A stretch of 64,000 nt of DNA from Bacteroides sp. M10 (lineage in GTDB: Bacteria > Bacteroidota > Bacteroidia > Bacteroidales > Bacteroidaceae): the NCBI RefSeq assembly GCF_014334015.1, contig NZ_CP060488.1, positions 1 through 64,000 on the forward strand. Direction: 5' to 3'. Positions 1-64,000 of this stretch are shown piece after piece (position 1 is the first letter of the stretch; each line of letters opens with the position of its first letter). The notes below the pieces were generated by a model. That model was not told the DNA's origin. It was given only the letters and a program-made list of their open reading frames with translations, and did no database searches. The translations under genes were made by a program, and so were the position numbers.

Positions 1-1413
1 ATGATTGAATCAAATCATGTCGTACTTTGGAACCGCTGTCTCGACGTAATTAAAGACAATGTTCCTGAGACGACATATAATACTTGGTTTGCCCCTATTG
101 TCCCGTTGAAATATGAGGACAAAACTTTGATCTTACAGATCCCGAGCCAGTTTTTCTATGAAATCCTGGAAGAGAGATTCGTAGATCTAATACGCAAGAC
201 ATTATATAAGGTCATTGGCGAAGGCACCAAGTTGATGTACAACGTCATGGTGGACAAGACTTCGATTCCGAATCAAACCGTGAATCTCGAAGCAAGCAAT
301 CGTTCTACAGCTGTTACCCCTAAAAGTATAATCGGAGGCAACAAAGCTCCCAGCTTCTTACAGGCTCCTGCCGTTCAAGATCTGGACCCGCATTTGAATC
401 CCAATTATAATTTTGAGAACTTCATTGAAGGATACAGCAATAAACTTTCAAGAAGTGTAGCAGAAGCTGTAGCGCAAAAACCAGGAGGGACCGCTTTCAA
501 CCCGTTATTCCTTTATGGAGCATCCGGAGTGGGAAAGACACACCTGGCAAACGCAATAGGCACGAAAATCAAAGAAATTTATCCAGAGAAAAGAGTATTG
601 TACGTTTCGGCACATTTGTTCCAGGTACAATATACGGATTCTGTACGTAATAACACGACCAACGACTTTATTAATTTTTATCAGACGATTGATGTATTAA
701 TCATTGATGATATTCAGGAGTTTGCCGGTGTCACCAAGACTCAAAACAACTTCTTCCATATCTTCAATCATTTACACCAGAATGGTAAACAGCTCATATT
801 GACTTCGGACCGTGCTCCTGTATTATTGCAGGGTATCGAAGAGCGCCTCCTGACCCGTTTCAAATGGGGTATGGTAGCCGAGCTGGAAAAACCGACCGTA
901 GAACTTCGCAAAAACATTCTACGCAACAAGATACACCGCGACGGGTTACAATTCCCGGCAGAAGTGATCGACTATATTGCTGAAAATGTGAATGAAAGTG
1001 TACGTGATTTGGAAGGTATCGTCATCGCCATCATGGCCCGTTCTACTATTTTCAACAAGGAAATAGACCTGGATTTGGCACAACACATTGTACATGGCGT
1101 GGTTCACAATGAAACGAAAGCTGTCACTATTGATGATATTCTCAAAGTGGTATGCAAACATTTCGACCTGGAGCCGTCTGCCATACATACAAAATCCAGA
1201 AAAAGAGAAGTCGTCCAAGCACGACAGATCGCCATGTATCTGGCTAAAAACCACACAGACTTTTCAACTTCTAAGATAGGTAAGTTCATTGGTAACAAAG
1301 ACCATGCAACCGTACTTCACGCCTGCAAAACCGTAAAAGGACAATTGGAGGTAGACAAGAGCTTTAATGCAGAAGTACAGGAAATAGAGTCGTTACTGAA
1401 GAAGAGAAACTAG
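1..1413 (+). CDS. dnaA: Chromosomal replication initiator DnaA
   Basis: Binds DnaA boxes at the origin, oligomerises with ATP and opens the duplex for helicase loading. The 470-aa protein is full length for the family. Visible are the N-terminal helicase-interaction domain (about 1-90), a low-conservation linker, the AAA+ core with Walker A GASGVGKT at residues 173-180 and Walker B LIIDD ending at D237, and the C-terminal DNA-binding domain with the DnaA signature around N432-K-D-H-A-T. The window begins exactly at its ATG, so its promoter and any upstream DnaA boxes are not visible. It converges on the nitroreductase gene across a long inverted repeat. Confidence 0.98.
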
Positions 1414-1417
1414 AATC

Positions 1418-1519
1418 AAGTATTAGGTATAAAGTATTAAGTATTGTCCGTGCAAACACGCATTTATAATGCAGTTTCACATCAGTACGGCAATACTTAA
1501 TACTTTATACCTAATACTT
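1418..1519. repeat. Perfect 29-bp inverted repeat between convergent dnaA and nitroreductase
   Basis: The left arm (1418-1446) is the exact reverse complement of the right arm (1491-1519). The stem continues past a one-base bulge with CCGT/ACGG. The 44-base centre holds its own small hairpin, GCATT-TAT-AATGC, at 1460-1472. The arms are built of AT-rich TATTA/AAGTATT units. The right arm reaches into the nitroreductase stop codon at 1518-1520. It fills almost the whole gap between two convergent genes, so a bidirectional terminator is likely. Its size and internal hairpin would also fit a small miniature-transposon-like or dispersed intergenic repeat. Confidence 0.85.
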
Positions 1520-2261
1520 ATTTTAAGAACCCTTGTTGGCGGAGTACTTTCAACAAGTTTTCAGACATAAATTCATTATCTTTCTTTGTATAACGCACAT
1601 CCGTGAAAACCTGAGCCAATGTTTCTTTTTTATTTTCCTCGATGAACTGCTTATTTTCCGGCAACGATTCTTTGTAGGCATAGAGTTTATCTATCTCTTC
1701 CTGTGTATAGTCGTGATATTTTTCGTCATGCACAGCAGCTTCCAAAGGTAGACGGTCGACTTGGGCGGGAATACCATCCGGATAGCCTACCGTTATTGTT
1801 GTGAGAGGGAATACCAATTCAGGCAGTTGGAGAGTATCGATAATCATTTGAGGATTATAAGTGGTAGTCCCCAGATAACAAATGCCGAGTCCTACTTCTT
1901 CCGCCAGTGTACAGAAAGTCTGCGCAACGAGCAAAGTATCCATAGACGCATTCATAAAAGACATTAAATTATCATAGCCCGGCACAGCTTTCCGTTGTTC
2001 ACACCATTTACTGAAACGACGGAAATCAGCACAAAAAGTCAATACGACCGGTGCATTTTTTACCATAGGCTGATTGAAATGAGCAGGCGAAAGTTTCTCC
2101 TTCATTTCTGCATCACGAGTCACAATTACACTATAAAGTTGCATTCCCCCCATCGTAGAAGCACGGAAAGAGGTTTCGAGCAAATCATTTAACAAACTAG
2201 GATTTATATCTTTAGGCAGATATTTCCGGATAGTTCTTCTGTTCTTTACGGTTTCAAACAT
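1518..2261 (-). CDS. Nitroreductase-family NADPH-dependent flavin oxidoreductase
   Basis: FMN-dependent nitroreductase-family protein of 247 aa. The N terminus FETVKNRRTIRKY is the family's typical opening FMN/phosphate-binding segment, and the middle part LVAQTFCTLAEEVGLGICYLG is the usual dimer and active-site region. The physiological substrate cannot be read from sequence; members reduce nitroaromatics, quinones or flavins. An upstream in-frame start at 2306 would add 15 residues, but a perfect -7 box (TATCTTTG on the minus strand, 2274-2281) lies inside that extension, so ATG at 2261 is chosen. This implies a very short leader. Confidence 0.88.
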   Translation of the reverse strand: MFETVKNRRTIRKYLPKDINPSLLNDLLETSFRASTMGGMQLYSVIVTRDAEMKEKLSPAHFNQPMVKNAPVVLTFCADFRRFSKWCEQRKAVPGYDNLMSFMNASMDTLLVAQTFCTLAEEVGLGICYLGTTTYNPQMIIDTLQLPELVFPLTTITVGYPDGIPAQVDRLPLEAAVHDEKYHDYTQEEIDKLYAYKESLPENKQFIEENKKETLAQVFTDVRYTKKDNEFMSENLLKVLRQQGFLK

Positions 2262-2273
2262 ATCTTTTTTTTG

Positions 2274-2281
2274 CAAAGATA
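2274..2281 (-). promoter_or_regulatory. Bacteroides -7 promoter element for the nitroreductase
   Basis: Minus-strand TATCTTTG fits TAnnTTTG and lies 13 bases upstream of the chosen ATG. No convincing TTTG -33 element was found at the expected distance. Confidence 0.6.
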
Positions 2282-2440
2282 TAAAAAGAAAAAAATATTC
2301 TACCACACTAACAGAATAGAATAGTTTTCTTTTTGGAGAACTTTAACCTTTGAACAAAATTCAATTTTAACTGTTTATCAAACACTTAGCATAGACAAAT
2401 GGAAAACTTGCAACCTGTTAATAAATTATTTCATTTTTAT

Positions 2441-2471
2441 TTTGATAGATGAAAAAACATTCTTAGCTTTG
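2441..2471 (+). promoter_or_regulatory. Promoter for the ribonucleotide reductase
   Basis: TTTG at 2441-2444, 19 bases, then TAGCTTTG at 2464-2471: a complete match to the Bacteroides housekeeping promoter. The leader to the GTG start is about 70 bases. Confidence 0.75.
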
Positions 2472-2545
2472 CGGCTGCATTTGTTAACGATAAGTAAACT
2501 TCTACACATTACTTATTAAAAACGAGATTTAACACACATTGAATC

Positions 2546-5089
2546 GTGGAAAAACAAATTTATTCTTACGACGAAGCCTATGAAGAATCTTTACGATATT
2601 TTCAAGGCGACGAGCTTGCTGCAAGGGTTTGGGTAAACAAATACGCAGTAAAGGATTCTTTCGGTAATATCTATGAAAAATCTCCGGAAGACATGCATTG
2701 GAGAATTGCAAATGAAGTGGCACGCGTAGAATCAAAGTATCCGAATGCGTTGACAGCAAAAGAACTGTATGATTTATTAGATCACTTCAAGTACATCGTC
2801 CCCCAAGGTAGCCCGATGACAGGAATCGGTAACGACTATCAGGTTGCTTCACTATCCAATTGCTTCGTTATCGGAGTGGATGGCGCAGCCGACTCTTACG
2901 GTGCTATTATCAAAATCGACGAAGAACAGGTACAACTGATGAAAAGACGCGGTGGTGTAGGTCACGACTTATCACACATCCGTCCGAAAGGTTCTCCCGT
3001 TAAAAACTCGGCACTGACTTCTACCGGTCTTGTTCCGTTTATGGAGCGTTATTCGAATTCCACTCGTGAGGTTGCTCAAGACGGACGTCGTGGTGCACTG
3101 ATGTTGAGTGTATCCATCAAGCATCCGGATTCTGAAGCATTTATCGATGCCAAGATGACTGAAGGTAAAGTGACAGGAGCCAATGTTTCTGTCAAGCTGG
3201 ACGATGCTTTCATGCAGGCTGCCGTAGACGAAAAGCCGTATGTACAGCAATATCCTATTGACTCTGTCAACCCGACATTTACCAAAGAAATCAACGCTTC
3301 CACCTTGTGGAAGAAAATCGTTCATAATGCATGGAAATCGGCAGAACCGGGAGTTTTATTCTGGGATACGATTATCCGTGAGTCTGTGCCTGATTGTTAT
3401 GCAGATCTGGGTTACAGAACTGTATCTACCAACCCATGCGGAGAAATTCCTCTATGTCCTTACGATTCATGCCGTCTATTGGCTATCAATCTATATTCCT
3501 ATGTAGTGAATCCGTTCAAACCGGATGCATCTTTTGATTTTGATCTGTTCCAGAAACACGTGGCTCTTGCTCAACGGATCATGGACGATATCATCGACCT
3601 CGAACTCGAGAAGATCGAACGTATCATGACCAAGATTGACGAAGATCCGGAAAATGAAGAAGTAAAACATGCAGAACGCGCACTTTGGGAGAAAATCTAC
3701 AAGAAGAGCGGACAAGGTCGCCGTACTGGTGTAGGTATCACTGCAGAAGGTGACATGCTTGCTGCATTGGGATTGCGTTACGGAACGGAAGAAGCGACAG
3801 AATTCTCTGAAAAAGTACACAAGACAGTCGCCCTCGGCGCATACCGTTCTTCAGTGGAAATGGCCAAAGAACGTGGTGCTTTCGAAATATACAATAGCGA
3901 ACGTGAACAGAACAATCCGTTCATCCAACGTTTGGCAGCAGCCGACCCGAAACTGTATGAGGATATGAAGAAATACGGTCGCCGTAACATTGCCTGCCTG
4001 ACAATTGCTCCAACCGGAACGACCAGTTTAATGACACAGACTACTTCGGGTATTGAACCTGTATTCCTGCCTGTTTACAAACGCAGAAGAAAGGTAAACC
4101 CGAACGATACGAATGTACATGTAGATTTTGTAGACGAAACAGGAGATGCATTCGAAGAGTATATCGTATTCCATCATAAGTTTGTGACCTGGATGGAAGC
4201 TAACGGATACGATCCGGCCAGACGCTACTCTCAAGAAGAAATTGACGAACTGGTTGCCAAATCTCCTTATTATAAAGCAACTTCCAACGACGTCGACTGG
4301 TTGATGAAAGTGAAGATGCAGGGAAGAATCCAGAAATGGGTAGACCACTCCATCAGCGTAACAATCAATCTGCCAAACGATGTAGACGAGGATTTAGTAA
4401 ACCGTCTGTATGTAGAAGCATGGAAATCCGGCTGTAAAGGCTGTACCGTATATCGCGACGGTTCACGCTCTGGAGTTTTGATTTCCACTAAATCGGATAA
4501 GGAAAAGAAAGAAGACCTTCCTCCTTGCAAACCGCCTACGGTTGTAGAGGTACGTCCGAGAATATTGGAAGCAGATGTTGTCCGTTTCCAGAACAACAAA
4601 GAAAAATGGGTAGCTTTTGTCGGATTATTAGATGGGCACCCTTATGAAATATTCACAGGTTTGCAAGATGATGATGAAGGTATCTTGTTGCCTAAGAGCG
4701 TGACTTGCGGACGTATCATCAAAAATGTAGATGAAGACGGTACCAAACGTTACGACTTCCAATTCGAGAACAAACGCGGATATAAGACGACCATTGAAGG
4801 ATTGTCAGAGAAGTTCAACAAAGAATACTGGAACTATGCAAAATTGATTTCCGGCGTGCTTCGCTACCGGATGCCGATTGAACAGGTTATCAAACTGGTT
4901 GGCTCTCTCCAATTAAACAGTGAAAGTATCAACACTTGGAAAAACGGTGTGGAACGTGCATTGAAGAAGTATATTCAGGATGGAACAGAAGCCAAAGGTA
5001 AGAAATGCCCGAACTGCGGTAATGAGACATTGGTTTATCAGGAAGGCTGTCTGATTTGTACAACTTGCGGTGCTTCCAGGTGTGGATAA
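2546..5089 (+). CDS. nrdJ: Adenosylcobalamin-dependent (class II) ribonucleoside-diphosphate reductase
   Basis: Reduces ribonucleotides to deoxyribonucleotides using a B12-generated thiyl radical, independent of oxygen. The 847-aa protein has the class II landmarks: LSNCFVIG with C106, the NPCGEIPL active-site loop with C298 and E300, the GTTSLMTQTTSGIEPVF phosphate-binding region, and the CKGCTVYRDGSRSG segment. The C-terminal tail carries a zinc-ribbon-like set of CxxC pairs ending in ASRCG, as in long NrdJ proteins, probably used for redox recycling. The start is GTG at 2546, since no in-frame ATG lies between the promoter and the conserved N terminus. A strong terminator follows. Confidence 0.95.
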   Translation: MEKQIYSYDEAYEESLRYFQGDELAARVWVNKYAVKDSFGNIYEKSPEDMHWRIANEVARVESKYPNALTAKELYDLLDHFKYIVPQGSPMTGIGNDYQVASLSNCFVIGVDGAADSYGAIIKIDEEQVQLMKRRGGVGHDLSHIRPKGSPVKNSALTSTGLVPFMERYSNSTREVAQDGRRGALMLSVSIKHPDSEAFIDAKMTEGKVTGANVSVKLDDAFMQAAVDEKPYVQQYPIDSVNPTFTKEINASTLWKKIVHNAWKSAEPGVLFWDTIIRESVPDCYADLGYRTVSTNPCGEIPLCPYDSCRLLAINLYSYVVNPFKPDASFDFDLFQKHVALAQRIMDDIIDLELEKIERIMTKIDEDPENEEVKHAERALWEKIYKKSGQGRRTGVGITAEGDMLAALGLRYGTEEATEFSEKVHKTVALGAYRSSVEMAKERGAFEIYNSEREQNNPFIQRLAAADPKLYEDMKKYGRRNIACLTIAPTGTTSLMTQTTSGIEPVFLPVYKRRRKVNPNDTNVHVDFVDETGDAFEEYIVFHHKFVTWMEANGYDPARRYSQEEIDELVAKSPYYKATSNDVDWLMKVKMQGRIQKWVDHSISVTINLPNDVDEDLVNRLYVEAWKSGCKGCTVYRDGSRSGVLISTKSDKEKKEDLPPCKPPTVVEVRPRILEADVVRFQNNKEKWVAFVGLLDGHPYEIFTGLQDDDEGILLPKSVTCGRIIKNVDEDGTKRYDFQFENKRGYKTTIEGLSEKFNKEYWNYAKLISGVLRYRMPIEQVIKLVGSLQLNSESINTWKNGVERALKKYIQDGTEAKGKKCPNCGNETLVYQEGCLICTTCGASRCG

Positions 5090-5128
5090 TAGTCCTACGT
5101 ATGTTAATTAATATATAAACAAAAGATT

Positions 5129-5160
5129 AAAAGGAGTCCGGTGCGGCTCCTTTTATTTTT
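5129..5160 (+). terminator. Rho-independent terminator after the ribonucleotide reductase
   Basis: AAAAGGAG (5129-5136) pairs with CTCCTTTT (5147-5154), with inner CCG/CGG pairing, followed by a T-rich run. Confidence 0.85.
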
Positions 5161-5176
5161 TATTCAAAAAAATGTC

Positions 5177-5186
5177 TTATACTTGC
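5177..5186 (+). promoter_or_regulatory. Likely -7 element for malQ
   Basis: TATACTTGC differs by one base from TAnnTTTG and lies about 35-45 bases before the malQ ATG. The -33 element is not clear. Confidence 0.45.
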
Positions 5187-5220
5187 AGTGTCTTACATAT
5201 ACAATTAAAATCTAATATAT

Positions 5221-7902
5221 ATGATTCTATCATTTAATATTGAATACCGCACCAACTGGGGAGAAGAAGTAAGGATTTCCGGCTTATTTCCGGAATCAAT
5301 TCCTTTACACACCACTGATGGTATCTATTGGACGGCAGAAGTTGAGCTTGAAATCCCGCATGAAGGGATGATTATCAATTATAACTATCAGATAGAACAA
5401 AACGGAATAGTTATCCGCAGGGAATGGGACAGTTTTCCGAGATCTATTTGCCTATCGGGCACTTCCAAGAAGATATACAGAATCAATGATTGCTGGAAAA
5501 ACATCCCGGAACAATCGTATCTGTATAGTTCAGCTTTTACAGAAGCTTTACTGGCACATCCCGAGAGAGAGAGTATCCCGCAAAGTTATAAAAAGGGACT
5601 GGTTATCAAAGCCTATGCTCCACATATCAATAAAGATTATTGTCTGGCGATCTGTGGTAACCAGAAATCATTAGGCCACTGGGACCCGGAGAAAGCGGTT
5701 CTAATGAGTGATGCCAATTTCCCGGAGTGGCAGATAGAGCTGGATGCCAGCAAACTAAAATACCCGCTGGAATACAAATTCATCCTCTACAACAAACAAG
5801 AAAAGAAAGCGGACTGCTGGGAGAAAAACCCCAACCGTTATCTGGCAGACCCGGAACTGAAGACAAACGAAACGCTCGTGATCTCCGACCGGTATGCCTA
5901 TTTCGACATTCCTGCCTGGAAAGGCGCAGGAATCGCTATACCTGTATTCTCCTTAAAATCGGAGAAAAGTTTTGGAGTAGGTGATTTTGGTGACTTGAAA
6001 CGTATGATCGACTGGGCAGTGAGCACCCATCAGAAAGTTATTCAGATTTTACCGGTCAACGACACCACCATGACTCATGCATGGATCGACTCTTACCCCT
6101 ATAACAGTATTTCCATTTATGCTTTCCACCCGATGTATGCGGATATCAAGCAAATGGGAACTCTGAAAGATAAAGAAGCCGTATCAAAATTTAGCAAAAA
6201 GCAAAAGGAGCTGAACAGCCTGCCTGCCATTGACTACGAAGCAGTCAACCAGACTAAATGGGAGTTTTTCAACTTACTATTCCGGCAGGAAGGAGAAAAG
6301 GTTTTGGCCTCCAAAGGTTTCAAAGACTTCTTTGAAGCCAACAAAGAATGGTTGCAACCCTATGCAGTCTTCAGTTATCTGCGCGACGCCTACAAAACGC
6401 CCAATTTCCGTAAATGGCCACGACACTCTGTTTATAATGCGGAAGATATAGAAAAAATGTGCCAGCCGGAAACTGTAGACTATCCTCATATCTCATTGTA
6501 TTACTATATTCAGTATCACCTGCACCTGCAATTACTGTCTGCAACCGAATATGCCCGTCAACACGGTGTCGTATTAAAAGGAGATATTCCAATCGGTATC
6601 AGCCGCAATAGTGTGGAAGCCTGGACAGAGCCTCATTACTTCAATCTCAACGGACAAGCAGGTGCTCCACCCGATGATTTCTCCATCAACGGGCAAAACT
6701 GGGGATTTCCTACATATAACTGGGATGTCATGGAAAAAGACGGCTACCGCTGGTGGATGAAACGTTTTCAGAAAATGGCAGAATACTTTGATGCCTATCG
6801 GATCGATCATATCCTCGGTTTTTTCCGTATCTGGGAAATACCGATGCACGCCGTACACGGATTGTTAGGTCAGTTCGATCCTTCCCTCCCTATGAGCCGG
6901 GAAGAAATCGAAAGTTATGGTTTCACATTCCGGGATGAATACCTGCTCCCATCTATTCATGAATCTTTCCTTGGACAGTTGTTCGGACCACATACCAATT
7001 TAGTAAAACAGGACTTTCTTCAATTAGTTGACGACTCCGGTACCTATCGGATGAAACCGGGATTTGAGACACAAAGGGAAGTAGAACAATTCTTTGCCGG
7101 CAGAAACGATGAAGATAGTATCTGGATTCGGGAAGGGCTTTATTCGTTAATCAGTAATGTTTTATTTGTTGCGGACAAAAAGGAGGAAGGGAAATTCCAC
7201 CCTCGCATCGGCGTACAGCGGGATTTTGTATTCCGATTGCTAAACGAAGAAGAAAAGAATGCTTTTAACAAGCTATACGACCAGTATTATTATCACCGGC
7301 ACAATGAGTTCTGGTATCAACAGGCTATGAAGAAATTGCCCCAGCTGACACAATCAACCCGTATGTTGGTTTGTGGAGAAGATCTGGGAATGATTCCTGC
7401 TTGTGTATCGTCAGTGATGAATGATCTCCGTATTCTTAGTTTGGAAATTCAGCGGATGCCTAAAAATCCGATGTATGAATTCGGGCATTTAAATGAGTAC
7501 CCATACCGGTCTGTCTGCACAATCTCCACCCACGATATGTCTACCCTGCGTGGCTGGTGGGAAGAAGATTATCAACAGACCCAACGTTACTATAATGCAA
7601 CGTTAGGACACTACGGCGCCGCACCAACCACTGCTACTCCGGAGCTGTGCGAGGAAATTGTACGCAATCATCTCAACAGTAATTCTATTCTCTGTATCTT
7701 ATCTTTCCAAGATTGGTTATCAATAGACGAGAAATGGAGAAATCCGAATGTGACGGAAGAACGGATTAATGTTCCATCAAATCCACGAAATTATTGGCGA
7801 TACCGGATGCACCTCACATTGGAACAGTTGATGAAAGCAAAAACACTCAATGATAAGATTTGTGAACTGATAAAAAACACAGGAAGAGATCCGAATAAAT
7901 AA
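5221..7902 (+). CDS. malQ: 4-alpha-glucanotransferase (amylomaltase, GH77) with N-terminal starch-binding modules
   Basis: Transfers alpha-1,4-glucan segments between maltodextrins in cytoplasmic starch and maltose metabolism. At 893 aa it is much longer than the roughly 500-700-aa bacterial amylomaltases. The first 235 or so residues look like two tandem CBM20-type modules (for example GNQKSLGHWDPEKAV), as in DPE2-like enzymes. The GH77 catalytic triad is visible: nucleophile D529 in RIDH, acid/base E720 in CGEDLG, and D772 in STHDMSTLRGWW. There is no signal peptide. It stands alone, with its own promoter and a downstream hairpin. Confidence 0.95.
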   Translation: MILSFNIEYRTNWGEEVRISGLFPESIPLHTTDGIYWTAEVELEIPHEGMIINYNYQIEQNGIVIRREWDSFPRSICLSGTSKKIYRINDCWKNIPEQSYLYSSAFTEALLAHPERESIPQSYKKGLVIKAYAPHINKDYCLAICGNQKSLGHWDPEKAVLMSDANFPEWQIELDASKLKYPLEYKFILYNKQEKKADCWEKNPNRYLADPELKTNETLVISDRYAYFDIPAWKGAGIAIPVFSLKSEKSFGVGDFGDLKRMIDWAVSTHQKVIQILPVNDTTMTHAWIDSYPYNSISIYAFHPMYADIKQMGTLKDKEAVSKFSKKQKELNSLPAIDYEAVNQTKWEFFNLLFRQEGEKVLASKGFKDFFEANKEWLQPYAVFSYLRDAYKTPNFRKWPRHSVYNAEDIEKMCQPETVDYPHISLYYYIQYHLHLQLLSATEYARQHGVVLKGDIPIGISRNSVEAWTEPHYFNLNGQAGAPPDDFSINGQNWGFPTYNWDVMEKDGYRWWMKRFQKMAEYFDAYRIDHILGFFRIWEIPMHAVHGLLGQFDPSLPMSREEIESYGFTFRDEYLLPSIHESFLGQLFGPHTNLVKQDFLQLVDDSGTYRMKPGFETQREVEQFFAGRNDEDSIWIREGLYSLISNVLFVADKKEEGKFHPRIGVQRDFVFRLLNEEEKNAFNKLYDQYYYHRHNEFWYQQAMKKLPQLTQSTRMLVCGEDLGMIPACVSSVMNDLRILSLEIQRMPKNPMYEFGHLNEYPYRSVCTISTHDMSTLRGWWEEDYQQTQRYYNATLGHYGAAPTTATPELCEEIVRNHLNSNSILCILSFQDWLSIDEKWRNPNVTEERINVPSNPRNYWRYRMHLTLEQLMKAKTLNDKICELIKNTGRDPNK

Positions 7903-7948
7903 GATAAAAGACACTAACTCTTTTTAAAGGACATTTTCCGGACACTAC

Positions 7949-8008
7949 TGACGCGGATAACACTAGATTAAGAACTCTAAAATCAATATTATCCGCGTCA
8001 TTCGTTTT
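7949..8008 (+). terminator. Stem-loop terminator after malQ
   Basis: TGACGCGGATAA (7949-7960) is perfectly complementary to TTATCCGCGTCA (7989-8000). A T-run follows at about 8004-8010. The 28-base loop is long for a terminator. The rest of the 7903-8202 gap holds only AT-rich sequence and the promoter of the next gene. Confidence 0.65.
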
Positions 8009-8165
8009 TTAAAGATATATTGCCAATAGAGGTAAAATAAGGAATTTCAAAACACAGCCAACGTTTTTTTTCGCAATAACAGTATTACCTTATATCATAC
8101 TTTTTCGCTTTGCGTATCATTCGTTTATTTTTTCAATCTTCCTCTTTTTATTCCAATTTATGAAG

Positions 8166-8173
8166 TATCTTTG
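8166..8173 (+). promoter_or_regulatory. -7 promoter element for the acyltransferase-folB pair
   Basis: TATCTTTG fits TAnnTTTG, 29 bases before the ATG. A -33 TTTG is not evident. Confidence 0.6.
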
Positions 8174-8202
8174 CGCCGAAAAAGTGAAATTGAAAAGAGA
8201 TA

Positions 8203-9255
8203 ATGGAAGGCAACCAAAGCAGACGTATTGATTTCGTGGACTTAACCAAAGGAGTCTGCATCATCCTTGTAGTAATAGCGCACGTTGGAGGAGCCTTCGA
8301 ACAGCTGGATACCAATTCCATGCTCTCCTGTTTTCGCATGCCGCTTTATTTCTTTATCTCCGGAGTATTTTTCAAATCATACGAAGGCTTGTTCGGATTT
8401 ATCCTACGGAAAATAAACAAGTTGATTATCCCTTTTCTTTTCTTCTATCTAAGCGCATTTCTAATGAAATATATCGTTTGGAAAATAGCACCCGGGGTAT
8501 TTCAACTGCCTGTATCATGGAATGAGCTCCTGGTAGTGTTTCATGGACATGACCTTATCAAGTTCAATCCTCCGATTTGGTTCCTACTTGCACTATTCAA
8601 CTGCAATATCCTGTTTTATCTGATCCACTTTCTGCGTGAGAAACACTTGCCTATCATGTTTGCTGTCACACTCCTGATTGGTTGCACAGGATTTTATCTC
8701 GGAAAGTTACAGATAGAGTTGCCTTTGTATATAGATGTTTCCATGACCGCCCTCCCTTTCTATGTAGCCGGTTTCTGGATTCGGCGGTATAACTTTTTTC
8801 TGTATCCCAGTCATCGTTTCGACAAGTTGATCCCGGTTTTCATTCTGTTGGCACTGGTAGTCATGTACTTTACCGCTACCACATTGGGTATGCGCACCAA
8901 CAACTATGCGGGAAATATTTTTCAAGTATATATCGCTGCATTTGCAGGAATATTTATGATTATGTTACTTTGCAAAAAAGTGAAGGAAATAAAGGTTATC
9001 TCTTACTTAGGGCGATATTCGATCATCACCTTGAGTATTCATGGACCGATACTTCATTTTTTAGGTCCATTGGTCAGCCGTTATATTCACAATAGTTGGG
9101 CACAGGCAAGTGTACTTTTGCTTATAACACTAAGCATCTGCATTCTGCTCACCCCCGTCTTTCTAAAAGTGATTCCACAAATGGTTGCACAGAAAGACCT
9201 GTTAAAAGTCAAACAAGATCACACTAAAAAGACAGTATATGAAGATAAACAGTAG
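8203..9255 (+). CDS. Membrane acyltransferase, acyltransferase-3 family
   Basis: Inner-membrane protein of 350 aa with about ten hydrophobic segments. It opens with RIDFVDLTKGVCIILVVIAHV, the hallmark N terminus of acyltransferase-3/fucose-O-acetylase-like proteins, in which the first-helix histidine is functionally important. Members move acetyl or other acyl groups onto extracytoplasmic sugars or lipids; the acceptor here is unknown. Its last 17 bases overlap the start of folB, so the two genes are very probably cotranscribed and translationally coupled, though no metabolic link is obvious. No polysaccharide cluster adjoins it. Confidence 0.85.
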   Translation: MEGNQSRRIDFVDLTKGVCIILVVIAHVGGAFEQLDTNSMLSCFRMPLYFFISGVFFKSYEGLFGFILRKINKLIIPFLFFYLSAFLMKYIVWKIAPGVFQLPVSWNELLVVFHGHDLIKFNPPIWFLLALFNCNILFYLIHFLREKHLPIMFAVTLLIGCTGFYLGKLQIELPLYIDVSMTALPFYVAGFWIRRYNFFLYPSHRFDKLIPVFILLALVVMYFTATTLGMRTNNYAGNIFQVYIAAFAGIFMIMLLCKKVKEIKVISYLGRYSIITLSIHGPILHFLGPLVSRYIHNSWAQASVLLLITLSICILLTPVFLKVIPQMVAQKDLLKVKQDHTKKTVYEDKQ

Positions 9256-9610
9256 CTATATTCTTTTGAAAGAAATTCGTTGTTACGCCTATCATGGAGT
9301 TGCACCGCAAGAAAATCTGATTGGAAATGAATATATCATTGACCTGAAACTGAAAGTGGATATCAGCAAAGCTACCCGAACAGACGAAGTTGCCGACACC
9401 GTCAACTACGCCGAAGTACATCAGGTGATAAAAAATGAAATGGCTGTTCCCTCAAAATTGCTGGAACACGTTAGCGGACGGATTATACAAAAACTCTTTG
9501 ACCAATTCCCCTGTATTGAAGAAATCGAACTCCGGCTTTCCAAACGAAACCCACCGATGGGAGCAGATATAGAGTCCGCAGGAATTGAGCTACACTGCAG
9601 CAGGAAATAA
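9239..9610 (+). CDS. folB: Dihydroneopterin aldolase
   Basis: Cytoplasmic folate-pathway enzyme that cleaves 7,8-dihydroneopterin to 6-hydroxymethyl-dihydropterin and glycolaldehyde. The 123-aa length is normal. Family features are YHGVAPQENLIGNEYI near the N terminus (with the conserved glutamate), the D-TVNYAEV region, LLEHVSGRI, and LSKRNPPMG with the catalytic lysine. The gene starts inside the end of the preceding acyltransferase in another frame (17-base overlap). It is followed by a convergent terminator shared with mgsA. Confidence 0.93.
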   Translation: MKINSSYILLKEIRCYAYHGVAPQENLIGNEYIIDLKLKVDISKATRTDEVADTVNYAEVHQVIKNEMAVPSKLLEHVSGRIIQKLFDQFPCIEEIELRLSKRNPPMGADIESAGIELHCSRK

Positions 9611-9644
9611 GATATCACAGTTGGAAATGAAACATAAATGACGA

Positions 9645-9699
9645 AATGCAGATAATACGATATTAATAAAGTAATCCGTATCATCTGCATTCCTTTTTT
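9645..9699. terminator. Stem-loop terminator between convergent folB and mgsA
   Basis: AATGCAGAT (9645-9653) pairs with ATCTGCATT (9683-9691), with inner ATACG/CGTAT pairing, followed by a T-run on the plus strand. It could serve both genes but looks best for folB. Confidence 0.7.
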
Positions 9700-9741
9700 A
9701 AGCAAGATCTGCTTCTATTTTCACAGCCGTAAACTACCGGC

Positions 9742-10266
9742 TTATTTTCTCTTCTTTTTTCTTCTATTTACCGATTCTACAGCCTCCGTCACCACAGGTT
9801 TATCCTGGAAACGCTTCGTATAACTGGAATAGTCCGGATGAATGCGCTCGTAGTCAGGATCCATAAATAACGGACTGGAAATAATATGATCCGCCGTAGA
9901 ACGATTACAGCAAAAAACAATGTTTTCTACACCAGCCAAGCGGGTTAATGCTTTCACATCCGTATCATGCGGTTGCAATGTCATAGGGTCAGTGAAGAAA
10001 AACAGATAGTCAATCTGTCCATCCACAATACGTGATCCCATTTGTTGGTCACCACCCAGCGGACCTGATTTTAAAATCGTAAAATCCCATTCTTCATCAG
10101 GGTGCTTCTCTTTTAATGCTTCCAATATCAAAGTACCGGTAGTACCTGTACAATAGAATTTATTTCCCATCAACAGTTCCGAGTTCCACAGTACCCATTC
10201 GATGAGGTCTTTTTTCATTGCATCATGCGCTACCAGCCCGATGCCTCTTCTAACCTTTGCTTTCAT
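9742..10266 (-). CDS. mgsA: Methylglyoxal synthase
   Basis: Converts dihydroxyacetone phosphate to methylglyoxal and phosphate, a glycolytic bypass used when phosphate is short or sugar phosphate builds up. The 174-aa protein carries the family motifs CTGTTGTL (phosphate binding), SGPLGGDQQ with catalytic D73, and DPMTLQPHDTDVKAL with H100. The C-terminal tail is unusually basic (NRRKKKRK). It is the last gene of a tight minus-strand operon and follows the GT2 gene by three bases. Confidence 0.96.
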   Translation of the reverse strand: MKAKVRRGIGLVAHDAMKKDLIEWVLWNSELLMGNKFYCTGTTGTLILEALKEKHPDEEWDFTILKSGPLGGDQQMGSRIVDGQIDYLFFFTDPMTLQPHDTDVKALTRLAGVENIVFCCNRSTADHIISSPLFMDPDYERIHPDYSSYTKRFQDKPVVTEAVESVNRRKKKRK

Positions 10267-10269
10267 TTG

Positions 10270-11298
10270 CTATCCTTTTAAATCCGACAATTGAGAGAAT
10301 CTTTTGCATCCTCTCGCATAAAACTGCCACAAGATACTACTTTTTGTCCGTTCAGGTATCGGATTCAAAGTTTTTTTTCTCATATTCTCTTCACGGGATA
10401 AAGAAAATGAAGGACGTAGCTGTTGGTACTCTTTCCGTGCACGCATGACGGCACGAGCATTGTCCCAATGTCCTTGCAACAAGAAATTAAACGCTGCCAC
10501 ATAATCAAGACAGGCCCGGATACGCATCACTTTATTTAACTCCTCCTGTGGAAGATTCTTATAGAGCATGACAAGATTATTACGGAAATTAAGAAAAGTC
10601 TTATGAGGATTCTCTTTTTTAAGAGTAGCTCCCCCCACATGATAGACAACACTTTGAGGCACACAAACAATCTCACGTCCTCGCGAACGAAGTCGCCAGC
10701 ACAAATCTATTTCCTCCATGTGTGCAAAAAAACGTCCATCCAATCCTCCGGCATTCATATAATCAGCGCGTCGGATAAACAGGGCTGCCCCCGTCGCCCA
10801 GAAAACAGGAATCACTGTATCGTACTGACCGTCATCTTTCTCCACAACGCCCATTATACGCCCCCGACAGAAAGGATAACCGTATTTATCAATAAAACCA
10901 CCGGCTGCCCCGGCATATTCGAAATATTCTTTTTGTCGCTGGCTACGTATCTTCGGCTGACAGGCAGCCACCTCCGGATGAGCATCCAGATAAGCAACCA
11001 TTGGTTCCAGCCAATGCTCCGTCACCTCGACATCCGAATTCAAAAGCACTACATATTCTGCATCTACCTGCTGTAATGCCAAATTGTATCCGTCTGCAAA
11101 ACCATAATTCCGATCGAGCACAATCGTCCTAACAGAAGGAAATTCCTGTTGAAGCAAAGCCACAGAATCGTCCGTAGAGCCATTATCAGCCACACAAACC
11201 TCTATCCCCTCTCCTTTCGAATAGCGGACAACAGACGGAAGAAAAGTACGGAGCATATCACATCCGTTCCAATTCAAGATTACAACTGAAACTTTCAT
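10270..11298 (-). CDS. Family 2 glycosyltransferase
   Basis: Cytoplasmic inverting GT-A glycosyltransferase of 342 aa. VSVVILNWNGCDML opens the Rossmann-like domain; DNGSTDDS and LNSDVEV supply the nucleotide-sugar and metal-binding acidic residues; MEEIDLCWRLRSRG is the typical acceptor-side ED motif of the rhamnosyl-transferase-like (WcaA/WbbL) branch. A long basic C-terminal extension follows. Its start overlaps the stop of the upstream acyltransferase by four bases (ATGA), which points to translational coupling. With the LpxL-like neighbour, a role in lipopolysaccharide or another envelope glycan is likely; the sugar is unknown. Confidence 0.9.
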   Translation of the reverse strand: MKVSVVILNWNGCDMLRTFLPSVVRYSKGEGIEVCVADNGSTDDSVALLQQEFPSVRTIVLDRNYGFADGYNLALQQVDAEYVVLLNSDVEVTEHWLEPMVAYLDAHPEVAACQPKIRSQRQKEYFEYAGAAGGFIDKYGYPFCRGRIMGVVEKDDGQYDTVIPVFWATGAALFIRRADYMNAGGLDGRFFAHMEEIDLCWRLRSRGREIVCVPQSVVYHVGGATLKKENPHKTFLNFRNNLVMLYKNLPQEELNKVMRIRACLDYVAAFNFLLQGHWDNARAVMRARKEYQQLRPSFSLSREENMRKKTLNPIPERTKSSILWQFYARGCKRFSQLSDLKG

Positions 11299-12218
11299 TG
11301 CTGTTCTTTCTTCTTGTTCAATTCTTCCTGTTGTTCAGCCTCCTCCCTGTTTAATTTCCAGCGTTTATGAGACCACAACCAGTATGCCGGTTCTCTACGA
11401 ATCGTCTGCTCCAATCGGTGAGCAAACATTTCAGTAATTTCTCCTTCCTTGGTTTCTTTCGGCGTCTCCGTCATTAGTTTGAATTCCGCTTCACAATATC
11501 CTCTCCGTCTCTTACTAAGTTCGCAATAGAAAACAGGAAAATTCATCATTTTAGCAATGCGCTCAGCACCATTCAGAAAAGCAGTCTCCTGCCCTAAAAA
11601 AGTAGTCCAATATCTATCAAATCCGCTGGGCCATTGGTCGGTAATCAGACCGACTACCATCTTTTTCCCATCACGCTTCAACTTAATAATTTCGCGTGCA
11701 GTAGAATGTTTTGGAATATTATATCCACCGAAACGAGAGCGGATACGTTTAAAAAGTTTATCCAGATATTGATCTCTCAACGGTTTATAAACCTGCACAG
11801 GAACATCTCCGGGTTTCATGATTGCACCCATGCCAATCAACCATTCATAATTGGCATAATGAGGAATCATCACAATAATACCTCCGTACTTTTCAGTCAG
11901 TTCCAGATATTGTTCCGTATTCTTATAAGTCATTCTCACACAAAGCTCTTCGGCAGACATATGCAACAGTTTCAAATCCTCAAGCATATAATCCGACAGA
12001 TAGCGATAGAATTTGCGCTCTATCTGCAATCTCTCTGCATCAGTTTTTTCCGGAAATGATCTCAACAGGTTCCCCCGAACTACTTTCCGGCGATATTTTC
12101 CAATATGATACATCAACAGATAATTCAAATCCGAGAACATATACAAAACCCGGAACGGAAGTGCCGAAAACAACCACATCCCACTATATACCAACCAGTA
12201 GATAAGTTTTGATCCCAT
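11295..12218 (-). CDS. LpxL/HtrB-type lipid A acyltransferase
   Basis: Inner-membrane-associated acyltransferase of the LpxL/LpxM family (307 aa), adding a secondary acyl chain to lipid A. An N-terminal membrane anchor (LIYWLVYSGMWLFSALPF) precedes the catalytic HX4E motif in HYANYEW; DQWPSGFDRYWTTFLGQETAFLNGAERIAK matches the conserved DQ...G-FFG...T...G region. The C terminus is a charged coiled-coil-like tail rich in E and K. It lies two bases after mtaB and overlaps the GT2 gene. Bacteroides lipid A is normally penta-acylated, which fits one such enzyme. Confidence 0.9.
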   Translation of the reverse strand: MGSKLIYWLVYSGMWLFSALPFRVLYMFSDLNYLLMYHIGKYRRKVVRGNLLRSFPEKTDAERLQIERKFYRYLSDYMLEDLKLLHMSAEELCVRMTYKNTEQYLELTEKYGGIIVMIPHYANYEWLIGMGAIMKPGDVPVQVYKPLRDQYLDKLFKRIRSRFGGYNIPKHSTAREIIKLKRDGKKMVVGLITDQWPSGFDRYWTTFLGQETAFLNGAERIAKMMNFPVFYCELSKRRRGYCEAEFKLMTETPKETKEGEITEMFAHRLEQTIRREPAYWLWSHKRWKLNREEAEQQEELNKKKEQQ

Positions 12219-12220
12219 AC

Positions 12221-13540
12221 TTATATCAGAATTGTACCTTTAAGTGCTGTCATCTCTTCATTAAAATCTCCCAAACATACATTGACCACCCTATTATCCA
12301 GTGAATCATCGCTTTCCACCTCTACACGTATATAGTTCTCCGTAAATCCATGCATCGGAGCACCTGCCTTTGATTTTTCCATCAGCACCGGCATTGTCTG
12401 CCCAATATGACGAGCATAAAAGGCCTGCGTTTTTTGGTCCGACAGTGTCAATAAACGTTGGCTACGCTGATGTTTCTCTTCCGGAGAAACCACATATTCT
12501 ATTTTTAAGGCCTGCGTTCCGGGACGTTCGGAATAACTAAACACATGCAACTGTGTCACATTCAAACTCTCAATAAACTGATAAGCTCGTTCGAAATACT
12601 CCGGCGTTTCTCCACGGGTTCCCACAATCACATCCACACCGATAAAAGCATCCGGCATCACCTCTTTGATCTTCTTCACTTTCGAAGCAAAAAGAGCTGT
12701 GTCATAACGGCGGCGCATTAATTGCAAAACCTCATCACAACCGGACTGCAAAGGGATATGGAAATGAGGCATAAAACTACGGGAGCGAGATACAAATTCA
12801 ATGATCTCATCAGTCAACAGATTAGGTTCTATAGAAGATATCCGATAACGTTCGATTCCATCTACCTGATCCAGTGCTTTTACCAAATCAAAAAAGCTCT
12901 CTCCTGTTGTTTTACCAAAATCTCCAATATTCACTCCGGTCAGAACAATTTCTTTTCCTCCCTCGGCAGCCGCTTGACGGGCCTGCTCAACCATGGAAGC
13001 AATAGTCCCGTTACGACTTCGCCCCCGGGCAAAAGGAATCGTGCAATAAGAACAAAAATAATCGCATCCATCCTGCACCTTCAAAAAGAAACGGGTACGG
13101 TCTCCCCGTGAACACGAGGGAGAGAATGAACGGATATCTTTGGTCGTCGTAGTGATAGCCTCTCCTTTTTCATGCTTTTGGAGGTCGCCCAGATATTGAA
13201 GCAATTCTCCTTTCTGTTCCGCTCCCAACACTACGTCCACTCCATCTATCTTTGCCACATCGCCGGGCTTCAATTGCGCATAACATCCGGTCACTACCAC
13301 AAAAGCACCAGGGTGTTGTTTTACCAGACGATGAATCGCTTGCCGGCATTTCTTATCCGCCATCTCCGTCACCGAACAGGTATTTACCACACAGATATCT
13401 GCTTTCTCTCCTTTACGCGCAGTCCGAACTCCTGCCTCACGCAGAATTTTACCAATAGTTGAAGTCTCTGAAAAATTTAATTTGCAGCCTAAAGTATAAT
13501 AAACGGCTGTCTTATTTTGAAATACAGTGGTATCTATCAT
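12221..13540 (-). CDS. mtaB: tRNA N6-threonylcarbamoyladenosine (t6A37) methylthiotransferase MtaB
   Basis: Radical-SAM methylthiotransferase that converts t6A37 to ms2t6A37 in tRNAs reading ANN codons. Domain order over 439 aa: N-terminal UPF0004 domain with cluster cysteines (C19 in TLGCKLN, then VVNTCSV and TGCYAQ), the radical SAM core with CDYFCSYC (CxxxCxxC) followed by TIPFARGRSR, and a C-terminal TRAM-like domain (about 375-439). The TLGCKLN form and overall match favour MtaB over MiaB or RimO. It is first in the four-gene operon mtaB-lpxL-like-GT2-mgsA, read from a palindromic promoter region at 13559-13574. Confidence 0.93.
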   Translation of the reverse strand: MIDTTVFQNKTAVYYTLGCKLNFSETSTIGKILREAGVRTARKGEKADICVVNTCSVTEMADKKCRQAIHRLVKQHPGAFVVVTGCYAQLKPGDVAKIDGVDVVLGAEQKGELLQYLGDLQKHEKGEAITTTTKDIRSFSPSCSRGDRTRFFLKVQDGCDYFCSYCTIPFARGRSRNGTIASMVEQARQAAAEGGKEIVLTGVNIGDFGKTTGESFFDLVKALDQVDGIERYRISSIEPNLLTDEIIEFVSRSRSFMPHFHIPLQSGCDEVLQLMRRRYDTALFASKVKKIKEVMPDAFIGVDVIVGTRGETPEYFERAYQFIESLNVTQLHVFSYSERPGTQALKIEYVVSPEEKHQRSQRLLTLSDQKTQAFYARHIGQTMPVLMEKSKAGAPMHGFTENYIRVEVESDDSLDNRVVNVCLGDFNEEMTALKGTILI

Positions 13541-13558
13541 AAGCTGTTATAAACACAT

Positions 13559-13574
13559 TAACTTTGCAAAGTTA
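13559..13574. promoter_or_regulatory. Palindromic divergent -7 promoter element
   Basis: TAACTTTGCAAAGTTA is a perfect 16-bp palindrome carrying a full TAnnTTTG box on each strand. The minus-strand copy (13567-13574) lies about 27 bases before mtaB. The plus-strand copy is upstream of the acyl-CoA ligase, which also has its own closer promoter. Confidence 0.6.
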
Positions 13575-13597
13575 CACATTATTATTAGTAAAACGCT

Positions 13598-13627
13598 TTT
13601 GGATACGAAAGTTTATTCTTATTTTTG
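13598..13627 (+). promoter_or_regulatory. Promoter for the acyl-CoA ligase
   Basis: TTTG at 13598-13601, 18 bases, then TATTTTTG at 13620-13627. It ends 23 bases before the ATG at 13651 and shows that the TTG-initiated upstream reading frame is not coding. Confidence 0.7.
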
Positions 13628-13650
13628 CACAATTCACTAAAAAACGTGCA

Positions 13651-15324
13651 ATGATTAAAGAGAATTTCATTAAACTATACGAAAATAGTTTTCGTGAAAA
13701 TTGGGATCTACCTTGTTACACTGATTATGGAGAAGATACCCAATATACTTATGGGGAGGTAGCTGAAAAAATCGCCCGTTTACATCTGTTATTCAAACAT
13801 TGTAGCCTCCGCAGAGGAGATAAGATTTCAGTTATCGGCAAAAACAACGCTCACTGGTGCATCGCCTATATGGCAACCATCACGTATGGAGCAATCATTG
13901 TTCCCATCCTTCAAGACTTTACGCCCAACGATGTTCATCATATCGTCAATCATTCCGAATCCGTATTTCTGTTCACCAGCGACAGCATTTGGGACAATCT
14001 GGAAGAGGAAAAACTAACGGGACTGCGAGGCGTATTCTCACTGACCGATTTCCGGTGTCTTTATCAGCGTGACGGAGAAACCATACAGAAGTTTCTGAAA
14101 AATACCGATAAAGAAATGCATTCTTTATATCCGAAAGGATTTGCCCGCGAAGATGTTCAATATACCACTTTATCCAATGATAAAGTGATGCTATTAAACT
14201 ATACTTCCGGAACCACCGGTTTCAGTAAAGGAGTGATGTTGACAGGGAACAATCTGGCAGGAAATGTCACTTTCGGTATCCGCACCGAACTTCTTAAAAA
14301 GGGAGACAAAGTACTCTCTTTCCTCCCACTCGCTCATGCATACGGCTGTGCGTTCGACTTTCTGACTGCAACCGCTGTCGGCACCCATGTCACTCTGCTT
14401 GGTAAAACTCCTTCTCCGAAGATTATAATGAAGGCTTTTGAGGAAGTGAAACCCAACCTTATTATTACTGTCCCACTAGTGATCGAAAAGATATATAAGA
14501 ATATCATCCAGCCACTCATTAATAAAAAAGGTATGAAGTGGGCACTCAACATTCCGCTGCTCGACACACAGATCTACAACCAGATACGCAAAAGACTGAT
14601 TGATGCACTAGGAGGTCGGTTTAAGGAAATCATTATCGGCGGCGCCGCTATGGACAAGGAAGTAGAAGAATTCTTCTACAAAATTAAGTTCCCTTTTACT
14701 ATAGGTTACGGTATGACGGAATGTGGACCACTAATCAGTTATGCCCCTTGGGATGAATTTGTACTAGGCTCTTCCGGAAAGATTCTGGATATAATGGAAG
14801 CACGTATCTATAAAGAAAACCCTGAAGCAGAAACCGGAGAAATCCAGGTCCGGGGGGAGAACGTGATGGTAGGATATTACAAGAACCAGGAAGCAACAGA
14901 GGAAGTATTCACACAAGACGGCTGGCTACGTACGGGTGACCTCGGTAGCATGGACAACAGCGGGAATATTTTCATCCGGGGACGGCTCAAAACCATGATC
15001 TTAAGTTCAAGCGGACAGAACATCTTCCCCGAAGAGTTGGAAACAAAACTGAATAACCTGCCTTTCATTCTTGAAAGTCTCGTTATCGAGCGCAACAAAA
15101 AATTGGTAGCACTCGTTTATGCCGATTATGAAGCGTTGGATTCTCTCGGATTAAACAATCCGAATAACCTGAAAACAATCATGGATGAAAATCTTAAGAA
15201 TCTGAACAGCAATGTAGCCGCTTATGAAAAAATCAGCAGAATCCAACTTTATCCTACGGAATTTGAAAAAACTCCCAAAAGAAGCATAAAAAGATACCTA
15301 TATAACAGTATTGCTGTCGATTAG
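13651..15324 (+). CDS. AMP-dependent long-chain acyl-CoA ligase
   Basis: Activates a carboxylic acid, probably a fatty acid, as acyl-AMP and then acyl-CoA. The 557-aa protein shows the ANL-superfamily signatures: P-loop-like YTSGTTGFSKGVML, FLPLAHAYGC, YGMTECGPLISY (A5 motif), GWLRTGDLG (A7), and FIRGRLKTMILSSSGQNIFPEELE (hinge). The lysine near the C terminus, in TPKRSIKRYLY, fits the catalytic A10 position. No signal peptide is present. An in-frame TTG start at 13564 is rejected because a promoter lies inside that extension. The gene is monocistronic and divergent from mtaB. Confidence 0.9.
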   Translation: MIKENFIKLYENSFRENWDLPCYTDYGEDTQYTYGEVAEKIARLHLLFKHCSLRRGDKISVIGKNNAHWCIAYMATITYGAIIVPILQDFTPNDVHHIVNHSESVFLFTSDSIWDNLEEEKLTGLRGVFSLTDFRCLYQRDGETIQKFLKNTDKEMHSLYPKGFAREDVQYTTLSNDKVMLLNYTSGTTGFSKGVMLTGNNLAGNVTFGIRTELLKKGDKVLSFLPLAHAYGCAFDFLTATAVGTHVTLLGKTPSPKIIMKAFEEVKPNLIITVPLVIEKIYKNIIQPLINKKGMKWALNIPLLDTQIYNQIRKRLIDALGGRFKEIIIGGAAMDKEVEEFFYKIKFPFTIGYGMTECGPLISYAPWDEFVLGSSGKILDIMEARIYKENPEAETGEIQVRGENVMVGYYKNQEATEEVFTQDGWLRTGDLGSMDNSGNIFIRGRLKTMILSSSGQNIFPEELETKLNNLPFILESLVIERNKKLVALVYADYEALDSLGLNNPNNLKTIMDENLKNLNSNVAAYEKISRIQLYPTEFEKTPKRSIKRYLYNSIAVD

Positions 15325-15423
15325 CATGTTCTAAAACATACGAAAGAGGGAGAAAAGTGGCTAGTTACAAAAAAAAATATAAAAAAAGTTGGTGTTTCGA
15401 GAACAACGTATTGAAAAAGTACA

Positions 15424-15431
15424 TACCTTTG
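15424..15431 (+). promoter_or_regulatory. -7 promoter element for the small Ala-rich lipoprotein
   Basis: TACCTTTG fits TAnnTTTG, about 52 bases before the ATG. Confidence 0.6.
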
Positions 15432-15483
15432 CAACGTTTTAATAAAGCAATTGATTGTATTACGTTTTTAAAAAGCAAAGAAA

Positions 15484-15699
15484 ATGAAAAAATTAGTTTT
15501 GATGGCCGTAGCTATCGTAGCAGTATCATTCGCATCATGTGGTAACAAAGCAGCTGACGCAGCAAAAGCAACTGCAGATTCTATCCGTATCGCTGACTCA
15601 ATCGCAGCAGTAGAAGCAGCAGCTCTTGAAGCTGAACAAGCAGCAGCAGCCGCAGCAGATTCTTTGAATGCTGATAGCACTGCAATTGTAGCTGAATAA
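15484..15699 (+). CDS. Small alanine-rich lipoprotein
   Basis: Predicted 71-aa protein of unknown function. It has a signal peptide ending in a lipobox-like SFASC, so it is probably lipidated at C20. The mature part is about 50 residues of A, E, D and S with a helical heptad-like spacing (ADAAKATADSIRIADSIAAVEAAALE), likely one long amphipathic helix, in the manner of Lpp-like or coiled-coil lipoproteins. It has its own promoter and a strong terminator, so it is a real monocistronic gene. Compact structure and strong signals suggest high expression. No family name is assigned. Confidence 0.85.
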   Translation: MKKLVLMAVAIVAVSFASCGNKAADAAKATADSIRIADSIAAVEAAALEAEQAAAAAADSLNADSTAIVAE

Positions 15700-15724
15700 T
15701 TCAGACACAACTTAGAGAGAATTG

Positions 15725-15762
15725 AAAGTCTGCCATGCGAAAGCATGCACAGACTTTTTTTT
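15725..15762 (+). terminator. Strong rho-independent terminator after the small lipoprotein
   Basis: AAAGTCTG (15725-15732) pairs with CAGACTTT, with an inner CATGC-GAAA-GCATG stem capped by a GAAA tetraloop, followed by eight T. Confidence 0.93.
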
Positions 15763-15788
15763 ATGCCTTTATTTTAGCAATTCACACG

Positions 15789-16697
15789 CTATTTAGCGTA
15801 TGAACTCTTCACAAAAGGAGCATCCAACAAATAATCCAAGCTCACTTCCACACTTTCTTCTACCGGCATACTATAACCCTCGATTTCAGCAACGAGATAG
15901 TTAACACCTGCAGTTTTTGCATTCTTAAAGATAGCGTCAAAACCTACCATTCCACTTTGTCCGATCTCTCTGTGATCCTTAACATGGAATATCTTGAAGC
16001 GGCCGGGATATTTATTAAAATAATCAACAGGACTGTTTTGTCCGCGAACTACCCAATAAAGGTCCATCTGGAAGAAGACATATTCAGGATTCGTATGTTC
16101 CAGCATATAATCATACATCACTTTATCTTCTACTTTCTGAAATTCATGAGCGTGATTATGATATCCAAACGACAGACCTTGTTGTTTACAACGCTTGCCT
16201 ATCTCATTATAATATGCACAATACGTATCCAAATCCTTGAGCGTCTTAGGTACATCCATCCACGGAGCTACAATATATTTCATACCGGCAGCTTTATGAT
16301 CGGCAATACACTGATCCCACCATTCAAGTGATTTCGAATAGTCACCGGAAGCAAGTTCTTCTTTCGACAGTCCACGCGTACAGTGTGAAGACAAGACTTT
16401 TAATCCAGCCGATTCTACATCTTTCTTAAATTGTTGAGGAGTCCGGTCATAAAATTTACCGTTGTTATAATTGGCAGCTTCAACACCGGTATATCCCATG
16501 TTTGCCAATTTCTTCAGAAGAGCAGTATAAGTGGGGTCACACTTACCATCTTTATTGTCTACTTTATTCAATATATCTCTGACAGAATAGAGTTGAATAG
16601 CTACTTCTTTTTTAGCTTTCTTCTTTGTTTGCGCTGTCATTGCCTGTGGAATCATGAAAAGAGCAGCCAACGCACATAAATAAATTTTTGTTTTCAT
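15789..16697 (-). CDS. Secreted sugar-phosphate isomerase/epimerase-like TIM-barrel protein
   Basis: Xylose-isomerase-like TIM barrel (AP endonuclease 2 superfamily), 302 aa, with a signal peptide (LCALAALFMIPQAMTAQ), hence periplasmic. Metal-ligand positions typical of the fold are visible: E in GVEAAN, H in SSHCTRG, YHNHAHEF, QMDLYW, HVKDH, and the late LVAEIEGY. It is last in the minus-strand operon with a DUF1080 protein and two Gfo/Idh oxidoreductases. In the equivalent B. thetaiotaomicron operon, described for glycan breakdown through 3-keto-glycosides, I recall this position being assigned a hydratase acting on the 3-keto-glycal intermediate. That role is transferred by context. Confidence 0.88.
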   Translation of the reverse strand: MKTKIYLCALAALFMIPQAMTAQTKKKAKKEVAIQLYSVRDILNKVDNKDGKCDPTYTALLKKLANMGYTGVEAANYNNGKFYDRTPQQFKKDVESAGLKVLSSHCTRGLSKEELASGDYSKSLEWWDQCIADHKAAGMKYIVAPWMDVPKTLKDLDTYCAYYNEIGKRCKQQGLSFGYHNHAHEFQKVEDKVMYDYMLEHTNPEYVFFQMDLYWVVRGQNSPVDYFNKYPGRFKIFHVKDHREIGQSGMVGFDAIFKNAKTAGVNYLVAEIEGYSMPVEESVEVSLDYLLDAPFVKSSYAK

Positions 16698-16747
16698 ATA
16701 ATAGATATCAGGGGATTACAATTATTAGATTTATATAGAAAAAAACA

Positions 16748-16826
16748 GGCACGGATTACACAGACTTCACGGTTACTCTATGGCAATCGCCATTCAAAAA
16801 AACGTGAAATACGTGTAACCAGTGCC
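16748..16826 (-). terminator. Long imperfect hairpin between the DUF1080 and isomerase-like genes
   Basis: GGCACGGATTACAC (16748-16761) and GTGTAACCAGTGCC (16813-16826) are complementary at 12 of 14 positions; TTCACG/CGTGAA pairs further in. On the minus strand the stem is followed by a T-run, so it may attenuate transcription before the last gene. The CACGGATTACACAGA-type wording resembles dispersed intergenic repeats seen in Bacteroides genomes. Confidence 0.55.
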
Positions 16827-16843
16827 CTTTTATTGCTATTTGA

Positions 16844-17710
16844 TTAGTCCAAAACCTTCACGCGGATGTTGCGGAACCAAACATCATCACCGTGATCTTG
16901 CAAACCGATGAAACCTTCGTGATTTTCGCCACCACAGTTATTCAGCAATTCAAATGCCAAAGGCCATTTATCTTCGCTGAACTTACTTGCCTGCAACATA
17001 TCAGTCCATTGTTTTGTCCACAAATGATATTCAAGTACGTTTTCATCGTTTTGTCCGTGAACCACTGTACCTTTATAAACCATAATCTTAGCCTTGTTCC
17101 ATTCGCCAAACGGTTTAGAGTTTTGAGGAACTGCCGGAATCATGTCATACAAAGAAGCCGACTGACGATTGTTATCTTTACCCAATTTAGCATCCGGATG
17201 ATTGGCATTATCCAGGATCTGATATTCAGGTGCGGAAATATAAATAGGTTCAAGCACATCATTACCATCTTTGTCTTTAGAAGTAACTTCCTGAGCTAAA
17301 TACAGAATACCTGAATTGCTACCTTTAGCAACCTTCCATTCCAATTCCAACTCGAAGTTTTTAAATTTGTGAGCAAAGATCAAGTCACCACCATCACCGT
17401 CTTGAGCTTCACCGCCGCCAGAACCGTTGAATTTAATACAGCCATCTTCGATTGTCCATTTAGTAGGAACACGGTCTTTTCCATAACCACGCCATCCGTT
17501 AAATGTTTCACCATCAAAGATTGTGATATAACCATTTTCGTCAACAGGCAGATTCAAACTATCAGTTTCCGGTGCTTTCAATGATTTAGAGTAAGACAAT
17601 GCAACTTTGCTCGGTTCTTCCTGAGCATTTGCTTTTTTCTGACCACCGCAAGAAGCAAAAACTCCTGCAGCAAGACAACAACAAGCTAATGGATAAAATA
17701 CTTTTTTCAT
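16844..17710 (-). CDS. DUF1080 (3-keto-disaccharide hydrolase/lyase) lipoprotein
   Basis: Lipoprotein of 288 aa with lipobox FASC (C21), so exported and membrane anchored. The DUF1080 jelly-roll domain spans most of the protein, with the family's opening IFDGETFNGWRGYG, GGDLIFAHKFKNFELELEWK, GSNSGILYL, PEYQILDN, and the closing IGLQDHGDDVWFRNIRVKVL. Members cleave glycosidic bonds of 3-keto-glycosides by elimination chemistry (1,2-lyase) or hydrolysis. It lies between an oxidoreductase that can make the 3-keto group and the TIM-barrel protein, consistent with a stepwise periplasmic pathway. Confidence 0.9.
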   Translation of the reverse strand: MKKVFYPLACCCLAAGVFASCGGQKKANAQEEPSKVALSYSKSLKAPETDSLNLPVDENGYITIFDGETFNGWRGYGKDRVPTKWTIEDGCIKFNGSGGGEAQDGDGGDLIFAHKFKNFELELEWKVAKGSNSGILYLAQEVTSKDKDGNDVLEPIYISAPEYQILDNANHPDAKLGKDNNRQSASLYDMIPAVPQNSKPFGEWNKAKIMVYKGTVVHGQNDENVLEYHLWTKQWTDMLQASKFSEDKWPLAFELLNNCGGENHEGFIGLQDHGDDVWFRNIRVKVLD

Positions 17711-17748
17711 GATAATAACGATTTAATTTTTTATCTTTAATTTCTAAT

Positions 17749-19236
17749 TTATCTCGGCATATCAGGCAGTCTCCAGCCGTCACGATAAGTATGTTTCACT
17801 AATTCAGCAGCAAACTGTTTCGCATTAATCGGATCAGTCCATGTCTTGTCAAATGTCGGATGACCATCATGAATCTTGAATCCGTCTTTGATAACGGTAC
17901 GGATCGTTTCGTTATCACCGATATTCGTAAAGCACATGTTAGCTCCATCCCATTCAAGAGTCTTATTCAGCGCTTGCAAACGAATAGCCAATACACCCAT
18001 TGCTACCATTTCATTCATTGGTCCGGCTTCTGAGAAATCAGACTTAGTCATGATACGGTTAGATTTATTTTCTTTACATGCACGTACCCAGTCCATTTCG
18101 TGACCACCGTTCATAGCATTGGGAACACGACGGCAAACCTTTGGCGCATTTGGTTTACGACCAGAAAGCAACCAAGGATTCTGTCCATAACATCCGCAAA
18201 TCAAAGTATCTTTCGTTCCGTGGAAAATAGTCAAACCACCACCACTCTGCATCAGTTGTTTTCCTTCCGGGAATCCTTTCGGACGTTCAGGCATCATACC
18301 GCCATCGTACCAATGTACTTCCACTTCAGGCATAGCTACTTTCGGCATATTTTCACGAGCAGGGAAAATCATTTTCACATGCTGTGCCTGCGGAGCACAA
18401 GCATTCAACAATAAAGTAGATGATCCTTCCACTTTGGTAGGATATTGCAATTTCAATGCTCTAAACGGCTGATGCAAAATATGGCAAGCCATATCACCTA
18501 ATGCACCTGTTCCATAATCCCACCATCCACGCCAGTTCCAAGGATGATAAATAGCATTGTAAGGATTCATTTTAGCAGGACCTGTAAACAAATCCCAATT
18601 CAATGTACTAGGAATACGGTCTACACCTTCAGGAACATTCAATCCTTGCGGCCAAATAGGACGGTCTGTTGCACATTCCACCTTAGTTATATCACCGATT
18701 TCACCATTCCAAATCCATTCGCATACCAAATCCGTACCTTCGTCCGATGAACCCTGATTACCCATCTGAGTAACAACACCTGTTGAAGCAGCTAAATTTG
18801 TCAATAAACGAGATTCATAAACAGAGTGGGTCAACGGCTTCTGACAGTACACGTGTTTTCCCATTGTCATTGCATCAGCAGTGATGATAGCATGAGTATG
18901 ATCGGCAGTTGCAATAATCACACCGTCGATAGATTTACCCATTTCCTCATACATCTTACGATAGTCCCAGTATTTTTTAGCCTTGGGGAATTCGTCGAAC
19001 ACACCTTTTGCATACTTCCAATCCACATCACAAAGAGCCACAATATTTTCAGTGCCCTTTACGTGATTAATATTGGCATGTCCCATACCACCAATACCCA
19101 CGGCTGCAAGATTTAGTTTGTCAGTAGGCGAAATATGCCCGTGGCTCATACCTAAAATAGTACTGGGAGCAATAGTAATGCCTGCTAAAGCAGCAGCCCC
19201 CGTTTTGAGAAACTTTCTCCTCGAAATGTTTGACAT
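17749..19236 (-). CDS. Tat-exported Gfo/Idh/MocA oxidoreductase (candidate glycoside 3-dehydrogenase)
   Basis: NAD(P)-dependent sugar oxidoreductase family, 495 aa. The N terminus SRRKFLKTGAAALAG is a textbook twin-arginine signal, implying export in folded form with cofactor bound. The Rossmann motif reads LAAVGIGGMGHAN; the cofactor-loop motif CQKPLTHSVYESR carries the EKP-like lysine; MACHILHQPF and the C-terminal alpha/beta domain follow. Long forms with Tat signals are typical of Bacteroidetes 3-keto-sugar systems. Context suggests it oxidises the C3 hydroxyl of glycosides before cleavage by the DUF1080 protein. The start is clear; it follows the cytoplasmic family member by 12 bases. 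Confidence 0.9.
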   Translation of the reverse strand: MSNISRRKFLKTGAAALAGITIAPSTILGMSHGHISPTDKLNLAAVGIGGMGHANINHVKGTENIVALCDVDWKYAKGVFDEFPKAKKYWDYRKMYEEMGKSIDGVIIATADHTHAIITADAMTMGKHVYCQKPLTHSVYESRLLTNLAASTGVVTQMGNQGSSDEGTDLVCEWIWNGEIGDITKVECATDRPIWPQGLNVPEGVDRIPSTLNWDLFTGPAKMNPYNAIYHPWNWRGWWDYGTGALGDMACHILHQPFRALKLQYPTKVEGSSTLLLNACAPQAQHVKMIFPARENMPKVAMPEVEVHWYDGGMMPERPKGFPEGKQLMQSGGGLTIFHGTKDTLICGCYGQNPWLLSGRKPNAPKVCRRVPNAMNGGHEMDWVRACKENKSNRIMTKSDFSEAGPMNEMVAMGVLAIRLQALNKTLEWDGANMCFTNIGDNETIRTVIKDGFKIHDGHPTFDKTWTDPINAKQFAAELVKHTYRDGWRLPDMPR

Positions 19237-19248
19237 GATTTTATTTAT

Positions 19249-20361
19249 TTAAGGGTTAATAATCTTTGGAAGGTTGCCATGCAACAATCCATATCCATTT
19301 TTCATGTTTCTTCTTCGCTCGCGTATTTGCTCCAGAGTGCGCAAATTACCAATAGCGGGCAAATCGTGTTTGCGTGTGTCTTTCAAGAATGTCCACGCAT
19401 ATTCGGATGCAATGGCCGAATCGCGCATGGACGGTAAGCGGGAACTGCGCTTTCCGGTTTCTACCGAATCAGCAAACAGGTCACACAACACGTCTATATT
19501 CTTGCCACCGAAAGGCTTCTCCACACGAATGGTCTGATTGACACCGTGTAGATCGACAACAGCGGTATTGAAATCATGCGTCATACGCACAACTCCTTTT
19601 GTACCTATAATATCCACATACGAATTATGTGTCTGGTCTTTAGATAATTGTCCATAAACAAAGCCCTGAGTAATATCAAAGACTACACCATTTTGGAAAG
19701 TTCCGTGACATTGTACCCACCAAGGATCTTTATAATTCCACATATTCACTCCCTGGGCATTCCATGTTCTATAATCACAGCCTGCATACCAACGGGTAAT
19801 ATCGACATAGTGCATTCCACAATCATGGAAAGCCGGCCCCTCATACTCATGCCCTTCGCCCGGTGCCAAGCCGGGAGTCATGTGGCAAATACGGATAATA
19901 GCCAGTTCTCCAATCTCTCCCTGCTCGATATACTCTTTCATTAGATTATGGTACCAGGAATTCCGCAGATACAAGTTTACCGCAGAAATGAGGTTGGTAT
20001 TTTCTGTCATTTCCACGACCTTCCACTCATTTTCCATGGTATCTGCAATCGGTTTTTCTGAAATAATGTGTTTGCCGTAGCGAATAGCTTTTTCTATTTG
20101 TTCCATCCGCGAGTCGGCCAAAGTGAAAAGACCGACTACCTGTACACTTTCATCCTCAAAAACTTTTTGATTATCTTCTACTATAAGAGATTCAGGAGAT
20201 AACTTCTTAGCCAATTGACGTGATTCCGGATCGGTATCGCAAATATAAGCAATATTCCATCGCCCACTTTTTGTCATCGCTTCCCAATAGAATCTTCCCA
20301 TTCTACCGAAACCGATAATTCCAACTTTAATTCTCGTGTCTACTGAAGATTGCGTGTTCAT
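19249..20361 (-). CDS. Cytoplasmic Gfo/Idh/MocA oxidoreductase
   Basis: Second oxidoreductase of the operon, 370 aa, without a signal peptide. The Rossmann fold opens with KVGIIGFGRMGRFYW; the signature ISEKPIADTMENEW contains the catalytic EKP lysine; CGMHYVDITRWYAG carries the family histidine/aspartate pair. Similar to inositol 2-dehydrogenase-like enzymes. In a 3-keto-glycoside pathway it could reduce 3-keto sugar back to the parent sugar inside the cell; this is inference. ATG 20361 is preferred to an in-frame start nine codons upstream because it sits at the usual distance before the nucleotide-binding motif. It is first in the operon. Confidence 0.88.
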   Translation of the reverse strand: MNTQSSVDTRIKVGIIGFGRMGRFYWEAMTKSGRWNIAYICDTDPESRQLAKKLSPESLIVEDNQKVFEDESVQVVGLFTLADSRMEQIEKAIRYGKHIISEKPIADTMENEWKVVEMTENTNLISAVNLYLRNSWYHNLMKEYIEQGEIGELAIIRICHMTPGLAPGEGHEYEGPAFHDCGMHYVDITRWYAGCDYRTWNAQGVNMWNYKDPWWVQCHGTFQNGVVFDITQGFVYGQLSKDQTHNSYVDIIGTKGVVRMTHDFNTAVVDLHGVNQTIRVEKPFGGKNIDVLCDLFADSVETGKRSSRLPSMRDSAIASEYAWTFLKDTRKHDLPAIGNLRTLEQIRERRRNMKNGYGLLHGNLPKIINP

Positions 20362-20445
20362 AATAAAACATAGTGAATTTAAGTACAAATAATAGATAAA
20401 GTATCAATTTTCACCATCAAGCTGATGAGTAAAAAACTGATATTG

Positions 20446-20453
20446 CAAATCTA
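20446..20453 (-). promoter_or_regulatory. -7 element of the 3-keto-glycoside operon
   Basis: Minus-strand TAGATTTG (TAnnTTTG) lies about 85 bases before the first gene. The leader contains a small CATCA-GCT-TGATG hairpin. The -33 region is not clear, as expected for an activated promoter. Confidence 0.55.
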
Positions 20454-20531
20454 GCCAAATAAATAACGGCTTATTTGACTTACACTACTTTATGTAGATA
20501 GCAAATTAGTATTTCTCCCTATTAATCAAAC

Positions 20532-20547
20532 ACTTAACGCTTTAAGT
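20532..20547. promoter_or_regulatory. Candidate operator palindrome between the regulator and its operon
   Basis: ACTTAACGCTTTAAGT is a 16-bp near-palindrome placed about 80 bases upstream of the operon's -7 box and just downstream of the DUF6377-type regulator. It is a plausible but unproven site for that regulator. Confidence 0.3.
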
Positions 20548-20599
20548 ATATCCCAAAAATGTAGATGATTTGGAAAGGGGGTCAGCAGTAAAATGATAA

Positions 20600-22264
20600 T
20601 TATGTCTCTTGAGTTGAACTAATTTTCATAATTTCGTTCTCAAATTCATCTCTGTCGACAGCAGCTTTATTTCTCATCTTCGTACGATAATTATAAACCG
20701 TACTTGTAGAGCACCGGAGGAAGTTCGCTATCTTCCCACTATCCGTAATACCCAAACGTAATAAAGCATAAATACGAAGTTCCCTATTCAATAAAGCATC
20801 CGGTTTTAAAATAATCTTCTCTTCATCTTTCAATAAAGCATTAAAATCTGAAACAAAAGTAGGATACAAACCTAAAAAGACCTTATCGAAACGGGCATAC
20901 AATGCACTAAGCTCTTCATCAATAAGCGCGGACGACTTTAGTTTCTTAATCAACTCGTCATAGTACTTATTAATAGCTATTTTATACAACATATTCTGGA
21001 ATTTCTCCATTTTGTGGATATAGCTAAAGCACACATCGAAAAATTCGGCTATATAATATTCCTTTATACCATTAATTTCATACAACTGATTATTGGTGTC
21101 ATTCAACTGGCTGTTCATACTATTCAGTTTATTGTTCAGCCGCAGAAGTTCTTCATTACTTTGTGCCAATGCCTGCTTTATTTTCAACGTTTTCTTCATC
21201 TGAATATAGATAAAAACAACGAGCAGAATCAAAAGGAAAAGGATAACGCTTGTAGAAATAAGAAAAGTAGTCAGATGCGATCTCGATTTAGCCTGTTCCG
21301 CCTGATAGGCAGTATTGATAATAGAATTGAATTTATAGATTTCGATTGCACGGAAATGAATGCCGGAAGAAATTACATCATCAATAGCAGACTGTGTAAA
21401 CTTAAAAGCATCGGCCAGATTCTTTTCTTCGTATTGTATCAATGCAAGAGATTGAAGAGAGGCATTTTCACGTGTTGCATTCCGGGTATCGGCAATCGCC
21501 GACAACATCAGATATTTTTTTTCCTCATCATATTTCTTCTGATGGTGGCATAACCTGGAATACGAATGAGTAATCATGGCATAATTAGGCGTTCCTACCT
21601 CCTCAATATCCAACAATTCCTTAAAAATTTCCTTCGATTTTAAGGTATCACGCCAGATATAATAAGAAGCTTGTGACATCCGGTAATCCCAAGAAGTATG
21701 ATCTATGAGAGCAAACAGTGAATCCTGATAAGCAGATTGTTGCTTTCCATACAGATTGTTGGCAACAGAAATGGAGTAATGCCCCCAGAAACTGGAGTAA
21801 GTCTGATAATAGTCTATTAATAAATCTTTGGGGAGTTCTGAAGTCTTTATACTTTTCAAAAGAATCTCGGCTTCGCGGAACCTGCCGCACATCGAATACA
21901 AAAGACTAAGATTTAAAGACGACTGATTGGTAAAATAAGGTTTATTCAACTGGTGGGAAATCTCGATATTACGATCAACATAATGAATGGCCGAATCAAT
22001 ATGAAACTTTTTATACTCGCTATATAACCGTAAATTGATTCTATACTCCCCTTCAAGAGTCAAACCGGGACTTTTCAACATACATTTTATCCGGTTTATC
22101 CTCTCCTCTTTCTTTTGAACATAGACATGCTTCTCATCTATCACTCTACGCAAAGAATCCGTCAATAGCTTCAACTCATCATTCGCATAAAGGACACTGC
22201 CAATTCCCAAAGCAATCAGCAGAAGCAAAAACCTCTTCTTCAGAAAACAACAGTTGAATTTCAT
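20600..22264 (-). CDS. Membrane-bound DUF6377-type transcriptional regulator with TPR-like sensor
   Basis: Predicted 554-aa one-protein regulator. It has an N-terminal signal (FLLLLIALGIGSVLYA), a long helical TPR-like region (about 30-325) that would face the periplasm, one transmembrane helix (LISTSVILFLLILLVVFIYIQ), a coiled coil (LNNKLNSMNSQLNDTNNQ), a cytoplasmic domain and a C-terminal helix-turn-helix (DSGKIANFLRCSTSTVYNYRTKMRNKA). The helix-turn-helix resembles LuxR/two-component output domains. It precedes the 3-keto-glycoside operon on the same strand and probably senses a periplasmic sugar. Its own promoter gives a leader of only about ten bases. Confidence 0.85.
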   Translation of the reverse strand: MKFNCCFLKKRFLLLLIALGIGSVLYANDELKLLTDSLRRVIDEKHVYVQKKEERINRIKCMLKSPGLTLEGEYRINLRLYSEYKKFHIDSAIHYVDRNIEISHQLNKPYFTNQSSLNLSLLYSMCGRFREAEILLKSIKTSELPKDLLIDYYQTYSSFWGHYSISVANNLYGKQQSAYQDSLFALIDHTSWDYRMSQASYYIWRDTLKSKEIFKELLDIEEVGTPNYAMITHSYSRLCHHQKKYDEEKKYLMLSAIADTRNATRENASLQSLALIQYEEKNLADAFKFTQSAIDDVISSGIHFRAIEIYKFNSIINTAYQAEQAKSRSHLTTFLISTSVILFLLILLVVFIYIQMKKTLKIKQALAQSNEELLRLNNKLNSMNSQLNDTNNQLYEINGIKEYYIAEFFDVCFSYIHKMEKFQNMLYKIAINKYYDELIKKLKSSALIDEELSALYARFDKVFLGLYPTFVSDFNALLKDEEKIILKPDALLNRELRIYALLRLGITDSGKIANFLRCSTSTVYNYRTKMRNKAAVDRDEFENEIMKISSTQET

Positions 22265-22274
22265 AATAGTAATA

Positions 22275-22282
22275 GCAAAGAT
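22275..22282 (-). promoter_or_regulatory. -7 element for the DUF6377-type regulator
   Basis: Minus-strand TATCTTTG lies 11 bases before the ATG, implying an almost leaderless transcript. It directly follows the ribosomal-operon terminator. Confidence 0.6.
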
Positions 22283-22283
22283 A

Positions 22284-22323
22284 ACAAAAAAAGCGATTCA
22301 TCCATTCAGAACAAATCGCTTTT
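22284..22323 (-). terminator. Terminator of the rpsF-rpsR-rplI operon
   Basis: AAAAAGCGATT (22287-22297) pairs with AATCGCTTTTT (22313-22323). On the minus strand the stem is followed by a T-run. Confidence 0.88.
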
Positions 22324-22345
22324 TGTATATGAAGTAAATTTGCTC

Positions 22346-22789
22346 TTATTCAGCAACTACTTCGAAAGGAATTTCTACCGAAACTTCCTTGTGAAGCTTA
22401 ACAATAGCCTTATAGCTACCAACTTCTTTCACAGCGTCTTTTACAACGATGATCTTTCTGTCAACTTCATGACCCAGCTTAGACAAAGCCTCAGCGATCT
22501 GGATGTTACCAACAGAACCGAAGATAGTACCGGTTGAGCTAACTTTAGTTGCAATAGTCAAAGAAACGCCTTCCAACTTAGCAGCCATAGCCTCAGCATC
22601 TTTCTTGATTTTCTCAAGTTTGTGAGCGCGCTGTTTCAGTTCTTCAGCCAACATTTTCTTTGCAGAAGGAGAAGCGATGACAGCTTTTCCAGTCGGGATC
22701 AGATAATTACGACCGTATCCGGATTTCACGTTTACGATATCGTTCTTATAACCCAAGTTTACTACGTCTTCTTTCAATATAATTTCCAT
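22346..22789 (-). CDS. rplI: 50S ribosomal protein L9
   Basis: Large-subunit protein bound to 23S rRNA near the L1 stalk, which extends between neighbouring ribosomes and limits frame slippage. Length 147 aa is normal. The N-terminal rRNA-binding domain (MEIILKEDVVNLGYKNDIVNVKSGYGRNYLIPTG) and the connecting helix (about 45-75) are clear; the C-terminal domain contains SVGNIQIAEAL. It is the last gene of the rpsF-rpsR-rplI operon. Confidence 0.98.
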   Translation of the reverse strand: MEIILKEDVVNLGYKNDIVNVKSGYGRNYLIPTGKAVIASPSAKKMLAEELKQRAHKLEKIKKDAEAMAAKLEGVSLTIATKVSSTGTIFGSVGNIQIAEALSKLGHEVDRKIIVVKDAVKEVGSYKAIVKLHKEVSVEIPFEVVAE

Positions 22790-22803
22790 ACTTTTCCTCC
22801 TTC

Positions 22804-23076
22804 TTATTTCATCATGTCAGTTACATAAGGCAGCAATGCCAAGTGACGAGCTCTCTTCACAGCCTGCGCGATACGACGTTGGAACTTCAAAGAAGTACCT
22901 GTAATACGACGCGGAAGGATTTTTCCTTGTTCATTCAAGAATTTCTTCAAGAATTCAGGATCTTTGTAGTCGATATACCTAATACCACTCTTTTTGAAAC
23001 GGCAGTATTTTTTCTTCTTAACATCTACTGACGGCGGAGTCAAATATCTGATTTCTGATTGAACTTGTTGTGCCAT
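22804..23076 (-). CDS. rpsR: 30S ribosomal protein S18
   Basis: Small-subunit platform protein that binds 16S rRNA as a heterodimer with S6. The 90-aa protein has the conserved core [36 protein letters not shown] and the C-terminal [25 protein letters not shown]. It starts two bases after the rpsF stop codon, so the S6 and S18 partners are made together. Confidence 0.98.
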
Positions 23077-23078
23077 GA

Positions 23079-23423
23079 TTAATCCTCCTTTTTGTTTGAT
23101 TTAACACTTCTTCTTTTTGCAGCGTATTCAGCAGCATACTTATCCATCTTGAAAGTCAAGAAACGGATTACGCGTTCATCACGACGGAAATTAAGTTCCA
23201 GCTTGTCAATTACAGTAGGATCTGCATTGAACTCAATCAGTTGGTAAAAACCTGTAGACTTCTTCTGAATTGGGTAAGCCAATTTCTTCAGTCCCCAGTT
23301 TTCTTCATTGATAATCTCAGCACCTTCAGCTTGAAGAACGCCTTTGAATTTTTCTACCGCTTCCTTCATCTGAACATCAGACAAAACGGGAGTTAAAATG
23401 AAAACGGTTTCGTATTGATTCAT
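23079..23423 (-). CDS. rpsF: 30S ribosomal protein S6
   Basis: Small-subunit protein pairing with S18. The 114-aa protein has the family start [16 protein letters not shown], the [19 protein letters not shown] strand pair and a lysine-rich tail. First gene of the operon, read from a complete -33/-7 promoter. The leader is short (about 45 bases) and AT-rich, and I see no obvious S6:S18-binding autoregulatory hairpin in it. Confidence 0.98.
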
Positions 23424-23470
23424 ACTTCGTTTAATTAAATAAATAAATTATTTGATTTTAAATGCGGGTG

Positions 23471-23501
23471 CAAAGTTAGACATTTTATTTTGAACTACAA
23501 A
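23471..23501 (-). promoter_or_regulatory. Promoter of the ribosomal rpsF operon
   Basis: On the minus strand TTTG (23501-23498), exactly 19 bases, then TAACTTTG (23478-23471): a full match to the Bacteroides housekeeping promoter. Confidence 0.8.
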
Positions 23502-23551
23502 TATTTAATCTTTTTTTGTATCCGAAGATAGGATTTATCCGGGAAGTGACT

Positions 23552-23559
23552 TACCTTTG
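23552..23559 (+). promoter_or_regulatory. -7 element for the MarR regulator
   Basis: TACCTTTG fits TAnnTTTG, 24 bases before ATG 23584. It overlaps the upstream TTG codon, which rules that codon out as a start. Confidence 0.6.
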
Positions 23560-23583
23560 CAAAGTTGTTTAAACAATAATTTC

Positions 23584-24030
23584 ATGATAGAGCAATTTAA
23601 TTTCGATATCCGGCTTATATTCGCCATACTAAATGGCAAAGTTTCCGCGGCAATCAACCGTAAACTGTACCGTAACTTTCGTCAGAACGGACTGGAAATC
23701 AGTCCGGAGCAATGGACGGTACTCATTTTTCTGTGGGAAAAAGACGGTGTTACACAACAAGAGTTGTGTAATGCAACTTTTAAAGACAAACCCAGCATGA
23801 CCCGTTTGATAGACAATATGGAACGGCAGCATCTTGTTGTGCGCATTTCCGATAAAAAAGACCGCCGTACCAATTTGATCCACCTGACTAAAGATGGAAA
23901 AGAACTGGAAGAAAAAGCGCGCGTCATTGCCGGCCAGACTCTGAAAGAGGCTCTTCATGGCATCACCCTCGACGAATTGAGCATTGGCCAGGAGGTACTG
24001 AAAAAGGTATTCTATAATACGAAAGATTAA
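23584..24030 (+). CDS. MarR-family transcriptional regulator
   Basis: Winged-helix DNA-binding regulator of 148 aa. The MarR core is visible: GLEISPEQWTVLIFLWEKDGVTQQELCNATFKDKPSMTRLIDNMERQHLVVRISDKKDRRTNLI, comprising helix-turn-helix and the basic wing (DKKDRRTN), then the dimerising C-terminal helix. Family members dimerise and respond to small phenolic or oxidant ligands. The target is unknown. It is divergent from rpsF and is followed by a separately started small membrane protein gene. Confidence 0.9.
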   Translation: MIEQFNFDIRLIFAILNGKVSAAINRKLYRNFRQNGLEISPEQWTVLIFLWEKDGVTQQELCNATFKDKPSMTRLIDNMERQHLVVRISDKKDRRTNLIHLTKDGKELEEKARVIAGQTLKEALHGITLDELSIGQEVLKKVFYNTKD

Positions 24031-24171
24031 GCAGAAGAACAGATCTTAAAATCATAAAATCCACTAAATCGTGCATTTATAATGGAATTTTTATCCAAAT
24101 AATTTCGCCCGTTAAAGAATTATGCTTTAATTTGTGACTGGAATATTATAATCTATTAAAAATACACACGC

Positions 24172-24348
24172 ATGAAAGGCTTATTAAAGAACTTAGGATT
24201 GATATTAATCTTGGCCGGAGTAGTCATCCTGTTGGCTTGTTCCTTTACGGGAAATGTAAACAACAACGCCATCCTGGGTACTTCAGTAGTACTTGTAGTA
24301 CTGGGACTCATTTCTTATATTATTATTAATAAGAAAATCGCTGATTAA
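24172..24348 (+). CDS. Small two-helix membrane protein (58 aa)
   Basis: Unrecognised 58-residue hydrophobic protein. It has two predicted transmembrane helices (about 8-23, LGLILILAGVVILLAC, and 34-52, ILGTSVVLVVLGLISYII) joined by a short polar loop, and a basic C terminus (NKKIAD). The ORF is bounded by an AT-rich leader and a strong terminator 19 bases after the stop codon, which supports a real gene. A weak -7-like sequence lies near 24127-24135. C23 could be a lipobox cysteine, but the second helix favours an inner-membrane hairpin. Confidence 0.75.
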   Translation: MKGLLKNLGLILILAGVVILLACSFTGNVNNNAILGTSVVLVVLGLISYIIINKKIAD

Positions 24349-24366
24349 TTTCGCTGAAAATCAATA

Positions 24367-24401
24367 AAAAATCCCGGAAACGAATGCTTCCGGGATTTTT
24401 T
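24367..24401. terminator. Bidirectional terminator between the small membrane gene and rprY
   Basis: AAAATCCCGGAA and TTCCGGGATTTTT form a 12-bp stem with an 8-base loop. Flanking A- and T-runs suit both convergent genes. Confidence 0.92.
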
Positions 24402-24427
24402 ATTTGTAGTCATCTCAAATGCGATTA

Positions 24428-25129
24428 TTAAGATTCAACTTCCGGGGTAATCAGCTTATAGCCTTTTCCGTGGATATTGATAATCTCGATAGAATCATCT
24501 TCTTTCAGATGCTTACGTAGTTTCGTGATATACACGTCCATACTACGGGCATTGAAATAGTTATCGTCGATCCAGATCGTTTTCAAAGCAAAGTCACGTT
24601 GCAAAATCTCATTTGCATGTGCACAAAGCAATCCGAGCAGTTCAGATTCTTTGGTAGTCAGTTTAGTCTGTTTGCCTTCTGACGACAGAATTTGTTTCTG
24701 TGTATCGAAAGTAAACTTACCAATCTTATAGATATTGCTTTCTTTGTTCTTCTTTCCACGAACACGTCTCAAGATTGCTTCAATTCTGAACGTCAATTCT
24801 TCCATACTAAACGGTTTGGTGATATAATCATCCGCACCGATTTTAAATCCTTCCAGGATATCTTCTTTCAGCGTTTTAGCAGTCAGGAAGATAATAGGAA
24901 TTTCAGCATTTGCTGCACGGACATCCTGTGCCAGTGTGAAGCCGTCTTTTTTAGGCATCATTACGTCGAACACGCACAAGTCATATTTATTCTTCAAGAA
25001 AGCCTTATAACCGGCTTCTCCATCAGGATATAACTCAGCAGAATAACCTTTTGCCTGTAGATATTCTCTTAAAAGCATGCCAAGATTTTCGTCATCCTCG
25101 CATAATAAAATACGCAGTTTCTCGTCCAT
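24428..25129 (-). CDS. rprY: OmpR-family response regulator RprY
   Basis: DNA-binding response regulator of 233 aa, partner of the adjacent histidine kinase. The receiver domain has the acidic pocket E11-D12-D13, phospho-acceptor D55 in CVFDVMMPKKDGF and the conserved lysine in DDYITKPFSMEEL. The C-terminal winged helix contains LTTKESELLGLLCAHANEILQRD and ARSMDVYITKLRKHLK. It follows rprX by one base on the same strand, so the two are one transcript. RprX/RprY were first described in Bacteroides fragilis. Confidence 0.95.
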   Translation of the reverse strand: MDEKLRILLCEDDENLGMLLREYLQAKGYSAELYPDGEAGYKAFLKNKYDLCVFDVMMPKKDGFTLAQDVRAANAEIPIIFLTAKTLKEDILEGFKIGADDYITKPFSMEELTFRIEAILRRVRGKKNKESNIYKIGKFTFDTQKQILSSEGKQTKLTTKESELLGLLCAHANEILQRDFALKTIWIDDNYFNARSMDVYITKLRKHLKEDDSIEIINIHGKGYKLITPEVES

Positions 25130-25130
25130 A

Positions 25131-26687
25131 TCAATTATTTTTTAATAAAGGTAATGCAATAATAAATTTAGTTCCCACGTTCAGGTCACTTTCCGCCCGG
25201 ATGGTTCCCTTATGATCCAATATAATTTTTCTCACATAAGCCAATCCTAGTCCAAAGCCCTTCACATCGTGCAGATTACCCGTATGCACACGATAGAACT
25301 TTTCAAATATTTTTTTCAGGTTCTCCTTCTTGATACCAATACCGTTATCCTGTATCGAAATCATCAGTTTACCCGACTCATTCCACGTTCTCACTTTCAG
25401 TTCCAAATCCTCTTCCGGTTTCTTATATTTCACCGCGTTATCCATCAGATTAAAGATTACATTTGTAATATGCATCTCATCTGCAAATATAACAGGATCG
25501 GTAGCCTCAAGGTTCGATGTTATCTTACCATTATATCGTTCCACTTTCAGAGCAAAGGTATTGACAACACCTGCAATCAATTCATTCGCATCAATCTCCT
25601 TCATCTTCAAAGTTGCCTTCTGACGTTCGAACATCGACATCTGGAGCACCTTTTCCACCTGGAAGCGCAAGCGCTTGGTTTCATCATTAATCACTCCCGA
25701 TATATGCTGGAACATCTGCGGTGATTTTCCTACCGCGGGATCTTTCAACATCTGTGCTGCCAATGAAATGGTAGATATCGGTGTTTTAAATTCGTGCGTC
25801 ATATTATTGATAAAGTCATTCTTCATTTCCGTCAGTTTCTTTTGCCGGAATACGATATAAATCGTAAAGATGAATGTCACTAACAATACCAGCGTAAATA
25901 TCAGCGACGGAATCATGAAACTGATTGAGTCAAAGATATAATCTTTCTTACCCGGAAAGTGCACTTTCAATATGCTCATTTTTGCAGGCGGATCATTTTT
26001 GAACAATGCCTGCTGATAAGCGTCTTCACTTCCCTTTGCCTCATAATCCGCACAACGATAGACTTCCCTACCGTCTTTGTCAATCACCGTAAAGTGATAA
26101 GGCAAGTCTATACTATTATTATATAAGCTCGATTTCAGATAGTCATCCAGTTCTTTGAACCGTACCCTGTCTCCAATCGATTTGTCACTTCCCCGATAAA
26201 TCATCTGCCAGGCCACTTCATCGAGTAACGCCCGTTGATACATATACCGATTCTTGATGGCTTCCACTAATGAACGCGAAGTTTCCGGAATGGTCTTTGT
26301 TCCCCTATAAGGAGAAATCATAGCCTTTGGAAGCTCGGAGGGCTTAGTGGTCATCACTTTCAGCTCAAAATCCGAATATACTTTTCCATCCTTAGACTTC
26401 ACCGTGAACCGTTGCGTTTGCTGAATCAAGTTGTCTTGTTGTATGGAAGCGTTATTCGCAATCAGCGCTTTTCTTTCCGCTTCTGAAATATCTTCGATCA
26501 ACCAACGTCTGGTCTCTGCATATTCCACATCCTTGGAAACCTGATCCAGGCTATTGCGTACAGCCGAATCAAACTGTTCCTTACGGGTTTTCATCATTTC
26601 CTCGATATAACTAACCTGCAAATACAGCAGGCTAAGGAAGGAAAGCCCCATTACAATACCTAATATCCAAATTGTTGACTTCTTCAT
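25131..26687 (-). CDS. rprX: Sensor histidine kinase RprX
   Basis: Inner-membrane histidine kinase of 518 aa. Two transmembrane helices (about 7-25 and 258-282, SFMIPSLIFTLVLLVTFIFTIYI) enclose a periplasmic sensing domain. The H-box MTHEFKTPISTISL, N-box FNLMDNAVKY, G1 DNGIGIKKENL and G2 GFGLGLAYV are intact. The ligand is unknown. The leader of about 130 bases carries a direct repeat and an imperfect inverted repeat that might bind the cognate regulator. Confidence 0.94.
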   Translation of the reverse strand: MKKSTIWILGIVMGLSFLSLLYLQVSYIEEMMKTRKEQFDSAVRNSLDQVSKDVEYAETRRWLIEDISEAERKALIANNASIQQDNLIQQTQRFTVKSKDGKVYSDFELKVMTTKPSELPKAMISPYRGTKTIPETSRSLVEAIKNRYMYQRALLDEVAWQMIYRGSDKSIGDRVRFKELDDYLKSSLYNNSIDLPYHFTVIDKDGREVYRCADYEAKGSEDAYQQALFKNDPPAKMSILKVHFPGKKDYIFDSISFMIPSLIFTLVLLVTFIFTIYIVFRQKKLTEMKNDFINNMTHEFKTPISTISLAAQMLKDPAVGKSPQMFQHISGVINDETKRLRFQVEKVLQMSMFERQKATLKMKEIDANELIAGVVNTFALKVERYNGKITSNLEATDPVIFADEMHITNVIFNLMDNAVKYKKPEEDLELKVRTWNESGKLMISIQDNGIGIKKENLKKIFEKFYRVHTGNLHDVKGFGLGLAYVRKIILDHKGTIRAESDLNVGTKFIIALPLLKNN

Positions 26688-27009
26688 AGCAACAAAATTA
26701 ACACTCCCTAATTAACACTCCTAATGCATTAACTTGATTTAACCGGAACTTCCCGGAAATTAACCGTAAGGAGCTATTTAGGTTGTATTCTGATTACTAC
26801 AACAATAAAACCCCTCCTTTGGTTTGCAAATTTAATAAAAAATTAAATCTTTTCCTTGCGTTTTTCCATTTTTATTAATCATAGTTAAACAAAAAACGGC
26901 ATCTTTTGGGCGAATTAGTTAAATTAAGAATGACTATTAACACAAAACGACTAAATTCATTGAGAAAAAAGCCTATAAAAATAGTAGAAGAGAATAAAAG
27001 TATAAATAT
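26688..27009. promoter_or_regulatory. Intergenic region upstream of rprX
   Basis: No gene is seen in these 322 bases. A minus-strand -7 box TAAATTTG lies at 26827-26834. Its leader contains two copies of TTAACACTCC(C)TAA (26698-26711 and 26712-26724) and an imperfect inverted repeat CCGGAACTTCCCGG (26743-26756) between TTAACC repeats. The part next to 27009 is plain AT-rich sequence. Confidence 0.5.
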
Positions 27010-27945
27010 CTACTCTTCCTGATAAGGTTCAATTGAGACTAGTTCGTATTCACAAATGAGAGGCAGATTAGGACTGGTTGCACTACGCAGGTTCAAAAAG
27101 TTGGTATCCGTCCAGATGGTGATTTTCCCACCTACACCCATCAGTTTTATTATTTCCAAGAAGTCCGGAGATGGAAACCTGTTGTATGAGAAACATCTGT
27201 CTATTTCATATTCACATGAGTTTTCTCCTCCAGCCACTCCTCCCAACTGGACTGTTTGCCGATAGTTCATTCTGCAAATGTCAGTGTCCCGGTTGATTCG
27301 TTCGTTACTACCCATCTTATCTATACGATAAAGCACTCCGCTTTTACTACGCTGTATACCCGGAGTCTTAGCTTCAATTTCTGCAAAGTACTGTTTAGCT
27401 TTGACCAGATTGCGCGCAGGCAGACGTTTTTCATAAAAGTCTCTCAACAAATTTTCTGCCTGTTCTCTTCCCAACAATGGTTTAGGATTATCTGTTAACG
27501 CATCATGCATTCCTTTAATAAGAATATCCGGATTTTGTTCGAACAGAACGATTTCTTTTCTAAACTTATCCTGATAAAAGAGAATCCCATAAACAATAGC
27601 CAACGAATCCAGATTGACAGGGCACCCGGCATTTTGTGCATCAAAGAAATCATGTATTTTGTGGTTGGCATCAGGATACGATATAGGCTGACGCCCGGCA
27701 AAAGCCATGCGCAAAACATTTGTAATCGTATCAAAATTGCATTTCTCTATATCCGGAACTGCTCCTTTTATAAACCAGAAGATATTCGCTTCCTGTTCTT
27801 TATATTCGCACACAGTACAGTAACCTGCCGCATAACTCAATGAATCGACTTCAGTACGCATCTTTAAACCCGATGTAGCACAAGAGCACAACATCATATT
27901 CACCAAGATTATCAATAATTGGATAGTCAGTGTTTTATTGTTCAT
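27010..27945 (-). CDS. Degenerate FKBP-type lipoprotein
   Basis: Predicted lipoprotein of 311 aa with signal peptide and lipobox CSC (residues about 20-22). The N-terminal half resembles the FKBP_N dimerisation region of Mip/FkpA-type prolyl isomerases (KMRTEVDSLSYAAGY, a helical stretch, and RNLVKAKQYFAEIEAKTPGIQRSKSGVLYRI). The C-terminal part has only a weak FKBP fold trace (VQLGGVAGG, EIIKLMGVGGKITIW), and the usual aromatic active-site residues are hard to find, so isomerase activity is doubtful. ATG 27945 is chosen because the signal peptide begins there; the longer frame adds 16 non-signal residues. It lies downstream of fusA2, past that gene's terminator. Confidence 0.7.
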   Translation of the reverse strand: MNNKTLTIQLLIILVNMMLCSCATSGLKMRTEVDSLSYAAGYCTVCEYKEQEANIFWFIKGAVPDIEKCNFDTITNVLRMAFAGRQPISYPDANHKIHDFFDAQNAGCPVNLDSLAIVYGILFYQDKFRKEIVLFEQNPDILIKGMHDALTDNPKPLLGREQAENLLRDFYEKRLPARNLVKAKQYFAEIEAKTPGIQRSKSGVLYRIDKMGSNERINRDTDICRMNYRQTVQLGGVAGGENSCEYEIDRCFSYNRFPSPDFLEIIKLMGVGGKITIWTDTNFLNLRSATSPNLPLICEYELVSIEPYQEE

Positions 27946-27980
27946 TTCGTTTAAATCAATGTGTTTTGTTTGGAATCTAC

Positions 27981-28013
27981 AAAAAGAGAGCATCCGCGAT
28001 GGACACCCTCTTT
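27981..28013 (-). terminator. Terminator after fusA2
   Basis: On the minus strand AAAGAG-G-GTGTCC pairs with GGATGC-T-CTCTTT (including two G-U pairs) and is followed by further T residues. Confidence 0.65.
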
Positions 28014-28069
28014 CTTTGTATTATAATCAACTATCCGGAGTTAAATCTGAAATTCCGGAGAAGTTATCT

Positions 28070-30226
28070 TTATTCTTCTGTCTGCTTAGCCTCAAAGTCT
28101 TTCATCAACTTATCCTGAACATCTGCCGGAACAAGCTCATAACTAGAGAACTTCATAATAAACGAAGCACGTCCGCCGGTGAGTGAGCTAAGAGCTGTAG
28201 AGTAGGACGACATTTCTTTCAAAGGAACTTTAGCAACCAGTTTCTCAAAACCTTTTTCGCTACTCATACCCATAATCATGGCACGACGTCCCTGAAGATC
28301 TCCCATCACATCTCCCATCCTATCAGACGGAACAAACACTTCTACATCATAAATCGGTTCCAGAATTTTCGGACCGGCGTTCTTGAAGGCTTCACTAAAG
28401 GCATTACGTCCGGCAAGCATAAAGGAGATTTCATTAGAATCTACCGGGTGCATCTTACCATCGTAAACAATGACACGCACGTCACGAGCATACGAACCCG
28501 TCAACGGACCTTGCTCCATACGAGACATAATACCTTTCATAATAGCAGGCAGGAAGCGTGCATCGATAGAACCACCGACGATACTGTTGATAAACACCAG
28601 TTTACCACCCCATTCCAATGGTATTTCTTCCGTACCTCTCACGGTAATCTTAAATTCCTGTCCATTGAACTTATACGTATCGGGCACAGGCATACCTTCT
28701 TTATAAGGTTCTACAATCAGGTGAACTTCACCAAACTGACCGGCACCACCGGATTGTTTCTTATGACGATAGTCGGCGCGGGCGGCTTTTGTAATCGTTT
28801 CACGATACGGAATCTTCGGTTCTTCGTACTTCACCGGAAGTTTTTCGTTGTTTTCCAAACGCCATTTCAATGTACGAAGATGGAATTCTCCCTGTCCGTG
28901 TACCAAAGTCTGTTTCAATTCCTTTGACTGTTCGATCACCCAGGTAGGATCTTCTTCACGCATACGATTCAGAATACTCATCATCTTTTCCACATCCGCT
29001 TCATTCACCGGCTTGATGGCACGGGTATATTTAGAATTCGGATATTTGATAAAGTTGAATTTATAGTCGCAATCCTTACCGTTCAGCGTATTACCGGTTT
29101 TCACATCTTTCAGTTTCACAGCAGCACCGATATCACCGGCTTGCAGTTCTTCCACCTTGACACGGTTACCACCGGCTACCACATAAATTTGCGCAATACG
29201 TTCCTTCGAACCACGGTCGGCATTCAGTAAATCGTCCCCTTCATGAACTTTACCGCTCATTACTTTGAAATAGGAAACTTCACCGATATGCGGCTCCACA
29301 CTGGTCTTGAAGAAATAAAGGGATTCCGGTCCGTTAGTATCCGGAGCCACTTCTTTACCTTCAGTATTCTGTACCTTCGGCATTTCAGAAACAAAAGGAA
29401 CAACGTTACCCAAGAATTCCATCAAGCGGCGAACGCCCATATCCTTACCTCCACAAACACAGAATACAGGGAACATACCTCTGGCGATCAATCCCTTACG
29501 GATACCTTCGCGCATTTCATCTTCTGTAAGAGAATCTTGTTCGAAGAATTTCTCCATCAGATTTTCATCATTCTCGGCAGCAGCTTCTACCAATGCTTTG
29601 TGCATCTCCATAGCCTTATCCATTTCTTCTGCCGGAATATCTTCGATGGTCGGAGCCCCTCCTTCGGGTTTCCACGAATATTTCTTCATCAACAGCACGT
29701 CGATCAGCGCATTAAAGCCCGGGCCGGTAGCTATTGGATATTGGATAGGAACAACCTTAGAGCCATAAGCCTCTTTCAGCTGTTCGAGGATATTATCATA
29801 ATCGCATTTTTCATTATCAAGCTGGTTGACTAGAAAAATAACAGGTTTATTCAGCTTTTCTGTATAACGGAAGTGATTTTGTGTACCGACTTCGACGCCG
29901 TATTGGCCATTAAGAAGAATGATTGCTGTGTCGGTCACATTTAGTGCAGTTACTGTACTGCCTACGAAGTCGTCCGATCCCGGACAGTCAATAATATTAA
30001 GTTTTTTGTTATTCCATTCTACATGGAGAACGGTGGAGAAAACGGAGTAACCATACTCTTGTTCAACAGGGAAATAATCGCTAACAGTATTCTTTGCGGC
30101 AACAGATCCGCGACGTTTTATAACACCACTCTCGAAAAGCATCGCTTCCACGAGAGTGGTTTTCCCAGAGCCAGAACTTCCCAACAAGGCAATGTTCTTG
30201 ATTTCATTAGTCTGATATACTTTCAT
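28070..30226 (-). CDS. fusA2: EF-G2, elongation factor G paralogue with altered GTPase motifs
   Basis: EF-G-like translation factor of 718 aa with full five-domain architecture. The P-loop is GSSGSGKTT (16-24) and G4 is NQLD. Switch I reads EQEYGYSVFS where EF-G has EQERGITI, and switch II reads D80-CPGS-DDF, so the catalytic His of DTPGHVDF is Ser84. These changes predict little or no GTP hydrolysis. This matches what I recall of B. thetaiotaomicron EF-G2, reported to support translation without GTPase activity and to be induced in carbon limitation by the regulator Cur. It stands alone, divergent from hemW. Confidence 0.9.
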   Translation of the reverse strand: MKVYQTNEIKNIALLGSSGSGKTTLVEAMLFESGVIKRRGSVAAKNTVSDYFPVEQEYGYSVFSTVLHVEWNNKKLNIIDCPGSDDFVGSTVTALNVTDTAIILLNGQYGVEVGTQNHFRYTEKLNKPVIFLVNQLDNEKCDYDNILEQLKEAYGSKVVPIQYPIATGPGFNALIDVLLMKKYSWKPEGGAPTIEDIPAEEMDKAMEMHKALVEAAAENDENLMEKFFEQDSLTEDEMREGIRKGLIARGMFPVFCVCGGKDMGVRRLMEFLGNVVPFVSEMPKVQNTEGKEVAPDTNGPESLYFFKTSVEPHIGEVSYFKVMSGKVHEGDDLLNADRGSKERIAQIYVVAGGNRVKVEELQAGDIGAAVKLKDVKTGNTLNGKDCDYKFNFIKYPNSKYTRAIKPVNEADVEKMMSILNRMREEDPTWVIEQSKELKQTLVHGQGEFHLRTLKWRLENNEKLPVKYEEPKIPYRETITKAARADYRHKKQSGGAGQFGEVHLIVEPYKEGMPVPDTYKFNGQEFKITVRGTEEIPLEWGGKLVFINSIVGGSIDARFLPAIMKGIMSRMEQGPLTGSYARDVRVIVYDGKMHPVDSNEISFMLAGRNAFSEAFKNAGPKILEPIYDVEVFVPSDRMGDVMGDLQGRRAMIMGMSSEKGFEKLVAKVPLKEMSSYSTALSSLTGGRASFIMKFSSYELVPADVQDKLMKDFEAKQTEE

Positions 30227-30460
30227 AATATATAAGATTTTAGTAATTACTCAGTATGTTTCTCACATACCATTAATTTTGTGATGCGCAAATTAGGGAT
30301 TAATTGGGGGAAAAGCAACACTTATGACGGTGTTACTAAACAATGTTATGTAACACATCTTTAACATAAACATTTTTTGCTTGCTCATAATTTAATTTCT
30401 ATACGAACCACCATTCAATAGTATATATGCATATAATATTTAGACTGCACAAACGGATTG
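30227..30460 (-). promoter_or_regulatory. Upstream control region of fusA2
   Basis: A -7-like CTAATTTG lies on the minus strand at 30288-30295, giving a leader of roughly 55 bases. It includes TCACA (30263-30267) and TGTGA (30280-30284), 12 bases apart. Upstream of the -7 element is a cluster of TGTTA/TAACA half-sites at 30331, 30344-30355 (TGTTATGTAACA) and 30362-30366, a typical place for an activator such as Cur. No gene is seen. Confidence 0.4.
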
Positions 30461-30464
30461 TTCA

Positions 30465-30545
30465 ACACCCGGGTCTCAGGCATACCGACACCCGGGTGTT
30501 GATAGTGCTGACACCCGGGTGTCAATACCAATGAGACCCGGGTGT
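30465..30545. repeat. Array of four ACACCCGGGTGT palindromes with exact 23-bp period
   Basis: Units start at 30465 (ACACCCGGGTCT), 30488 and 30511 (both ACACCCGGGTGT) and 30534 (AGACCCGGGTGT), each 23 bases apart and separated by 11-base non-identical spacers. The two inner units are perfect 12-bp palindromes, and unit 3 extends to TGACACCCGGGTGTCA. The outer units are exact reverse complements of each other, so the units are arranged symmetrically about about 30505. The block is GC-rich in an AT-rich gap between divergent fusA2 and hemW. Function is unknown; an operator or iteron-like protein-binding array or a dispersed palindromic repeat are the main options. Confidence 0.9.
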
Positions 30546-30599
30546 CAGACAACTTATCTATGCAACGCCTCATAAGAATGATTTCAGTCAATAAGATTT

Positions 30600-30630
30600 T
30601 TTGTTATATCTGATAATAATCTTACTTTTA
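30600..30630 (+). promoter_or_regulatory. Promoter for hemW
   Basis: TTTG (30600-30603), 19 bases, then TACTTTTA (30623-30630), one base from consensus. It shows that the true start is ATG 30658 and not the TTG at 30601. Confidence 0.6.
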
Positions 30631-30657
30631 CAGCCACTAAACTCAAACGGCACAACT

Positions 30658-31788
30658 ATGGCAGGTATCTATCTTCATATTCCTTTTTGTAAAACACGGT
30701 GCATCTACTGCGATTTCTACTCAACCACCCGTAGCGAGCTCAAAACCCGTTATGTACGAGCACTTTGCCAGGAGTTAGCCATGCGGAAAGACTACCTGAA
30801 AGGAGAAGATATAGAAACCGTTTATTTCGGTGGCGGAACCCCGTCTCAATTGGAAAAAGAAGATTTCGAACAGATATTTGATACGATCCGGACACATTAC
30901 GGATTAAGCCATTGGCAGGAAATCACATTGGAAGCCAATCCCGACGATCTGACAAGTGAATATCTGAAAATGCTTTCTTCGCTCCCTTTCAATCGTATCA
31001 GCATGGGAATACAGACTTTTGACGATCCCACTCTCAAACTATTGAAACGTCGTCACAATGCCCGTACAGCTATCGAAGCTGTTCACAGATGTCGGGAAGC
31101 CGGTTTTCAAAATATAAGCATCGATCTCATCTACGGATTACCGGGAGAAACCAAAGAACGATGGGAGAATGATCTTCGTCAGGCTGTCAGTCTGAACGTG
31201 GAGCACATTTCCGCTTATCATCTGATTTACGAGGAAGATACACCTATATATAATATGTTAAAACAACATCAGATATCGGAGGTGGACGAAGATTCCAGTT
31301 TAGATTTTTTCACGTTACTGATAGAGCATCTGCAGAAAGCGGGATTTGAACATTATGAAATTTCGAATTTCTGCCGTCCGGGCAAGTACTCTCGTCACAA
31401 CAGTTCTTACTGGAAAGGAATACCTTATCTGGGGTGCGGACCGTCGGCACATTCTTTTGACGGGATGACACGGGAATGGAATGTTTCTTCCATCGATACA
31501 TATATAAAAGGTATAGAGGAAAACAACCGTGCTTTTGAAATAGAGTATCTGGACCAGACGACCCGCTACAATGAGTTTATTATCACTACCATACGTACTG
31601 TATGGGGAACACCTATAGAAAAGCTGAAACAGATGTTCGGCAATGAGATGTGGGAGTATTGCCAGAGAATGGCTGCGCCTTATCTGAAAAATGGGAAACT
31701 GGAAGAACACGATGGAGCCTTACGCTTGACTCGTGAAGGTATTTTCATCTCCGACAGTATAATGAGTGATTTACTTTGGGTAGATTAA
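30658..31788 (+). CDS. hemW: Radical SAM heme chaperone HemW
   Basis: HemN-related radical SAM protein of 376 aa, now regarded as a heme chaperone rather than coproporphyrinogen dehydrogenase. The motif CKTRCIYCDFYS supplies the CxxxCxxC cluster cysteines; VYFGGGTPSQL and TLEANPDDLT are family signatures; ISAYHLIYEEDTPIY and a C-terminal HemN_C domain follow. The form with an aromatic in place of the fourth HemN cysteine (CDF) is the HemW type. The start is set by the upstream promoter and by homology of MAGIYLHIPFC. The ECF sigma gene follows after 19 bases. Confidence 0.94.
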   Translation: MAGIYLHIPFCKTRCIYCDFYSTTRSELKTRYVRALCQELAMRKDYLKGEDIETVYFGGGTPSQLEKEDFEQIFDTIRTHYGLSHWQEITLEANPDDLTSEYLKMLSSLPFNRISMGIQTFDDPTLKLLKRRHNARTAIEAVHRCREAGFQNISIDLIYGLPGETKERWENDLRQAVSLNVEHISAYHLIYEEDTPIYNMLKQHQISEVDEDSSLDFFTLLIEHLQKAGFEHYEISNFCRPGKYSRHNSSYWKGIPYLGCGPSAHSFDGMTREWNVSSIDTYIKGIEENNRAFEIEYLDQTTRYNEFIITTIRTVWGTPIEKLKQMFGNEMWEYCQRMAAPYLKNGKLEEHDGALRLTREGIFISDSIMSDLLWVD

Positions 31789-31807
31789 CAAAACAAACAG
31801 CAAGCCG

Positions 31808-32362
31808 ATGACCGAATCAGAAGTTAGAAAGTTATTGCGGCAAATGAAAGAACTGGATTCGCAAACTGCTTTCCGGGACTTTTACAACATGACTTACGAT
31901 CGCCTCTTCCGCATAGCCTACTACTATGTGAAGCAGGAAGAATGGTCGCAGGAAATCGTTCTCGACGTATTTCTGAAACTATGGAAACAGCGTAGCAATT
32001 TACTTGATGTGAGAAACATTGAAGATTATTGTTTCATTCTCGTCAAGAATGCTTCGCTCAATTATCTGGAAAAAGAATCAAAACACACTTACATTCATCC
32101 CGATTCTCTGCCGGAGCCACAGGAACAGAGCTATTCGCCGGAAGAATCACTCATCAGTGAAGAATTATTTGCTCTTTACGTAAAGGCACTCGACCGGCTT
32201 CCGGAACGTTGCAGGGAAGTATTCATTCGCATCCGCGAAGAAAAACAAAGTTATGCACAAGTAGCGGAAGAATTAGGTATCAGCATGAATACAGTGGACG
32301 CACAACTTCAGAAAGCAATCACACGACTCAAAGAGATGATTAGCCGGGCAGAAATAGATTAA
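31808..32362 (+). CDS. ECF RNA polymerase sigma factor (Bacteroidetes type)
   Basis: Sigma-70 family ECF factor of 184 aa. Region 2 (AFRDFYNMTYDRLFRIAYYYVKQEEWSQEIVLDVFLKLWKQ) binds core polymerase and the -10 element; region 4 (LPERCREVFIRIREEKQSYAQVAEELGISMNTVDAQLQKAITRLKEMI) binds the -35 element. It begins a locus with a small lipoprotein, a FecR-type anti-sigma and a TonB receptor with an STN domain, the layout of trans-envelope signalling. Expected target is the receptor operon itself. Confidence 0.92.
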   Translation: MTESEVRKLLRQMKELDSQTAFRDFYNMTYDRLFRIAYYYVKQEEWSQEIVLDVFLKLWKQRSNLLDVRNIEDYCFILVKNASLNYLEKESKHTYIHPDSLPEPQEQSYSPEESLISEELFALYVKALDRLPERCREVFIRIREEKQSYAQVAEELGISMNTVDAQLQKAITRLKEMISRAEID

Positions 32363-32449
32363 CAATTATTTAGAAAAAGAGCGTAGGGAGTTTCTGTCAA
32401 CCTCCGGTCTTTATCAACAAATAAATCAATCACTAAAAAAGACAGAAAA

Positions 32450-32884
32450 ATGAAAAAGCTAAATGACGCAAACATTGGAATCCTTGTTCTTCTATCAACT
32501 TGTCTGTGCCTGTTTTCATGCAACAATGACAACGACAATTTGCCCAAAGACTATGCAGGATTCGAACATTCGAAGGAAACGGTAGAATGTGAAGGAAACA
32601 AATCAGAGTGTGAATTGGAAATTAAAATTGTGGCGATGGAGAAAGCGAAAGAAGACCGGACGGTAGTACTTGCCGCACCTCCTTCGGTGACAGGGCAAGC
32701 AGCAGTCATACAACTGACGGAAAAGAAAGTAATCATCAAAGCGGGTAAGAAGTCGGCTACGACTATCATTAAAATCTATCCCAAACAGATGGTATTGAAT
32801 AAACAGAATGTCACTTTATCCTGCACTCCCCAATGGAAAGAAGGAGGAATCAGCAAACTGACCATTCTGTTGAAACGAAAATAA
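32450..32884 (+). CDS. Small lipoprotein between sigma and anti-sigma genes
   Basis: Unrecognised lipoprotein of 144 aa: signal peptide, lipobox FSC, then an acidic Asn/Asp-rich linker (NNDNDNLP) and a single predicted beta-sandwich. The mature part (VECEGNKSECELEIKIVAMEKAKEDRTVVLAAPPS) looks immunoglobulin-like or like a short adhesion/carbohydrate-binding fold. Its position between the sigma factor and the anti-sigma factor is unusual. It could be a surface accessory or signal-input subunit of the TonB receptor; this is inference from position. Confidence 0.75.
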   Translation: MKKLNDANIGILVLLSTCLCLFSCNNDNDNLPKDYAGFEHSKETVECEGNKSECELEIKIVAMEKAKEDRTVVLAAPPSVTGQAAVIQLTEKKVIIKAGKKSATTIIKIYPKQMVLNKQNVTLSCTPQWKEGGISKLTILLKRK

Positions 32885-32910
32885 TGGATCAAGAGTAATA
32901 CAGAAAAAAT

Positions 32911-33789
32911 ATGAAACACACCGATACGGAATTAGAAGAAATACTGAATCAGCTCATTGCTTCCACGCGTTCACCGCGAGGGCGTTTTTCAGCAACAGCC
33001 AGTTACCCGGAACTAGAAAAAAGACTGAAGTCGCATACCCGGCGCCTGACTTTGATACGCACCTTCTCGGCAGCGGCGGCAGTAGCTCTACTTTGCCTAT
33101 CGGTATGGACAGCTTATTTATATATGCAACCTGCTGCAATACAAACGGTTTCCACTCTGGCAGAGACACGTACAGTCCGTCTTCCTGATGGTAGTTCCGT
33201 CACGCTCAACCATTATTCTTCGCTTTCTTATCCGGAAAAGTTCCAATCGGACAAACGGGAAGTGGAGCTAAATGGAGAAGCCTATTTTGAAGTAAGCAAG
33301 GACCCAAAGCATCCGTTTATCGTGCAGACTGAAACGATTGACGTTCAAGTGTTGGGAACCCATTTCAATGTAGATGCATATCATGACAATCCGGATGTAA
33401 AGACAACGTTATTGTCCGGCTCGGTAGCAGTCAGCAATAAAAGTAAATCTGTCCGTATGATTTTGAAGCCTAACGAGATTGCTATATATAATAAGGTAGA
33501 AGAAAAACTCACCCGCAAGGTTTTAGAGAACGCAGAAGATGAAATTTCCTGGCGACAGGGAGAGTTTATATTCGACGACCTGCCTTTACAGGAGATTGCC
33601 CGCGAACTGTCCAACTCATTCGGAGCAACGATCCATATAGCCGATACGACTTTACAAAATTACCGGATCACAGCACGATTCCGCGATGGAGAAGATCTGG
33701 CAACCATTTTATCTGTATTACACAACGCCGGTTATTTCAACTACTCACAAAACAATAAACAGATTATTATCACTGCTAAACCAGACTAA
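32911..33789 (+). CDS. FecR-family anti-sigma factor
   Basis: Inner-membrane anti-sigma regulator of 292 aa. A cytoplasmic N-terminal segment (about 1-45) is followed by one transmembrane helix (SAAAAVALLCLSVWTAYLYM) and the periplasmic FecR domain with the signature VRLPDGSSVTLNHYSSLSYPEKF and the GEAYFEVSKDPKHPFIVQT strand, then a DUF4974 C-terminal domain (DLPLQEIARELSNSFGATIHI). It should hold the upstream sigma factor until the STN domain of the adjacent receptor signals. The TonB receptor start lies one base after its stop codon. Confidence 0.93.
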   Translation: MKHTDTELEEILNQLIASTRSPRGRFSATASYPELEKRLKSHTRRLTLIRTFSAAAAVALLCLSVWTAYLYMQPAAIQTVSTLAETRTVRLPDGSSVTLNHYSSLSYPEKFQSDKREVELNGEAYFEVSKDPKHPFIVQTETIDVQVLGTHFNVDAYHDNPDVKTTLLSGSVAVSNKSKSVRMILKPNEIAIYNKVEEKLTRKVLENAEDEISWRQGEFIFDDLPLQEIARELSNSFGATIHIADTTLQNYRITARFRDGEDLATILSVLHNAGYFNYSQNNKQIIITAKPD

Positions 33790-33790
33790 G

Positions 33791-36493
33791 ATGAATATAA
33801 TATTCCAAGATCGCTTCCCTATCAGAGCCATTGTTCTGATAGGGGTGGCGCTCCTTATCACCACGCAAATATATGCACAAAATGCGGAAGCCCGGCTTTC
33901 GCTGACACTACGAAACGCCACACTAAAAGAATTCGTCAAACGGATTGAAAACTCAACCGGATATTCTTTTATCTATGGCGAGGAAATTATCATCAAACAT
34001 AAAATCAATTTGCAGGTAAAGGATAAGCCGTTGCGTGAAATACTTGATCTCGTATTCAAAAATGAACAGATCAGTTATCAATTCACCGGCCGCCATATTC
34101 TACTGCAAAAGAAAAAAGAATCAAAAACCGTAGGCCGTAAGTTCACTATCAGCGGATATGTCACAGATGGAACGTCTTCCGAGACGTTGATTGGAACCAA
34201 TATCATTGAGAGTCATCAGAATCAAGGAACAACCACCAATCCTTACGGTTTTTACAGCATCACTTTGCCCGAAGGAGAAACCGAACTGCGTTTCTCCTAT
34301 CTGGGTTATGCCACAGAAGCGCACCATTTTACGCTCTCACAAGATACATTGCTGAATATCCGCATGCAGGGAAACACGCAGTTGCAGGAGGTAGTGATCG
34401 TTTCCGATAAAACTGAAACGGGCACCGTAGCCACCCAGATGGGCTCTATCGAAATTCCGATGACACAGATTAAAAATACACCGAGCATACTGGGAGAGGC
34501 AGATGTCATGAAAGCCATCCAGCTGATGCCTGGCGTACAGGCAGGAGTAGACGGTTCAGCCGGACTGTATATACGCGGCGGCAGTCCGGACCAGAATCTT
34601 ATTCTACTGGATGGGGCTCCTGTATACAATGTAGACCACATGTTCGGATTCTTTTCGGTTTTTACTCCGGAGGCTGTCAAAAAGGTAACACTATTCAAAA
34701 GTTCCTTTCCGGCACGTTTCGGCGGACGGCTTTCTTCCGTCATTGATGTCCGTACCAATGACGGAGATATGCAGAAATACCACGGCACGCTTAGTATCGG
34801 ATTACTAACCAGCAAAATCAATCTGGAAGGCCCGATTGTGAAAGGAAAAACCTCTTTCAACATTTCCGCCAGACGTTCGTATGTCGATCTCATCGCCAAG
34901 CCATTTATGCCGGATGATGAAGAATATGGCTATTACTTTTATGACATCAATGCCAAAATCAATCATAAATTCTCCGACCGGAGCCGTATCTATCTAAGCG
35001 TTTACAACGGGAAAGATCATTTTGCCGCCAATTATGATGGGGATACCGACTCCAAAGATGGAAGTACAATGAATTGGGGAAATACCATTGTTTCCGCCAG
35101 ATGGAACTACATATTCAACAACCGTCTGTTCAGCAACACGACTATCTCTTACAACAACTATTTATTCGACGTCAACTCATACAACAACAATAAATATGCT
35201 AACAGTATGGGAGCTTCGATAATTAACCGATATTCAGCCGATTATCGTTCGGGAATCAATGACTGGAGCTATCAGATTGATTTCGATTATAACCCGTCTC
35301 CCACACACCACATTAAATTTGGTACAGGATATATCTATCATCGGTTCCGTCCGGAGGTCATGACATCCAAAATCTCCGAGAAAACAGGAGACAAAGTAGA
35401 TCGCGACACCACTTACCACAGCATCGCCAACAGCCGGATTTACGGGCATGAGCTATCGGCTTATCTGGAAGACAACATCAAGGTGAATGACCGTCTGCGT
35501 CTGAATCTCGGATTACACTTCTCCTTGTTTCAGGTACAGAAGCAGAGTTATTCTTCTTTGCAGCCACGAGTTTCCGCCCGTTATCAACTAGGGAAAGACG
35601 TAACTCTGAAAGCCTCTTATACACAAATGAGCCAATACGTACATCTGTTATCATCCATGCCAATCGCAATGCCTACGGACTTATGGGTTCCCGTGACTAA
35701 AAAAATCAAACCGATGCGCTCTCACCAATATTCATTAGGCGGATACTATACGGGAATCGAGGGATGGGAATTCTCGGTAGAAGGCTATTATAAAGATATG
35801 TATAATGTATTGGAGTATAAAGAAGGAGTCAGCTTCTTCGGTTCTTCTGCCGGTTGGGAAAATAAAGTGGAAATGGGCAAGGGACGTTCGGCAGGTATTG
35901 AGTTTATGGCACAGAAGACACTTGGAAAAACGACGGGATGGCTGTCCTACACTTTGTCCAAAAGTGATCGTCAGTTTGCCAAAGGCGGTATCAACAACGG
36001 TGAACGGTTTCCATATAAATATGATCGAAGACACAATATCAACCTGACAATCAACCATAAGTTCAGCGAACGTATCGACATCGGTGCTTCCTGGGTGTTC
36101 TATACAGGTGGAACAAGTACAATCCCTGAAGAGAAAACCGCTGTCATCCGTCCTAGCGACGGCACAAACAACGGATTTGGAGGAGGATATGGATATGGAG
36201 ATTATTTTGATTCAGGCATAACTTCACCCATCATCGGAGAAGCTTCGTATGTGGAGCATCGTAATAATTACCGGTTACCAGCCAGTCACCGGTTGAATGT
36301 GGGAGTCAATTTCAACAAAAAGACCAAACATGGTATGCGTACCTGGAATATCAGTCTGTATAATGCATATAATGCGATGAACCCTACATTTGTATATCGC
36401 AGCACCAGCAAAAACGATCCCTACAAACCGATTATCAAGAAGTATACTATACTTCCATTAATTCCATCATTCACTTACACTTATAAATTCTAA
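33791..36493 (+). CDS. TonB-dependent outer-membrane receptor with STN signalling domain
   Basis: Outer-membrane transporter of 900 aa with signal peptide, an STN domain (LSLTLRNATLKEFVKRIENSTGYSFIYG), a carboxypeptidase-regulatory-like beta-sandwich (FTISGYVTDGTSSETLIGTNI), a plug domain (IQLMPGVQAGVDGSAGLYIRGGSPDQNLILLDGAPVYN) and a 22-strand barrel ending in YTYKF. The STN domain would contact the FecR periplasmic domain. It has no SusD partner; a DUF4249 lipoprotein follows instead. Substrate unknown. ATG 33791 is chosen since an in-frame frame from 33686 would overlap FecR without a signal sequence. Confidence 0.93.
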   Translation: MNIIFQDRFPIRAIVLIGVALLITTQIYAQNAEARLSLTLRNATLKEFVKRIENSTGYSFIYGEEIIIKHKINLQVKDKPLREILDLVFKNEQISYQFTGRHILLQKKKESKTVGRKFTISGYVTDGTSSETLIGTNIIESHQNQGTTTNPYGFYSITLPEGETELRFSYLGYATEAHHFTLSQDTLLNIRMQGNTQLQEVVIVSDKTETGTVATQMGSIEIPMTQIKNTPSILGEADVMKAIQLMPGVQAGVDGSAGLYIRGGSPDQNLILLDGAPVYNVDHMFGFFSVFTPEAVKKVTLFKSSFPARFGGRLSSVIDVRTNDGDMQKYHGTLSIGLLTSKINLEGPIVKGKTSFNISARRSYVDLIAKPFMPDDEEYGYYFYDINAKINHKFSDRSRIYLSVYNGKDHFAANYDGDTDSKDGSTMNWGNTIVSARWNYIFNNRLFSNTTISYNNYLFDVNSYNNNKYANSMGASIINRYSADYRSGINDWSYQIDFDYNPSPTHHIKFGTGYIYHRFRPEVMTSKISEKTGDKVDRDTTYHSIANSRIYGHELSAYLEDNIKVNDRLRLNLGLHFSLFQVQKQSYSSLQPRVSARYQLGKDVTLKASYTQMSQYVHLLSSMPIAMPTDLWVPVTKKIKPMRSHQYSLGGYYTGIEGWEFSVEGYYKDMYNVLEYKEGVSFFGSSAGWENKVEMGKGRSAGIEFMAQKTLGKTTGWLSYTLSKSDRQFAKGGINNGERFPYKYDRRHNINLTINHKFSERIDIGASWVFYTGGTSTIPEEKTAVIRPSDGTNNGFGGGYGYGDYFDSGITSPIIGEASYVEHRNNYRLPASHRLNVGVNFNKKTKHGMRTWNISLYNAYNAMNPTFVYRSTSKNDPYKPIIKKYTILPLIPSFTYTYKF

Positions 36494-36500
36494 ACCCATT

Positions 36501-37499
36501 ATGAGAACTCGTATATATTATCCATTTATCCTGTTAATAGCATTACTGACAACAGTATCTTGCGAAAACGAACTCCCGTTTAGTGTAAAGGACAATCCAC
36601 CCAAACTAGTGATGAATGCACTAATCAACGCAGATAGTCTGACCAATGTTCTTTACCTCAATTTCACGGGAAGAGGATATGCCACTCATGCAGAAAAAGC
36701 CACCGTGGAAGTACGTGTTAACGGGCAGTTGTCAGAAAGTTTACGTCCGCTCCCACCACAGGCGGAAGGAGACATGCAATGCCGCTTCAATATTTCCGGC
36801 AAGTTCTCTCCCGGAGATGTAGTACGTATCGACGCTCTCACTGACGACGGGCAGTATCACGCATGGGCTGAAGTTACCGTTCCACAGCGTCCCCACGAAA
36901 TAACTGATATCGATACGGTCACTGTTCCACTGACACAGTATTATTATACACAGAATTATCTCCGGTATAAAATCAACATCAAAGATCGCCCCGACGAAAA
37001 TAATTTCTATCGACTTATCATGGATAAGCAAATGACAGTGAAAGACTATAATAATGAAATAGGCGAATATGTCACTCAAACTATACACCGTTATCATTTT
37101 ATATCCCGCGAAGATGTTGTATTGACGGACGGACAGCCTACCAACAGCGATGACGAAGATAATGGCATGTTCGACACCGTGAAGAATATATATGGGGTAT
37201 TTGACGACTCACGATTCAAAAATACATCTTATACCATGACAGTTTACAACCAGACAAATGTTGAGGGGCTTTCCAAATATGGAACGAATGTAAAGATGGA
37301 TATGATTGTGCGTCTGTTAAGCATTACAGAAACCGAATATTACTATCTGAAAGCACTCAACCTGGCAGATTCCGACGCTTATGATGAGACAATAAACGAA
37401 CCAATCAAATATCCCGGCAATGTGCACGGAGGGGTCGGGATTGTCGGGATCAGTACGGAGACAAGCAAAATCATTCATATAGAAAAGCCATGGATATGA
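36501..37499 (+). CDS. DUF4249 lipoprotein
   Basis: Exported lipoprotein of 332 aa with lipobox VSC and an N-terminal ENELPFSVKDNPPKLVMNALI segment typical of DUF4249, followed by beta-rich immunoglobulin-like regions (ATVEVRVNGQLSESL; YHAWAEVTVPQRPHEITDIDTV). DUF4249 proteins are usually encoded right after a TonB receptor in Bacteroidetes, here seven bases after it, and are thought to act as its outer-membrane accessory. The gene ends in an ATGA overlap with the next. Confidence 0.9.
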   Translation: MRTRIYYPFILLIALLTTVSCENELPFSVKDNPPKLVMNALINADSLTNVLYLNFTGRGYATHAEKATVEVRVNGQLSESLRPLPPQAEGDMQCRFNISGKFSPGDVVRIDALTDDGQYHAWAEVTVPQRPHEITDIDTVTVPLTQYYYTQNYLRYKINIKDRPDENNFYRLIMDKQMTVKDYNNEIGEYVTQTIHRYHFISREDVVLTDGQPTNSDDEDNGMFDTVKNIYGVFDDSRFKNTSYTMTVYNQTNVEGLSKYGTNVKMDMIVRLLSITETEYYYLKALNLADSDAYDETINEPIKYPGNVHGGVGIVGISTETSKIIHIEKPWI

Positions 37500-38266
37500 A
37501 AACTCATCACCTGCTATTTATACTCATCGCATTACCGCTGTTCTGTTCCTGCCGAAGCAGCCGGAGTATGCTAAGGGAGATACAAGCCTTAAAATCCAGC
37601 TTGTATTACGAGCTCACTTCTCCTATCTATCAGGAGAAAGCAGATCAAACCGTATATCTGGACTTCATCGACTATTCCAACATGGATTATTACACCAGCG
37701 TGAAACGAAAAAAGTCTGCATATATTCCGCTACTATTATATAACTATGAGGGCGAACTTTTCCATCTTCGGTTAGGAGAGTCTTCTCTCACCCAACTCTA
37801 TCGGGAATTTCTGACGGAGGCACTGCTTACCGAATGTAACAGTAGCACCTGCTGTCATCTGATAGATAATCAGAAAGGAAAAATGATTCCCGATTCCGCC
37901 TATCGGCTGGAAATAAAAATCAGAAAGAATGAGACGTGTGGCAGAATCAAACTCAACCAGTCAAGCATCCCTTGGTTTGAGGGAGAAATGTTGGAGGTTG
38001 TCAATAACAAAATTCGCCCGGCAGCTTCCAGTCTTGCCATTTCTATCCGCCTCACTCAAAAGGAAGATTGCCTGCTTGATAAAACTTACTCTACAGAATA
38101 TCAGCAAACTACCAAAGCGCAAAGATTCGAAGATTCACCGTCCGCCAATGCCGCTTGCCTGGATGATATGACCGAATGTTTGTCAATGGCTACGAAAGAA
38201 ATCGTGGAGGAGATTAGTCGGGATATACATTTAATACTATCTTTGCAGCCAAAAAGCAGGCACTAA
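37496..38266 (+). CDS. Uncharacterised lipoprotein in the DUF4249/TonB locus
   Basis: Predicted lipoprotein of 256 aa (lipobox CSC in FCSCRSS). It resembles no family I can name with confidence. Length, the internal repeats of YYE/YLDF aromatics and the conserved-looking YRLEIKIRKNETCGRIKLN strand suggest a periplasmic beta-rich protein, perhaps of the ABC-type-transport-auxiliary class. Start ATG 37496 overlaps the preceding stop codon (ATGA), which suggests translational coupling; an ATG two codons upstream is also in frame. Its coding region contains the promoter for the downstream lysO genes. Confidence 0.75.
   Translation: MKTHHLLFILIALPLFCSCRSSRSMLREIQALKSSLYYELTSPIYQEKADQTVYLDFIDYSNMDYYTSVKRKKSAYIPLLLYNYEGELFHLRLGESSLTQLYREFLTEALLTECNSSTCCHLIDNQKGKMIPDSAYRLEIKIRKNETCGRIKLNQSSIPWFEGEMLEVVNNKIRPAASSLAISIRLTQKEDCLLDKTYSTEYQQTTKAQRFEDSPSANAACLDDMTECLSMATKEIVEEISRDIHLILSLQPKSRH
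38238..38245 (+). promoter_or_regulatory. Internal -7 promoter element for lysO
   Basis: TATCTTTG lies inside the end of the preceding gene, 23 bases before ATG 38269. TTAG at 38214-38217 is 20 bases upstream. Confidence 0.55.
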
Positions 38267-38268
38267 CT

Positions 38269-38556
38269 ATGTTTATCATTATTGGAATTATGCTGACAGG
38301 CATGCTTCTTGGCTACTTGTTGCGCAGTAAAAGACTATCATGGATACACAGGATAATTACTCTTCTTATATGGATTCTCCTCTTTCTTCTCGGAATAGAT
38401 GTAGGAGGTAACGAATCTATTATCAAAGGTTTGCATACTCTCGGACTGGAAGCTATTATCATCACGGTAGCTGCCGTTGCAGGAAGTACGTTATGCGCCT
38501 GGGGATTATGGTACCTATTATATAAATGGAATGGAGGAAAGGAGACAAAAGCATGA
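38269..38556 (+). CDS. lysO: LysO family transporter, N-terminal half (split gene)
   Basis: Short membrane protein of 95 aa with about three helices (FIIIGIMLTGMLLGYLL; IITLLIWILLFLLGIDVGG; LEAIIITVAAVAGSTLCAWGLWYLLY) matching the first part of LysO/YbjE, the E. coli L-lysine exporter. It overlaps the next gene by four bases (ATGA). The two products together are about 297 residues, the length of single-chain LysO, so the transporter is probably assembled from two polypeptides. A promoter inside the upstream gene suggests expression separate from the TonB locus. Confidence 0.8.
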   Translation: MFIIIGIMLTGMLLGYLLRSKRLSWIHRIITLLIWILLFLLGIDVGGNESIIKGLHTLGLEAIIITVAAVAGSTLCAWGLWYLLYKWNGGKETKA

Positions 38557-39161
38557 AAGGTAGTTTGATTATCGTCTCTTTCTTCATTATCGGTACTCTT
38601 TGTGGAGTTTATCATCTTATTCCATACGACTTCACCGACAGCAAGCTCAGTTACTATGCCCTCTGCGGACTCATGTTCTGCGTAGGCATCAGTATCGGCA
38701 ACGATCCGAATACTTTGAAGAGTTTTCGCTCCCTAAATCCGCGGCTTGTATTCCTTCCCATCATGACGATCATTGGCACATTAGCAGGTTGCGCCGTAGC
38801 AGGAGCCTTTATGAGCCAACGAGGTCCTTTAGACTGTATGGCAGTCGGAGCCGGATTTGGCTATTATTCACTTTCCAGCATTTTCATTACCGAATACAAG
38901 GGTCCCGAATTGGGAACTATTGCGTTACTTTCCAATATCATGCGTGAAATCATCGCTTTGCTGTGTGCGCCATTATTAGTGAAGTATTTCGGAAAGCTAG
39001 CCCCTATTTCTGTTGGTGGAGCCACTACAATGGATACCACTCTTCCTATTATTACCCGATATTCGGGAAAAGAATTTGTAATCATTTCCATTTTCCATGG
39101 TTTTGTTGTTGATTTCAGTGTTCCTTTCCTAGTCACGTTCCTTTGTTCAATATCATTTTAA
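38553..39161 (+). CDS. lysO: LysO family transporter, C-terminal half (split gene)
   Basis: Membrane protein of 202 aa, about six helices, matching the C-terminal part of LysO (DUF340): LCGLMFCVGISIGND, LVFLPIMTIIGTLAGC, AVGAGFGYYSLSSIFITEYKGPELGTIALLSNIMRE and GGATTMDTTLPIITRYSGKEFV, which carry the conserved acidic residues of the family. It starts within the stop codon of its partner (ATGA). An in-frame TTG frame nine codons upstream is not favoured. The split form recurs in Bacteroides, as I recall, so it is not a frameshift. Confidence 0.85.
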   Translation: MKGSLIIVSFFIIGTLCGVYHLIPYDFTDSKLSYYALCGLMFCVGISIGNDPNTLKSFRSLNPRLVFLPIMTIIGTLAGCAVAGAFMSQRGPLDCMAVGAGFGYYSLSSIFITEYKGPELGTIALLSNIMREIIALLCAPLLVKYFGKLAPISVGGATTMDTTLPIITRYSGKEFVIISIFHGFVVDFSVPFLVTFLCSISF

Positions 39162-39341
39162 TAGGAATAAATCCTAAAAAGCAGATTATTTTCACTATCG
39201 TTTTCGCACACGTATTACAAATATGTTTCATAAAGAACTATTTTTGTATCAAAAAGCATATCATCTCTTGACTTACATCAAGAAATGAGGCTAAATAGAA
39301 TCTTTTCCTTTCCTTTATTTTTATGCTATAAAACATATTCT

Positions 39342-39349
39342 TATATTTG
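39342..39349 (+). promoter_or_regulatory. -7 element for the 118-aa exported protein
   Basis: TATATTTG fits TAnnTTTG. The leader to ATG 39454 is about 95 bases and includes a perfect 12-bp palindrome CTAAGCGCTTAG at 39369-39380, perhaps an operator or hairpin. Nothing else is seen in 39162-39453. Confidence 0.55.
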
Positions 39350-39453
39350 CATAGGTAAAAAGAAAAAACTAAGCGCTTAGACTAATTTTCAATAGGTATT
39401 AGATTTGTTTTTAGGAATAGTTTTTAGGTATAACAATTAAAAAAGTAGGTATT

Positions 39454-39810
39454 ATGAAACGTTTAGGATTAACATTAGTGGCAGCGCTCTGCCTTGCTGC
39501 TACAACATTTGCAGCCGGAAATCAACCTACAACTGCAAAATGGGAAGGTAACATCAATGTTAGTAAATTAGGTAAATATTTGAACTTGAATTCAGTTCAG
39601 AGTGAAGAGGTTGCAAACATCTGCGATTATTTCTCCGAACAGATGTCAAGAGCCACAACAGCAAAGAAAGATAAAGAAGCTAAATTGCGTAACGCTGTTT
39701 ATGGTAACTTGAAACTGATGAGAAAGACTCTTAGTGCTGAACAGTATGCCAAGTATGCTGCATTGATGAATATCACTTTACAGAATAAAGGTATTGAACT
39801 GAATAAGTAA
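39454..39810 (+). CDS. Small secreted protein of unknown function
   Basis: Exported 118-aa protein with a clean signal peptide (LGLTLVAALCLAATTFA, cleavage after TFA). The mature region is helical (VNSEEVANICDYFSEQMSRATTAKKDKEAKLRNAVYGNLKLMRKTLSAEQYAKYAALMNITLQN) and resembles periplasmic Spy/CpxP-like helical stress or chaperone proteins in shape, without the LTXXQ motif being clear. The sequence LNSVQSEEVANICD near the N terminus is the usual first helix. Own promoter and a strong terminator make it monocistronic and likely well expressed. Confidence 0.8.
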   Translation: MKRLGLTLVAALCLAATTFAAGNQPTTAKWEGNINVSKLGKYLNLNSVQSEEVANICDYFSEQMSRATTAKKDKEAKLRNAVYGNLKLMRKTLSAEQYAKYAALMNITLQNKGIELNK

Positions 39811-39838
39811 AATGAGTAATATGCAAAAGAGAGAGAGG

Positions 39839-39869
39839 GTGGAAGCCAGTTTGGGCTTCCACTTTTTTT
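39839..39869 (+). terminator. Terminator after the small secreted protein
   Basis: GTGGAAGCC (39839-39847) pairs with GGCTTCCAC (39854-39862), followed by seven T. It lies just before the convergent GH97 gene's stop codon. Confidence 0.92.
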
Positions 39870-39887
39870 ATTTCTCTTTATCCTCAT

Positions 39888-41894
39888 CTATTCACATGGT
39901 TTTATCTTTATCGCATATCCGCCCCCCGGATACATTACAACTTTAAGCTTCCTATCAACTGGTAACTTTTTTATTACTTTACGATAGTCGGAAGCATTTC
40001 TATCCGAATTTAAACCATCACAAAAGATTTCTACATAATAATCTGCATTCGGCAAAAAAGACAAATCAACCAGAGTCTCACGAATCGACCAATCATTCAT
40101 CCCCCCTACATACCATACATCTCCTTTACGACGAGCAATGTGAATATAATGAGAAAGTTTGCAGTCCAACGAGCGCGTCTCATCCCAAACTGTAGGAACA
40201 GATGATATAAAATCAGTGCATTCTTGTTCTTTCATGTACCGGGTAGGTGAATCACATAACATATTCAAAGGAGAATTAAAGACTACATACTCCGCCATTT
40301 GACGACATCGCGTACCTTGACTCATTGGGTTACTATAAACCGGATAAAAACTTCCCCGAACAGCATTCTGCATAGCTCCTTGTGTATAATCCACAGGTCC
40401 TGCCATCATTCGTATAAACGGAAATTGCAAATCATAAGTAACCTGATCACATTCTATTGGTCTCCATTTCATTTGCTCCAATCCATGTACTCCTTCAAAA
40501 TTCATCACATTCGGATAAGTCCGTTGAATACCAAAAGGTTTACAAGCACCATGATAGTTAAGAATCATGTGATATCTGGAACATAATTCCGCTGCTTCCC
40601 ACATAAATCGAATCATATCCTGATCATCCCTATCCAGAAAGTCTACTTTAAAACCTTTCACTCCCATTTCTGCATAGTGCTTCACCACTTTTTCCATATC
40701 CCGGTGAAATGCCCAATAACCAGCCCATAAAATAATATCTACATTCTTACTTTTAGCATAAGAGACTAACTCTGTCAAATCAATTTCAGGAATAACCTGC
40801 AACATATCCGCTTGCTGGTTTACTGCCCAACCTTCATCCAAAATTACATACTTAATCTGATTTTTAGCAGCAAAATCAATATAATATTTGTATGTCTCAT
40901 TATTAATTCCTGCTCGAAAATCCACTTTGGAGATATTCCAATCGTTCCACCAATCCCAAGCGACCTTACCAGGCTTAATCCATGAAATATCTTTTAGTAC
41001 GGAAGGTGTAGCCAACAAGTAAACCAAATCATTATCCAACAATTCCCTATCCAGTTCAGCTATCGTAAATATTCTCCAAGGAAATGTACGCTTTCCATTA
41101 GTGTGGGCAATATAATCACAACGTTTCACCACTATTTGCTGTAGTTGATTATGCCCTCCCTGCACTGTTTTCTCTGGTAAAGGTGCCCAAACACCTTTCA
41201 TTGAAAAGCTATCAGGACTACTTTGCAGAAACATACCGGGATAATCGCGCAGGTCACTTTCCGTAATACATACCTTTTCAAATTTATCCGGTAGTTCCAC
41301 TAAAAAAGGATAGAAAATCAACCGTTTACTATTCAGTTGAGACAACAATTGATTATCATAAGTATTCTCAAAAGAATTTAAATACTGACTAGACAAGTCG
41401 TTATCATCTCCATAATTACTGTAAGCAGCATACCCTTTAGTTCCTGATGGGAAATGAAAAACAGCCTTCTCATTATTAATAACAATCTCCCTCTCCTTGA
41501 AATCAGTTACAAAACGATAAGCAACTCCCTGATTATAACAACGGAAAACAACCGAATAATTACCTCTAAAACTAGCAGTCAATTCATTATAAATATTATC
41601 AACCTCATCTTTTATATATATAGGAGATAATAATTTTTCCGTCACTGAACGTCGGCTTACACTTTTTAGTTTTGGATTTTCTCCTAATATTCCTATAAAA
41701 CGGACATCCATACCAATCGCAGACGGTTGAAGTACTGTCGTCCCATTCCGAATAATAGCGATCTCCAATTCTTGACCTATCATAACCTGAAGTTCAATTT
41801 TCCTATCTGGCGACTGCACATATAATACTTTTTGTCCCCAGCTTACTACAGGTAACAACAAAATATATAACAACAGTTGATACTTGATTTTCAT
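39888..41894 (-). CDS. GH97 glycoside hydrolase, retaining type (alpha-galactosidase-like)
   Basis: Exported 668-aa enzyme with signal peptide (LLLYILLLPVVSWGQ). The GH97 layout is an N-terminal beta-sandwich, the TIM barrel (LDEGWAVNQQ, ILWAGYWAF, GVKGFKVDFLDRDDQ) and a C-terminal beta domain. Aspartate D418 in KVDFLDR occupies the nucleophile site of retaining GH97 enzymes such as the B. thetaiotaomicron alpha-galactosidase; SusB-type inverting members lack it. E467 or E472 in NFEGVHGLEQ is the likely acid/base. ATG 41894 is chosen over an in-frame GTG because only it starts the signal peptide. Last gene of the polysaccharide locus. Confidence 0.92.
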   Translation of the reverse strand: MKIKYQLLLYILLLPVVSWGQKVLYVQSPDRKIELQVMIGQELEIAIIRNGTTVLQPSAIGMDVRFIGILGENPKLKSVSRRSVTEKLLSPIYIKDEVDNIYNELTASFRGNYSVVFRCYNQGVAYRFVTDFKEREIVINNEKAVFHFPSGTKGYAAYSNYGDDNDLSSQYLNSFENTYDNQLLSQLNSKRLIFYPFLVELPDKFEKVCITESDLRDYPGMFLQSSPDSFSMKGVWAPLPEKTVQGGHNQLQQIVVKRCDYIAHTNGKRTFPWRIFTIAELDRELLDNDLVYLLATPSVLKDISWIKPGKVAWDWWNDWNISKVDFRAGINNETYKYYIDFAAKNQIKYVILDEGWAVNQQADMLQVIPEIDLTELVSYAKSKNVDIILWAGYWAFHRDMEKVVKHYAEMGVKGFKVDFLDRDDQDMIRFMWEAAELCSRYHMILNYHGACKPFGIQRTYPNVMNFEGVHGLEQMKWRPIECDQVTYDLQFPFIRMMAGPVDYTQGAMQNAVRGSFYPVYSNPMSQGTRCRQMAEYVVFNSPLNMLCDSPTRYMKEQECTDFISSVPTVWDETRSLDCKLSHYIHIARRKGDVWYVGGMNDWSIRETLVDLSFLPNADYYVEIFCDGLNSDRNASDYRKVIKKLPVDRKLKVVMYPGGGYAIKIKPCE

Positions 41895-41916
41895 TTTATC
41901 AATCGAATTATTTATT

Positions 41917-44025
41917 TTATTCACCTTTTAAACGTCTCTCCAGCATTTTCATATAATAGCCACCAACTACCGAACGTGCACGGAATACTTTCACTTCGGG
42001 TCGATCCGTATACATCCAGTCAGTCATCGGTACACGATCTGGAGTTGTAGTCATAAACAAATAAACAGGATCAACAAATTTTTCGAATGTTTCCATATCC
42101 GAAGCCAAAGTAGCCGTCCACATAATCCAGTCAGTTTTGGTATAAGTTTCACGGTTATCCAATGGTAGACCGTATTTATTCTGTACTGAAAGATAATAAG
42201 GTATTTCTGTCTGTATTACTTTATCTGGAAATATATGCCAATCCATCAGTTTATCCCACACCAAATTATACTTTTGGCTCCATGTTCCCGGTTTGTCAAA
42301 TGCCAATTTATAATGATCACCATCATCAGCCATCTTTACCCATTCCAGAGCCATTTCTTTTGCTTTTTGTATATAGCTTTCACTTTGTTCCTTATAGCCT
42401 AGCTTACCAGCCAGATAACCATAAGAAGCTACCCCTAAAATTGCTTTTATAGAAAGATTTGCATTATGAGCCAAATGCCCGGCAAAATCATCTGTACAGA
42501 GTTGGTTCGCAGGATCAAGGCCGTTATGAAGTAAATAATCTGCCCACGCTGTTAATGTTTTCCAATGTCTTCGGGCATAATCAGTATTTCCCTCTACAGC
42601 AGCAATCGACGCAGTTAAAATTAAGATATTACCAGATTCTTCTATGGGCATTTCTCCAACATATGTCTCACCATTAGCTAGTGGATAAGTTCCGACATCA
42701 TGAGCAGCAAACGGTTTAGTCCATCTACCACTCTCGCTATAATAGAAGATAGGATTCAACATACCCTTAACTAGTTCCGGATTATAAAGCAGAAACAAAG
42801 GAGCTGAAGGATAAGTAATATCCACTGTGCCAATAGATCCATTACTGGAATTTTCTTTTGAAAGGAACAGTAAATCTCCATTAGGAGCCTCTACCAATTT
42901 ATGTGCCGAAATTGCCTGACGATATGCCAAGGCACAAAGCTCTGCATATCTACGTCCTCCTGCTTCAGTTGCCTCTTTCATTAATTGATAATCGAAAGCT
43001 ATGCATTTCTTTATTAATTTCTCATAATCCGAATTCGCCTTATGAAATTGAGATAGAATTGTTTCTGTTCCCTTCCGATTCCAGTAAGGGCGCAAGTTCT
43101 CCCCAAAATACTGAATTGAAAATATATCATCATATCCAATTAAAAAACGCCCCTCTGACTTTCTAATAGTTCCCAAAGAACAAACTAAAGCCATTCGTTG
43201 ATTTTCTCCTTTAGTATTAGCCGCACTAGCATAAAAGTCAGTATTTCCCTTTAAAAAATTTTCACGGAGTGTATTACGGTTTCCAACAGCAGCAAGAGTA
43301 TTATGCCTATCGGTGCCTAAATAGAAATATCCCCAGTCAATACGAACATCATCTCCCTTCGTCCCAAGTATATTCTGTTGTTTCGTACCACTTTTAAGAA
43401 AAACAAAACCATCTTTAGTAAAAGTCTCTGAAACAGACGACTGGTTTGACAGATTCATAGCCCAATGTGGAGACACTTCTATATAAAGTTCTACATTGTG
43501 CATTTGACCATCATCAGTTTTCATTTCATAAGAAAGATAATTTACCGGACGGGCCACAAGCTCAAGATCATCCATCAAAAGAGGGGCAATAAAGGTCAAA
43601 TCTAATTGAACCGGGCCACAAACAAACTGATAAATCGTCCTTGTCGGCTGTACATCAACAGAAAGTTGGCGAGCTGTCTGTGTAAAATAGGACATACTAT
43701 CTCCTTCAGTGGACAAACCCGGAACATCACCATTCGTACTCATCATCGGATCATAATCCTCTATCCCCATAAAACGATACGGTACTCCATCTACTTTGAC
43801 AACACCTATCAAAGGAAAATCTTGTCCTGTCCAATGTTTCAAAGAAGAATCATACAAATTATCCCCGAAGGACCAAGCATTAGTATAAGGATCTATCGTT
43901 ACTAAAGGATAAGCAGGAGCGCGCAACTCATTCTTATCAACACAGTGTACTTCTTTATTATTGCAACCTAACAATAACAAAATCATTACTATTCCCGAAA
44001 GAATCCGAGATTTTATAATTTTCAT
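41917..44025 (-). CDS. DUF4965/glutaminase-A-like lipoprotein
   Basis: Predicted lipoprotein of 702 aa (lipobox LLGC, C21). The order DUF4964-DUF5127-DUF4965-DUF1793, as in fungal and Bacteroides glutaminase A-like proteins, fits: LVTIDPYTNAWSFGDNLYDSSLKHWTG at the N terminus, then a six-hairpin-like C-terminal region with IDITYPSAPLFLLYNPEL, PFAAHDVGTYPLANG and PIEESGNILILTAS. It is shorter than typical 800-aa members, mainly at the N-terminal domain. In Bacteroides these are enriched in glycan loci, so a glycosidase activity is possible; substrate unknown. Confidence 0.82.
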   Translation of the reverse strand: MKIIKSRILSGIVMILLLLGCNNKEVHCVDKNELRAPAYPLVTIDPYTNAWSFGDNLYDSSLKHWTGQDFPLIGVVKVDGVPYRFMGIEDYDPMMSTNGDVPGLSTEGDSMSYFTQTARQLSVDVQPTRTIYQFVCGPVQLDLTFIAPLLMDDLELVARPVNYLSYEMKTDDGQMHNVELYIEVSPHWAMNLSNQSSVSETFTKDGFVFLKSGTKQQNILGTKGDDVRIDWGYFYLGTDRHNTLAAVGNRNTLRENFLKGNTDFYASAANTKGENQRMALVCSLGTIRKSEGRFLIGYDDIFSIQYFGENLRPYWNRKGTETILSQFHKANSDYEKLIKKCIAFDYQLMKEATEAGGRRYAELCALAYRQAISAHKLVEAPNGDLLFLSKENSSNGSIGTVDITYPSAPLFLLYNPELVKGMLNPIFYYSESGRWTKPFAAHDVGTYPLANGETYVGEMPIEESGNILILTASIAAVEGNTDYARRHWKTLTAWADYLLHNGLDPANQLCTDDFAGHLAHNANLSIKAILGVASYGYLAGKLGYKEQSESYIQKAKEMALEWVKMADDGDHYKLAFDKPGTWSQKYNLVWDKLMDWHIFPDKVIQTEIPYYLSVQNKYGLPLDNRETYTKTDWIMWTATLASDMETFEKFVDPVYLFMTTTPDRVPMTDWMYTDRPEVKVFRARSVVGGYYMKMLERRLKGE

Positions 44026-44056
44026 ATAGAGTTCAAATATTAAATGATAATTCTAT

Positions 44057-45526
44057 TTATTCCACAGGTTGTATTGAATACATTTCGTTTGCATTCAGTG
44101 CCAAAGTAATCTGTCCATTGCTAACCGCTAGAACTTGAGCTTCCCCTAATCCTTTTTCCGTTACAGGATATATTGTCACCTGTTTTATTCCATTCCAACT
44201 AGAAGGCAACGTCCATTTCATAGAAGAGTATCCTTTCTCTGAAAAAGCGATAATCTCCTTGTGGTCTTTTATCCATGTTACAGGGATAAACAAATTATTA
44301 TCCCGACGTACTAGGTTTCCGTCTTTTATAAGCGTTTTATTTTGTCCGTTTACAACTAATCCATCGGAATAGATTACAGTTTTAGTATCAGCATTATAAC
44401 TTTCTACTTTATGTTGATTCAAGTAAGCCCATTGCAAAGTAGTTATACAAAATTGCTTTTTAAATTCCGCAAAATTCGTATTTGTACTTATTATTTCTTC
44501 ACCATGCATATTATCACCAAATAAAAAAGCTGTATCCCATATGGTCCCATACAAACCACTACGTCCGCCGCAAGCCAATGCCGGACTAATTGTACAACGT
44601 TCTTCAGGAGTCAGATCGCTATACCATGCTGCCGGTTGTAAACCATAAAAAGCATCAGTGCGTTGATAACCCTTATAGAACTCACTTGTTACATCTATCC
44701 CTTTATCCCTCCAATAACGAAAAATTTTCCTCATAACCTCGGTCGTCATTTCTTTCGAATATCCATGAAAAGGACTTTCGCGAGGCTCAAATGCATCAAT
44801 ATGTACCGTCTTTGAAGAAGTTAAGTCCAACAGCTCTATCACTTCGTCTATACGTTTCTTAGTATATCCTTTCTTCCATTCATTAATCAGGCATACTTGA
44901 AAGTTTGGCATATTATTATAAGATCCCCATTGTAAGAAAGTACCATCCGCATTCCTACAAAGTAAATCCTTTTTCACATACGTATGCCACAAAGGACTAT
45001 TCGTATAAGCATCTGTCAAATTGATATGAACAGAAATTATCGTATTATACTTGGCAGCTTCCTTTTTCAACCAAAGATAGCTATCACGAGCAGTCTTATC
45101 CTCCGGTCTTTTTAATGCTTCATTAAACACATTAAAGGCAGGGTATTTGTCATCATGTCCATTAAACTGCCAGCCTACCAAATATACTACTTTCGTAATG
45201 CCACGCGTTAAATTATCTATTTTCTTCACATTTTCTAAGACATCATTATAGTCCAATTTCTTAATAGTACCTCCTTGAGGATCAGGTTGTGCAAGAAACA
45301 TTTTCATCAACATAGAAGTATGATAAGAAAGCATATAGGGACGTTCCGGTTTTCCAGTCTTTGTATAGTCATATTTCTCTCCCGAAATATTATCAATAAA
45401 TTCTTCATCTTCCTCATTCTTTATTACTGAAGTTCGCTCTTCATTACTACAAGCACTACTAACTGTTGATACCATTACAAACAGCAAGAAATATATAAGA
45501 CATAGACGATAACTAAAATTTCTCAT
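44057..45526 (-). CDS. Short GH101-like glycosidase lipoprotein (endo-alpha-N-acetylgalactosaminidase family)
   Basis: Exported lipoprotein of 489 aa with a putative TIM-barrel catalytic domain that resembles GH101: VVYLVGWQFNGHDDKYPAFNVFNEAL, ISVHINLTDAYTNSPLW, KTVHIDAFEPRESPFHG with D244 and DVTSEFYKGYQ with E282, then a C-terminal beta-sandwich (SYSSMKWTLPSSWNGIKQVTIYPV). D244 and E282 are the best nucleophile and acid/base candidates by fold position. Classical GH101 enzymes exceed 1000 aa and release the O-glycan core 1 disaccharide; this is less than half as long, so its specificity may differ. Confidence 0.75.
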   Translation of the reverse strand: MRNFSYRLCLIYFLLFVMVSTVSSACSNEERTSVIKNEEDEEFIDNISGEKYDYTKTGKPERPYMLSYHTSMLMKMFLAQPDPQGGTIKKLDYNDVLENVKKIDNLTRGITKVVYLVGWQFNGHDDKYPAFNVFNEALKRPEDKTARDSYLWLKKEAAKYNTIISVHINLTDAYTNSPLWHTYVKKDLLCRNADGTFLQWGSYNNMPNFQVCLINEWKKGYTKKRIDEVIELLDLTSSKTVHIDAFEPRESPFHGYSKEMTTEVMRKIFRYWRDKGIDVTSEFYKGYQRTDAFYGLQPAAWYSDLTPEERCTISPALACGGRSGLYGTIWDTAFLFGDNMHGEEIISTNTNFAEFKKQFCITTLQWAYLNQHKVESYNADTKTVIYSDGLVVNGQNKTLIKDGNLVRRDNNLFIPVTWIKDHKEIIAFSEKGYSSMKWTLPSSWNGIKQVTIYPVTEKGLGEAQVLAVSNGQITLALNANEMYSIQPVE

Positions 45527-45553
45527 GATATTATTTATTAGATGGTTATTATA

Positions 45554-47593
45554 TTATTTTAATCGCACCTGGATGGATTTTCCAACCATTGAAGAATATG
45601 ATTTCCAGACCTTTCCTTCCCTCTCTATTACTGTCTTGATCCTGTCACCATGCCGAATAACACGAATATTAAAAGGCTTTGTACCAAAAGCATACACATT
45701 TTTGAGTTCCATAAAATTCCATTCGGCCGGAAGTTGGGGAGTCAACATAAATGCATGTAGCCCCATTGGCCGGATACCAAATATACCTTCCGTAATTATT
45801 CGGCAATAAAGACCGCTTTCTGCTGACAAATGACGCTGATTACCTTCCGGCCAGGCTTCGATCGGATAAGGTACATGATCGCCTAATAATCGTTGCACGG
45901 AATAACGTTGCAAATACCGGGTGGCTTTCTCACGCTCACCAGCAGCATAAATACCTCTTAAAGCATACAAAGCAGGACGATCCCAATAAGTAGAGGTTCC
46001 CGTTTGTGATAATAAACCATTCTCTGTCCATAAATTTGGAGAAAGTAATGCATTAATAGTCCCCTCTTTACGGTCGAAAATACCAGCTACTAATGGCACA
46101 CATATCCAAGAACGAAGCACATCGTTACCTTTATAATAACAATATGTTTCATACCCTTCTATATTCGCTTCAAAATAATGAGCTATATTCTTTCTTAATA
46201 TCTCTGCCTCTTTCCGATAGCCATTAGATAGTGATACAGATTTTCCTAGTTCTTTACTTAGATAGCTGGCAGAAAGAAGAGCGTCATAGTATAAAGTAGA
46301 TGTATTAAGATTTGCATTTCCTGCCGGAAAGCGATTCTCCATCTCATCAGTATCTGAAATTACCACACCTTCAGCATTAAGTTTTCGTTTACAATACATC
46401 AGACACCATTCTATCAGAGGCCACAATTCATTTGCAACATCAGTATCTCCTAATTCCAAAGCAAAACGTGCTGCACCATAAGCAATCATCGCCGCATCTC
46501 CACGGTCACCGGCACCATGCCAGATATCCTTTCCTTCTGCTATTATTGAACTCGGAATCGGATTGTATTCTGGATTCATAAAACGAGCGAAATGCCGATA
46601 AGAATTGATAGCTGCCTCATTACCTATTTTATACCCAAGAAAAGGGAAAAAAGGATTAACATATTCCGCCTGATCGTTTGCCCAAATTGCTGCATAATAA
46701 GCTTCACCACCCGGTCCATGCATTAATCCACCACTTGTACGATAAATGCTTTCCGATGCACGGATTTTAGCAAAAGCAAAAGCTGTATTCAAAATTGTGT
46801 CAGGAGAACAAAATTCCAGGCTATTCCATACCTGCTCTATAAAGCTATCTCGTGAACGAAGCTCTGCCTCTACATCCGGCAATAGTTCTGTCTGACCTCT
46901 TTTATAAGCCTGAACCGACGCCCCAAAAGTGATGGATTCACCACTTCCAAGTAGAAAAGCCTCCACTTTACCTACAACAGTAGAAGCTACTAATGTATAA
47001 CTTCCATCCACTCCCTGATCCGGCCTTGTCTGATACACAACACGAGAATGAGGAAGCAATACTTCCACCTTTTCATTTCCTATATTCTTAACAGTGTATC
47101 GTTCGCACAACATCGGCTTGTCAACAGAAGGAAAGAAAACGCGAGTTAATTCTATTGCAGGAACAAGTTCTCCACCTGCCTTGGTTCCTCTTGTATGTCC
47201 GATTGTAAACTCACTGACTACCGTCAACTTTCCATCCAATTGTATTGACTTTACCTGCTCATTATTCAAGGTTAATCCATTTACCTGTAACATAGCTAAA
47301 AAGTCAACAGAAAAACGACGAGTCAAGCTAGCATGAGTATCATTAGGAACTGTACGCAACATAGGCCATATCACCGAACGTTCCAAAGAAAAAGCACCAT
47401 CAGTATTCACACCATAACGAAGCACGGTAGCGACCTTTTCACCCCCCATTTCTATATGATCATAATGGGGAATATTTTGTCCTATACTCCATTTTATCGA
47501 TTGATCCGATTGAATCTGCCAACGAGACTGCCCATCCATTTCACAGAATGGTAATAACCCCACAAATAAAATAACCAGTTTAGCAATTTTCAT
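45554..47593 (-). CDS. Secreted six-hairpin glycosidase-like protein, family unassigned
   Basis: Exported protein of 679 aa with signal peptide (AKLVILFVGLLPFCEMDGQ). The N-terminal beta-sandwich (about 30-230) is followed by an alpha/alpha-barrel-like domain in the style of six-hairpin glycosidases: GGLMHGPGGEAYYAAIWANDQAEYVNPFFPFLGY, DRGDAAMIAYGAARFAL, ISDTDEMENRFPAGNANLNTSTLYYDAL and YPIEAWPEGNQRHLSAESGLYCRIITEG. Acidic residues in WANDQAEY and DTDEMENR or EAWPEGNQ are candidate catalytic groups. I cannot name a GH family. ATG 47593 is preferred as it begins the signal peptide. Confidence 0.78.
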   Translation of the reverse strand: MKIAKLVILFVGLLPFCEMDGQSRWQIQSDQSIKWSIGQNIPHYDHIEMGGEKVATVLRYGVNTDGAFSLERSVIWPMLRTVPNDTHASLTRRFSVDFLAMLQVNGLTLNNEQVKSIQLDGKLTVVSEFTIGHTRGTKAGGELVPAIELTRVFFPSVDKPMLCERYTVKNIGNEKVEVLLPHSRVVYQTRPDQGVDGSYTLVASTVVGKVEAFLLGSGESITFGASVQAYKRGQTELLPDVEAELRSRDSFIEQVWNSLEFCSPDTILNTAFAFAKIRASESIYRTSGGLMHGPGGEAYYAAIWANDQAEYVNPFFPFLGYKIGNEAAINSYRHFARFMNPEYNPIPSSIIAEGKDIWHGAGDRGDAAMIAYGAARFALELGDTDVANELWPLIEWCLMYCKRKLNAEGVVISDTDEMENRFPAGNANLNTSTLYYDALLSASYLSKELGKSVSLSNGYRKEAEILRKNIAHYFEANIEGYETYCYYKGNDVLRSWICVPLVAGIFDRKEGTINALLSPNLWTENGLLSQTGTSTYWDRPALYALRGIYAAGEREKATRYLQRYSVQRLLGDHVPYPIEAWPEGNQRHLSAESGLYCRIITEGIFGIRPMGLHAFMLTPQLPAEWNFMELKNVYAFGTKPFNIRVIRHGDRIKTVIEREGKVWKSYSSMVGKSIQVRLK

Positions 47594-47640
47594 CCTTTGT
47601 ATATTTAAATGCAAGAACATAAAATGTAATATTTATAAAT

Positions 47641-47676
47641 CCCATCATCGTAATCATCATTTCATACGATGATGGG
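47641..47676 (-). terminator. Stem-loop between the surface lipoprotein and the enzyme genes
   Basis: CCCATCATCGTA (47641-47652) and TACGATGATGGG (47665-47676) form a perfect 12-bp stem with a 12-base loop. On the minus strand no T-run follows (ATTTATAAAT), so it is more likely a transcript-stabilising or processing hairpin than a strong terminator. It would allow higher levels of the SusC/SusD messages than of the enzyme messages. Confidence 0.6.
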
Positions 47677-47684
47677 AAATTGTC

Positions 47685-49202
47685 TTAATCAATTGGTTGT
47701 CCGTCAACAGAAGTCACTTTCTTCATAGAAAACTCCCAAATTGCCGTACGGTCAGCATTACCACTTGGAATAACCTCCATCTTCACATATTGAGTTCGCA
47801 ACTGATTATCAAGCATATCATTCGGTATTTCTCCCCAATACAGACCATCCTCTGGAATATTTATAGAAGCAACCTTTATCCAGTTGACAGTAGCATCATA
47901 CTCTTTCAGACGATTATGTAGTCCTCGATATTCATCCCCTTCTCCTTGATACCCTGAAAGTATATTCCAGTCATTATCAGATAAGGAAACATTTATATCA
48001 TCAGTAGTAATATAGAAATTAACACCACCTGCTCTTACATCCCATTTTGAGAACACACCTAATTGCGCAATGAAATAAGGATCCCCAAGATCAATTACAA
48101 TATACGGATTTCCATAATTCCCGCCATGACTATCATTTACATATCCCATCCAACCGAAATTATTAGAAGTATTACTATCGAACAGATAAGAATAAGCATG
48201 CCCCCACGGTTCATAAGTTAATGTTCCATAAGCAACCTTCCACTTCGATTTGTCTGTCACTTCCGTATTTGTATAAGTGTGGAAACCACAAATCAACAGC
48301 ATTTCATCTTTATCTGTATTAGCTGTTTCAGAAAGAGCTAGTAATCTGACAGGCAATACATAAATCACTCCACTATTATTCTTTTTAGCTTCATAAATTT
48401 TATCCGGATAAAAAGTTATATTAGCAACCACATTTGTTGCAGATGCACCCATTGAAATAAGTTTATTCGGCAATTCATACATATCAGATTCCAAAACTTT
48501 ATATGCTATTCCTTCAGGAATACTATATTTTTCATCCAAATCAGATTGAGAAATCAACTCCAACTGTACATCAGTAGCCAAAGCACCCTTTTTCACAATA
48601 CTAACCGGCACTATATGAGATATTTCAGCACTGTTTAATATCAATTGTTCCCTACTCTCCCCAAACGATACAACTACAGGAGATACATTGCATCGAAGTA
48701 GTACCCTATTCTTATCAGCATTAACTGAATCGCTGGCACTAACTAAACGCACCGGTAACACATATTCCACACCATCTCCTCCCTCTTTAACAGCACCATA
48801 GATTTTCTTGGGCTTAAAAGTAACATTAATGGTTTTTCCTGTTTCATCTCCAGAAATAGATACAGACTCATCTACTATCATATACATGTCCTTAGACAAG
48901 ACCTGATAATTAGTCCCCTGTTTATCATTATACTCTACATCTACTTCATTCTGTGTAAGCACTTCCAAGGAAGCATTTGCCTCCAGATCCTTGCGTAAAC
49001 CACCTTTTATTACTGTCAACTGATACTCGTATACCTCTTCTTCCACAGACATTATAACCTCTTGTGAGCCTGTTTCCTTTATTGATAAGATCTTATGATA
49101 TTCATCCGGAACCAGTTCGTCATACTTTCCATCCAGATCATTACAAGATATAAGTAGCCCCAGGCATCCTAGCAGACAGATATTCAGAATATATTTTTTC
49201 AT
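47685..49202 (-). CDS. DUF1735 surface lipoprotein with discoidin-like C-terminal domain
   Basis: Lipoprotein of 505 aa (lipobox ISC, C20) in the position of the surface glycan-binding protein, directly after SusD. Two DUF1735 repeats are visible: each has a VYEYQLTVIKGGLRKDLEANASLEV or IVKKGALATDVQLELIS strand pair, a VYVLPVRLVSAS/YVLPVRLLALS motif and a cluster of aspartates at the turn (SVNADKNRVLL, TANTDKDEMLL). The C-terminal third is a discoidin/F5-8C-like carbohydrate-binding fold (FGWMGYVNDSHGGNYGNPYIVIDLGD, GVNFYITTDD). Its probable role is glycan capture for SusC/SusD. Confidence 0.88.
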   Translation of the reverse strand: MKKYILNICLLGCLGLLISCNDLDGKYDELVPDEYHKILSIKETGSQEVIMSVEEEVYEYQLTVIKGGLRKDLEANASLEVLTQNEVDVEYNDKQGTNYQVLSKDMYMIVDESVSISGDETGKTINVTFKPKKIYGAVKEGGDGVEYVLPVRLVSASDSVNADKNRVLLRCNVSPVVVSFGESREQLILNSAEISHIVPVSIVKKGALATDVQLELISQSDLDEKYSIPEGIAYKVLESDMYELPNKLISMGASATNVVANITFYPDKIYEAKKNNSGVIYVLPVRLLALSETANTDKDEMLLICGFHTYTNTEVTDKSKWKVAYGTLTYEPWGHAYSYLFDSNTSNNFGWMGYVNDSHGGNYGNPYIVIDLGDPYFIAQLGVFSKWDVRAGGVNFYITTDDINVSLSDNDWNILSGYQGEGDEYRGLHNRLKEYDATVNWIKVASINIPEDGLYWGEIPNDMLDNQLRTQYVKMEVIPSGNADRTAIWEFSMKKVTSVDGQPID

Positions 49203-49220
49203 ATTTCAGCATTTTTCAAA

Positions 49221-51152
49221 TTAATATTTAGGAGCTTGTATCAAATGCGGGTTATTATAAATTTCACTAGCATTGACAGGAAGCAAATACATACGATCAT
49301 CCCATTGAAATGGCTGATCCACTTTTGTCCGTCGGTTAAACTCTTCAAAAGTAGGATTCTCCTTTTCTATTGCATTCAATCCTTCGCGTACTCCAGCCTT
49401 AAATAGTTGTGGAGCAATCATCCAGCGACGTGCATCGTAATAACGGTGACCTTCGGCAAACAATTCAACAAAACGTTCATTGCGTATCCAATCCATCAAC
49501 GACATTTCATTTAAATCTTTTGCTCCTATTACAGAAATACCTGCACGTTCCCGGACCTCATTCAATTTATCCAACGCAGACTGTTGCTCACCTAAAGCAG
49601 CATGGCATTCAGCCAAACTTAAATATAACTCTGACAACCGAATGAAAGGAGTAGGTACTGAACGATAATTATATCCACCATCCTTCCGAAATGTCAAATT
49701 AGGAGCTGCCCATTTCTTAAGGAAATATCCGGTAGTACAATTATCGCGATTAAACTTGCTTGGATTATATCCCTGCTTTAACGAATTTCTCACTTGTACA
49801 ATCAGAGGCGAACCATCACATATCTTTTGTCCAAATTCATCACCATCAAACGATAGCCATGCATAAAAACGAGGTTCACGTTTGGTATTCAATTTTATAA
49901 TATCCTCTCTACCTGTATATCCGGCAGACTCGAACCAACTATCTTTCGGCAACTGCGAATCATTTTCCGGAAGTTTTCCATCAGCTGTATAAAAGTGCTC
50001 CACAGCATAAAGTAATGGAGACATTGCACACACACCTCCCCAAGCAGAACCGTCATTCTTTGTTACCACCCAATGAGGAACAGCTTCTATCGCATTAGTA
50101 CTTAATCTATCTGTTACTATTCCCCAAATCACTTCCCGATTTCCTTCTGTTTCTGCAGAACACATCATATAACGCATTTGCATAACTCTTTTCTTAAAAT
50201 CATCACTTACCCCCGGAATATTAGGCAAATTCAATTGATGCATGTTCCGAAGACTCTCTGAAGTAAGAAGATCAAACAAAGATCTCCCCCCTTCACCCAA
50301 TGCCAGATCTAATGCCTCCTGACATGCTGTCTTGGCGCGTACCCATTTATCACGACTATACATCAAACTCACTAGCTCCTTTCCATACCCCGGTGTTTCA
50401 TAGTTTGTATTTTTCCATCCCGTAAAAGGGAAACCACCATTCCATAAAGGAGAAGCGGCATATAAAAGTACCCTAGCCTTCAAAGCTTTACTAGCAACAG
50501 AAGTGGCACGGCCTAAGTCATTAACATCTACTGTTGCAGGCAAAACCTTAGCAGCTTCATCTAACCAACCAACTATTTTATCGACACAATAATCAAAATG
50601 AGAACGTCCGGGAAACTCTGACTTAGGTGTATTCTGCGAATAATAATGTTCAATTATAGGAATAGGTCCATACGCTTCCAACAAACGGAAATGATAATAT
50701 GCCTGTAAAAATAAAATTTCAGCTTTCCAACGCTGCCTGTCATTTTGAGAAACACCAACCGGATTCAGTTCATCCAATGTCTTTAAAAACAAATGACAAT
50801 GCCCTAGATAATCATAACAAGAACTCCAAGGTAAGGCCGCCGGTCCCCAGTTTGAAACATAAGTAGACGAAAGTTGGTCCCAACTAACTTGTTGCCCCAG
50901 ATACCCCCACAACAATGGACTCACAAATTCATCCGTAGAACTCTCCAATGCCCCTAAATTATTACAGGGTGCACTATAATTTGTGCCAGAATAGCATGAA
51001 TAAAGAAAACCGATAGCATCATCCTTATCACGCATCGTATCATCAAAATCAGCTGTTTCAGGAGGTACCACATCCAAATAATTACAAGCTGTAAAGCAAC
51101 AGACCGGCAATATTATTTTTGCCCAATATAACATGTGTTGAATGATCTTCAT
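49221..51152 (-). CDS. SusD/RagB-family nutrient-uptake lipoprotein
   Basis: Outer-membrane lipoprotein of 643 aa. The signal peptide ends in a lipobox (FTACNYLDVVPPE), the usual SusD start; the TPR-like helical scaffold contains RWKAEILFLQAYYHFRLLEAYGPIPI and the C-terminal region YLSLAECHAALGEQQSALDKLNEVRERAGI with IRNERFVELFAEGHRYYDARRW. It caps the SusC transporter and binds glycan. It lies between the DUF1735 lipoprotein and SusC and is transcribed with them. Slightly longer than average SusD, with insertions around residues 380-470. Confidence 0.95.
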   Translation of the reverse strand: MKIIQHMLYWAKIILPVCCFTACNYLDVVPPETADFDDTMRDKDDAIGFLYSCYSGTNYSAPCNNLGALESSTDEFVSPLLWGYLGQQVSWDQLSSTYVSNWGPAALPWSSCYDYLGHCHLFLKTLDELNPVGVSQNDRQRWKAEILFLQAYYHFRLLEAYGPIPIIEHYYSQNTPKSEFPGRSHFDYCVDKIVGWLDEAAKVLPATVDVNDLGRATSVASKALKARVLLYAASPLWNGGFPFTGWKNTNYETPGYGKELVSLMYSRDKWVRAKTACQEALDLALGEGGRSLFDLLTSESLRNMHQLNLPNIPGVSDDFKKRVMQMRYMMCSAETEGNREVIWGIVTDRLSTNAIEAVPHWVVTKNDGSAWGGVCAMSPLLYAVEHFYTADGKLPENDSQLPKDSWFESAGYTGREDIIKLNTKREPRFYAWLSFDGDEFGQKICDGSPLIVQVRNSLKQGYNPSKFNRDNCTTGYFLKKWAAPNLTFRKDGGYNYRSVPTPFIRLSELYLSLAECHAALGEQQSALDKLNEVRERAGISVIGAKDLNEMSLMDWIRNERFVELFAEGHRYYDARRWMIAPQLFKAGVREGLNAIEKENPTFEEFNRRTKVDQPFQWDDRMYLLPVNASEIYNNPHLIQAPKY

Positions 51153-51183
51153 AGTCTATATTTTTTTAAGTATTTCTAACTGA

Positions 51184-54100
51184 TTAAAAAGTAAACTGAG
51201 CACCAATATTAATAGCACGCTGTAGTGGATAAGCACTATAAGATAATTCTGGATCCCAAAGTTTAAATGGACTCCATACTGCCAAATTATCTCCACTAAG
51301 ATAGATACGACAGAACGGAAAAGAATATCCTAACTCCAACGTTTTGAAACGTAAAAAATTACCATTACGCATCCAAAAACTACTAGGCTTCATATTATTA
51401 GCTATTTGAGAATTATTGACCCCCAATCTGGGATAAGCAGCTTCTTGATTAGGATTAGCTTCCGACCAATAATTATCAGCTATAAATTTCATCAGATTCC
51501 TGTCCTGGTTCCCTACATCCGAACAGAACGGAGCAATGTTGTCTATCATCAGTGTACGTTTGGCGGAACCATTGAAGAAAACACCGAAATCAATGTTCTT
51601 ATATGTCCAGTTCAGACCAAACCCATATTGGATGCGGGGTATTCCCCCGTAGCGTGATAACATAATCTGATCTTCGGTTGTAATAGTACCATCTCCATTC
51701 ACGTCCCTGTATTTTATATCACCAGGCATTACTGTACTCCCCAAATTCTTTTGTGAAGGACTATTACGTATATCATCCTCATCCTTAAACAACCCATCTG
51801 CAATATAACCATATGTGCAAGATAGAGGCTTACCTGTTTTCGTTTGCCATACATAAGGATAATCCGGTTCATCATTATACACATATTTATTTTGTGTATA
51901 TGTAAAATTACCACGTAAATCCACAAACATATCCTTTATTATTTCTTTCTTCCAGTTCACACTTAATTCAAAGCCTTTATTATCAACTTTCCCGATATTA
52001 CTCCATGGAGTAGCATGAGCATATCCCATAATAACCGGCCATGAGCCACGCTTCTGCAAAATACGGTCACGCCGATCATGGAAATAATCGAAAGTGATGC
52101 TCACCTGATCAAAAAGATTCAAATCAACTCCAATATCAAATTTTTTAGCACGTTCCCACGAAGCATTCTCCACTGCATATCCTTCTATCCCCGGACCTCT
52201 TTTAGATATATAAACTCCATCATAAGGACCGGTAGAGAATATTCCGCTTCCATCGATATTAACATTATTAATATACAAAAAATGAGCGGCACCAGCCGAA
52301 AGTCCTGTTTCATCACTTCCTACAAGCCCATAAGAACCGCGAATTTTCAAGTGAGTAACAGCTGTTGAAAGGGGTTCCCAGAAGCTCTCATTGCTCACTA
52401 CCCAACCTAACGACATTGCAGGAAAAAACTCAAATCGGTGTCCACTGGCCAAACGTTCCGTCCCGTTATAGCCAAAATTAAATTCAGCAAAATATTTATT
52501 CTGATAGTCATAAGTAAAACGTCCGGATAACCCTTGATTTCTCTGTGGCAATACATCACTACGATACTCACGCTGCATATACATTAACATACCGGAAACT
52601 GTGTGATCTTCACCAAAACGCCGATTATAGTTAACACGCGCATCAAAATAGAAAGTTCTATCAGAATAACGATTTATTGTCCCTTGCTTAATATAATCTG
52701 TTCCTTTCTGTAATAACTCAAGATAAAAAAACTCCGGATCAGAAGGATCCCAAGTATAATCCATCACTTTATAAAAATAAGGATCAAGTGTATTCGTGTA
52801 TGAAGAACTGCTGTGGCTCTTCATATTCACAAGCACCGTTGCACTCAACCCTTTAGTTATGAAATCAAACTCCTGACTGATGCGCAAAGAAGCATTTATA
52901 GTCGAATAATTACTCTCGCTAAATGAACTCATCATAGCAGCATAAGGATTTATATTCACAGTTGCCCCAGTAAGTATCGAATTACCAAACCGAATGTGGT
53001 TATCGCCTTCTTCTGTCGGATAGGTGGCAGGAAAAGCCACCGGATTGGCATTATAAACAGCATTAAAAATATCAGTGGTAGAAATACCAGGACCTTTTTG
53101 GTTTCCAAACTGTGCATTCAGGTGCAAATCTACTTTTGTGGTAGAAGTAGGTTTATAAGATATGTTATTCTGAAAAATATAATTCCAATCGTTGATATTA
53201 CTATCAAAAGAATAAGTACTCGGTACATCCAGTAAACCTGTATCATGATTTGCCTGAATTCCCATGTAATAAGTTACTTTTGAACCACCGCCCTGCATAT
53301 TGATATTCGCACGTTGATTCATATTAAAATCCTTAAACATCAGACCATACCAATCTACATTCGGATAAACATAGGGATTTATCCCATTCCGGGTATACTC
53401 TATAACTTCATCAGAATATTTTGGAGTAGCTGATGGAGTACGTGTAGTCAAAGCTTCATTATACAAATTCATCCACGTAGGACCATCTACATACTCCACC
53501 CGATTCATCGGCTTTACAAAAGAATTCTCTACTGTTACATTAATTCTTGTACGAGTATTCTCCATCCCTTTTTTAGTAGTAATCAGCATCACTCCATTTG
53601 CACCACGTGCACCATAAATAGCAGTGGCAGAAGCATCCTTTAAAATTGAGAAACTTTCGATTGATTCAGCAGGAATACGATCCAAATCACCTGCCGATAT
53701 TTCCACATCATCCATAAGAATTAACGGAGTAGCCCGTCCACCAAAAGTTCCAACTCCGCGAATATAAAATTCAGATACAGAACCCGGTTCTCCACTAGTA
53801 GTGGACGAAATAACTCCTGCCAATTTTCCTGCAAAATTACTCGTTAAAGAAGAGCTGGGAGCTCGTAGCTCCAATCCTTTTACAGTAGCAATAGAGCCTG
53901 TCACAGACACTTTTTTTTGAGTTCCGGCACCCACAACTATCACTTCTTCCAATTCATTGGAAGAGCCCATTTTTACCTCAATAAATCCCAGATCTCCTAC
54001 AGGAAGCAAGCGTTTATCGTAACCTATATAAGAGACTTCTAATATACTTTTATTCGTACATTCCGGAAGAGAGAATTTTCCGTCCAAGTCTGTTATTACT

Positions 54101-54591
54101 CCCACGTCTTTTCCTCTAATCTTAACACTGGCTCCAATCAATGGCGTATTATCGGAACCATCCGTCACTATCCCACTGATTGTTCTTACATCGTCTTTCT
54201 TATTATCTTTCTTGCTTTCTCGGATAATAGCAAATGAATTTCCACTTCTTCGATATGTCAATTCTGTAGATAAGAGTATCTTTTTCAGGAAAGCTTCAAC
54301 AGGCATTCGTTTTACGGAAAGAGTTATTTTTCCAACCTTCGCTAAATCTGTGTCACGATAAGTAAATCTGTATACAGTCTCCTTTTCAACCTGGTTTAAA
54401 ACATGCTGTATACTTGTGTTTTTCACAGACAATGTTATATACTCATTTTTATCCTGTTGCTGTGCAAACAAGCTCAATGGAATAAAAAATAAAAAGATAT
54501 AAAACAGAATTAAATAATTATTGCTACTTTTGTAGAAGTTGCATTTAAAAGAGTTACACTCTTTCTTGACATTTTTCATTATAATTATCAT
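51184..54591 (-). CDS. SusC/RagA-family TonB-linked outer-membrane transporter with STN domain
   Basis: Outer-membrane glycan importer of 1135 aa. The order is signal peptide (YLILFYIFLFFIPLSLFA), STN domain (ITLSVKNTSIQHVLNQVEKETVYRFTYRDTDLAKVGKI), a carboxypeptidase-D-like domain (RTISGIVTDGSDNTPLIGASVKIRGKDVGVITDLDGKF), the TonB-box and plug region (VIVVGAGTQKKVSVTGSI), and the barrel ending in NIGAQFTF. The STN domain indicates signalling through the FecR anti-sigma encoded upstream. ATG 54591 is given, though an internal ATG at 54579 also fits the signal peptide. Confidence 0.95.
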   Translation of the reverse strand: MIIIMKNVKKECNSFKCNFYKSSNNYLILFYIFLFFIPLSLFAQQQDKNEYITLSVKNTSIQHVLNQVEKETVYRFTYRDTDLAKVGKITLSVKRMPVEAFLKKILLSTELTYRRSGNSFAIIRESKKDNKKDDVRTISGIVTDGSDNTPLIGASVKIRGKDVGVITDLDGKFSLPECTNKSILEVSYIGYDKRLLPVGDLGFIEVKMGSSNELEEVIVVGAGTQKKVSVTGSIATVKGLELRAPSSSLTSNFAGKLAGVISSTTSGEPGSVSEFYIRGVGTFGGRATPLILMDDVEISAGDLDRIPAESIESFSILKDASATAIYGARGANGVMLITTKKGMENTRTRINVTVENSFVKPMNRVEYVDGPTWMNLYNEALTTRTPSATPKYSDEVIEYTRNGINPYVYPNVDWYGLMFKDFNMNQRANINMQGGGSKVTYYMGIQANHDTGLLDVPSTYSFDSNINDWNYIFQNNISYKPTSTTKVDLHLNAQFGNQKGPGISTTDIFNAVYNANPVAFPATYPTEEGDNHIRFGNSILTGATVNINPYAAMMSSFSESNYSTINASLRISQEFDFITKGLSATVLVNMKSHSSSSYTNTLDPYFYKVMDYTWDPSDPEFFYLELLQKGTDYIKQGTINRYSDRTFYFDARVNYNRRFGEDHTVSGMLMYMQREYRSDVLPQRNQGLSGRFTYDYQNKYFAEFNFGYNGTERLASGHRFEFFPAMSLGWVVSNESFWEPLSTAVTHLKIRGSYGLVGSDETGLSAGAAHFLYINNVNIDGSGIFSTGPYDGVYISKRGPGIEGYAVENASWERAKKFDIGVDLNLFDQVSITFDYFHDRRDRILQKRGSWPVIMGYAHATPWSNIGKVDNKGFELSVNWKKEIIKDMFVDLRGNFTYTQNKYVYNDEPDYPYVWQTKTGKPLSCTYGYIADGLFKDEDDIRNSPSQKNLGSTVMPGDIKYRDVNGDGTITTEDQIMLSRYGGIPRIQYGFGLNWTYKNIDFGVFFNGSAKRTLMIDNIAPFCSDVGNQDRNLMKFIADNYWSEANPNQEAAYPRLGVNNSQIANNMKPSSFWMRNGNFLRFKTLELGYSFPFCRIYLSGDNLAVWSPFKLWDPELSYSAYPLQRAINIGAQFTF

Positions 54592-54635
54592 ATAAGGTTA
54601 ATACTAAATAATACTCACAATTGTATTAACTAGAG

Positions 54636-54674
54636 GGGAACCGTCAGTCTGCCAACTTTTCGGTTCCCTTTTTT
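54636..54674. other. Stem-loop between anti-sigma and susC genes
   Basis: GGGAACCG (54636-54643) pairs with CGGTTCCC (54661-54668). The T-run follows it on the plus strand only, where no gene ends, so for the minus-strand transcript it is not a simple terminator. The GGGAACC wording resembles an ECF -35 element (GGAAC), so the arm could belong to the sigma-dependent susC promoter. Confidence 0.5.
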
Positions 54675-54712
54675 ATGGCGCTCTTTCTTTCATCTGATTT
54701 AATTTAAAGTTA

Positions 54713-55693
54713 CTACTCTGATTTAATCACTATTTTATCATCCTTTACCTTAAAAGTAAAATCATAATGCATTTGAAGAATTTTTAATACATCATAAATA
54801 TTATCTTCTTTAAAGCTTCCGGTAAATAAGTCCAAATTATATTTATTCTCTAGTATTTCGATTTTCATTCCATAGCGTTTCTCTAGTTTCTTCATTATAT
54901 CCGAGAAACAAGTTGAACGGAATACTAATTCTCCTCTCATCCAAGCTGTTTCAAATTCGCCAGATGTTGGTGAAATATATAATGAATCATTCAATTTACT
55001 ATAAACAACCTTCTCATGTGGCTTCATTACAACCGCATGAGCACGATTACCTGTAGTAGTCAGCTTGACACTTCCCTCTATCAGCATCGTTTCCACATGT
55101 TCCTGTTCAGGATAAGCACATATGTTGAATGTAGTACCTAGTACTTCAATATTCACATTCTCTGTATGTACATAAAATGGTTTCTTTACATCTTTGGAAA
55201 CTACCAAATAGGCTTCTCCTGAAAGATATATATTTCTATTCTTCAATCCAAAATCAGAAGGATATGATAGAGAAGTAGTAGCATTCAGATAAACTTTCGT
55301 ACCGTCTGGTAATGTCAATTCTGTTTTATCCCCACTCTCTACTTGTACCATCAATTGAGAATTCAACAAGCTGTTTAGTTTTTCATTACTATAATAAAAA
55401 TAAATTTGAGTACCTAACAAAATCGGTATGACAATTGCAGCCGCAATTTTGAGAAAAGTATACAGAAAACGAGGCCGGCGGGAATAAGGAGTCGGACTTA
55501 GTTTTTTCATAAAATGACCAACATCATCTGGTACGGTAACCAATGTATCATAGTTTTCCCAAACATCCGATAACGCTCGTGCCAATTCTTCATTAGACAT
55601 CTTTGCAACAGAGTTCTTTAATTCCTTACCTTCTTGCGAGGTGATAGAATTACGCACAAATTTTTCTAATAGAGTATGTGTCTTTCTTTCCAT
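54713..55693 (-). CDS. FecR-family anti-sigma factor of the glycan locus
   Basis: Anti-sigma regulator of 326 aa. A cytoplasmic N-terminal region (about 1-75) precedes one transmembrane helix (FLKIAAAIVIPILLGTQIYFYY), the FecR domain (ELTLPDGTKVYLNATTSLSYPSDFGLKNRNIYLSGEAYLVV) and a DUF4974 C-terminal domain (FSDIMKKLEKRYGMKIEIL, FTGSFKEDNIYDVLKILQ). It is expected to bind the adjacent sigma factor and release it when glycan loads the SusC-STN domain. It is separated from susC by a hairpin-containing gap of 121 bases. Confidence 0.93.
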   Translation of the reverse strand: MERKTHTLLEKFVRNSITSQEGKELKNSVAKMSNEELARALSDVWENYDTLVTVPDDVGHFMKKLSPTPYSRRPRFLYTFLKIAAAIVIPILLGTQIYFYYSNEKLNSLLNSQLMVQVESGDKTELTLPDGTKVYLNATTSLSYPSDFGLKNRNIYLSGEAYLVVSKDVKKPFYVHTENVNIEVLGTTFNICAYPEQEHVETMLIEGSVKLTTTGNRAHAVVMKPHEKVVYSKLNDSLYISPTSGEFETAWMRGELVFRSTCFSDIMKKLEKRYGMKIEILENKYNLDLFTGSFKEDNIYDVLKILQMHYDFTFKVKDDKIVIKSE

Positions 55694-55765
55694 ATGTTAA
55701 CTGTTTCTATATAGTTAATACGAAACTGCTAATATAATCTACTATGGAAAAATGAGTTTTTTTTA

Positions 55766-56335
55766 TCAACTAAAAAAAAGAGTGAAAAAGAAGAGAAGAG
55801 TACCTTTTATTTCCTTCTTAAGAAGTCTCAAGGCAGTAGAAAGTTGATTATAGACCGTTTGTTCACTTATTCCCAATTTGCTAGCTATCTCTGAAGAAGT
55901 TAATCCTTCCTCTTTACTCATTTCGAATATTTCTCGTTGCCTCGAAGTTAATTTATCCTTTGCCCGATTTAATTCTTCTACAAAAAGATCAAAATCCAAT
56001 TTTTTTTCAATCTCAGTAGGAGTACTTAATACTGCCTCATCACAATAATTCAGATAATCTTCAAAAAGAGGTTCATTAAGACGCTTTCGGAATTCATCTA
56101 TGATCAAATTTCGAGATATTTTGAACAAATATGATTTAAAAGAAAGATCTGGATCAATAAATTCTCTATTGATCCAGACTTTTATAAAAGTATCTTGAAC
56201 AATACTACCAGCCAAATCAGCAGAACGTGTCATTCCTAACACAAAGCCATACAGATTCCCTGCATACATTTTATATAATGCATCAAAATCACGATATGAA
56301 CCTAAACGTAGCCTTTTTAGCTGATCTTTATCCAT
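55766..56335 (-). CDS. ECF sigma factor of the glycan locus
   Basis: ECF sigma factor of 189 aa with region 2 (FDALYKMYAGNLYGFVLGMTRSADLAGSIVQDTFIKVWIN) and region 4 (LTSRQREIFEMSKEEGLTSSEIASKLGISEQTVYNQLSTALRLLKKEI). The C terminus is hydrophobic (TLLFFFTLFFS), unusual for a cytoplasmic sigma factor. It is located 27 bases after the Smr-domain gene, so it may be read through from it at a basal level, as expected for an anti-sigma-held regulator. It should direct transcription of the susC-to-GH97 operon. Confidence 0.92.
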   Translation of the reverse strand: MDKDQLKRLRLGSYRDFDALYKMYAGNLYGFVLGMTRSADLAGSIVQDTFIKVWINREFIDPDLSFKSYLFKISRNLIIDEFRKRLNEPLFEDYLNYCDEAVLSTPTEIEKKLDFDLFVEELNRAKDKLTSRQREIFEMSKEEGLTSSEIASKLGISEQTVYNQLSTALRLLKKEIKGTLLFFFTLFFS

Positions 56336-56362
56336 GTTATCTATATTACTGGAAATGTGATA

Positions 56363-57427
56363 TTATTTAATAGTCACCATCGTGGCTCCAAACCCATATT
56401 CCTGGAAAGAAGCATCCTGATAACGGCAATTACTATATTTCCGTTTCAATTCATCAACGATAGCTTTCCGAAGCACACCATCTCCTTTGCCGTGAATAAA
56501 GACAATCTTCTGCTCACGTTTGTTCTTATAGACTTCCATCACTTCGCGAAACTTATCCAATTGATAATTCAGTATTTCAGCATTACCCATTCCTTGAGTA
56601 TCATCCAGTAGAGAGTCGATATGAAGATCTATTTCAACAATCTCACTCTTTCCACCATGAGCGTGATTCGGTTTCACAATAGGTTGTGATCTGGGCTTAT
56701 CGACAGATTTCTTCTGCAGCAAAGCCTCTTGAAGCTCTTCTGCCGAAACATATACTTGTTTGGTAGGCATATCATCTTTCACAATGTCATAAATCAACGC
56801 CGGTTCTTCGAAGAAATCAGAATCGCTAAAGGTATGAAGTTTATAGAACTTCACGGTATCAATCCGTATTTCCACACTGACAGCCGGTTTGATAGCCGCA
56901 GGCTTACCATCCTTGAAAGCAATCAACTGAACGGCCACCCGCTCCATATCATTCAGTACATCTTTTGTGAACTCCTCCAACAGCAATTTCGTATTAGGTT
57001 CCACCAACCCGTGCGAACGGTTCTTCCAGGCTTTTCCTTCTGCACTCAAATAAGTGTAATACAAATAATAATTGCTATCATTTACCAAATAAGTTTCGAA
57101 AGGAGTAGTCATCATAGCCTTTGCATCTTCAGGCACATAAGCCAGAAATACATTCAGCGTATCTCCTCCCTTCACTTCCGGCTGGCGTTGAATGACGGGC
57201 ATCTCCGGTTTTACCGGTTTAGCAGGTTCCTCTTGTTTCGGAGCAGAAGAAGTCGGTTTACGCTTCAAATTATAGTCATCCGTTTCAATCACTACACACT
57301 CACGTATCGGCATCGGAATATCAAATCCATCCGCATCTTCCACCAACACAAAATCCTTTCCCTGGAATCCAGTGACGATTCCACCGCCTACCTCACTAAG
57401 AAAGCGTACTTTATCTCCTATTTTCAT
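56363..57427 (-). CDS. DUF2027/Smr-domain protein
   Basis: Cytoplasmic 354-aa protein. An N-terminal DUF2027 barrel ([40 protein letters not shown]) is followed by a proline-rich linker ([21 protein letters not shown]), a central domain of the same family, and a C-terminal Smr domain with [10 protein letters not shown] and [12 protein letters not shown]. Smr domains bind or cut nucleic acids in MutS2 and related proteins; HGKGDG matches the active HGxGxG form, while the usual DLHG reads DLHI. Cellular role not known. The ECF sigma gene follows. Confidence 0.88.
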
Positions 57428-57611
57428 TGTTGTATATCCAATTAAAATTCAAACTCAAAAAAACGAGTAACAAAGATAAAGATTTCTATGAAATTAAATG
57501 GTGATTCGGTTCTAAAAACAAATCGCCTGCCTTTATTCCTCTTTTTATTATAACTTTGCATCCGAAAAGCCCAACATATTACTCAAAACTTACTATTAAC
57601 GACAATAACCG

Positions 57612-58304
57612 ATGAAAGAACTTATAAAAGTCATAGCCTTCGATGCAGACGATACTTTATGGAGTAATGAACCGTTTTTCCAGGAAATAGAAAAACAATA
57701 CGTAGACATGTTAACGCCTTATGGCACTTCCGAATATATTTCAGCCGCTTTATTTCAAACGGAAATGAATAACTTGAAAAATCTCGGGTATGGTGCTAAG
57801 GCTTTTACCATTTCTATGGTGGAGACAGCATTGCGAATTAGCGGACAGAAAATTTCGGGCGCAGACATCCAACACATTATTGAATTAGGCAAATCATTGC
57901 TAGAAATGCCTATTGAGCTATTACCGGGAGTGAAAGAAACACTGAAAGTATTGAAAGAAAAAAAGCAATACAAATTAGTAGTTGCTACCAAAGGGGATTT
58001 GCTCGATCAGGAGAATAAACTGGAACGTTCCGGGTTAACTCCTTATTTCGACCACATTGAAGTTATGTCCGATAAAACAGAGAAAGAATATCAGCGTATG
58101 TTGAATATATTACAAATCGCTCCTTCCGAATTTGTCATGGTTGGCAATTCTTTGAAATCAGATATTCAGCCTGTTCTATCGCTGGGAGGGTATGGTATAC
58201 ATATTCCTTTTGAAGTGATGTGGAAGCATGAAGTCGTGGATACATTCATACATGACCATCTGATACAGGTGAAAAGAGTTGATGAGTTACTGACGTTGTT
58301 TTAA
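57612..58304 (+). CDS. HAD-superfamily phosphatase
   Basis: Haloacid-dehalogenase-like hydrolase of 230 aa. Motif I is FDADDTLW with nucleophile D11 and acid/base D13; the helical cap (about 18-95) is of type C1; motif II is KLVVATKGD, motif III is a lysine around SDKTEKEY, and motif IV is VGNSLKSDIQPVL. Likely a small-molecule phosphatase of the YjjG/phosphoglycolate type; the substrate is not predictable. No signal peptide. It converges with the LuxR-type regulator across 17 bases, without a visible terminator between them. Confidence 0.9.
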   Translation: MKELIKVIAFDADDTLWSNEPFFQEIEKQYVDMLTPYGTSEYISAALFQTEMNNLKNLGYGAKAFTISMVETALRISGQKISGADIQHIIELGKSLLEMPIELLPGVKETLKVLKEKKQYKLVVATKGDLLDQENKLERSGLTPYFDHIEVMSDKTEKEYQRMLNILQIAPSEFVMVGNSLKSDIQPVLSLGGYGIHIPFEVMWKHEVVDTFIHDHLIQVKRVDELLTLF

Positions 58305-58321
58305 GTAATTTCTCTTCTTGA

Positions 58322-59095
58322 TTACAACAGTTTCATCAATTCAGCAGCCCGGCATGCTTCTATCGAATTCCCGACAGAAAGTTTCTCCAAAATATTCTGT
58401 CGGTGCCGGTTGACTGTATTCACACTGATATAAAGGGTTGTTGCAATCTCCTTACTTGATAGTCCTTTACGTATACAGCGAAGTATTTCCTTTTCACGTT
58501 CGGACAATATATTACGATGTTCCTCCGATAAGAAAAGTGTTTCTACCTCTCCACGTTCCATGTGAGTAATGGTAGGGTATATACCTTGCTCTGTCCGTTG
58601 GTCTGCCGACAGGGAATAAAGACAAAAGATCAGCCATGCACTCCCCGAAGGAGTATTTTCCATAATCTGCACTAAGTTATCAATATACTGATACACTCCT
58701 TTCTCATTCATCATACGTATTCTGCATCTTCCCCGGTATTTCAACCGTTCATCAAAAGGCATTGCAAAGGTTTTCTGGAAAAACTTATATTCTAACAAAC
58801 GCTTTTCTACCAAATCTTCGGGATGAATACGCCGATAAATACAATCTTCATCCATAGAATCAATTACACTCAAAGCAGCTTCTTCGGGAGTCAACCCCAA
58901 GAAATGTGCCCACGGATGAACGGCAATATAACTCTTCCTGTTCGAAAGATCTGAAATTACAGCACACCCGCCATTAATCTCTGTCAATGAATGAATAAAA
59001 CGTCGATGCTGCTCTACAACCCCATTATCCAATGTTTCATCAGTGATCGGTTGCGTTGCATAAACTTCATCTATTTCCTTTTGTAATACGTCCAT
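58322..59095 (-). CDS. LuxR-type regulator with PAS-like sensor domain
   Basis: Predicted DNA-binding regulator of 257 aa. The N-terminal part (about 30-175) looks PAS-like (GCAVISDLSNRKSYIAVHPWAHFLGLTPEEAA; YKFFQKTFAMPFDERLKYRGRCRIRMMNEKGVYQYIDN). The C-terminal LuxR/FixJ helix-turn-helix is LSEREKEILRCIRKGLSSKEIATTLYISVNTVNRHRQNILEKL. No receiver domain or phospho-acceptor motif is seen, so input is probably a ligand. It is divergent from a DUF1349-like gene with overlapping -7 boxes and could regulate it. Confidence 0.88.
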   Translation of the reverse strand: MDVLQKEIDEVYATQPITDETLDNGVVEQHRRFIHSLTEINGGCAVISDLSNRKSYIAVHPWAHFLGLTPEEAALSVIDSMDEDCIYRRIHPEDLVEKRLLEYKFFQKTFAMPFDERLKYRGRCRIRMMNEKGVYQYIDNLVQIMENTPSGSAWLIFCLYSLSADQRTEQGIYPTITHMERGEVETLFLSEEHRNILSEREKEILRCIRKGLSSKEIATTLYISVNTVNRHRQNILEKLSVGNSIEACRAAELMKLL

Positions 59096-59120
59096 TCGAT
59101 AAAATGGTTATTATTCAGTA

Positions 59121-59164
59121 TTGTTACACACGGCGGCTTGCGCTATCTTTGCACCACAAAGATA
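59121..59164. promoter_or_regulatory. Overlapping divergent promoters of the LuxR regulator and DUF1349 gene
   Basis: Plus-strand TATCTTTG (59144-59151), with TTG at 59121-59123 twenty bases upstream, faces minus-strand TATCTTTG (59164-59157). Together they form an 8-bp inverted repeat with a 5-base centre, so polymerase cannot occupy both promoters at once. Confidence 0.65.
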
Positions 59165-59182
59165 ATCAAATAAGAAATAATC

Positions 59183-59848
59183 ATGAAATATTTAAAAATC
59201 AAAATCATGTCAATAGCCTTTATGGCAGTAGCAACTTCTTCTATGGGACAAAGTTTGAATAAAATGAACTGGCTGAATGAGCCTCAACAATGGGAAATAA
59301 AAGATGGTAAAACTTTAGTGATGGACGTTCCGGCAAAAACTGACTTCTGGCGGATTTCTCATTATGGATTTACCGTAGACGACGGTCCTTTCTATTATGC
59401 CACTTACGGTGGAGAATTCGAAGCCAAAGTAAAGATAACCGGCAATTACGTAACAACTTTCGACCAAATGGGATTAATGCTGCGCATCGACCATGAAAAC
59501 TGGATCAAAGCAGGTGTGGAATATGTGAATGGCAAACAGAATGTGAGTGCTGTTGTAACTCATCGGACTAGCGATTGGAGCGTAGTGCAGTTGCCGGATG
59601 CTCCCCGTTCTATATGGATAAAAGCAGTCCGCCGCTTGGATGCAGTAGAAATATTTTTCTCACGTGACGATAAAGAATATATTATGATGCGCACTTGTTG
59701 GTTGCAAGATAATTGTCCTGTCATGGTTGGGTTGATGGGAGCTTGTCCGGACGGGAAAGGCTTCACCGCTACATTCGAAGAATTTAAAGTGACTCCACTA
59801 GCCGATCAACGAAGACTGGAATGGGCCAAGAAACAAATGAATAAATAG
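59183..59848 (+). CDS. DUF1349-like secreted protein
   Basis: Exported 221-aa protein (signal FMAVATSSMG) with a concanavalin-like jelly-roll fold of the DUF1349 type: MNWLNEPQQWEIKDGKTLVMDVPAKTDFWR, FEAKVKITGNYVTTFDQMGLMLRIDHENWIKAGVEYVNGKQNVSAVVTH and MVGLMGACPDGKGFTATFEEFKV. Related proteins in fungi and bacteria are regulators of carbohydrate uptake or have unknown roles. The start ATG 59183 immediately follows a strong promoter and begins a plausible signal peptide. Confidence 0.88.
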   Translation: MKYLKIKIMSIAFMAVATSSMGQSLNKMNWLNEPQQWEIKDGKTLVMDVPAKTDFWRISHYGFTVDDGPFYYATYGGEFEAKVKITGNYVTTFDQMGLMLRIDHENWIKAGVEYVNGKQNVSAVVTHRTSDWSVVQLPDAPRSIWIKAVRRLDAVEIFFSRDDKEYIMMRTCWLQDNCPVMVGLMGACPDGKGFTATFEEFKVTPLADQRRLEWAKKQMNK

Positions 59849-59879
59849 GTACTTCACATATATAGGTTGTTTTACCTGA

Positions 59880-59937
59880 CTAAAGCATAGCTTTAGGGAA
59901 TGAAAAGCATAGCTTTAGCCAGTCTAAAGCTATGCTC
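59880..59937. repeat. Clustered inverted repeat AGCATAGCTTTAG
   Basis: CTAAAGCATAGCTTTAG (59880-59896) contains the unit AGCATAGCTTTAG, repeated at 59906-59918 and inverted at 59924-59936 with a 5-base loop (CCAGT). The last two form a 13-bp perfect stem that can terminate either flanking convergent gene. The extra upstream copy would compete for pairing. Confidence 0.8.
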
Positions 59938-59965
59938 TTGAGAGTTAATAAGACATTTTTTCATA

Positions 59966-61018
59966 TTATTTCCAAAATCGTATATACCTGTCCTTTTCAC
60001 GGTTCAAAACAACTTCATCGACACAATCATCCAGACGGAACCATGAATGTTCTATGAACGAGCCTCCTTTTTTAACAGATTTATCCCAGTTTCCTATCAC
60101 CTGCCCCTCATGAAGAACAATCGGATAAAACAGACCATTATTCGTAAATGCTTTTGCATAATGCTCTTTAGGCAAAACGTCTGTCCGATCTTTATACCCA
60201 AGCAAATACTCATCATAAGAAGGAAGAAAATGTAAACTTCCGGAGACTTTTCCGCGAGTCCGGCAATCTTCATGAATATACCATGTCTGTCCATTCCATT
60301 CTTCCGCAGTCAATTCTGAATCAATCAGATAGATAGCTTGCCGTGCTTCAGTAACAGGTAGTCCCGACCACCAGACAAAATCTTGTAAAATAGCGGGAGC
60401 ATGACTCCGAAAATAGCTTCTGGCCAAACGAGCCAAAGATTCATCTTTTGTCAGTTCGGGCATTGGCGGAACACGTTCTTCCAAAAGTGCATACGTGCAT
60501 TTACTTCCTTTATCTTCTCCACTACAGACAATACCTACCTGTTCTGCCCGCGCCATAAAGCGGGTCATACGATGATTATCCGCCACAATTCCCGAACGGC
60601 TAAAATGTTCAGCAATCTCCTGCCTTGTCAGACTCTTTTTTCCACTAAGAATCTTTTCCAGTAACCGATAACTTTTCGCATAAAGTTCTTCTGAAATATC
60701 CAGATCATGTCCTTTCGCATAAGATTCATTGGCAGCTATCACACGCTCGGCAGAAAGTTTCAACATCCATCGGATATCCTCTGCCGCTACCAGATGCCAT
60801 GTCGGACGCATTACATGGGTCCGCAAAATCTCACCCTCGCGTAGTGCTTTCTCCACAGTCTGAATCGTTGCCGACTTCAAACGCATTCCTACTGCCCACT
60901 TTACCATGGAATAATTCTGTGCCTGTATGGCTCCCATCCATGACACAAGTTCCTTCGGTTGAGAGAAAAGAGGACTTAACAACTGTTGGTTGAGTAAACG
61001 TATATTCGATATTTTCAT
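59966..61018 (-). CDS. AlkZ-like winged-helix DNA glycosylase (HTH_42 family)
   Basis: Predicted 350-aa protein of the AlkZ/YcaQ family, which are DNA glycosylases built of three winged-helix domains that unhook interstrand cross-links or alkylated bases. The catalytic QxQ motif of AlkZ-type enzymes is present as Q32-A-Q34 (WMGAIQAQNYSMVKWAVGMRL), rather than the QxD of E. coli YcaQ/AlkX. Also visible are THVMRPTWHLVAAEDIRWM and PSYDEYLLGYKDR. Its ATG overlaps the stop codon of the upstream lipoprotein gene (ATGA). Substrate here is unknown. Confidence 0.85.
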   Translation of the reverse strand: MKISNIRLLNQQLLSPLFSQPKELVSWMGAIQAQNYSMVKWAVGMRLKSATIQTVEKALREGEILRTHVMRPTWHLVAAEDIRWMLKLSAERVIAANESYAKGHDLDISEELYAKSYRLLEKILSGKKSLTRQEIAEHFSRSGIVADNHRMTRFMARAEQVGIVCSGEDKGSKCTYALLEERVPPMPELTKDESLARLARSYFRSHAPAILQDFVWWSGLPVTEARQAIYLIDSELTAEEWNGQTWYIHEDCRTRGKVSGSLHFLPSYDEYLLGYKDRTDVLPKEHYAKAFTNNGLFYPIVLHEGQVIGNWDKSVKKGGSFIEHSWFRLDDCVDEVVLNREKDRYIRFWK

Positions 61019-61563
61019 TTCAATTTATTACCTTTTTTATCAATATAAAACCAATGATCGCTTTGCCATGTCCAATGCTCCCCATAATCATCCATTGCCT
61101 TCTTTGCCCCGGTATAGGTCACTTCGGCCTTCCCGTCTTTAAAAGGAAAAACGAAAGCAAACTGCGGTTGGATGACGACATTCCCCAATGTATCGGCAAA
61201 TCCCATCAGCATCTCATCGTTTATGATACGAAAAAGCCCTTCCTCTACATAGTCCGGCCCATTATCAAAGCTAAAGGTATAAAAAAGTTTTTCTCCTTTA
61301 TTGTTGATCGTTGTCCATCCGGGGGTATGAGGTTCCACTACAAAACCGATATGCCGTATGGTATCACTCCCTCCATAATGATATTTACCAAAAGGAATCA
61401 CCGTATCACCTCGTTCATTCAAATAACAGACAGAAGAGCCTAATTCCGGAAATTCTGTTGACGTATAAGCGATAAGGATTGCATGATCCGACTGTTTCTG
61501 ACCGTCCAAACATCCAGTCGTAAAAATACAAAACAATAAGGCATACAAGGATTTTATTTTCAT
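61015..61563 (-). CDS. WG-repeat lipoprotein
   Basis: Exported 182-aa lipoprotein (lipobox FTTGC). It carries two or three WG-type beta repeats (GDTVIPFGKYHYGG, GWTTINNKGEKLFYTFSFD, GFADTLGNVVIQPQFAFVFPFKDGKAEVTYTG, WFYIDKKGNKLK), as in KWG-repeat surface proteins. Function unknown. ATG 61563 is chosen since the signal peptide starts there. It ends in the start codon of the AlkZ-like gene, an ATGA overlap that implies coupling of an exported and a DNA-acting protein, for which no clear reason is seen. Confidence 0.8.
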   Translation of the reverse strand: MKIKSLYALLFCIFTTGCLDGQKQSDHAILIAYTSTEFPELGSSVCYLNERGDTVIPFGKYHYGGSDTIRHIGFVVEPHTPGWTTINNKGEKLFYTFSFDNGPDYVEEGLFRIINDEMLMGFADTLGNVVIQPQFAFVFPFKDGKAEVTYTGAKKAMDDYGEHWTWQSDHWFYIDKKGNKLK

Positions 61564-61753
61564 GAGCTTATTATTAGTATATTGCAAATATAAAATTTCT
61601 TTCCAAACAAACCATTGTTAATGAAAAGAATAAACTGGAAAAATCACTTTTATTCATCAACTAGAAGTTTTATTTCACTTTTTATTTCTTTCTTTGTAAG
61701 AACTACTACCAACAAAACGACTAACTCTTCAAAACACATTAAAATTAAGTGAA

Positions 61754-62248
61754 GTGGAAGAAGAATTCATCAAATTAATTACCCGGCATGAGGGGATATT
61801 ACAGAAAATATGCAATATCTACTTTTATCAGCATCCATTTCGGGAGGATTACTATCAGGAAATATTAATCCGGTTATGGAAAGCTTATCCAAAATTTAAA
61901 CGAGAAAGTGCCGTTTCAACCTGGCTATATAGAGTTGCTTTAAACGCTGCCATCGACCTTGTGCGAAAAGAGTCTATACAACCTGTCTATAAAGAGCTTT
62001 CAGCTCAAGAATATTCCATACACGACAGCCATTCAGCAGACAATTCCATGACAGATAAAAAGGAACAATTATATCAAGCTATCAATCAGTTATCCGATAT
62101 AGAAAAAGCGATTATCATTCTCTATCTTGAAGGGAACGAGTATAAAGAGATTTCTGCTGTTATCGGTATTTCAGAAACCAATGTAGGAGTGAGAATTAAT
62201 AGAATTAAAAAGCAACTTATTAAACTTTTGAAAGATGGAAGAGTATAA
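61754..62248 (+). CDS. ECF sigma factor
   Basis: Third ECF sigma factor of the window, 164 aa, with GTG start. Region 2 (LQKICNIYFYQHPFREDYYQEILIRLWKAYPKFKRESAVSTWLYRVALNAAIDLVRKE) and region 4 (LSDIEKAIIILYLEGNEYKEISAVIGISETNVGVRINRIKKQLIKLL) are complete. It is not flanked by FecR or TonB receptor genes. The next gene overlaps it by 14 bases and encodes a membrane protein that is the likely regulator. A -7-like TTTCTTTG lies near 61687-61696. Confidence 0.9.
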   Translation: MEEEFIKLITRHEGILQKICNIYFYQHPFREDYYQEILIRLWKAYPKFKRESAVSTWLYRVALNAAIDLVRKESIQPVYKELSAQEYSIHDSHSADNSMTDKKEQLYQAINQLSDIEKAIIILYLEGNEYKEISAVIGISETNVGVRINRIKKQLIKLLKDGRV

Positions 62249-62825
62249 TTTAAAAGAGTTTTGGCAAGAAATACATACAGAAACGGAAGTAAAACCTGTC
62301 TATGTAAGAGAAGTTATACGAAAGAAGCATTGCAATGTTATTTCCCAAACTATACATCGTCAGAAAATTCTGATCTGCTTATACACATGTTTTCTAGCTA
62401 TGTCTGTGGCGACTAGTATTTGGGATATGTGTATAATAGGCAGTGCCTCTCTCTCTTTATGGACTGCAAGTGCTTTCTTGCTATTTTTATTACTTTCCAG
62501 TATCGGACACTATCAATTACTGATAAGATCTGCCGACTTATATTCAATAAAAGACTCCGGAGTTATGCTAAGAAAACGATTAAGACGAAGAATCAATATC
62601 GATTTTTCCATCTATTTGATATTCTTTTACGGAACAGCGAGCAGATTTATCATCCAATATTTCAAAGATTTCGAAGGATTAAAAGAGCTTTCATTTGTAT
62701 TAATACTCTTCGTATGTATCCTTCTTACTATTCCCTGGTTAATGAGATATCAGCAAAAGCATCGATACAGATATTACCTCAACTCTCTTGCCAAGAGCCA
62801 AAACCAGTTGGAAGTCTCCGAATAA
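62235..62825 (+). CDS. Membrane protein overlapping the ECF sigma gene (candidate anti-sigma)
   Basis: Predicted 196-aa membrane protein. A soluble N-terminal region of about 45 residues (MEEYNLKEFWQEIHTETEVKPVYVREVIRKKH) is followed by four hydrophobic helices (about 50-66, 75-95, 128-142 and 157-173). No family is recognised. Overlap with the sigma gene by 14 bases and an acidic cytosolic N terminus preceding the membrane part are typical of ECF anti-sigma factors, but no ZAS or FecR motif is present. It is thus a possible unlabelled anti-sigma type. Confidence 0.72.
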   Translation: MEEYNLKEFWQEIHTETEVKPVYVREVIRKKHCNVISQTIHRQKILICLYTCFLAMSVATSIWDMCIIGSASLSLWTASAFLLFLLLSSIGHYQLLIRSADLYSIKDSGVMLRKRLRRRINIDFSIYLIFFYGTASRFIIQYFKDFEGLKELSFVLILFVCILLTIPWLMRYQQKHRYRYYLNSLAKSQNQLEVSE

Positions 62826-62861
62826 ATCTCTACTTTTGTACTCCATAACAAAGAATATAAA

Positions 62862-64000
62862 ATGATGCTCTATAAACTCATCCCTCCCTCAACGGTAACA
62901 GCAGCTATCCAGTTGCCGGCTTCTAAAAGTATCAGTAATCGTGCATTAATCATCAATGCATTGGGTAAAGGAACGTATGTTCCTGAAAACCTGTCTGATT
63001 GTGACGATACACAGGTGATGATAAAGGCTCTCACCGAAGGGAAAGAGATGATTGATATCATGGCTGCGGGCACTGCTATGCGTTTTCTTACCGCCTATTT
63101 AAGTGTGACTCCGGGAGAACGGACCATCACAGGAACAGCACGTATGCAGCAACGTCCGATACAGATATTAGTCAATGCTCTTCGGGAGTTAGGAGCTGAA
63201 ATAGCGTATACCAACAATGAAGGGTATCCTCCTCTATGTATCAAAGGGGCAGAGCTGAAAGGAAACGAAATAACACTGAAAGGAAATGTCAGTTCCCAAT
63301 ATATATCTGCTTTACTGATGATAGGTCCGGTACTCAAAGACGGTTTGACGTTGCATTTGAGCGGGGAGATTATTTCCCGTCCATATATTAATCTTACATT
63401 GCAACTGATGCAGGACTTTGGAGCCAAAGCCGCATGGACTTCTCCAAGCAGTATTTCCGTTGCTCCACAACTCTACCAGAGTATTCCTTTCAAAGTGGAA
63501 AGTGACTGGAGTGCGGCTTCCTATTGGTATCAGATTGCTGCCTTGTCTCCCAAAGCAGAAATAGAATTGTTAGGATTGTTCCGTAACAGTTATCAGGGTG
63601 ATAGTCGGGGAGCAGAAGTTTTCTCACGCCTAGGTATAACTACCGAATTTACATCGCAAGGTGTGAAACTAAAAAAAACAGGCAAAGCGCCGGAAAGGCT
63701 GGAAGAGGACTTTGTCGATATTCCGGACTTAGCACAAACGTTTGTCGTTACTTGCGCCTTGCTGAATATTCCTTTCCGTTTCACAGGATTACAAAGTCTG
63801 AAAATAAAAGAAACTGATCGTATTGCCGCATTGCGCACCGAGCTTAAAAAGCTGGGATATGTTATCGAAGAAGAAAATGACAGCATATTAATGTGGAATG
63901 GCGAACGATGTGAACCGGAGGAAATTCCGGTGATTGACACCTACGAAGATCATCGGATGGCAATGGCATTTGCTCCGGCAATTATCTGTCATCCTAATTT
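62862..64000 (+). CDS. aroA: 3-phosphoshikimate 1-carboxyvinyltransferase (EPSP synthase), 3' end beyond window
   Basis: Shikimate-pathway enzyme that adds enolpyruvate from PEP to shikimate 3-phosphate. The visible 379 codons are an open frame from ATG 62862 to the window's edge, with an adjacent ATG at 62865. Features are PASKSISNRALIINALG (with the phosphate-binding lysine), AGTAMRFLTAY, QQRPI, SSQYISALLM, SDWSAASYW, KETDRIAALRTEL and YEDHRMAMAFAPA. About 30 C-terminal residues should lie outside. It starts 36 bases after the membrane protein gene. Confidence 0.96.
   Translation, partial: MMLYKLIPPSTVTAAIQLPASKSISNRALIINALGKGTYVPENLSDCDDTQVMIKALTEGKEMIDIMAAGTAMRFLTAYLSVTPGERTITGTARMQQRPIQILVNALRELGAEIAYTNNEGYPPLCIKGAELKGNEITLKGNVSSQYISALLMIGPVLKDGLTLHLSGEIISRPYINLTLQLMQDFGAKAAWTSPSSISVAPQLYQSIPFKVESDWSAASYWYQIAALSPKAEIELLGLFRNSYQGDSRGAEVFSRLGITTEFTSQGVKLKKTGKAPERLEEDFVDIPDLAQTFVVTCALLNIPFRFTGLQSLKIKETDRIAALRTELKKLGYVIEEENDSILMWNGERCEPEEIPVIDTYEDHRMAMAFAPAIICHPN

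Follow-up and report, generated by a model that had tools for sequence, protein, structure and literature searches.

A dispersed 23-bp-pitch palindrome array between a fusA2-like gene and hemW in Bacteroides as a candidate target of an HU-fold protein

The window, a 64-kb stretch of Bacteroides DNA, carries a palindrome array between two divergent genes, a putative fusA2-like elongation factor G paralogue (718-aa ORF, 28070..30226, minus strand) and a putative hemW (30658..31788, plus strand). Both genes bear the names given in the preliminary description, and the 5' ends of both face the array. Based on the sequence and a motif scan, the array consists of four 12-bp units to which no strand is assigned. 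Unit 1 is ACACCCGGGTCT (30465..30476), units 2 and 3 are both the perfect palindrome ACACCCGGGTGT (30488..30499 and 30511..30522), and unit 4, which is also recovered by matrix score, is AGACCCGGGTGT (30534..30545), the reverse complement of unit 1. The preliminary description had reported unit starts at 30465, 30488, 30511 and 30534 with pitches of 23, 23 and 23 bp, complementary outer units, and three 11-bp spacers that all differ, and each of these points is exact in the sequence. Additionally, a TGCA dyad lies to the left of unit 1 (30446..30449) and another to the right of unit 4 (30561..30564), both unstranded. Because their dyads are placed exactly one further 23-bp step beyond the outer unit dyads, six dyads stand in register at this locus. 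Among 19 non-redundant xylanisolvens-type elements, 14 of the 38 ends have TGCA at this offset; the other lineages do not share this feature. The left arm (30446..30464) and right arm (30546..30564) of the element, again unstranded, are defined by arm complementarity across 83 non-redundant elements. With up to two mismatches, the array motif matches six times in the window, four of these matches being the array itself; in 100 shuffles the count averages 0.88 and never exceeds 4. Elsewhere in the window, a convergent gap at 59880-59940 contains another palindrome array, built of CTAAAGCATAGCTTTAG units at a 22-bp pitch.

Arrays of this type are dispersed through related genomes. Of 158 genomes in the genus, 34 contain the two-unit pattern ACCCGGGT-N15-ACCCGGGT, with 1 to 46 matches each (reversed control, 0); the pattern is also found in 27 of the 298 family genomes drawn, 26 of which belong to the genus and one of which lies outside it (G324). 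In the nearest genome (G001), arrays occur at about eight places, one of them a single unit. Among GTDB species, a three-unit pattern retrieved 107 stretches, mainly from Bacteroides, with some from Parabacteroides and a few odd MAGs and GC-rich matches; ten odd MAG or GC-rich matches were removed, and the remaining 97 loci and the window form the set of 98 arrays. The number of units is almost constant within a group when arrays of at least three exact units are counted, shorter arrays also occurring: the xylanisolvens group has four units in 25 of 26 loci, Bacteroides sp. 519 has five in 12 of 12, and Bacteroides sp. 51 has 33 arrays with four units, 6 with three and 1 with five. Two array dialects, CTGACACCCGGGTGTCAG and aaAGACCCGGGTGTttt, coexist within the genome of Bacteroides sp. 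51 (e.g. L065, L050). The array arms of Bacteroides sp. 519 (e.g. L059, L072, L118) show a second box, ATnCnAnTAGATTT, at steps of about 23 bp outside the palindromes, and a Verrucomicrobia MAG (L122, 7712-7884) carries eight CCACCCGGGTGG-like units at a 23-bp pitch with TTGACCCTTAA-like spacers.

By rough ORF calls, 76 of the 81 array loci with both neighbours called are intergenic. The 81 gaps comprise 26 convergent, 36 tandem and 14 divergent cases and 5 that overlap a rough ORF call. Convergent gaps are enriched relative to the other gaps of the same loci (26/81 versus 30/213; Fisher p = 3e-4). These orientations indicate that the copies are not promoter elements in general. A TAnnTTTG box faces inward in two families (12 in and 2 out among 50 arms; 6 in and 0 out among 24 arms), and promoters in the array arms were considered and set aside, with TAnnTTTG at -27/-28 in eight cases, six of them HU_rel leaders (described below). 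A role as a chromosome-terminus marker was also rejected; the positions in G001 seemed clustered, but their place relative to hemW, judged by eye, is inconstant elsewhere. Three PLSDB entries (NZ_OY725958.1, NZ_OY725948.1 and NZ_OY725909.1) are listed as plasmids of B. finegoldii TSDC17.2-1.1, and they look like chromosome pieces, carrying acetate kinase, radC and a gyrase/topoisomerase subunit. In a viral scan, one contig matched.

Orthologous gaps differ in their arrays. hemW is present in 77 of 79 genomes; of the 30 hemW loci fetched, 13 have a recognisable fusA2 start no more than 800 bp upstream. Among these 30 upstream regions, a multi-unit ACCCGGGT array occurs in one, Bacteroides sp. 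GM023 (G060), as four units with spacers unlike those of the window, and a single unit occurs in one, B. congonensis (G009), within a perfect palindrome; both belong to the 13 loci with fusA2 beside hemW. The hemW gap of G097, whose hemW is among the closest (93%), lacks a ACCCGGGT array, as do those of G157 and G005. The hemW gaps of G001, B. finegoldii (G016) and B. xylanisolvens (G156) instead contain a three-unit ACTTAAGT array with a 22-bp pitch. ACTTAAGT arrays are also dispersed, with matches at up to one mismatch in seven genomes and five places read in G156; at two mismatches the pattern is not above its control (13 of 79 genomes versus 15 for the reversed pattern). The ACTTAAGT arrays of L280, L279 and L281 end in near-perfect terminal inverted repeats, the longest being in L280 (CCTAATGAGTTTTCGTTTGA...). 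Similarly, the glycosyltransferase-radC gap turns over arrays as the fusA2-hemW gap does, with four units in G156, G028 and G016, two in G157, G015 and G001, none in G006 and G097, and a GTTTC...GAAAC array in G009, G002, G060 and G005.

To characterise the neighbours of the arrays, we clustered the 178 genes flanking the 98 arrays. The largest cluster, and the sole one found in more than two lineages, is HU_rel, whose profile and structure model fit the HU/IHF fold; the other clusters contain three genes at most. Four array-adjacent genes that were tested correspond to HU_rel (TIGR01201, with L055 just below the cut-off) and HU-HIG (PF18291). HU_rel adjoins only 12 of the 98 array loci, distributed over six lineages (Bacteroides and a Parabacteroides MAG), and seven of these 12 are probably one orthologous locus. 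Nevertheless, HU_rel makes up far more of the 178 neighbours (12) than chance would give, because 1.2 Mb of Bacteroides stretches chosen blind to arrays contain four HU_rel-like genes of at least 120 aa by the same profile. The start of HU_rel faces the array in 12 of 12 loci. In particular, the start lies 41-46 bp from the array at these 12 loci, and 41-47 bp separate the last unit from the ATG in all 16 distinct HU_rel genes, a geometry biased by the fact that most loci were fetched for their arrays. In 12 of the 16 leaders, a promoter-like TAnnTTTG box precedes the first unit by 26-28 bp. Relatives with a HU_rel leader array have additional copies elsewhere, ranging in number from a few to about 40.

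A less biased view was obtained with a DNA query of the HU_rel gene and its array, the array thus still being part of the query, against 16 genomes. The gene was found in 10, and an array or a variant of it lies upstream in 10 of 10. When the gene is compared with dispersed arrays, both are present in nine genomes, neither in five, the gene only in one and arrays only in one (one-sided p = 0.0076, from two-unit pattern counts). One genome of the class with neither (G006) carries a truncated HU_rel gene. In the gene-only case (G157), the leader and dispersed arrays have variant units, e.g. ACACCCGGATGT and AGATCCGGGTGT, and in the arrays-only case (G015) there is no DNA-level match to the HU_rel gene. 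This association is drawn from the genomes of relatives rather than from that of the window itself.

To assess constraint, we compared the HU_rel locus between the close and far species groups (20 pairs, 9 genomes). The units are 96% identical, the spacers 41% and the arms 55-64%, and no indel separates the groups within the array. The difference between units and spacers, together with the lack of indels, indicates constraint on the units and their pitch. Furthermore, the leader array scores best with the dispersed arrays of its own lineage in 11 of 12 tests, seven of which concern the same locus; L141, the one HU_rel partner seen in Bacteroides sp. 51 despite its two dialects, failed. A matrix built from the xylanisolvens HU_rel leader arrays of relatives scores each of the four units of the window at 25-28 bits, and the next-best site in the window reaches 5.7 bits.

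Because relatives carry them at a fixed distance before its gene, the arrays are probably landing sites of this HU-like protein. We therefore favour, with a probability of roughly 0.6, the reading that the HU_rel protein (HU/IHF fold, TIGR01201/PF18291) targets a dispersed cis element, of which the array of the window is one copy. Dimers of HU_rel would bind the ACCCGGGT palindromes side by side. Through the leader array the protein may tune its own gene, and elsewhere it may mark or organise other array-bearing gaps, that between fusA2 and hemW being one. The preliminary description had proposed a cooperative, multi-site protein-binding array; the fixed pitch, conserved units, freer spacers and fixed place before HU_rel agree with that proposal, and the binding and its cooperativity are the part that we infer. 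It had also raised the case of scattered copies with no link to genes, of which the scattering holds and the absence of a gene link does not, HU_rel genes being linked.

Another explanation is a non-coding mobile repeat, comparable to a BrickBuilt-type MITE, in which an inverted-repeat element spreads through gaps and serves no host function. The intergenic placement and dyad-symmetric arms accord with such an element, as do the patchy occurrence of arrays across orthologous gaps and the presence of different array families in one gap in different species. Moreover, G028 contains three blocks of about 265-280 bp around the array that are 95-98% identical at sites with unrelated flanks, and G156 and G001 hold one copy each; the gaps of the G028 copies are rearranged in relatives. 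These blocks end at a 23-bp site, TTCATTTC-TGCACC-GTTTTGAAT, which occurs one to eight times in seven of eight genomes (control, 0) and brackets non-coding segments. Segments flanked by TTCATTTC-N6-GTTTTGAAT were recorded in L317 (1501-1917), L303 (1501-2090), L306, L309, L296, L316 and L312, and long hairpin folds are found in the seven examined. In the same gap of G028 and G001, one such segment is shared and the next differs, as if cassettes had been exchanged. A site-specific cassette was rejected as the general carrier of arrays, the 23-bp site lying near only 2 of 89 array loci (L054 and L137) when six mismatches were allowed within 250 bp; at three mismatches it is absent from the window. 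The mobile-repeat explanation is nonetheless unlikely. Units that remain 96% identical at an exact pitch while spacers fall to 41% do not suggest neutral decay, the position before HU_rel is constant, and no mobiliser emerged from either search made. The Y1 transposase (PF01797), whose gene occurs in 19 of 79 genomes, is absent from array-rich G001, G004, G016, G021, G029, G145 and G149, and the IS5-type BrickBuilt terminal inverted repeat GAGACCWTTGCA lies near none of the 98 arrays (within 400 bp, one mismatch), compared with 4 of 604 control windows.

BrickBuilt is the nearest published element in kind, as far as the excerpted account describes it. That excerpt reports tandem 23-nt units in Porphyromonas gingivalis, always intergenic, with 19 copies in one genome, predicted long stem-loops, unit numbers that differ among strains, and promoter activity measured in E. 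coli (PMC4596501). The family of the window likewise has a 23-bp period in intergenic DNA. In the same excerpt, however, BrickBuilt has 1 to 22.8 units without spacers, carries IS5-type terminal inverted repeats and has no binding protein named for it (PMC4596501), whereas our arrays have spacers and lack such repeats in 98 of 98 cases. BrickBuilt as excerpted has a separate non-repetitive leader and tail; the window family shows dyad-symmetric arms and, in three genomes, the block of about 265 bp. REP/BIME elements with RAYT resemble our family as palindrome clusters in intergenic DNA, but the REPs described in one study are tagged GTAG or CGTC (PMC3733652), whereas the window family has an exact pitch and array-rich carriers without Y1; several such carriers led us to reject a RAYT/REP origin. 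The preliminary view that no such element had been described in Bacteroides is borne out by titles, among which no relevant one was found, but has to be qualified by this Porphyromonas relative in kind.

The array might alternatively act as RNA, with a long hairpin in its transcript serving to stabilise the mRNA or to bind a protein. The fold of the window element is very stable (z = -8.5 for the plus strand and -9.6 for the minus strand), and at HU_rel genes the array is preceded by a promoter-like box and followed by the start codon. In the 83 non-redundant elements, 48% of the positions in arms and outer spacers are Watson-Crick complementary about the central dyad at register 0, compared with about 20-32% at shifts of 1-6 bp, the range for the arms being 26-32%. 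Covariation is seen in the flanks adjoining the outermost units in three of the five families tested, and the ACTTAAGT array in the hemW gap of G028 has units 1 and 3 changed together and still complementary. In contrast, the spacer cores covary in none of the five families, so that a long global hairpin was rejected, although the dyad is real. Tandem gaps show no preference for the sense orientation (14 sense, 14 antisense, 1 tie). In the xylanisolvens group, a T-tract precedes and an A-tract follows the hairpin, the reverse of a terminator, and a terminator was thus excluded. No Rfam family exceeded its gathering score in the region 29900-31000 of the window; the best match was a plant miRNA model (37.9 bits versus a gathering score of 75), and such matches were taken for palindrome artefacts. 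On balance, an RNA element appears improbable.

A private operator or control region for the divergent fusA2 and hemW genes, favoured by the divergent gap and the four-unit array in the orthologous gap of Bacteroides sp. GM023, is very improbable, since the same array is scattered through relatives' genomes and, of 13 fusA2-hemW gaps, one contains a multi-unit array and one a single unit. The preliminary description had put forward such a control region, and had itself held scattered copies and absence from the fusA2-hemW gaps of close relatives to speak against it; we observed both, and this local reading is abandoned.

Dedicated proteins that bind sequence-marked sites scattered on the chromosome are familiar from MatP/matS and ParB/parS, and plasmid iterons, likewise recognised by a dedicated protein, repeat at about 22 bp, close to two helical turns. 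Our arrays differ from these systems in that the suspected binder is an HU-fold protein, whose paralogues seemingly have different palindromes. HU proteins show little preference for sequence when binding DNA, so that reading of a palindrome by HU_rel would be unusual. No description of a target or autoregulation of HU-HIG/HU_rel emerged from the literature searches made for one.

To extend the comparison to other HU_rel genes, we inspected their upstream regions. The HU_rel orthologues L279 and L284, both fetched for their array, stand behind ACTTAAGT arrays with a 22-bp pitch, and the longer HU-HIG proteins L346 and L400 stand behind other 22-bp palindrome arrays. No palindrome array was found upstream of L388, L426, L372 and L200, nor upstream of any of three canonical HU genes. 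In total, 4 of 8 other HU_rel genes pass the array threshold, compared with 16 of 350 control genes (p = 4e-4), the control hits (22/23-bp arrays) including L400 itself and one run of N; among genes from stretches that were not fetched for an array there (L346, L400, L388, L426 and L372), 2 of 5 have one. Based on these sequences, some other HU_rel paralogues seem to have arrays of their own, with different palindromes and a 22-bp pitch, which is suggestive but not settled. Several HU_rel proteins are present in Bacteroides; B. xylanisolvens XB1A encodes at least the three distinct ones met here (L134, L279 and L388). Strict searches near the arrays for other palindrome arrays gave almost nothing, and looser searches found some.

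The pitch itself is common in the intergenic DNA of these bacteria. In an array-blind sample of 1.2 Mb from seven Bacteroides genomes, one of which (G158) has no such repeats, 33 of 51 intergenic tandem repeats with a period of at least 15 have a period of 21-23, and 22 have exactly 22; in the coding DNA of the same sample, period 22 occurs in 1 of 39 tandem repeats. Two small samples from outside the genus each show period 21-23 in 3 of 5 repeats. A rank test ascribes greater palindromicity to units of period 21-23 than to others (Mann-Whitney p = 4e-4, three 44-bp repeats excluded). Taken singly, few units are significantly palindromic at p < 0.05 (7 of 33 versus 1 of 18 for other periods), and the rank test gives the clearer signal.

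A broader proposal, which we regard as tentative and in its full form doubtful, is that the HU_rel paralogues of Bacteroidaceae could be sequence-addressed chromatin proteins. Each would own dyad-symmetric palindrome arrays with a 22-23-bp pitch and would be autoregulated through a leader copy, while gaps would exchange arrays, in part within non-coding hairpin cassettes that have the 23-bp recombination-like site at their boundaries; one such address would be the array of the window. If clades and palindromes are indeed paired in this way, Bacteroides sp. 51, with its two dialects, would have a second HU_rel with a aaACACCCGGGTGTtt leader.

The pairing of arrays with HU_rel offers a way to learn what HU-like proteins do. 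If the preferred reading of the array as a HU_rel target is true, the target of this protein is visible in the sequence, chromosome-wide, which would define a regulon and make it possible to test directly whether proteins of the HU fold are able to read a palindrome. Moreover, HU_rel targets could explain part of the wide class of 21-23-bp repeats in the intergenic DNA of Bacteroidaceae.
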